A stretch of 24,223 nt of DNA from a virus, in IMG/VR virus record IMGVR_UViG_3300022187_000231, positions 1 to 24,223 of that record; one strand, written 5' to 3'. Position numbers and translations under genes: made by a program. The notes beneath the pieces were generated by a model, which was not told the origin of the DNA, did not search any database, and saw nothing but the letters and a program-made list of their open reading frames with translations. Positions 1 through 24,223 of this stretch are shown one piece after another. Numbering within the stretch: position 1 is the stretch's first letter; each line of letters begins with the position of its first letter.

Positions 1-377
1 ATAGTACCTATACAACGGTATCTACGTTAATAGACACTGTTAACGCCAATGTAGACGCATTACCTGATTCAGCAGCTAATGACTATAGTACCTATACAAC
101 GGTATCTACGTTAATAGACACTGTTAACGCCAATGTAGACGCATTACCTGATTCAGCAGCTAATGACTATAGTACCTATACAACGGTATCTACGTTAATA
201 GACACTGTTAATGCCAATGTAGATGCTTTACCTGATTCAGCAGCTAATGACTATAGTACCTATACAACGGTATCTACGTTAATAGACACTGTTAATGCCA
301 ATGTAGATGCTTTACCTGATTCAGCAGCTAATGACTATAGTACCTATACAACGGTATCTACGTTAATAGACACTGTT
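1..377 (+). repeat. 84-bp in-frame tandem repeats, about 4.5 copies
   Basis: Copies start at 1, 85, 169, 253 and 337; the last is partial and diverges after 377. Each encodes 28 residues containing TYTTVSTLIDTVNANVDALP. Copies 1 and 2 are identical, copies 3 and 4 are identical, and the two pairs differ only at three synonymous third positions. The array probably continues upstream of the window. It forms part of the fibre shaft. Confidence 0.95.
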
Positions 378-2186
378 CAGTCAAACTTAACTTCTGTAAT
401 AGGTGCCTCTCCAACTGCTTTAGATACTCTTGCTGAAATTGCTGCAGCCTTAGAAAACGACGCTAATATTGCAGTTACTTTAACTAATCAAATAGGTTTG
501 GTATCCAGCAATGTAGATGCTTTACCAGATAGTGCTGCAAATGATTATAGCACATATACAACCGTAACAGCAAATACATATGATACGTATGTAACTCTTA
601 CAGGTTTAGTAGATACGGTACAAGATAATGTTGGAATAGTTAGTAACAATGCTAAGTTTAACTCCTCTAATTTTTGGGGATACTATGCTAATGAAACTGA
701 ATTAAACTCTAATTATATTCATGGTGGGTTTGCTCATGTTCATGGTACCGGACGAGCATACTTTGGACACGCAGGAAGTTGGGTTAAGCTTGCTCATGAG
801 TCTGAAATAATCGAAGATAATAATACATTTGTAAATTCAAACGATCATGTAACATACACAACTTTAACAGCAAATACATATGATACATACGTTACTTTAA
901 CAGGACTAATTGACACAGTTCAAGATAATGTATCTGCAGGAAGTACAGATAATAATACATTTGTAAACTCTAATGATCATGTAACTTATACTACTCTTAC
1001 AGCCAATGATTATAACACCTATACTACATTATCCTCTTTAATTGATACAGTTCAAGACAACGTTGCAGCTGGAGGAGGTTCTGGAGGTTCCTCAGGGGCA
1101 TCTGGTGGAATTCCTATAAGTGATACTTTTACAACCTCTTCAAACTCTAATACTTTTTCTCTTAGTGAAAGCGTAACTAGTGCAAATTCTTTAATTGTAA
1201 GTTTTCAAGGGATAAACCAGGTTCCAAATGAAGATTATGTCATCTCAGGATCTACTCTTACTCTAATAAATACAGCCCCAATTACAGCAGGTTTAACTTT
1301 AGAAGTAAGGCACTTAAAACTATTAACAGTAACGAGTACTGATGCAACAATTTCTACAGCAAATGGAGTTACTACGTCGTTTACTTCTCCATTCGATACT
1401 AATGACCCTAATGATGTTATAGTAACTGTTGATGGTCTAATGCAGAGACCAACTACAGATTATTCTATTTCTGGAACTACTGTTACTTTTGGTTCTGCTC
1501 CTCCAGATGGTACATCGGTAATGATTCGACATGCAGCTGTTACAGCGAATTATCAATCTTCTAATTCTCAACAGTCCTCATTTTGGTTAACTCACTCAAA
1601 CCTTACAGAATTACAAGCGAATTATATACCTGGTGCTTTTTCAGTTGTGGACTCAGAAGCTTCAGGATATTTTGGATACGGTGGTTCTTGGAGTAAAATA
1701 GGTAAGCATTCTGATATAAATTTAATACAAGATAACGTAGATTCTCTAACTTCTACAGTTGACAGTACTAATGCAAACCTGTACAATACTTATAATACAG
1801 TCACTGCAAATACTCATAGCACCTATGTTACTTTAACAAGCTTAATAGATACAGTACAAGATAATGTAGCTGCTGGAAGCGGAGGCGGAGGTTCTCAAGA
1901 GTCTTGGAATACTATATCTTCTAATATAACTCTAACTTCCAATACTAATTATTTTATAGATTGTGCAAATACAGCAATTACAGTAACTCTCCCTTCGCCT
2001 GTATATGGAGCTAAAATTAAACTTATTGATGCCACTGGCTCCGCTAACACTAATGCTATAACTATTAATAGTGGAGGTAATAAGATTATGGGAGATGCAG
2101 GAGATATGACTGTTTCTACACATAGAGCAGCATTGACCTTAATCTATTTTAATAGTGATTATGGCTGGTTACTAGGAGAGCTATAA
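1..2186 (+). CDS. Repeat-rich tail fibre protein (5' truncated)
   Basis: The frame is open from base 3 to the TAA at 2184-2186, giving 727 visible residues; the true start lies upstream. In order it shows 28-residue repeats (1-126), an ALDTLAEIAAAL segment of the type common in phage fibres (about 136-160), shaft repeats of the form TYxTLxxLIDTVQDNV, two related FW-x-ELxxNYI-G-F...YFGxxGSWxK modules (nt about 664-810 and 1573-1722), two beta repeats of the VxxxGxxQxPxxDYxISGxTxTF type (nt about 1180-1545), Gly/Ser-rich linkers near 1066-1110 and 1873-1899, and a C-terminal beta tip rich in Ile/Thr. This is the makeup of a long, probably trimeric tail fibre or side fibre that contacts the host. 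The repeated short domains and the position at the head of a block of adhesin-like genes support the call; the receptor is unknown. Confidence 0.82.
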   Translation, partial: STYTTVSTLIDTVNANVDALPDSAANDYSTYTTVSTLIDTVNANVDALPDSAANDYSTYTTVSTLIDTVNANVDALPDSAANDYSTYTTVSTLIDTVNANVDALPDSAANDYSTYTTVSTLIDTVQSNLTSVIGASPTALDTLAEIAAALENDANIAVTLTNQIGLVSSNVDALPDSAANDYSTYTTVTANTYDTYVTLTGLVDTVQDNVGIVSNNAKFNSSNFWGYYANETELNSNYIHGGFAHVHGTGRAYFGHAGSWVKLAHESEIIEDNNTFVNSNDHVTYTTLTANTYDTYVTLTGLIDTVQDNVSAGSTDNNTFVNSNDHVTYTTLTANDYNTYTTLSSLIDTVQDNVAAGGGSGGSSGASGGIPISDTFTTSSNSNTFSLSESVTSANSLIVSFQGINQVPNEDYVISGSTLTLINTAPITAGLTLEVRHLKLLTVTSTDATISTANGVTTSFTSPFDTNDPNDVIVTVDGLMQRPTTDYSISGTTVTFGSAPPDGTSVMIRHAAVTANYQSSNSQQSSFWLTHSNLTELQANYIPGAFSVVDSEASGYFGYGGSWSKIGKHSDINLIQDNVDSLTSTVDSTNANLYNTYNTVTANTHSTYVTLTSLIDTVQDNVAAGSGGGGSQESWNTISSNITLTSNTNYFIDCANTAITVTLPSPVYGAKIKLIDATGSANTNAITINSGGNKIMGDAGDMTVSTHRAALTLIYFNSDYGWLLGEL

Positions 2187-2264
2187 ATGGCTACATCATC
2201 TATCACAGCATCTACACCTTACCAATGCTCTGCTAAAATAACCTGGACAGAATCTCAGGCTTAA
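2187..2264 (+). CDS. Possible 25-residue ORF of unknown role
   Basis: An ATG directly follows the fibre gene's TAA and is preceded by AGGAGAG about 6 nt upstream, a good ribosome binding site. The 25 codons end in TAA at 2262-2264, 12 nt before the next gene. The product begins MATSSITASTPYQC, Ser/Thr-rich like nearby virion proteins. It could be a real small protein, a remnant of a decayed structural gene, or only a coupling leader. No domain is visible, and coding is supported only by the start context and tight spacing. Confidence 0.35.
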   Translation: MATSSITASTPYQCSAKITWTESQA

Positions 2265-2276
2265 TAGGATTGAAAT

Positions 2277-2699
2277 ATGGCTATAACTAAAATACACCCT
2301 TCTACTATAAGTTCAACCGGAGCTACTGACGGTCAGCTGCTAAGCTTTTCTACTGTTAATGGAGTGGCATTTGTAGATAATACTAACTATGTACAACTCG
2401 TAAGAAAAGGTGAATTAAGTGCAGTTACAGGAAATGCTAGATGGTATGCTCCCTCTGCGATATCTATTAGTAATGTAGTTGCTAGAGTTAGTACTGCCCC
2501 TGTAGGTGCTGCACTGTCAGTAGATATAAAACGAAATGGTGTGTCGAACAATATTGTGACTATCGCTGATGGGGGATCAGAGGCTTCAAATGTAACTACT
2601 ATTACTGCAAATGAAGGTGACTATTTTACAATAGACGTATTGAGTGTGGGCAGTAATACTGCAGGTTCTGATTTACACGTGATTATGAAGTATACTTAG
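2277..2699 (+). CDS. Small beta-rich virion protein, unrecognised family
   Basis: The 140-residue product has a Ser/Thr-rich N-terminus (MAITKIHPSTISSTG, then GQLL) of the kind that starts many phage fibre-associated proteins. It continues with alternating hydrophobic strands: a GxARWYAPSAISISNVVARV segment, a VDIKRNGVS strand pair and a GDYFTIDVLSVGS segment ending in VIMKYT. This pattern suggests a compact jelly-roll-like or beta-sandwich domain with no catalytic motif. It lies 12 nt after the mini-ORF and 9 nt before the next gene, within a run of structural genes. A fibre accessory or tip protein is the likely role by position; the exact function is unknown. Confidence 0.7.
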   Translation: MAITKIHPSTISSTGATDGQLLSFSTVNGVAFVDNTNYVQLVRKGELSAVTGNARWYAPSAISISNVVARVSTAPVGAALSVDIKRNGVSNNIVTIADGGSEASNVTTITANEGDYFTIDVLSVGSNTAGSDLHVIMKYT

Positions 2700-2708
2700 G
2701 AGATTAAA

Positions 2709-2996
2709 ATGACTGATGAAGAAAGAAATGCAAAACTAGCAGCAGTTTACTCAACAGATAGCGGTTGGATATATAGCAACGTTAGTTCAAATTCTTACAA
2801 TGAACCAAATGATCTTAGAGAACATTTACAAACTCTTAATTTTGAGGGACTAGCTAAAGATGAACCTGAGATAATGTTTTTCAAAATTAGAATTAGAGAT
2901 GACGAGGGAAACATATTAGGACCATATTTTTGGTTTAACGGAGAAATCAATAGTTCAGATTTTGAGTTAGTTCATTCGTACACAGGGAGCGGCTAA
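2709..2996 (+). CDS. Hypothetical 95-residue protein
   Basis: The ATG at 2709 follows a clear AGGAG site, and the stop overlaps the next start by one base (TAATG). The product is acidic and begins MTDEERNAKLAAVYSTDSGW. It has a charged middle with strands such as EIMFFKIRIRDDEG and a FWFNGEI segment. No signal peptide, membrane span or known motif is visible. I do not recognise the family. Its place between probable structural genes and its coupling to the following gene suggest a small tail or fibre component, or an assembly factor. Confidence 0.65.
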   Translation: MTDEERNAKLAAVYSTDSGWIYSNVSSNSYNEPNDLREHLQTLNFEGLAKDEPEIMFFKIRIRDDEGNILGPYFWFNGEINSSDFELVHSYTGSG

Positions 2997-3886
2997 TGAT
3001 AGTTAAACTAATTTACTCAGGAGCTTCAGCAGCTAACATTATAGCAGATATAAATACTTGTATCGAAGGCGGAATTACAACTTCTTTAGACGGAAGTATA
3101 AAACGTCCTTCAAATTTAAATGCATCCTCTACTGAGTCTATCGTATATGGAACAAATTATGCAAATACAGGAACAGTATATAATGATAATGCAACTGGAG
3201 ATCACTGGGAGAAGAAGCATAATTTCTATTCAGGAGTAACTAATTGGTTTAGTTTAGAGCTTGATAGCGGATATTTAAGTATACAGGGTGGCTTAAACTA
3301 CGCAGATCAAACAGTAAAAAATACAACTCTTACTAGCACGGGTATAGTTCTTGATACAACATCAAACACAGATACATATTGGTTAGGTGTTACTGATGAT
3401 ATATTTTACTTTTACTCAAGAGGTAGTTATGCTATAGCCGCTGATTTACTTAAAAATGGTCTAAACTCTGTGTTCACAGAAACAACTACTTTTGGTATAT
3501 TTGCTGGAGGATTAACAGCAGGAAGCGGTATCTTACCTCATACGTATGATTCAGAGTTTAGACAATATCAAGAACAGTCAAGCTTATATCTACACAGTTT
3601 AGGCGCTACTAAAGGAGTTTTAAGCGCAAGTGACTCTTCAGTAGCTTATGTACCTTTAGACACCGTTTCTGTAGGTACACGAACTAGAGGTATGTGGCAA
3701 GTATTTGGTATGCGTTCAGCATATCCTTCACCTGTTTTTACTGGTGGAGGTATACTTCAAGATTCAGATGATAAATACTATTTTACAACAGGAATTAGTT
3801 TATATTCCGTTGAAACAAACGCAACGTTGGTAGCTACAGGTGGTGATACAGTAACAGGCAATCAACTTATTTTAGAAGGAGAATAA
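2996..3886 (+). CDS. Probable structural protein, unknown family
   Basis: The 296-residue product starts on a TAATG overlap with the preceding gene and ends one base before the next start. It opens with a strand plus helix (MIVKLIYSGASAANIIADIN), then becomes rich in Ser, Thr, Gly, Tyr and Phe with alternating beta strands, as in phage tail or spike proteins. No catalytic motif is seen. The next gene has the same layout (short M-x-x-K-x-I strand, helix, then a long aromatic beta region), so the two may be distant paralogues or partners. A role on the distal tail is inferred from context only. Confidence 0.65.
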   Translation: MIVKLIYSGASAANIIADINTCIEGGITTSLDGSIKRPSNLNASSTESIVYGTNYANTGTVYNDNATGDHWEKKHNFYSGVTNWFSLELDSGYLSIQGGLNYADQTVKNTTLTSTGIVLDTTSNTDTYWLGVTDDIFYFYSRGSYAIAADLLKNGLNSVFTETTTFGIFAGGLTAGSGILPHTYDSEFRQYQEQSSLYLHSLGATKGVLSASDSSVAYVPLDTVSVGTRTRGMWQVFGMRSAYPSPVFTGGGILQDSDDKYYFTTGISLYSVETNATLVATGGDTVTGNQLILEGE

Positions 3887-3887
3887 A

Positions 3888-5363
3888 ATGTTATGTAAAG
3901 TGATTATTGATGGAGACGCAGATGCAGCCTCTCAACACAGATCTTTGATGAAAGCTATTAGAGCAGTTGCAACAGCTTCGGCAAACTCAACTCCTTCAGC
4001 TACAGGACATTTAGCTAGTAATAGTACAGCTGATTCTTATGAACTTATAGATACAGTAATTGATAATACAGTTGCAGGAGGTTGGACTGAGTTAACGACC
4101 AGCACAACTCTTGTAGCAGACTCAGCTAGCTCTGCTATTACTACACCTGAACTATTAACTCTATATACCACAACAGGAAAGTCAGGAAGACCCTACTCTT
4201 TTATTCATTTTTATGGCGGTGCATATGGTGCGAACTGGATCGATACAACATACTCTAACTCAATTGGAATTGTGTGGGGAACAGGAACTTTAGCACAAGC
4301 TGAATGGGATTATAACTATGATAATACTGGAGATGAAAATTGGAATAGATGGTTTAACGTTAGCTCTCAAAATGGTAAGAAAAATACTGGTGAGGTATGT
4401 TTTCTACCTGCACAGAGTGTAGGAACAGGTAATACTACTCCAACAACCGCTGGATTTTTAAAGTCTTATGATGATTATGCCACGTATAATAGAATATACT
4501 ATATTGCAGCTAATTCTACAGCTATAACAATAGCTGCTTGTGGGCAAGACGGCACAACAGAGCATACGCTGAGTACAGAAGGGGCTGACTATTACCAGAG
4601 TGGTGGGTTTTTTCACTGGGGAGAACGTACTAACACAGCTTGGGAAGACAACTATAATGATAATCCATATTGGGTAGCTATTTGGCAATTAACTAATAAT
4701 GAACAAACTGCTTATAAAGATGGAGGGTACTGGACTAGAATGAGAAGAAAAGACGTAAACGGAACTGTAACAGGACCGTTCTCTCATTTTGATTTTTGCA
4801 CTGCTCAACATGGTAACTATAAAAGAAATCCTTTGAATGGTGCATTTAATGGGACTTCAGTTTCTTATCATCAGTATGAATCTGATTATTATAGGAGAGA
4901 CACATACTATCCAGGTAATGTGACCAGTGTTACACAAGGATTATGGATTCCAGCAACTACTGAAGCTCAACTATTAAATGATATATTTGGTACCACCGTT
5001 AATAATTATGCTATGTATCACAGTGATTATAGTTTATGTAGTCCTCTAATGACTGGAGCGTATTCAAGTGCTTATCTAGTAGCGGGAGGACTAATGTACT
5101 CTCCTGAAGCTGATTCAAGCACAGGAGCACAGATACCCCCAGCTATTCCGATTAGGATTGAGTCTGAAGGTGGTACAAACGCAGGTGGGTATATGAAAAA
5201 TATATTCAATAGCTGCCAAGTAAGAGACTATACGTACTTAGACTCTATACGAATAAAAGAGGCTGTTTATACATTTAATGGATCTAAGTATATTTGTTTA
5301 AATAGAGGCACATATAGAACTAATTCTAACATTGAGCAAGATCTATTCTGGATTCATGTCTAA
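3888..5363 (+). CDS. Large probable structural protein, unknown family
   Basis: This 491-residue product has a strong AAGGAG site before its ATG. After an N-terminal strand and helix (MLCKVIIDGDADAASQHRSL) it has a Thr/Ser-rich stretch (about 28-100), then a long region very rich in Tyr, Trp, Asn and Gly, ending near the C-terminus with FNGSKYICLNRGTY. The composition suits a beta-rich surface or spike-like virion protein. It is coupled by TAATG to the next small gene. I recognise no family. It resembles the upstream 296-residue protein in layout but I could not establish homology by eye. Confidence 0.65.
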   Translation: MLCKVIIDGDADAASQHRSLMKAIRAVATASANSTPSATGHLASNSTADSYELIDTVIDNTVAGGWTELTTSTTLVADSASSAITTPELLTLYTTTGKSGRPYSFIHFYGGAYGANWIDTTYSNSIGIVWGTGTLAQAEWDYNYDNTGDENWNRWFNVSSQNGKKNTGEVCFLPAQSVGTGNTTPTTAGFLKSYDDYATYNRIYYIAANSTAITIAACGQDGTTEHTLSTEGADYYQSGGFFHWGERTNTAWEDNYNDNPYWVAIWQLTNNEQTAYKDGGYWTRMRRKDVNGTVTGPFSHFDFCTAQHGNYKRNPLNGAFNGTSVSYHQYESDYYRRDTYYPGNVTSVTQGLWIPATTEAQLLNDIFGTTVNNYAMYHSDYSLCSPLMTGAYSSAYLVAGGLMYSPEADSSTGAQIPPAIPIRIESEGGTNAGGYMKNIFNSCQVRDYTYLDSIRIKEAVYTFNGSKYICLNRGTYRTNSNIEQDLFWIHV

Positions 5364-5638
5364 TGGCTTATGACACAGCAAATGCAAATGCAACCACATC
5401 AATATTTAATTACTTAGCTAACTCCAATCCTACTATTGGAATAACACTACTTGGAGTTACTAATAACTCTTCTCAAAATGTAAGCAGTTTAGCAGTAAGC
5501 ACTGTAGGCCTTTTTAATGATGCGTCATTTACTCCTACAATTACATATACACTGCTTAAAGATGATGCATTTGCTGTCGCTGCAGCAAGCGGATCTGGAA
5601 GTTCTTCTTCAGAAGCTGCTGAAGTTTGGATTGGTTGA
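5363..5638 (+). CDS. Small Ser/Ala-rich hypothetical protein
   Basis: This 91-residue product starts on the TAATG overlap with the preceding gene. It begins MAYDTANANATTSIFNYLAN, has a Thr/Ile-rich middle, and ends with a low-complexity Gly/Ser/Ala tract before EVWIG. No domain is recognised. It is the last gene of the first block, before a 97-bp gap that carries a promoter. By position and composition it may be a small fibre accessory protein. Confidence 0.6.
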   Translation: MAYDTANANATTSIFNYLANSNPTIGITLLGVTNNSSQNVSSLAVSTVGLFNDASFTPTITYTLLKDDAFAVAAASGSGSSSSEAAEVWIG

Positions 5639-5681
5639 TAACTTTTTACTAGATTTAAAATAGTAATTAAAATTATAAAAA

Positions 5682-5710
5682 TTGACTAGCAGGCGTAATT
5701 TATTTAAAAT
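5682..5710 (+). promoter_or_regulatory. Sigma70-type promoter before the LamG gene
   Basis: TTGACT at 5682-5687 is followed by a 17-nt spacer and TAAAAT at 5705-5710, a near-consensus -35/-10 pair. It lies in the 97-bp gap 5639-5735, one of the longest in the window. Transcription would start near 5717 and run into the triple-LamG gene, whose GCAGGAG site lies about 6 nt before its ATG at 5736. I see no clear hairpin terminator in the gap. Confidence 0.6.
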
Positions 5711-5735
5711 ATAGTAAAAGTAAGCAGGAGTAATA

Positions 5736-8324
5736 ATGGTACAATCACTTTCATATTTAGCAGCTAATACTAAGCTTGGAACTGGGGACGATAGCGTTAG
5801 CCTTGTAGCTAGCGGTAACTCTTTTGTCATCTCTGACGGAAGCCAGTCGTCAACAATCGCTGCCGGAACTGATTTAGGTTCTGGAGGTGCTACTGTATAT
5901 GCTAATTCTCAAGCTTTTCCTCTTACAGGACTAAGTGCTGGAGACTTTGCTTTTGCCTCAAACAACAATACTCTATATATGACAAATGGATCTGGTTGGT
6001 ATAAAATTGCTCTTGTTAATCAAGATCCTAGCATCAGCCTCAGTGCAACCTCTGTTACTACAGAACCAGGTTCTAATACAGCAAATGTTACCTATACTAT
6101 TACTGAGCCTGAAGGCACTCCTACAACCATTACAATATCATATGACTTTACAGCTAATGCGAATATTGTTCATGATAGTTCTAACACAAGCCTCTCAATA
6201 ACTAATACTGATTCTAATACGTATACTGGAACCGTTACAGTTACTGTATCTGATGGTGTTAATACTGGCGTAGGAACAATATCTCTTACTAATTCAGTAG
6301 TTATCATAATAGATAATTCAAACTACACTTCACTACTTGTTAAAGCATCTGGTAATGGTGGTACAAATACAAGTATTACTGATTCATCAACTAATGCTCA
6401 CACCGTTTCTGTATATGGTAACACTCAAGCTACTTCGTTCAGTCCGTATCGTGCTAGTGGATATAGTGCTTATATTGACGGGAGTGGTTCTGATTGGTTA
6501 AAAACAGATACACATGCAGACTTTACTTTTGGAACTGGAGATTTTACAGTTGAATGTTGGTATTATCCCATATCAAAAGCTCAGAGCTATGCTCGTATTC
6601 TTCATTTTGGCCCATATTGGCTAAACAACCAAGCGTGGGGAATATTAGATAGACATGATTCATACAGTACCAAAATCACTGTACAAGCATATACCGGAGC
6701 TGTATTAGAGTCTTCAACAACCGTTACTGATGGTGAATGGTATCATATTGCGTTAGAAAGAAGTGGTACCACTATCACTCTGTATATAAATGGTATTGCA
6801 GAAGATACCTATAATATTTCTACAAATAATTTCCCTGATGCTTCATCTACAAGTTATCTGAATATTGGTAATGTAAGTAATGGTCCTAATCTTTCGGAAG
6901 CAGAAGCAAATGGATATGTTAAGGATGTTCGTATTGTAAAGGGAAGCGCTGTATATCAAGGCAACTTTACTCCACCCACTTCTTCATTAACAGCAGTCAC
7001 AAATACAGTATTTCTTGGATTGACTAAGCCATATTTTACAGATGCATCTGGTCAAGGTCATACATTAACTCCTAATGGATCGATCACGCATGAACCAGTT
7101 TCTCCATATGATTATGTAGTCTATTCTGCTTCTACTCATGGTGGTTCAGTATACCTTGACGGGACTGGTGATAGTTTGGGTATTGCTGATGATGCATCGT
7201 TAGAATTAGGAAGTGGTGATTTTACACTAGAAGGTTGGTTCTATGCAACAGCTGCAGGCCCCGCTGATAATGTAATTGTTGCGAAATGTTCTCCTTCATA
7301 TGCTCCTTATTGGGTTTCTTTCTACGGTGGCGCCACAATGCAGTTTTGTTCTTCAAGTACTAATAGTGGTTGGGATATAGCTAATAATGTGCAGTTTGGT
7401 TCAGCTAAGAAAAATAATTGGAATCATTTTGCGGTTAGTAGATCTGGTACTTCAATTCGATTGTTTCTAAATGGGGTTTTGGGTAACACTGTTACTTCTT
7501 CTGCTGCGTTAACTGATCACACTAGTCCGTTTACTGTAGGAGGCCAATATGGTGGGGCTAATCCTTTTACCGGATATGTTTCAGATATACGTTTAGTCAA
7601 AGGTACAGCGGTTTATACTGCAGCTTTTACTCCTCCAACCGAATCATTAACTGCAATTACAAATACATCAGTATTGATAAGCGGAACTGATGCTAAAGTA
7701 TATGATGCGTCACAATCTTCCGGTACATTAACTTTATATGGAAATGCTGCTTCATCAACTACTCAAACAAAAAATGCATCATCATCAGTATATTTTGATG
7801 GTACTGGAGATTGGATACATCTACCTGCATCAGAGCAATTAGAACCTCTAGGTAACGATTTTACATTCGAATGGTGGTGGTATCCTACAACTCTCAGTCA
7901 AAGACAATGGTTTTTCCATTCTGCCACGGATTATTGGTTAGGAGTAGATTTTCAGACTACAGTCGGAAGAGGACTTGGGATGTGGGCCAGCAGTAACGGC
8001 TCTAGTTGGAATTTGCTTCATTGCGATGCTGGTGGTAATGGAATATCAAATACTAATCCAACATTAAATGCTTGGAATCATATCGCATATACTCGAAATG
8101 GAAACACCTTTACACTTTGGCTGAATGGAACATCAATTGTATCTGTTGGTAGTATAACTTCAAGCATTGTTAACAGATCTACAGAATCGAAGGTAATAGG
8201 TTCATGGGCTCAATCAAATCATCAATTACCTGTAGTGGGTTATATTGAAGACTTCAGAATTACTAAGGGTCTTGCACGTTATACAACATCATTTACACCA
8301 CCAACAACAGAATTAGAGGGATAA
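5736..8324 (+). CDS. Triple LamG-domain adhesin
   Basis: The 862-residue protein has an N-terminal virion-type module (about 1-95, with FPLTGLSAGDFAFASNNNTLYMTNGSGWYK), an Ig/cadherin-like beta segment (about 98-190), and three consecutive LamG (concanavalin A-like, Laminin_G_3 type) domains at roughly 197-425, 426-650 and 651-862. Each LamG domain shows the family signature: (Y/V)xDGxGD near its start, a GDFTxExWxY strand, W-x-HxAxxR, TxxLxxNG, and a closing GYxxDxRxxKGxAxY-x-FTPPT. LamG domains bind carbohydrates or proteins at surfaces, so this is probably a tail-associated adhesin for host glycans. Its own promoter lies just upstream and a small structural gene follows after 3 nt. The fold call is strong; the ligand is unknown. 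Confidence 0.82.
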   Translation: MVQSLSYLAANTKLGTGDDSVSLVASGNSFVISDGSQSSTIAAGTDLGSGGATVYANSQAFPLTGLSAGDFAFASNNNTLYMTNGSGWYKIALVNQDPSISLSATSVTTEPGSNTANVTYTITEPEGTPTTITISYDFTANANIVHDSSNTSLSITNTDSNTYTGTVTVTVSDGVNTGVGTISLTNSVVIIIDNSNYTSLLVKASGNGGTNTSITDSSTNAHTVSVYGNTQATSFSPYRASGYSAYIDGSGSDWLKTDTHADFTFGTGDFTVECWYYPISKAQSYARILHFGPYWLNNQAWGILDRHDSYSTKITVQAYTGAVLESSTTVTDGEWYHIALERSGTTITLYINGIAEDTYNISTNNFPDASSTSYLNIGNVSNGPNLSEAEANGYVKDVRIVKGSAVYQGNFTPPTSSLTAVTNTVFLGLTKPYFTDASGQGHTLTPNGSITHEPVSPYDYVVYSASTHGGSVYLDGTGDSLGIADDASLELGSGDFTLEGWFYATAAGPADNVIVAKCSPSYAPYWVSFYGGATMQFCSSSTNSGWDIANNVQFGSAKKNNWNHFAVSRSGTSIRLFLNGVLGNTVTSSAALTDHTSPFTVGGQYGGANPFTGYVSDIRLVKGTAVYTAAFTPPTESLTAITNTSVLISGTDAKVYDASQSSGTLTLYGNAASSTTQTKNASSSVYFDGTGDWIHLPASEQLEPLGNDFTFEWWWYPTTLSQRQWFFHSATDYWLGVDFQTTVGRGLGMWASSNGSSWNLLHCDAGGNGISNTNPTLNAWNHIAYTRNGNTFTLWLNGTSIVSVGSITSSIVNRSTESKVIGSWAQSNHQLPVVGYIEDFRITKGLARYTTSFTPPTTELEG

Positions 8325-8327
8325 AAA

Positions 8328-8648
8328 ATGGCAACAAATAATTTTAAACTAATATCATCAGACTCAGTTAGTGGAATCGCTAACACACTGATCAATACAG
8401 CACCAACGTCTTCGACAATGGTGATACATTCAATATATTTAACAAATATAGGCGCTAGTGAAAGCTTTGCTAACGTACTAGTAGAAGATGTCTCTGCATC
8501 TACAACTACACACGTAGCATATAACGCATCAATTCCTGTAGGAGAAACTCTTATCTTTGATAAGCCCTTAAACCTAGAAACTGGAGATAAGCTATATGTT
8601 AGAGGCACAGATTTAGAAGTAACTGTGAGTGCGTTGGAGATTAGCTAG
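8328..8648 (+). CDS. Small beta-sandwich virion protein
   Basis: This 106-residue product follows the LamG gene after 3 nt, with GAGGG upstream of its ATG. The sequence alternates strands throughout (MVIHSIYLTNIG, ESFANVLVEDVS, GETLIFDKPLNLETGDKLYV, LEVTVSALEIS), consistent with a compact beta sandwich. Similar small proteins are common near fibre genes of marine phages, to my recollection, usually without known function. It could be a head decoration, fibre or baseplate accessory. Its stop (TAG at 8646-8648) overlaps the GTG start of the next gene, which points to coupled translation. Confidence 0.65.
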   Translation: MATNNFKLISSDSVSGIANTLINTAPTSSTMVIHSIYLTNIGASESFANVLVEDVSASTTTHVAYNASIPVGETLIFDKPLNLETGDKLYVRGTDLEVTVSALEIS

Positions 8649-9601
8649 TGAGACAACGTTATCTAGGCGATTCAGTCACAATCATTTCACCAATTGATGT
8701 ATTAACTGATAATACAAACAAACTTTATAACAATGGTGGAACACTATACTTTAACGGCACTGAGGTAGGGGCAGGTGCTGAAGACAATAACGCTTGGGTA
8801 AATTCAAACGACTATGCAACTTATACAACTCTTTCTGGATTAATAGATACAGTACAAGATAATGTTAGTGCAGCTTCAGACGCAGCAGCTAATGATTATA
8901 ATACATATACTACAGTAACAGCTAATACATATGATACATATGTAACTGTTTCTGGATTGATAAATACTGTTAATGCAAATGTTGATGCACTACCAGATTC
9001 AGCAGCTAACGATCACACCACATATACAACACTTTCTGGGCTTATTGACACAGTACAAGACAATGTTACTGCCAACGAAAATAATGCTTGGGTAAATGCA
9101 AATGACTATACAACTTATAATACACTATCTGGACTAATAGACACAGTTCAAGATAATGTTGCTGCTTCTACAGGTGCTTGGACAGAGAGTGGTTCTGATA
9201 TCTATTTTGCTACTGGTGCAGTAACTGTTGGGCCTGGTGCTAGTTATAATCCAGCATCAAATCTCTATGTTTATGGAAATACCTATGTTAGTGGAAATGT
9301 AGAAGTAGGAGACACACTAATTGAGCTATCTTCTATGGCTATTAAAACAAATATAGTACCATTAAGACAACAACTCTCTAAAATTCAATTGCTAAATCCT
9401 GTAGAGTATGATAAAATACAAACTAATAATCATGAACTAGGATTGATTGCAGAAGAAGTTTCTCAAGTATTACCTCACGTTGTAGCAGAAGGTAATACTG
9501 CAATCTCCTATACACGAATTGTTCCTGTATTAATTCAAGCAATGAAAGAACTTAAATCAGAAGTCGATGAATTGAAGAGAAAACTAAATGGCTCAACTTA
9601 A
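8648..9601 (+). CDS. Tail fibre with C-terminal S74 chaperone domain
   Basis: This 317-residue protein starts at a GTG overlapping the upstream stop. Residues about 49-170 carry shaft repeats (TYTTLSGLIDTVQDNV type, and one ANVDALPDSAAND unit) like those of the fibre gene at 1-2186. Residues about 228-317 form a peptidase S74 / intramolecular chaperone domain: Ser228 and Lys233 in SSMAIKTNI, then NPVEYD, GLIAEEVSQVLPHVV, ISYTRIVPVLIQAMKEL and a closing coiled coil. In this family the C-terminal domain drives trimerisation of the beta fibre and cuts itself off just before the Ser. Here the usual Ser-Asp is Ser-Ser, so cleavage competence is uncertain. The 3' end overlaps the next gene by 14 nt. 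Confidence 0.82.
   Translation: MRQRYLGDSVTIISPIDVLTDNTNKLYNNGGTLYFNGTEVGAGAEDNNAWVNSNDYATYTTLSGLIDTVQDNVSAASDAAANDYNTYTTVTANTYDTYVTVSGLINTVNANVDALPDSAANDHTTYTTLSGLIDTVQDNVTANENNAWVNANDYTTYNTLSGLIDTVQDNVAASTGAWTESGSDIYFATGAVTVGPGASYNPASNLYVYGNTYVSGNVEVGDTLIELSSMAIKTNIVPLRQQLSKIQLLNPVEYDKIQTNNHELGLIAEEVSQVLPHVVAEGNTAISYTRIVPVLIQAMKELKSEVDELKRKLNGST
8790..9172 (+). repeat. Degenerate fibre-shaft repeats shared with the first fibre gene
   Basis: Four units of the form (N)DYxTYxTLSGLIDTVQDNV or GLINTVNANV occur here, including one ANVDALPDSAAND segment also found in the 84-bp array at the window start. Copies are diverged at the DNA level, unlike those at 1-377. They probably build the trimeric shaft upstream of the S74 domain. 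Confidence 0.75.
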
Positions 9602-11021
9602 ATCTGGAAGTACTCTAGGCGCAAACTCTATTGTTGACACAACTACTACTAGTATTACCTCTAGTAATTTTAATTTTTATTCACTATTTCCAGCTTCAAT
9701 TATACAAGATGAGACAATAGTGTTTAAAGATGCTAATGATGTTGTTCAATTAGGCACTATTCAAGGTACTCTTTCAGTTTCTTTATCTAAAACGCCTTCA
9801 GCTTCATTAGAAGAAGAAGGTAATGTTATTACATATTCTGCTACAGCTACTCCAGTGCCTTTAGTTCAAGGACGAAGTATTAACTACTATCTAAGTGGTG
9901 ATATTTCTCCATCTGACTTATCTCCTTCTTCAAATACAGGATCCTTTACATTCCCTCCTAGTAGTCCTGGGACAGCTTCTGTTGCATATACCGTAGTAAA
10001 TGACGGCGTTACTGAATCTCCTGAAAGTTTAAGTTTAACACTTACTGATGTATATCCTGCTAATTCTATATCTACTACTATTCAAGATTTAGTTCCTAAA
10101 TATGTAGGAGATACATCAGGCTATATAGTAGGTGGAGTAAATGCTTCATTTAACGGACTTGTGAGAGACATACAAAAGTTTCCTTTTTCTTCAGAGACTT
10201 CAGCTTCTTCTCTCGGTAATATAACTCAATATGCATACCGTTGGATAGGCGGAGCAGGGCCTACTTCAGGTTATATAATTGGAGGACTACACTATCCTAG
10301 TAGCAGCTTTCCAGGAACTAGCAGTATTCCTAATTATCAAGTTAAATTTCCATTTTCTTCAGAAACATTTAGTACAATGCCAGGATGGTTAACCACTCCA
10401 GCTACTTCAACACCAGGAATCTTCGACCATGCTACTCATAATAATGGTTCATATCTATTTGTAACAGGAGGTACAACTTCTCCTGCTCCAACATTTAATC
10501 ATGTTGAAAGAATGCCTTTCAGTTCAGAAGGTTCTTGGGTAGATATAGGAGAGCTTACATATATTTCTCGTAATCATGGGGCACACTCTTCTGCTACTAA
10601 TGGTTATACAGTAGGAGGAAGCGGGAACTTGGTGGATGATGCAATGGTGAAGTTTCCTTTTGCAATCTCAGGATCGTCGTCTACTGATATCGGAGAGCTT
10701 CCTTATAATATGAGTTTTGATGGTAGTGGAATATCTTCCTCAGAGAATGGTTATACAGTAGGTGGAGGCTCACCCCCTTTTCTCTTAAATAGATCTGTAT
10801 ATAAGTTTCCATTTTCATCTGATACTCCTGCTTCTACTCTAGTTAATCAAAATACATATTTTGGATCTACACATTCTAGTCAAACTGATGGCTATTCTTC
10901 AGGACAGCCTGGAGGTACAGCAATAAATAAATTTACATTTTCATCAGATGCTAATTCATCTGATATAGGAGAGCTGAATACTGGTATTTATGGTAGACCT
11001 TCAGCAGCATTTCATACATAA
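9588..11021 (+). CDS. Calx-beta-like plus six kelch-like repeats, fibre protein
   Basis: The 477-residue product begins with MAQLKSGSTLGAN, a short leader shared with two later genes. Residues about 62-155 look like a Calx-beta/cadherin-like sandwich (EEEGNVITYSATA ... TVVNDGVTESPESLSLTL). Residues 178-477 hold six repeats of about 45-60 residues, each opening GY(I/T)xGG and containing a (V/I)xKFPFSS motif followed by DIGEL-like residues. Six such repeats fit a six-bladed, kelch-like beta-propeller, a common ligand-binding fold; this fold is inferred. The gene overlaps the S74 fibre gene by 14 nt and is coupled by TAATG to a second six-repeat gene. A host-contacting tail protein is most likely. 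Confidence 0.72.
   Translation: MAQLKSGSTLGANSIVDTTTTSITSSNFNFYSLFPASIIQDETIVFKDANDVVQLGTIQGTLSVSLSKTPSASLEEEGNVITYSATATPVPLVQGRSINYYLSGDISPSDLSPSSNTGSFTFPPSSPGTASVAYTVVNDGVTESPESLSLTLTDVYPANSISTTIQDLVPKYVGDTSGYIVGGVNASFNGLVRDIQKFPFSSETSASSLGNITQYAYRWIGGAGPTSGYIIGGLHYPSSSFPGTSSIPNYQVKFPFSSETFSTMPGWLTTPATSTPGIFDHATHNNGSYLFVTGGTTSPAPTFNHVERMPFSSEGSWVDIGELTYISRNHGAHSSATNGYTVGGSGNLVDDAMVKFPFAISGSSSTDIGELPYNMSFDGSGISSSENGYTVGGGSPPFLLNRSVYKFPFSSDTPASTLVNQNTYFGSTHSSQTDGYSSGQPGGTAINKFTFSSDANSSDIGELNTGIYGRPSAAFHT
10119..11018 (+). repeat. Six diverged kelch-like coding repeats
   Basis: Six units begin at GY(I/T)xGG-like motifs and carry KFPFSS-like cores. They are more diverged than those in the following gene; unit 2 is enlarged and unit 6 has GYSSGQ in place of GG. 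Confidence 0.75.
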
Positions 11022-12097
11022 TGGCAATATTAAAACCCGACTCAACGAGCAACTCTAAACCACTTGTAGGTTCTACACCGACTATCAATGTTTCTAGCAT
11101 TGAAGGTTCTGCTAATGCTACTGTACGAGCATTATCAAGTGATCCAGACGGTAATCTTTTATTTACTGATATCTCTCCTCTTACTGTTTACAGCTTTTAT
11201 GAGATTATCTTTCAAGGTACAGTGAGCGGTTATACAAGTGGAGGGTATTCTCCAACAGTATCTAGTACATTATCTACAATTGAAAAGTTTCCTTTTAGCT
11301 CAGATACAAATGCTACAAGCGTTGGCGACTTAACACAAGCAAGATCAAGAATGACAGGACAGTCGTCATCGGATAATGGGTACACAAGTGGCGGTTTACC
11401 AGCTCCAACACCTCCGTTTGGCGGCAGCATTATTGAAAAATTTCCATTTAGTTCAGACGCAAATGCGGTAGGTGTTGGTGATTTAACAGTAGATAAATAT
11501 GATATGGCTGGACAATCATCAGATTATAATGGTTATGTTTCTGGTGGTCAAACTCCTTCAATCATCAACACTATTGAAAAATTTCCTTTTAATTCAGATA
11601 CTAACGCAACTGACATTGCTGATTTGACAATAGCAAGATATGGTGGATCTGGTCAATCATCAACTACTCATGGATATACATCAGGAGGGTATTATGATAG
11701 AGATATCATAGATAGGTTTCCTTTTAGTTCAGATGCAAATGCTTCTGATGTAGGAGAGCTAACTTCAATTAAAATTAGAGCGTCTGGTCAATCTTCACGT
11801 ACCCATGGATATTCTTCTGGAGGATATTTTTCTCCAACCAATACTGCAATTAATGTTATAGAAAAATTCTCATTTGCCGCCAGCAGTAATGGAGCTGATG
11901 TGGGGGATTTAACAACAGCAAAATGGAATATGTCTGGGCAGTCAAGTGTTACTAATGGTTATGCAGCTGGAGGTAGAATATCAACTCCAGTTTATACAGC
12001 TATAATCGAAAAGTTCCCATTTGCATCAGATACAAATGCAACAAATATTGGAAGTTTAACTCAAGTTAAAAGCACTGAAGCTGGACACCAAATATAA
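11021..12097 (+). CDS. Six-repeat kelch-like beta-propeller fibre protein
   Basis: The 358-residue protein starts on a TAATG overlap. After a leader (MAILKPDSTSNSKPLVGST) and a short linker, residues 70-358 are six regular repeats of 45-51 residues: GYxSGG, a variable loop, IEKFPFSSDxNATxVGDLT, then xGQSS. A six-bladed closed propeller is the simplest structure for this count. The loops between GG and IEKF vary most in length and sequence, where a binding surface would be expected. The gene is a clear paralogue of its upstream neighbour but lacks the Calx-beta-like module. It is probably a tail-tip adhesin or fibre part; no enzymatic residues stand out. Confidence 0.75.
   Translation: MAILKPDSTSNSKPLVGSTPTINVSSIEGSANATVRALSSDPDGNLLFTDISPLTVYSFYEIIFQGTVSGYTSGGYSPTVSSTLSTIEKFPFSSDTNATSVGDLTQARSRMTGQSSSDNGYTSGGLPAPTPPFGGSIIEKFPFSSDANAVGVGDLTVDKYDMAGQSSDYNGYVSGGQTPSIINTIEKFPFNSDTNATDIADLTIARYGGSGQSSTTHGYTSGGYYDRDIIDRFPFSSDANASDVGELTSIKIRASGQSSRTHGYSSGGYFSPTNTAINVIEKFSFAASSNGADVGDLTTAKWNMSGQSSVTNGYAAGGRISTPVYTAIIEKFPFASDTNATNIGSLTQVKSTEAGHQI
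11228..12094 (+). repeat. Six regular kelch-like coding repeats
   Basis: Units begin at residues 70 onward with GYTSGG, GYTSGG, GYVSGG, GYTSGG, GYSSGG and GYAAGG; five carry FPF(S/N/A)SD and one carries FSFAAS. The DNA copies are diverged, so the array is old or under diversifying selection. Confidence 0.85.
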
Positions 12098-12108
12098 TGC
12101 TAACAACA

Positions 12109-12124
12109 TTTATTAATTAATAAA
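12109..12124. repeat. Perfect 16-bp AT palindrome between genes
   Basis: TTTATTAATTAATAAA is its own reverse complement. It sits in the 41-bp gap 12098-12138 between the propeller gene and the first oxygenase, just before an AAAGG ribosome site. It has no GC stem or U-tract, so a terminator is unlikely. It could be an operator-like site or chance in AT-rich DNA. Confidence 0.3.
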
Positions 12125-12138
12125 CGAAAGGTAAAATA

Positions 12139-12879
12139 ATGACACCACAAGAAAAATTTAAACGAGATAAATATGTACTTTTTGATGATGTAATATCAAA
12201 AGATATGTGCACTTTTCTAACAAACTATATGCACTTACGTAAAGATGCAGGTTATATGACTCCGCCAGTTTCAATGGGAGGAGATGATACTCAATGCCCA
12301 AAGAGTTGGAGTATTTATGGAGATCCAGCTTTTGATACGTTATTATTACAGCTTGCTCAACCGCTATCAAATCTTTTAGGTATGCAACTAATTCCGGCAT
12401 ATACCTATGCACGTATTTATCAGCCTGGTGAAATTCTAGAATGGCATAAAGATCGTCCGTCTTGTGAAATATCAGGTACAATGACGCTTGGCATGTCTAG
12501 TCCAACAGATATCTGGCCTATCTATGTAGGCAGTCCAGACTCTACAAAAGAAGAAAAAGTAGGTAATCCAATTAATATTGGGGTCGGAGAACTTATGATG
12601 TATGAAGGATGTGAAGTACCTCATTGGCGTGATGAATATACAGGCACTTGGCAAGCTCAAGTATTTATTCACTATGTACGTGCTAATGGTCCATATGCTG
12701 CAGAGCATAGATTTGATGGACGTCCAAGTCTAGGTATTTTTAAACACTCTGACGAGTATAAAAAGCAAACAGACAGAATTATTCAATATGCTTTAAACAA
12801 ACCGAAAGAAACTTCTGTTTCAAAAACTGAACAAGTTCAAGCACAAGACTCAATTAAACCTTTTAAATTTGAGGTATAA
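12139..12879 (+). CDS. 2OG-Fe(II) oxygenase, first of two
   Basis: The 246-residue product has the double-stranded beta-helix signature of 2-oxoglutarate/Fe(II) dioxygenases: the iron ligands H103-x-D105 in EWHKDRPS and H162 in EVPHWRD, followed by a WQAQVFIHYV strand. Such enzymes couple decarboxylation of 2-oxoglutarate to hydroxylation of a substrate such as a protein side chain or nucleobase. The canonical Arg/Lys that binds 2-oxoglutarate is not obvious. The C-terminal 40 residues are polar and may be a tail. It is preceded by a 41-bp gap with an AT palindrome and followed at 1 nt by a second, unrelated-looking oxygenase, so the pair is probably co-translated. The substrate is unknown. 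Confidence 0.78.
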   Translation: MTPQEKFKRDKYVLFDDVISKDMCTFLTNYMHLRKDAGYMTPPVSMGGDDTQCPKSWSIYGDPAFDTLLLQLAQPLSNLLGMQLIPAYTYARIYQPGEILEWHKDRPSCEISGTMTLGMSSPTDIWPIYVGSPDSTKEEKVGNPINIGVGELMMYEGCEVPHWRDEYTGTWQAQVFIHYVRANGPYAAEHRFDGRPSLGIFKHSDEYKKQTDRIIQYALNKPKETSVSKTEQVQAQDSIKPFKFEV

Positions 12880-12880
12880 A

Positions 12881-13495
12881 ATGCTATTACTAAATAAAGA
12901 ACTACCACCAACTCCGTCATTTATTGTACATGATAAAAATACTTGTCCTGATGATCCAAAACTATATTTTTCTCCTGAAGAATGTATGTGGATAAGACAG
13001 TGGGCAGAAAAAAGAACTCCACAATTTGCATCAGTTGGTGTAGGAGAACAATCTGAGGTACGTCGTTCAACTAGAGATGTGTATTTATATGGTATGCCTC
13101 GTGATGAAATAACTGATGGGGTATTTAGAAAGATACTATATCAAGTAGACTATGCTAACAAAAATGCCTTTAATTTTGAGTTAACTGGTATTTTACATGA
13201 TCTTCAAGTTCTTAAGTATGATTCAAAAACAGAGCAACATTATGATTGGCATATTGATATTAGCGGAGGAAACTCTTATGGGCGTAAAATCTCTTACAGT
13301 TTACAGCTAAGTGATCCTTCAGAATATGAGGGAGGAACTTTAGAAATTTATGATGGCAATAATCATATTGTGCCTCAAGCGCAAGGTACAGCAGTGATGT
13401 TTCCAAGTTATATGTGTCACAGAGTAGCTCCGGTTACTGCTGGTACTCGTTGGAGTTTAGTAATTTGGATTCAAGGATCATCACATTTTAGGTAG
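12881..13495 (+). CDS. 2OG-Fe(II) oxygenase, PKHD-hydroxylase-like
   Basis: I place the start at ATG 12881, one base after the upstream TAA, with GAGG at 12871-12874, rather than at an in-frame TTG at 12869. The 204-residue protein has H124-x-D126 in HYDWHID, a GGTLEIYDG strand pair, H180 in PSYMCHRV and R190 in AGTRWSLVIWIQG, exactly ten residues after the distal His. This is a complete Fe(II) triad plus 2-oxoglutarate-binding Arg, closest in layout to prolyl-4-hydroxylase-like / PKHD-type enzymes. Related genes occur in marine phages. Two oxygenases side by side amid virion genes suggest modification of a virion or host protein; this is inference. Confidence 0.85.
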   Translation: MLLLNKELPPTPSFIVHDKNTCPDDPKLYFSPEECMWIRQWAEKRTPQFASVGVGEQSEVRRSTRDVYLYGMPRDEITDGVFRKILYQVDYANKNAFNFELTGILHDLQVLKYDSKTEQHYDWHIDISGGNSYGRKISYSLQLSDPSEYEGGTLEIYDGNNHIVPQAQGTAVMFPSYMCHRVAPVTAGTRWSLVIWIQGSSHFR

Positions 13496-13503
13496 AAAAC
13501 AAA

Positions 13504-13983
13504 ATGGCAAAGTTAAAGGATAACTCAACCGTAGGCGGTAATGTAATACTTCATGAAGGAAACATAGATTTAGATAATTTATCTAAACTAAATACTCCTA
13601 CTGGATCTAATAACTCTTTAGTAACATTTTCAAACTCTACTAGTAGTTTTACGTTTATAAACCATCCTACTTTACCATCATACTCAGTAAGCGCGAATGT
13701 ATCTTCTACTCAAGAAGGAAATACTGTTGCGTTTACTCTACAGACTGATAATGTAGATTCAGGAACTTCAGTACCTTATACAATAACAGGAATTACTAGT
13801 GGGGACTTATCAAGCGGTAGCTTAACTGGAAATTTTGTGCTATCCGGTTCTTCAAATACTTTAACCTTCACTCTATCGGAAGATGTTTCTACTGGTGAAG
13901 GCATTGAAACAATGACACTATCTCTAGATGATTATCCGTTAGCCTCTGCCTCTATAGAAGTTTTAGACACTAGTAGTATCTAA
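13504..13983 (+). CDS. Calx-beta-like virion protein with shared leader
   Basis: The 159-residue product begins MAKLKDNSTVGGNVILHEGN, matching the leader of the two propeller genes (MAxLKxxST). Residues about 60-155 form a Calx-beta/cadherin-like sandwich (QEGNTVAFTLQTDNV ... GEGIETMTLSLDDYP) similar in pattern to residues 62-155 of the protein from 9588-11021. It has no propeller region. It probably is a small fibre or decoration component that docks through the same N-terminal peptide. It starts 8 nt after the oxygenase gene and overlaps the ParB-like gene by one base, linking the adhesin block to the packaging block. Confidence 0.68.
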   Translation: MAKLKDNSTVGGNVILHEGNIDLDNLSKLNTPTGSNNSLVTFSNSTSSFTFINHPTLPSYSVSANVSSTQEGNTVAFTLQTDNVDSGTSVPYTITGITSGDLSSGSLTGNFVLSGSSNTLTFTLSEDVSTGEGIETMTLSLDDYPLASASIEVLDTSSI

Positions 13984-14429
13984 TGATTTTAGTATACATA
14001 GAGCATTTCCCTGTTAAGCTTCTTACTCCCGAGTTTCCTCGTCCACCTGAGTTTTTTAAGACTCGTCCAGAGTTTGTAGAAATGCAAAAAATTATAATTG
14101 ACAGCATTCGTAAAAATGGGTTAAAATATCCATTATGTGCTAGAAATAAAAATGATGATGGTGAGTTGTACCATGTTGGAATGGGTATGCAACGTCTAGC
14201 CGCATTAAAAGAAATGCAAGCTGATACTTGTAAAACTATAGTAGCTTGTAAAGAAGATCAACAGTTTATTCCTGTTGGAGAGTTTGTAAAAACTAAAGAA
14301 CATTTAGAACAGATATTTGGTTGTCGATTACGAAAGTTTACGTTACAACCAAACTGTTTTGAAGCACAACCAAACGAAGATCTCAAGCAATGGGATCCTA
14401 TATATTTAAAGAGGGGACATAATGAGTAA
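13983..14429 (+). CDS. ParB-like N-terminal-domain protein
   Basis: The 148-residue product carries the ParB/sulfiredoxin-like layout: a helix with IIDSIRKNGLKYPLCAR (about 37-54) followed by a strand and the phosphate-binding motif GMQRLAALKEM (68-78), equivalent to the G-x-x-R-x-x-A box of ParB. No helix-turn-helix C-terminal domain is evident; the C-terminal 50 residues look unrelated. ParB-fold proteins bind or hydrolyse CTP or ATP and often act in DNA partition or as small nucleases or regulators. Its place just upstream of the packaging genes suggests a DNA-linked role, perhaps recognition of the packaging site. It is coupled on both sides (1-nt and 8-nt overlaps). Confidence 0.65.
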   Translation: MILVYIEHFPVKLLTPEFPRPPEFFKTRPEFVEMQKIIIDSIRKNGLKYPLCARNKNDDGELYHVGMGMQRLAALKEMQADTCKTIVACKEDQQFIPVGEFVKTKEHLEQIFGCRLRKFTLQPNCFEAQPNEDLKQWDPIYLKRGHNE

Positions 14430-15288
14430 TGATATTATTAAGTCAAAAGACTTAAATACTTGGATACAAGATCACCAATCTACTCATTTGAGTGAGGTAT
14501 TTTCTGCAAAGAATTTACCTAATGTTAAAAGTTTTGGAAACAAAACATTTGCTGAAAACGCAGCATTAGCTGAAGCAGCTATGTTAAACTGCGTAGAAAC
14601 AGAAAGAATTTGGAATAGATCACATTCTCAATGGACTTGGAGACATATTAACTTAAGCTACGCAGCACCAATGAAGAATCTAAGACAGATTAGTGCTGAA
14701 GTAAGTTCTAAGCGTCAAGCGCTAGAAGAGGCTAAGTGGAACTATCTTAAAACTCAAGCAAAAATTAAGATTAAAGAATCACAAGTAGAAAAAGAGAAAG
14801 ATCCAAACAGAAAAACGCTTTTAGAGATTGAATTAGCAGAAATGAGATCTTCTAGCGCTGCTGGAATGAAATATGTAGAAGGAGCTATGAAAGATGTTAT
14901 AACTCTTTCAGAACTCTACGACCAGTTAAAAGCGCCCTATGAAGGTTATACAGAAGAAGACTTCGAAAAAGAAGAAGCTAAGTCTCATTTAAAACGTAGT
15001 TTAGTTCAATGTTTAAGAGATATCCGTCAAAGCGGACGCATAACTAAAGGCGAACAAGAATATCTAGAACAAATTGGGGTTAATCCCGGAAAAATATTTC
15101 AAGACATGATGCGTTACTTAGCACAAGAAGAACAGTCTGATGACTACACTGTAACAGGTATGTATGAGTTTTTAGATGATATGTGTGATAAGTTAATTGA
15201 TCAGCTACATGTTGATGACATTAGAATGAAACTTCAAGGTCTAGAAAACAGAATTCTTGATGATGCCTTATTTAAAGGAGATCAATAA
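14422..15288 (+). CDS. Helical protein, candidate small terminase (role unproven)
   Basis: The 288-residue product is almost wholly alpha-helical and highly charged, with a coiled-coil-like stretch at about 90-160 (SSKRQALEEAKWNYLKTQAK, then KIKESQVEKEKD). No zinc, catalytic or membrane motif is visible. It starts within the ParB-like gene (8-nt overlap) after a GAGGGG site, and ends on a TAATG overlap. It lies two genes upstream of the large terminase, where many phages place the small subunit, and no other gene here fits that job. It is longer than typical small terminases, so a different packaging or head accessory role is possible. Confidence 0.62.
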   Translation: MSNDIIKSKDLNTWIQDHQSTHLSEVFSAKNLPNVKSFGNKTFAENAALAEAAMLNCVETERIWNRSHSQWTWRHINLSYAAPMKNLRQISAEVSSKRQALEEAKWNYLKTQAKIKIKESQVEKEKDPNRKTLLEIELAEMRSSSAAGMKYVEGAMKDVITLSELYDQLKAPYEGYTEEDFEKEEAKSHLKRSLVQCLRDIRQSGRITKGEQEYLEQIGVNPGKIFQDMMRYLAQEEQSDDYTVTGMYEFLDDMCDKLIDQLHVDDIRMKLQGLENRILDDALFKGDQ

Positions 15289-15941
15289 TGATTGTTGAAT
15301 ACATGTTAGAACAAGTTGGTAGAGGCGATGCAAAACGTGCTCCTACTTTTATTAGAGATGGTGGTTACCACTTTAATAGTTCCGACTATACATATGTAGG
15401 TTGGGTGCCTAACCTAGCTGAAAGAGAATTTTATATTCCTGACTCATTAACAGTACTAACTAGAGAAAGTATTGTAACTCGCGCTCTTGCAATGCACGCT
15501 GCTAATACTATGCAACAAGAAGATCCTGATAATGAAGGACAGTATATTGATATGACAGATGCTGAAGTTACTTCTATGATGCAACAATGGTGGGATGCTA
15601 TAATCGCTCAGTATGTTCAAAAACCTGCTTCAGCCACAATCGAAGCTGATACTGATAATAACCATATTGAAGTTAAAGTTACTTTTGCAAGAAAAGGTGT
15701 AGTAATTAGTGGGACTCCTCAATTAACTGTAGATGTTGATGGGAGTTCAGTAGTTCTTAGTGCTTCAAGCACTAACTATAACTCAATTATCTTTAGTGCA
15801 AGCCATACTTTAAATGGAGGAGAAACAATCACAGTATCTGCTAGCTCTTCTATTGACTTGAATGGTGGAACAATTACAGATGGTACAGATAATGCATTAG
15901 TAGCATTATCGCTTTCAGAGGATGTAACTGCTACAGTGTAG
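15288..15941 (+). CDS. Unknown N-terminal domain fused to Ig-like domain
   Basis: The 217-residue product has an unrecognised N-terminal part (1 to about 112, with YTYVGWVPNLAEREFYIPD and WWDAIIAQYVQ) and a C-terminal Ig-like beta sandwich (about 113-217; IEVKVTFARKGVVISGTP ... GGTITDGTDNALVALSL), resembling the repeated Ig-type domains of surface proteins. Phages often add such domains to head, tail or fibre proteins for weak carbohydrate binding. It sits one base before the large terminase start, so it is co-translated with packaging proteins, an unexpected place for a display domain. AAAGGAG precedes its ATG. Confidence 0.65.
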   Translation: MIVEYMLEQVGRGDAKRAPTFIRDGGYHFNSSDYTYVGWVPNLAEREFYIPDSLTVLTRESIVTRALAMHAANTMQQEDPDNEGQYIDMTDAEVTSMMQQWWDAIIAQYVQKPASATIEADTDNNHIEVKVTFARKGVVISGTPQLTVDVDGSSVVLSASSTNYNSIIFSASHTLNGGETITVSASSSIDLNGGTITDGTDNALVALSLSEDVTATV

Positions 15942-15942
15942 T

Positions 15943-17211
15943 ATGAGTGAACCATATTTTAAAGTACCAATTGAAAAACTGACTGCAAAGCTACCTGACA
16001 AGTTTGGATTTAAAGAATTCAATCCTAGTCAGGTAGCAATGCTTGAGGGGTTAGAAGATCATCGCTTTTGGGTACATATCTCAGCAAGAAGAACAGGTAA
16101 ATCTAGTGCTGCATCGGTACTAGCTCTAGCAAAACTACTAGAGCCTGGACAACAAGTAATTGTTGTAGCTCCTGACTATAACTTATCATCTATTATTTGG
16201 GACTATACTACAGAACTCATACAAGCTTTCGGTATAGAAACTAAGCGACTAAATTTAAAAGATAGAGTTGTAAGACTTATCAATGATAGTACCTTTAGAC
16301 TACTATCTGCAAATAATAGAACTAGTCTAGTTGGTCGAGCTGCTCACCTATTAATTGTTGACGAAGCAGCTATTATCCCAGATGACGAATACTTTACAAG
16401 AGATTTAAGACCCGCGCTATCTACTTATCAAGGAAGTAGAGCTCTTTTCATATCTACTCCACGAGGTAAGCAAAACTATCTCTATGATTACTATCAGCGT
16501 GGCGATGACGATAACTACCCGGAATGGGGTAGTGGTTTATATGCTTGGCACGTTAATCCTGCCCTAAAAGAAGCAGATATTGAAGAAGCAAAAAAGACTT
16601 TACCCCCAACAATCTTCCAGCAAGAGTACTATTGTGAGTGGACAAGCTTTGAAGGGCAGATTTATAAAGTTGATGATTCTGTGCATCTAATAGATGCTAA
16701 AGAGCATATTTTACCTCAAGACCAACGTTATACCTTTATAGCAGGATTAGATATTGGTTTTAGAGATGATACAGCTTTTGTAGTAGTGGCTACAGATGGT
16801 GAAAATTATATAGTAGTAGACGAATATGTTGCAACAGAGGGTACTACCTCTTCTCATGCAGAAGTGATTGGCGAAATGATTGAACATTGGGGGGTTGAGA
16901 ATGTTTATATTGACTCAGCTGCTCAACAAACTAAAGCTGATTTAGCGTATGATTATGATATCTTTTGTGAAAACGCAATAAAATCTGTTAATGATGGTAT
17001 CAGTTATCTTCAAGTACTAGTACAAAATGAAAACATATTTTTTGATATAGAAAATGCTGAAAGAACTTATTCTAGTGTAACAGCATATAGATGGAATACA
17101 AAAGGAGAAAAAGCAAAACCTTTACATGATTGGAGTTCACATTGTTGTGACGCTTTAAGGTACGCTATTTATTCTTACTCTAAAAATTCCTCAGTGAGTA
17201 TTTATGCCTAA
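15943..17211 (+). CDS. terL: Terminase large subunit
   Basis: This 422-residue DNA-packaging motor has a complete ATPase and nuclease. The Walker A motif is ARRTGKS (48-54), Walker B is LLIVDE (136-141) with catalytic E141, and the coupling motif is FISTPRG (169-175). The RNase H-like nuclease has D270 in GLDIG, D324 in YIDS and D403 in HCCDALRY. The length is usual for compact large terminases. It cuts concatemeric DNA and pumps it through the portal encoded downstream. The ATG lies one base after the preceding TAG without an obvious Shine-Dalgarno, suggesting translational coupling. Its 3' end overlaps the small basic gene by 8 nt. Confidence 0.96.
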   Translation: MSEPYFKVPIEKLTAKLPDKFGFKEFNPSQVAMLEGLEDHRFWVHISARRTGKSSAASVLALAKLLEPGQQVIVVAPDYNLSSIIWDYTTELIQAFGIETKRLNLKDRVVRLINDSTFRLLSANNRTSLVGRAAHLLIVDEAAIIPDDEYFTRDLRPALSTYQGSRALFISTPRGKQNYLYDYYQRGDDDNYPEWGSGLYAWHVNPALKEADIEEAKKTLPPTIFQQEYYCEWTSFEGQIYKVDDSVHLIDAKEHILPQDQRYTFIAGLDIGFRDDTAFVVVATDGENYIVVDEYVATEGTTSSHAEVIGEMIEHWGVENVYIDSAAQQTKADLAYDYDIFCENAIKSVNDGISYLQVLVQNENIFFDIENAERTYSSVTAYRWNTKGEKAKPLHDWSSHCCDALRYAIYSYSKNSSVSIYA

Positions 17212-17437
17212 AAAAATTAAACCAATGAACTCAGTAAAACGTGGTATGTTTCCACTAAGAAAGAAACATACTACAAAGACTCTTAAAAAAGATGTAGCTA
17301 GTTTGAGAAAGCTAGGTTATCCAGTAAAACTAGCTACTCATACTCTCACAACTAATACAAAGTCACTCAGCAAAAAGAAAAAGAAAACACGAGGTTTGGT
17401 TACAACAGTTACAAAACGCAATAAAGCAAAAAGATAG
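17204..17437 (+). CDS. Small very basic protein between TerL and HNH
   Basis: The 77-residue product has 26 Lys or Arg and one Asp, with a KKKKKTR tract and a KRNKAKR tail. Such a protein probably binds nucleic acid or the acidic scaffold, but no named domain is visible. It overlaps the terminase end by 8 nt and lacks a clear ribosome site, so it would be read by coupling; another ATG at 17225 is possible. It could be a packaging cofactor, an internal DNA-condensing protein or a small regulator. Confidence 0.6.
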   Translation: MPKKIKPMNSVKRGMFPLRKKHTTKTLKKDVASLRKLGYPVKLATHTLTTNTKSLSKKKKKTRGLVTTVTKRNKAKR

Positions 17438-17448
17438 AAAATAAAATT

Positions 17449-17477
17449 TTGACTGCTATGTAATTAAAGTTTATAAT
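17449..17477 (+). promoter_or_regulatory. Consensus sigma70-type promoter abutting the HNH start
   Basis: TTGACT at 17449-17454, a 17-nt spacer, and a perfect TATAAT at 17472-17477. It lies in the 41-bp gap before the HNH gene. The ATG at 17479 is only one base after the -10 element, so the usual start point (about 17484) would fall inside the HNH coding region. It shares the TTGACT element and 17-nt spacing with the site at 5682. Confidence 0.65.
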
Positions 17478-17478
17478 A

Positions 17479-17859
17479 ATGTCAGAACTTAAAAGAATCC
17501 CAGTAAAATATGTAAGAGATTATATTAAAAAACATTACAGCTACGGTAAGAGTTGTTATATATGTAAATCTACTAGTAATTTAGAGCTTCACCACTTATA
17601 TAGCATTTCTGAACTATGGAACAACTGGGTAGATAAAAGAAATCTAAATATAACAGAATATGAAGAGATAAAAGAACTACGAGTAGAATTTTACGAAGAA
17701 CACTTAGATCTACTCTCTTCTGAAAACCTTTATACACTATGTAAAGCTCATCATGAGAAGTTACATTCTATATATGGTCAAAGATACTCAAATTGGCGAT
17801 CAGAAAAAGTTAAAAATTGGATTGAAGCTCAAAAGAATAAGTTTGGAGAAACTAACTAA
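17479..17859 (+). CDS. HNH endonuclease next to terminase
   Basis: This 126-residue protein has the zinc-bound HNH layout: CYIC (C26, C29), LELHHLY (H38, H39), N83 in ENLYTLC, and C88-x2-H91 with H92 and H96 in CKAHHEKLH. The N-terminal RIPVKYVRDYIKKHY is a basic helix. HNH nucleases encoded beside the large terminase are known packaging partners (HK97 gp74 is the studied case), needed for specific genome cutting; a free-standing homing endonuclease is the alternative. It ends on a TAATG overlap with the portal gene. A consensus -10 element lies one base before the ATG, so its own mRNA may come only from upstream read-through. Confidence 0.88.
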   Translation: MSELKRIPVKYVRDYIKKHYSYGKSCYICKSTSNLELHHLYSISELWNNWVDKRNLNITEYEEIKELRVEFYEEHLDLLSSENLYTLCKAHHEKLHSIYGQRYSNWRSEKVKNWIEAQKNKFGETN

Positions 17860-19160
17860 TGGCAGGCCCTATATCTTGGATTAGAGAAAAACTAACTAGA
17901 GAAAAACTAAATCCAATTCAACCTTATCTACAAAGCCAAGAGCCCTTAATTCAACCTGATAGTAATGTAGATTTTAGAGCTGCTTATGATCAAGTTGAAA
18001 TTATTCATCGCTGTATAGAGATGATTATAAACTCAGCAGTAGGTATACCATTTGCAGTTGAAACAGGTCCAGGTGGAGGACCAGTTAAAAAAGTTAATAA
18101 ACTTTTAAACGAGAGACCTAACCCCTTTGAGGATAAAATAAGATTTTTACGTCGTGGACTTTTTGATTTTTTAATTGACGGAAATGCATTTTTCTATTAT
18201 GATGGTAATGATATATATATTTTACCTGCGAACGATATAGAAATCGAAACTGACGCAAAACGATTTATAAAAGGTTATACATATCTACTAAGCGGTGCAG
18301 GATCTAGTTACGACTCAGGATTTGAACCATTTGCAGGATCATCTACAGGTAGAAACAGAAGCCCTTCTACTGGAGTTAAACAAGAGACTAAAATTTACTT
18401 TGATGCTTCAGAAGTTATTCACGTAAAAGATGACAATGAAGAAAGTATTTTTAGAGGTAAAAGTAGATTAAAAAGTTTAACAGATTTAATTAATCTATAC
18501 TACGCTCTTTTAAAATTCCAAAGACAGTTCTTTAGGAATAATGCAATTCCAGGGGTTGTTTTAACTACTGATAATGTAATGAGTGCAAAAGTAAAAGAAA
18601 GATTACTACAATCTTGGAGATCTAGTTATACTACTATTTTTGAAGGTGCTAGAAACCCTGCAATTTTAGATGGTGGACTAAAAATTGACAAGTTTAGTGA
18701 TATAAATTTTCAAAACTTAGATTTTGAAAACAGTGTTGAAAGATTACAACAAGATATGGCAAAAGCTTTAGGTGTACCATATGTCTTGTTAAAAAGCGGG
18801 AACAACGCGAATATAGCGACTAACCAGGTTTTATTTTATGAACATACAATAATTCCAATTGTACAACAATTTGCTAGTGCGTTCGAACACTTCTTTAACT
18901 CAGTTAAGGTTAGACCAGAATTAAGAAATATACCTGCTTTACAACCAGATTTAAAAACACAAGCACAATATTTTACTTCTTTAGTAAATGCTGGAATTAT
19001 AACTGCGGATGAAGCTAGAGAAAAGCTATACTTCCCTAAGTTAGAAGAAGAAGCTACAGCTAATATTAGAATACCTCAAAATATAGCAGGAAGCGCAATA
19101 AGTCCAGAACTAGGCGGTAGACCTCCTGAAGAAGATAAAACGGAGTTAACAAATGAATGA
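17859..19160 (+). CDS. HK97-type portal protein
   Basis: The 433-residue protein matches the HK97 portal family. It has a crown/wing N-terminus (EIIHRCIEMIINSAVGIPF), the DFLIDGNAFFYY and FDASEVIHVKDDN segments, GKSRLKSLTDLINLYYALLK, and the long stem region LDFENSVERLQQDMAKALGVPYVLL followed by NQVLFYEHTIIPIV. It would form the dodecameric ring at one head vertex through which the terminase pumps DNA and to which the connector binds. The length is typical. A Gly/Ser-rich loop at about 148-170 may be flexible. The gene is coupled by TAATG to the HNH gene, and its last 8 nt overlap the protease-capsid ORF. Confidence 0.93.
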   Translation: MAGPISWIREKLTREKLNPIQPYLQSQEPLIQPDSNVDFRAAYDQVEIIHRCIEMIINSAVGIPFAVETGPGGGPVKKVNKLLNERPNPFEDKIRFLRRGLFDFLIDGNAFFYYDGNDIYILPANDIEIETDAKRFIKGYTYLLSGAGSSYDSGFEPFAGSSTGRNRSPSTGVKQETKIYFDASEVIHVKDDNEESIFRGKSRLKSLTDLINLYYALLKFQRQFFRNNAIPGVVLTTDNVMSAKVKERLLQSWRSSYTTIFEGARNPAILDGGLKIDKFSDINFQNLDFENSVERLQQDMAKALGVPYVLLKSGNNANIATNQVLFYEHTIIPIVQQFASAFEHFFNSVKVRPELRNIPALQPDLKTQAQYFTSLVNAGIITADEAREKLYFPKLEEEATANIRIPQNIAGSAISPELGGRPPEEDKTELTNE

Positions 19161-21912
19161 TAAAAAATTCTTTATAAATAGTGATGATATCGAAATTAAA
19201 AGTAAAGATAGCACCACTAAGAGTAAATTTAAGATTGCAGGATATGCAAATACTAAAGATAAAGACAGGGTTGGCGATATCGTACTTCCAGAAGCATGGG
19301 CAAAAGGAGTAGAGAACTATCGTAAAAATCCTGTATTACTTTATCAGCATGATCATGGTAAACCGATTGGTAGATCAGATGTGGTTAGAGTCGATAAAAA
19401 AGGAATCTTTGTCGAAGCTTCTGTCTCAGATGCGGCAGAAAAACTACACGGTGTACAAACATTAATTAACGATGGAGCACTAAAAAGCTTTAGTGTTGGT
19501 TTTAGAGTTAAAGATGCGGATTTTGATAGAAACTCAGATACTTTCGTAGTTAAAGATCTAGAGTTGTTAGAAATCAGTGTAGTGAGCGTACCTGCCAATC
19601 AAGAGTCTTTATTTAGTATCAGAAAAAGTTTTGAATCTGATGAAAGCTATGAAGAATTCAAAAAACAATTCATATCTGAAAAAACTAATGAGGAGAATGA
19701 AATGACAGAAGAAGCTCAAGTAGAAGAGATTACTGAAGAAGTAATCGAATCTTCAGAAGAGGTTAAAACTTCAGAAGAAGTAGTTGAGAGTATTGAAGAG
19801 AAATCTGAAGCAGTAGTAACTGATGCAGAATCTGAAGAACTAGATACTAAATCATCTGCTCCTGAAGTAGAAACTATTAAAGAAGAGGATGAAGAAGCTA
19901 GTTATGAAGATCCAACTAAACCTATCCCATTCTATAATATGTTAAGTGCTGAGACATCAAAACTTAATAACAACGACTTTGTTAAAATGAACGGGCAAAG
20001 ATATGTAGTGACTAAAATTGCTACAGCCGAAAGCCCATCTTTTATATTTAAAGAGGTTGACATTAACGGTAATTCCAGCGATAATACAATTAAAGTTGAT
20101 GCTGTTAATTTATCTGTGGTCAATACATGGGATCTTAATACTAAGTATGATGTTGTACTAGTAGATCATGTAGATGCTACAAATTATACAGATTCAGACA
20201 GAGAGTCTATTAAACAACAATTCGAAGAATATGTTAAAGCCTCTGAACTAGATCTTTATTCTATGAAGAATAATGAAAAGATTAAAACAAGTGTTGAGTT
20301 ACAAACAACATTAAACAACTTGATCAATCTAAAAAGCATGGAAGCCGGCTCATGGAGTGACACACACTATGGAATGGCTCAAAGATTCACTAAAACTATT
20401 AAAGCTCTAATCAACCTTCCAGAGGAAGAAGATAGAAACTTCGCTTTAAGTTTACACGGTTATCTAACCGAAGATAAGGAGAACACAAAAATGGCAACTC
20501 AAGATATTGGTGATACCATTAATGTAGAAACACAAACCCCTGCGGCTCCTGCTGTTGAAGAAAAAGCAGTCGCTCAGGTTTCAGAGCCAAGAGTAGCTGA
20601 ACTAGTTAAAGAAGCTGGCACAGTTATTGAAAAGCAATCTGAAGAAAAGATTAAGGCTAATGACGAAGATCATGAAAATTCTCGTCTTGCTGAAGAACTT
20701 GCTGAACTTAGAGGTCAGATGAAAGCTTATAAAGAGCAGATTCATTCCTTTACCGAAAGCAAAATGATCTATCAGGAGAACACTCGTAGAAATACTCAGT
20801 TCTCACAGAAAGATCTATCAAATGCATATTTCCTAGCTAAAGCTCTACGTAAGAGCCCAATGGATACAAAAATGGGTATGCGTATGAAAGACGTTGTTGC
20901 TGGTAACTCAGTTGATGCTTTCGAAAACGCCTTCTCAACAAACGTATACGAAGAAATGAGACAGCAGCTTGTTGTAGCTCCTCTTTTCAATCGTATTGAA
21001 GTAAATGCACGTCAATTCTCAGTTCCAGTAGCTGATGAAGATACAGATGATGCAATTGCACAATTCGAGTCAGGTACATATACAACTGATACAAATAGCT
21101 CTGTACCAACAACTAACCAGCATCAGATTAAATCTGTTGAACTTACACCACATAAGTTCATGGTTAAGACTCACATTGCTAAAGACGAAGAAGAAGATAC
21201 AATTCTTCCGCTAGTTGACTTCTTACGTTCAGCTGCTACTCGTCGTCTAGCTCGCTTTACCGATAAGGTTCTACTTCGCGGTACAGGTGCTCTTACTGGG
21301 TTTGATGCTACTGAGTCACTCTCAGCTGGTTCAACTACAGGTGTCGGCGGTGTTGCTTCACCAATTAAAGGTGTTGTCAACCACGCTGGTGCAGTTAGTG
21401 CCCTTAACCTCTATCGTGGTGTTGGCCTAACAGGTGCCTCCGCTAATACTGCTAAAGCTAATGCAGCTACTGTTGCTTCAGCTCGCGGTCTAATGGGTAA
21501 ATACGGACTTGCTCTAGGTGAAAACCTAGTACTTCTAACATCAGTTGAAGGTTATAATGCTTTCGTAACTGAGACTGATTTCCAGACAGTTGACAAGTTC
21601 GGTGCTCAGGCAACATACCTAACAGGTTCACTTGGAGCCATCTATGGTATCCCACTATATATTTCAGAGTTCATGGACTCAGTTTCTGGCACAGCCAACA
21701 ACCGCGTCCTTGCTACAATGATTTATAAGCCTGGATTCCTAATCGGTGAGCGTCGTGCAATGGAAGTTGAAAGTGAATATCTTCCAGAGCGTCAGGTAAC
21801 TGCTATGTATATGTCAACTCGTTATGACATGAAGGCACTTACAACTGTCGCATCTGCAGCACTAAGCTCAACTTATTCTTACGCTGTTAACATCCTAAGT
21901 GGTGCTGAGTAA
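19153..21912 (+). CDS. Prohead protease - scaffold - major capsid fusion
   Basis: One uninterrupted 919-codon ORF holds three modules. Residues 1-183 are a U35/S78-type prohead protease: H66/H68 in LYQHDHGKPIG, S112/S114 in KSFSVGF, and E140 in LLEISVVSVPAN. Residues 184-446 are Glu-rich (184 to about 250), then an unrecognised domain. Residues 447-919 are an HK97-fold major capsid protein, with a helical delta-like region, VVAPLFNRIEV, KFMVKTHIAKDEEE, LLRGTGALTGF and YGIPLYISEFMDS. A good ribosome site and ATG stand at each internal module boundary (19702, 20491), so nested products are likely beside, or instead of, a processed polyprotein. Arg codons change sharply at 20491. A strong terminator follows. 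Confidence 0.92.
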   Translation: MNDKKFFINSDDIEIKSKDSTTKSKFKIAGYANTKDKDRVGDIVLPEAWAKGVENYRKNPVLLYQHDHGKPIGRSDVVRVDKKGIFVEASVSDAAEKLHGVQTLINDGALKSFSVGFRVKDADFDRNSDTFVVKDLELLEISVVSVPANQESLFSIRKSFESDESYEEFKKQFISEKTNEENEMTEEAQVEEITEEVIESSEEVKTSEEVVESIEEKSEAVVTDAESEELDTKSSAPEVETIKEEDEEASYEDPTKPIPFYNMLSAETSKLNNNDFVKMNGQRYVVTKIATAESPSFIFKEVDINGNSSDNTIKVDAVNLSVVNTWDLNTKYDVVLVDHVDATNYTDSDRESIKQQFEEYVKASELDLYSMKNNEKIKTSVELQTTLNNLINLKSMEAGSWSDTHYGMAQRFTKTIKALINLPEEEDRNFALSLHGYLTEDKENTKMATQDIGDTINVETQTPAAPAVEEKAVAQVSEPRVAELVKEAGTVIEKQSEEKIKANDEDHENSRLAEELAELRGQMKAYKEQIHSFTESKMIYQENTRRNTQFSQKDLSNAYFLAKALRKSPMDTKMGMRMKDVVAGNSVDAFENAFSTNVYEEMRQQLVVAPLFNRIEVNARQFSVPVADEDTDDAIAQFESGTYTTDTNSSVPTTNQHQIKSVELTPHKFMVKTHIAKDEEEDTILPLVDFLRSAATRRLARFTDKVLLRGTGALTGFDATESLSAGSTTGVGGVASPIKGVVNHAGAVSALNLYRGVGLTGASANTAKANAATVASARGLMGKYGLALGENLVLLTSVEGYNAFVTETDFQTVDKFGAQATYLTGSLGAIYGIPLYISEFMDSVSGTANNRVLATMIYKPGFLIGERRAMEVESEYLPERQVTAMYMSTRYDMKALTTVASAALSSTYSYAVNILSGAE
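19690..19704 (+). promoter_or_regulatory. Internal in-frame ribosome site and start, scaffold module
   Basis: GAGGAG at 19690-19695 stands 6 nt before ATG 19702, in frame with the fusion ORF at Met184. It lies exactly where the protease module ends and the Glu-rich region begins. Use of this start would give a scaffold-capsid product of 736 residues, analogous in principle to lambda Nu3 starting inside the protease gene. Confidence 0.55.
20476..20493 (+). promoter_or_regulatory. Internal in-frame ribosome site and start, capsid module
   Basis: AAGGAG at 20476-20481 stands 9 nt before ATG 20491, in frame with the fusion ORF at Met447. Initiation here would yield a 473-residue capsid precursor of normal HK97-family size with an N-terminal delta-like region. 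The Arg codon change begins downstream of this start, supporting separate, heavier translation of this module. Confidence 0.65.
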
Positions 21913-21933
21913 GAATACTTTTTAACCTAAGTA

Positions 21934-21976
21934 AAAAGGGGATGTGGGCCTCCAGCCCCATCCCCTTTTATTTTTT
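21934..21976 (+). terminator. Strong intrinsic terminator after the capsid gene
   Basis: An 11-bp perfect stem (AAAAGGGGATG at 21934-21944 with its complement at 21959-21969) continues, after a bulged T, into a GGGC/GCCC stem with a CTCCA loop. It is followed by a T-rich tract to 21976. It lies 22 bp after the capsid stop and immediately before the connector's GGAG ribosome site. Confidence 0.92.
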
Positions 21977-21986
21977 GGAGAATTCG

Positions 21987-23252
21987 ATGCTTGTAACGCT
22001 TCTTGAAATAAAAGAGTTTTTAAAAATTAAGTTAGATAATGATTCCGAAGACGATAGATTAAATTCTATTAATACTTATGTATCGTCTCTCGTAGAGTCT
22101 TATTGTGGTAGGGTTTTTTCTTCTAATACCTATACTGAATATTTTGATGGAGGAATATCCTCCGTCTTTATTAAAAATCCACCAATTATTAGTGTTAATG
22201 AAGTATCTCAGTATCTTGGAGAGAAATATTCAGCGCTCGGAGGACCAGGTCCTTCTGGAGAGCAAATTGAATTAGAAGGTACAAGTCATACAGTTTCTAC
22301 TATTGGAAATGCAAAAACAACTAAAAGAATTAAAAAATATGGAACATCTAGTCTAACTTTAGATGGGTCTGGTGATTATTTAAGTATTGGGTCTTCAACT
22401 GATTTTGACTTTGATTCAGAGCCTTTTACTATTGAACTTTATACTAGACCAAAAGCTTTAACTGATCATTGTTTGGTATCTAGAGTAGATGACTCTTCTA
22501 ACTATTGGGAACTATCTTATGACGAAACTAACGGTATATATTTTAAAACAGTAGAGGATGGAACTGAAACCACATATATAGAAGGTGCTACCTTAACAGC
22601 CAATACATTTACACATATTGCAGTCGTAAGAAGTGATTCTGAGTATAAAATATTTAAAGATGGATCTCAGGTTGGAGATACAGTCACATCTTCTAATGCA
22701 GTACCAACACTAAGTTCTTCTGTTGAAATTGGTAGAATTAATTTAACATCTAACAAAAATTATAAAGGTAATTTAGATGAACTAAGAGTTTCTTGGATAG
22801 ATAGATATTCCGCTAACTTTACTACTTTAACAAATCCTTTTAGTTCTGATGAAGATACTAAACTGTTATTACATTTTAACGAAGGACAAAACAAAACAGA
22901 AATTATAGACTTCTCTAGAAAAGTAAATGAGTATATGTGGTACGCTGAAACTGGAGAGATAAATTTTGATGCTGGTAGAGGCGGAGGAACTCCTCGTTTA
23001 GGATTCTTTAATCCTAGACAGTTTCAAAACTTTGCTAACGGTGTAAAAGTTAATTATACTGGAGGCTATGTAAGTGTACCTGCAGATTTAAAACTAGCTG
23101 CACTAGAAATGGTTAAAGTACTTTACAAAGGTAGATCAGGTGTTTCTTCTGCTAGATTAGCTGGTGATGATTCTGTAGCACATGAGCTTTCTATGGATGG
23201 ATTTCCTCCTCAAATAAGACGAGTGTTAAATCTTTATAGGTTGCCTATATAA
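21987..23252 (+). CDS. Head-tail connector (gp6-like) with inserted LamG domain
   Basis: I place the start at ATG 21987 after GGAG (21977-21980); an upstream in-frame ATG at 21942 lies inside the terminator hairpin. In the 421-residue product, residues 1-82 match the phage gp6-like connector N-terminus (LLEIKEFLKIKLD, a SYCGRVF segment, NPPIISVNEVSQYLG). Residues about 85-310 form a LamG domain (LTLDGSGDYLSIG, FTIELYTRP, FTHIAVVR, KIFKDGSQVG, GNLDELRVSW, LLLHFNEG). Residues 311-421 return to the connector C-terminus (NGVKVNYTGGYVSVPADLKL, then AALEMVKVLYKGR). The connector ring sits under the portal and joins head to tail; the insert would be displayed at the neck. The fusion is in frame throughout. 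Confidence 0.87.
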   Translation: MLVTLLEIKEFLKIKLDNDSEDDRLNSINTYVSSLVESYCGRVFSSNTYTEYFDGGISSVFIKNPPIISVNEVSQYLGEKYSALGGPGPSGEQIELEGTSHTVSTIGNAKTTKRIKKYGTSSLTLDGSGDYLSIGSSTDFDFDSEPFTIELYTRPKALTDHCLVSRVDDSSNYWELSYDETNGIYFKTVEDGTETTYIEGATLTANTFTHIAVVRSDSEYKIFKDGSQVGDTVTSSNAVPTLSSSVEIGRINLTSNKNYKGNLDELRVSWIDRYSANFTTLTNPFSSDEDTKLLLHFNEGQNKTEIIDFSRKVNEYMWYAETGEINFDAGRGGGTPRLGFFNPRQFQNFANGVKVNYTGGYVSVPADLKLAALEMVKVLYKGRSGVSSARLAGDDSVAHELSMDGFPPQIRRVLNLYRLPI

Positions 23253-24223
23253 TGATTTCTGTTTTAATCAACATTTCAGATAAAGATTTTGAAAAAGGCT
23301 TAAATGAAGCAAAAAGATTAAAAAGAGATCCTAATGCAGCTTTGGGTTATTTAGGTGAACAAATAGTTAAAGGGGTTTTTGAAGGTAAAGGGGAGGCCAC
23401 TACCGCATCTGGTAAAGCAGATATTCAAGGTGTTCCACCTAGTGTTGTAGCTTCATTAATTAAAAAGGCAGAACCTGGAGTAGTTGAAGCAAGTATAGTA
23501 TCTGAAATTCAGTCTACTATGGGGGTTTCAGATCTTGACATTGAAGCCAAGTTTACATTAGGTCAGTTAGCACCAGGTAAGTCTTATGAAGCAGCTGGAC
23601 AACTAAAATTAACTCAAGCCACTCCTACTGTAGCTGCTAGTGTAGCAAATGACCCAGACTACATTTATAGACAAAAATTACTGATTACAGAATTAATTAG
23701 AATAGGATTAGGTAATACTGCTTTGATAACTTCTGTAGAAAACAACTTCAAAGAGTTACAAGAATTATCAAAAGTAACTCAAAAAGATGTAAAGGCTTTT
23801 CAAGATATGTTTATATCGGCAGTAGGAGGAGTAGAGGGACTAAATAATTTATTTGAGAGTGTGTTGAAAAATAATTGGAATGAGTTTATGAACGGTCCCT
23901 TTGGGATAAAACTTAAAAACAAAGCTAGAAATTTAACTGCACAAGTAAACGTAAGCGCACCTCAAGGTAAAACTTTAAGATTTTTTCAAACATTTGTAGG
24001 ATTGAAGTTTAATAATAACGACATAGGATTCTCTTATTATGATAAGAACTCAGCTGGGATTAAAACTTATAAGTTCTTTTTTACAAGTGGTTTTGAAAGA
24101 AAATTATTAGCTGAAACTAGAAAAAAATTAGAACAAAATGCTATTTTATCTGTTGATACAAAAAATATAAGAAATCTTGGCTTTAAAGCAGGAGCAAAAA
24201 CAGAACTAGGAGCATTATTAGGC
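23252..24223 (+). CDS. Probable neck or tail-completion protein (3' truncated)
   Basis: The ATG at 23252 overlaps the connector stop (TAATG) and the frame stays open to the window end, giving 324 visible residues. The product begins MISVLINISDKDFEKGLNEA, then is mixed helix and strand with charged stretches, a FKELQELSKVTQKDVKAFQD helix and Lys-rich segments near the visible end. I recognise no family. In HK97-like phages the genes after the connector encode head-closure, neck or tail-terminator proteins, which are usually much shorter than this, so it may be a larger neck or internal protein. Confidence 0.7.
   Translation, partial: MISVLINISDKDFEKGLNEAKRLKRDPNAALGYLGEQIVKGVFEGKGEATTASGKADIQGVPPSVVASLIKKAEPGVVEASIVSEIQSTMGVSDLDIEAKFTLGQLAPGKSYEAAGQLKLTQATPTVAASVANDPDYIYRQKLLITELIRIGLGNTALITSVENNFKELQELSKVTQKDVKAFQDMFISAVGGVEGLNNLFESVLKNNWNEFMNGPFGIKLKNKARNLTAQVNVSAPQGKTLRFFQTFVGLKFNNNDIGFSYYDKNSAGIKTYKFFFTSGFERKLLAETRKKLEQNAILSVDTKNIRNLGFKAGAKTELGALLG

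Follow-up and report, generated by a model that had tools for sequence, protein, structure and literature searches.

A putative T5-type head-tail adaptor with an in-frame, apparently circularly permuted LamG domain in an uncultured virus

The ORF at positions 21987 to 23252 of the window (the whole 24,223-nucleotide stretch analyzed here) encodes, judging from its sequence, a head-tail adaptor of the T5 p144 type that carries one in-frame LamG domain, between residues ~84 and ~313. Our main reading, to which we give a probability of about 0.75, is that this is the adaptor of a T5-related virion module (T5 p144 / DT57C HCP type), with the LamG domain placed in a loop of the attachment domain. 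The features concerned are the following.

17859..19160, + strand: portal protein (PF04860)
19153..21912, + strand: prohead protease fused to the major capsid protein, immediately 5′ of the adaptor (PF04586, PF05065)
21933..21976, + strand: terminator-like hairpin and T-run in the gap between the capsid and adaptor genes (limits set by eye)
21987..23252, + strand: predicted head-tail adaptor, T5 p144 / PHROG 442 type, with LamG inserted, 421 aa
21987..22238, + strand: adaptor N-part, residues 1-84 (PF05135; PHROG 442 profile 87-163; secondary structure)
22239..22283, + strand: linker, residues 85-99, GGPGPSGEQIELEGT (alignment; lower pLDDT there)
22284..22919, + strand: LamG domain, residues 100-311, predicted circular permutant (PF13385, pLDDT, strand order)
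22848..22919, + strand: putative relocated LamG strand, residues 288-311, DEDTKLLLHFNEGQNKTEIIDFSR (strand-profile scores; model strand 291-295)
22923..23249, + strand: adaptor C-part, residues 313-421 (PF24163; PHROG 442 profile 171-263; T5-family proteins)
23252..24223, + strand: 5′ part of the following gene, which runs off the window

The 421-aa ORF is translated without stops on the + strand. A longer ATG is found at 21942, but it sits within the terminator-like hairpin, which makes 21987 the better start. Searches of Pfam matched PF05135 to residues 4 to 48 (E 4.1e-6, above the curated cut-off), PF13385 to residues 126 to 268 (E 3.3e-19; 69.9 bits against a gathering score of 27.6) and PF24163, a head completion protein family, to residues 350 to 418 (E 3.6e-6), the latter passing narrowly with 27.6 bits against a cut-off of 27. 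The two flanks were submitted to PHROG as separate proteins, and both matched PHROG 442 (head-tail adaptor), residues 1 to 91 alone at profile positions 87 to 163 (E 6.1e-9) and residues 302 to 421 alone at positions 171 to 263 (E 6.2e-12). Thus, some 7 profile positions separate the flanks, and the insert fills that gap. Four further carriers of the fusion also match PHROG 442. An earlier note on this DNA had described a connector-like protein interrupted by an in-frame LamG insert, and these matches bear it out for both ends and for the middle part. The location that it gave for the insert holds, with limits revised from 85-310 to ~85-312 and a folded LamG domain at ~100-311; it was also right about a connector, but the nearest relative is T5 p144 rather than HK97 gp6.

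The C-flank matched 423 phage records, and the 50 listed, which include T5, align with 70% of its length at 31-32% identity. Its matches to head completion proteins of solved structure (9ilp, 8hqo) were weak (E 0.0034-0.0067). The N-flank alone had no match among 50,697 phage records, and no cultured-phage record had a single place covering 80% of the 421-aa protein. Cellular genomes scanned with an 18-row adaptor alignment yielded 87 matching stretches and 0 confirmed relatives.

Flank searches returned insert-less relatives, and four of them used as queries led to 383 loci. LamG was absent from all 80 of the loci examined, whose open frames of 188-227 aa each match both flank profiles. Because the queries were themselves insert-less, this count proves that the empty form exists, as had been proposed, not how large its share is. 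A GxTYxxL-type strand is followed after 1-2 residues by the next strand (EYEDYV, KFTDWV) in 25 insert-less proteins; the corresponding GEKYSAL and VNEYMWY of the window adaptor are 228 residues apart. Against a profile of insert-less proteins, the joined flanks gave one stretch of 93.8 bits, and the match of the full adaptor was split by the insert into pieces scoring 32.1 and 48.4 bits. This profile has 4 rows, from loci found via these same flanks, and the independent tests are those with PHROG and Pfam.

The window adaptor resembles T5 p144 and DT57C HCP in both flanks, in gene order, in the terminator-like element upstream and in the predicted order of helices and strands, whereas T5 p144 is an insert-less protein of 170 aa and the window adaptor has 421 aa with LamG. 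The T5 order is portal, T5.151, protease, capsid, annotated terminator, 170-aa adaptor, 255-aa protein, 161-aa protein and major tail protein. By length and place, the 255- and 161-aa proteins correspond to p143 and p142, and T5.148 (GenBank), p144 (PMC11313276) and gp148 (DT57C paper) are one protein. The putative terminator annotated in T5 is at the same place as the hairpin of the window; the stretch scanned has 2 terminator-like sites against a shuffle mean of 0.5. The gene after the adaptor is complete (11266-12696, 476 aa) in L305, a 47.6-kb contig with an adaptor identical to that of the window. The C-part alone of this 476-aa protein matches T5 p143, weakly (18.1 bits against a Pfam cut-off of 27), and the genes that follow encode a tail terminator (PF23818), a major tail protein (PHROG 3575) and a chaperone. 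The adaptor gene is positioned between the major capsid gene and the tail terminator and major tail genes. The protein after the adaptor has 471 and 498 aa in two insert-less relatives; its size thus does not depend on LamG.

Among the neighbors tested, the T5-type order is kept in three diverged fusion carriers, L329 (portal, protease-capsid, tail terminator, major tail protein), L336 (portal, tail terminator) and L169 (tail terminator), and in the insert-less L081 (protease-capsid, tail terminator). Among the matches listed for the window proteins, the best have 34.7-34.8% identity for the portal and 39-41.5% for the terminase; we take these to be mostly large siphophages, T5-like. The protease-capsid fusion at 19153-21912 has 919 aa with a long middle; its counterpart in L081 has 638 aa, and the two are separate genes in T5. 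Some carriers have an extra ORF of 206-238 aa in the gap between the capsid and adaptor genes (L329 9039-9755, L336 9295-9915, L334 9036-9749), for which there was no PHROG match at E 0.01.

The adaptor was modeled by AlphaFold2 with an 84-row alignment, A10, which gave a pLDDT of 84.0 and a pTM of 0.75, with ~95 over most of residues 101-250; an earlier run with 11 rows (pLDDT 56.6) was set aside. A10 comprises 34 rows from 17 insert-less loci cut to their N- and C-parts, 23 full adaptors and 27 LamG rows, the last two sets picked by eye for diversity from the available loci. The insert-less loci were cut in two because the trial alignments A8 (76 rows) and A9 (87 rows) had wrongly placed pieces of them within the insert, and ~30 residues around the site are without insert-less support in A10. 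In the model, the insert is confidently predicted to fold as LamG, a ConA-like beta-sandwich whose best solved match is AbnA (Z 19.1, rmsd 2.4, 174 aligned), followed by PAPP-A, PTX3 and others. The AbnA alignment covers residues 97-283 and excludes the terminal strand; the PAPP-A and most PTX3 alignments run from ~112-120 to 308-309 and include it. As to the adaptor part, the N-part has helices at 5-12 and 19-40 followed by the initial strands of what is presumably the portal-attachment domain, and the C-part has the rest of the strands and helices at 366-381 and 408-417, an order that agrees with a helix bundle plus a beta attachment domain. Confidence was low in two stretches of the adaptor body, 332-344 and 383-401. 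LamG fills the structure matches listed, and the T5 adaptor is absent among them. A "Gp14 neck protein" named in one BFVD row did not appear in the 50 kb of phage metaG-MbCM1 whose annotation was inspected, and was rejected.

T5 p144 and DT57C HCP are reported to form dodecamers whose attachment domain faces outward (PMC11313276, PMC10713586), so that the 12-mer ring already supposed for this protein is reported for its solved relatives. In the alignment with T5, the insert interrupts the portal-attachment domain at roughly T5 residues 76-86. This alignment is ambiguous around the site, and the place of the insert in the attachment domain therefore rests on the flanking strands. If the protein assembles as in T5, 12 adaptor copies would encircle the outlet of the portal, their attachment domains outward, and 12 LamG domains would surround the neck, below the head. 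By this analogy, the virion neck is probably encircled by twelve LamG domains.

What these domains would do there is less certain. By analogy with LamG domains on tail and baseplate proteins, which such a role would parallel, they may serve in outward accessory binding of glycans, host-surface or particle-bound, a role to which we give nearly even odds. A somewhat less likely alternative is that LamG, at the periphery, braces the neck against the capsid or keeps some other part of the neck in place. The adaptor of the marine roseophage R4C has a peripheral Ig-like domain that its authors call structural and not adsorptive (PMC10276861), and the authors of the phage 812 study hypothesize reinforcement of the neck by neck decoration proteins. 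In addition, the insert lies, by alignment, within the domain that is reported to bind the portal in T5, and each of the 41 complete relatives has it. The rates of change argue against bracing. The dN of LamG exceeded that of either adaptor part in 9/9 chosen pairs, and in L013-L016 the insert has 34-36% identity and the flanks 57-63%, unlike a fixed interface. Moreover, the best structural matches of LamG include carbohydrate-binding modules, though the fold alone is no proof of function. In 8 of the 9 pairs dN/dS of LamG was 0.028-0.199 (dS was saturated in the remaining pair and high in most of the others), and LamG is thus under purifying selection. Together with the highest dN, these low ratios indicate a domain that is retained while evolving more rapidly than the ring. 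The rapid change of the insert is also compatible with relaxed constraint. We lean slightly toward a glycan-binding decoration over neck reinforcement because of this faster evolution and of the LamG domains found elsewhere on virions.

Few parts of a tailed virion are as constrained as its adaptor. A domain of ~210 residues kept across a diverse group implies that the neck ring tolerates, and selection retains, a large accessory domain. The fusion would represent a naturally occurring display site, probably 12-fold, close to the head. It also provides a test case for whether lectin-type domains remote from the tail tip aid adsorption or hold the neck together. Adaptors with an accessory domain are a known kind, and the LamG-bearing version is not a new category. 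The dodecameric adaptor of R4C is reported to bear an accessory beta-sandwich as well (PMC10276861), but of another arrangement: there the domain is N-terminal and Ig-like, belongs to another adaptor type and is reported to contact the capsid, whereas here LamG is internal. The window adaptor lacks the R4C hallmark, an N-terminal Ig-like domain contacting the capsid protein. The accessible portions of PMC10713586, PMC10276861, PMC11313276, PMC12886913 and PMC9413028 mention no LamG-adaptor fusion. None was found in the titles and abstract openings searched, within open PubMed Central text, and one may be in print elsewhere.

The insert departs from ordinary LamG domains in its strand order. 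Ordinary phage LamG proteins have a motif like TKLLLHFDGTDGSTTFTDSS before the core (e.g., L182, L185, L194, L203 and RHEph19). This order was not found in the adaptor LamG, whose TKLLLHFDG-type strand comes after the core and falls outside the PF13385 profile. In 22/22 adaptor rows, a profile made from adaptors gave this strand 19.9-65.9 bits downstream of the core, against no more than 0.1 upstream. On these sequence grounds, the adaptor LamG is most simply described as a circular permutant, in which the strand that ordinarily precedes the core follows it. That the terminal strand is instead an unrelated segment merely resembling a LamG first strand is very improbable. An independent origin is conceivable, since PTX3 and PAPP-A bear a C-end strand at that position. 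However, a profile trained on 17 ordinary N-terminal strands only, whose maximum in 6,440 shuffled flanks was 10.1, finds the strand in all 13 distinct adaptor rows (the 22 rows minus duplicates), with 14.9-25.8 bits downstream and at most 1.4 upstream. The strand is also kept in 18/18 rows of the adaptor alignment A5, and at this place the diverged relative L336 reads DSNTSLLLHFNGAKDATTTYDSST, which is nearly the ordinary motif. The C-end strands of PTX3 and PAPP-A make the order of the permuted LamG one that is unusual among phage LamGs and precedented for the fold. If the permutation lies in the loop that follows the ordinary first strand, the two ends of the insert would be next to each other, and with adjoining ends LamG could exit from and re-enter one adaptor loop, leaving the ring unbroken. 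The permuted ends thus suggest how a neck ring accommodates a large domain. The earlier note overlooked the permutation, which makes the fusion more unusual than it had said, as well as its recurrence in cyanophage gp7.

The permuted order was found in 7/7 cyanophage proteins (first LamG of each) and in 78 of the 80 loci (L225-L304) kept from 544 found with the cyanophage gp7 LamG, loci that are "gp7-type" by LamG similarity and not by the remainder of the protein; one of the other two is cut short and one scored 3.3 bits. The Kyanoviridae gp7-type LamGs (L219-L222, L224, L225-L304) share this order with the adaptor. In L221 and L222, the second LamG-like match lacks the strand both upstream and downstream. 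Scored with the ordinary-strand profile, the 67 distinct rows of the gp7 group comprised 63 with the strand downstream only, 2 with neither, 1 with a short flank and 1 with the strand upstream only; the name prefix of this last row points to L223, a Rhizobium protein other than gp7. Among the 52 rows of other LamGs, 15 had the strand upstream only, 7 on both sides, 2 downstream only (L207, L208) and 16 on neither, and 12 had short flanks, many of the high upstream scores being those of the 17 training sequences. The adaptor-trained profile scored at least 10 bits upstream in L182, L184, L185, L191, L194, L198, L203 and L223. L207 (1204-6486) encodes a 1761-aa non-adaptor protein with a permuted LamG that groups weakly with the gp7 type (92/87).

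In the LamG tree, the adaptors form a clade (100/99, starred) separate from that of the gp7 type (100/97, starred). A single permutation origin for adaptors, gp7-type and L207 (40/76 rows) had a p-AU of 0.153, which neither establishes nor rejects it. The baseplate LamG of the Kyanoviridae gp7 type (P-SSM4 gp7, S-MS29, S-RIM2) is like that of the adaptor in belonging to a virion protein and in its permuted order, and unlike it in being part of a very large myovirus baseplate protein and in its separate clade. Ordinary phage LamGs (Rhizobium phage RHEph19 L223 and probably the window protein at 5736-8324) share the LamG profile and the motif, but there the first strand precedes the core and the proteins are of tail or fiber type. 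We tentatively suggest, at somewhat less than even odds, that the permuted LamG is a reusable insertion cassette for surface loops of indispensable virion parts, and that in the neck twelve such lectin-type domains would be displayed right below the head. Its targets would be the T5-type neck adaptor ring and the T4-type cyanophage baseplate gp7.

The other LamG protein of the window, at 5736-8324, has 862 aa and three LamG domains, of which only two match the adaptor insert, with 22-28% identity. All three fall outside the adaptor LamG clade. Two of the domains scored 10.1 and 6.4 bits for an upstream strand, the best of the 6,440 shuffles being 10.1, and the first, which sits in the tandem array, also scored 6.0 bits downstream; with such weak scores, the order in this protein is probably the ordinary one. 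Given the low identity, the position in the tree and the seemingly ordinary order, a recent move of LamG from this protein to the adaptor is not supported.

The fusion is found well beyond the window. N-flank, insert and C-flank follow in this order and in one frame in 41 of 42 relatives, from contigs of 41 metagenome samples; in the remaining one, L335, the contig ends inside the insert. The 42 contigs were hand-listed from several searches, and the insert-less L339 (~192 residues), L040, L041, L042, L062, L063 and L064 were excluded. The protein sequences of 32 of the 42 are distinct. L004, L005 and L011, with adaptors identical to that of the window, are probably the same phage, and some carriers have 37-50% identity to the window adaptor. 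Although the window is one single uncultured virus record, an assembly or binning chimera, for which we see practically no chance and which the earlier note had named as a possible ground for refutation, is ruled out by this one-frame architecture in other contigs, including such diverged sequences. The best BFVD match, UniProt A0A218MK94, a 446-aa "Putative structural protein" of an uncultured virus with 37% identity over 438 columns and TM 0.70/0.67 to the adaptor, probably carries the same LamG-adaptor fusion.

Several other genes of the window have distinctive products. Two adjacent proteins at 9588-12097 contain many KFPFSSDTNATDVGDLT-type repeats; the first had no PHROG or Pfam match, and the second matched DUF4907 only, with no single stretch passing. 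The gene at 8648-9601 encodes a tail fiber-type protein with a C-terminal Peptidase_S74 chaperone domain (PF13884). A 2OG-Fe(II) oxygenase (PF13640) is encoded amid the tail genes at 12869-13495, and the product of the adjoining gene at 12139-12879, which had no Pfam match at E 0.01, is similar to it by eye.
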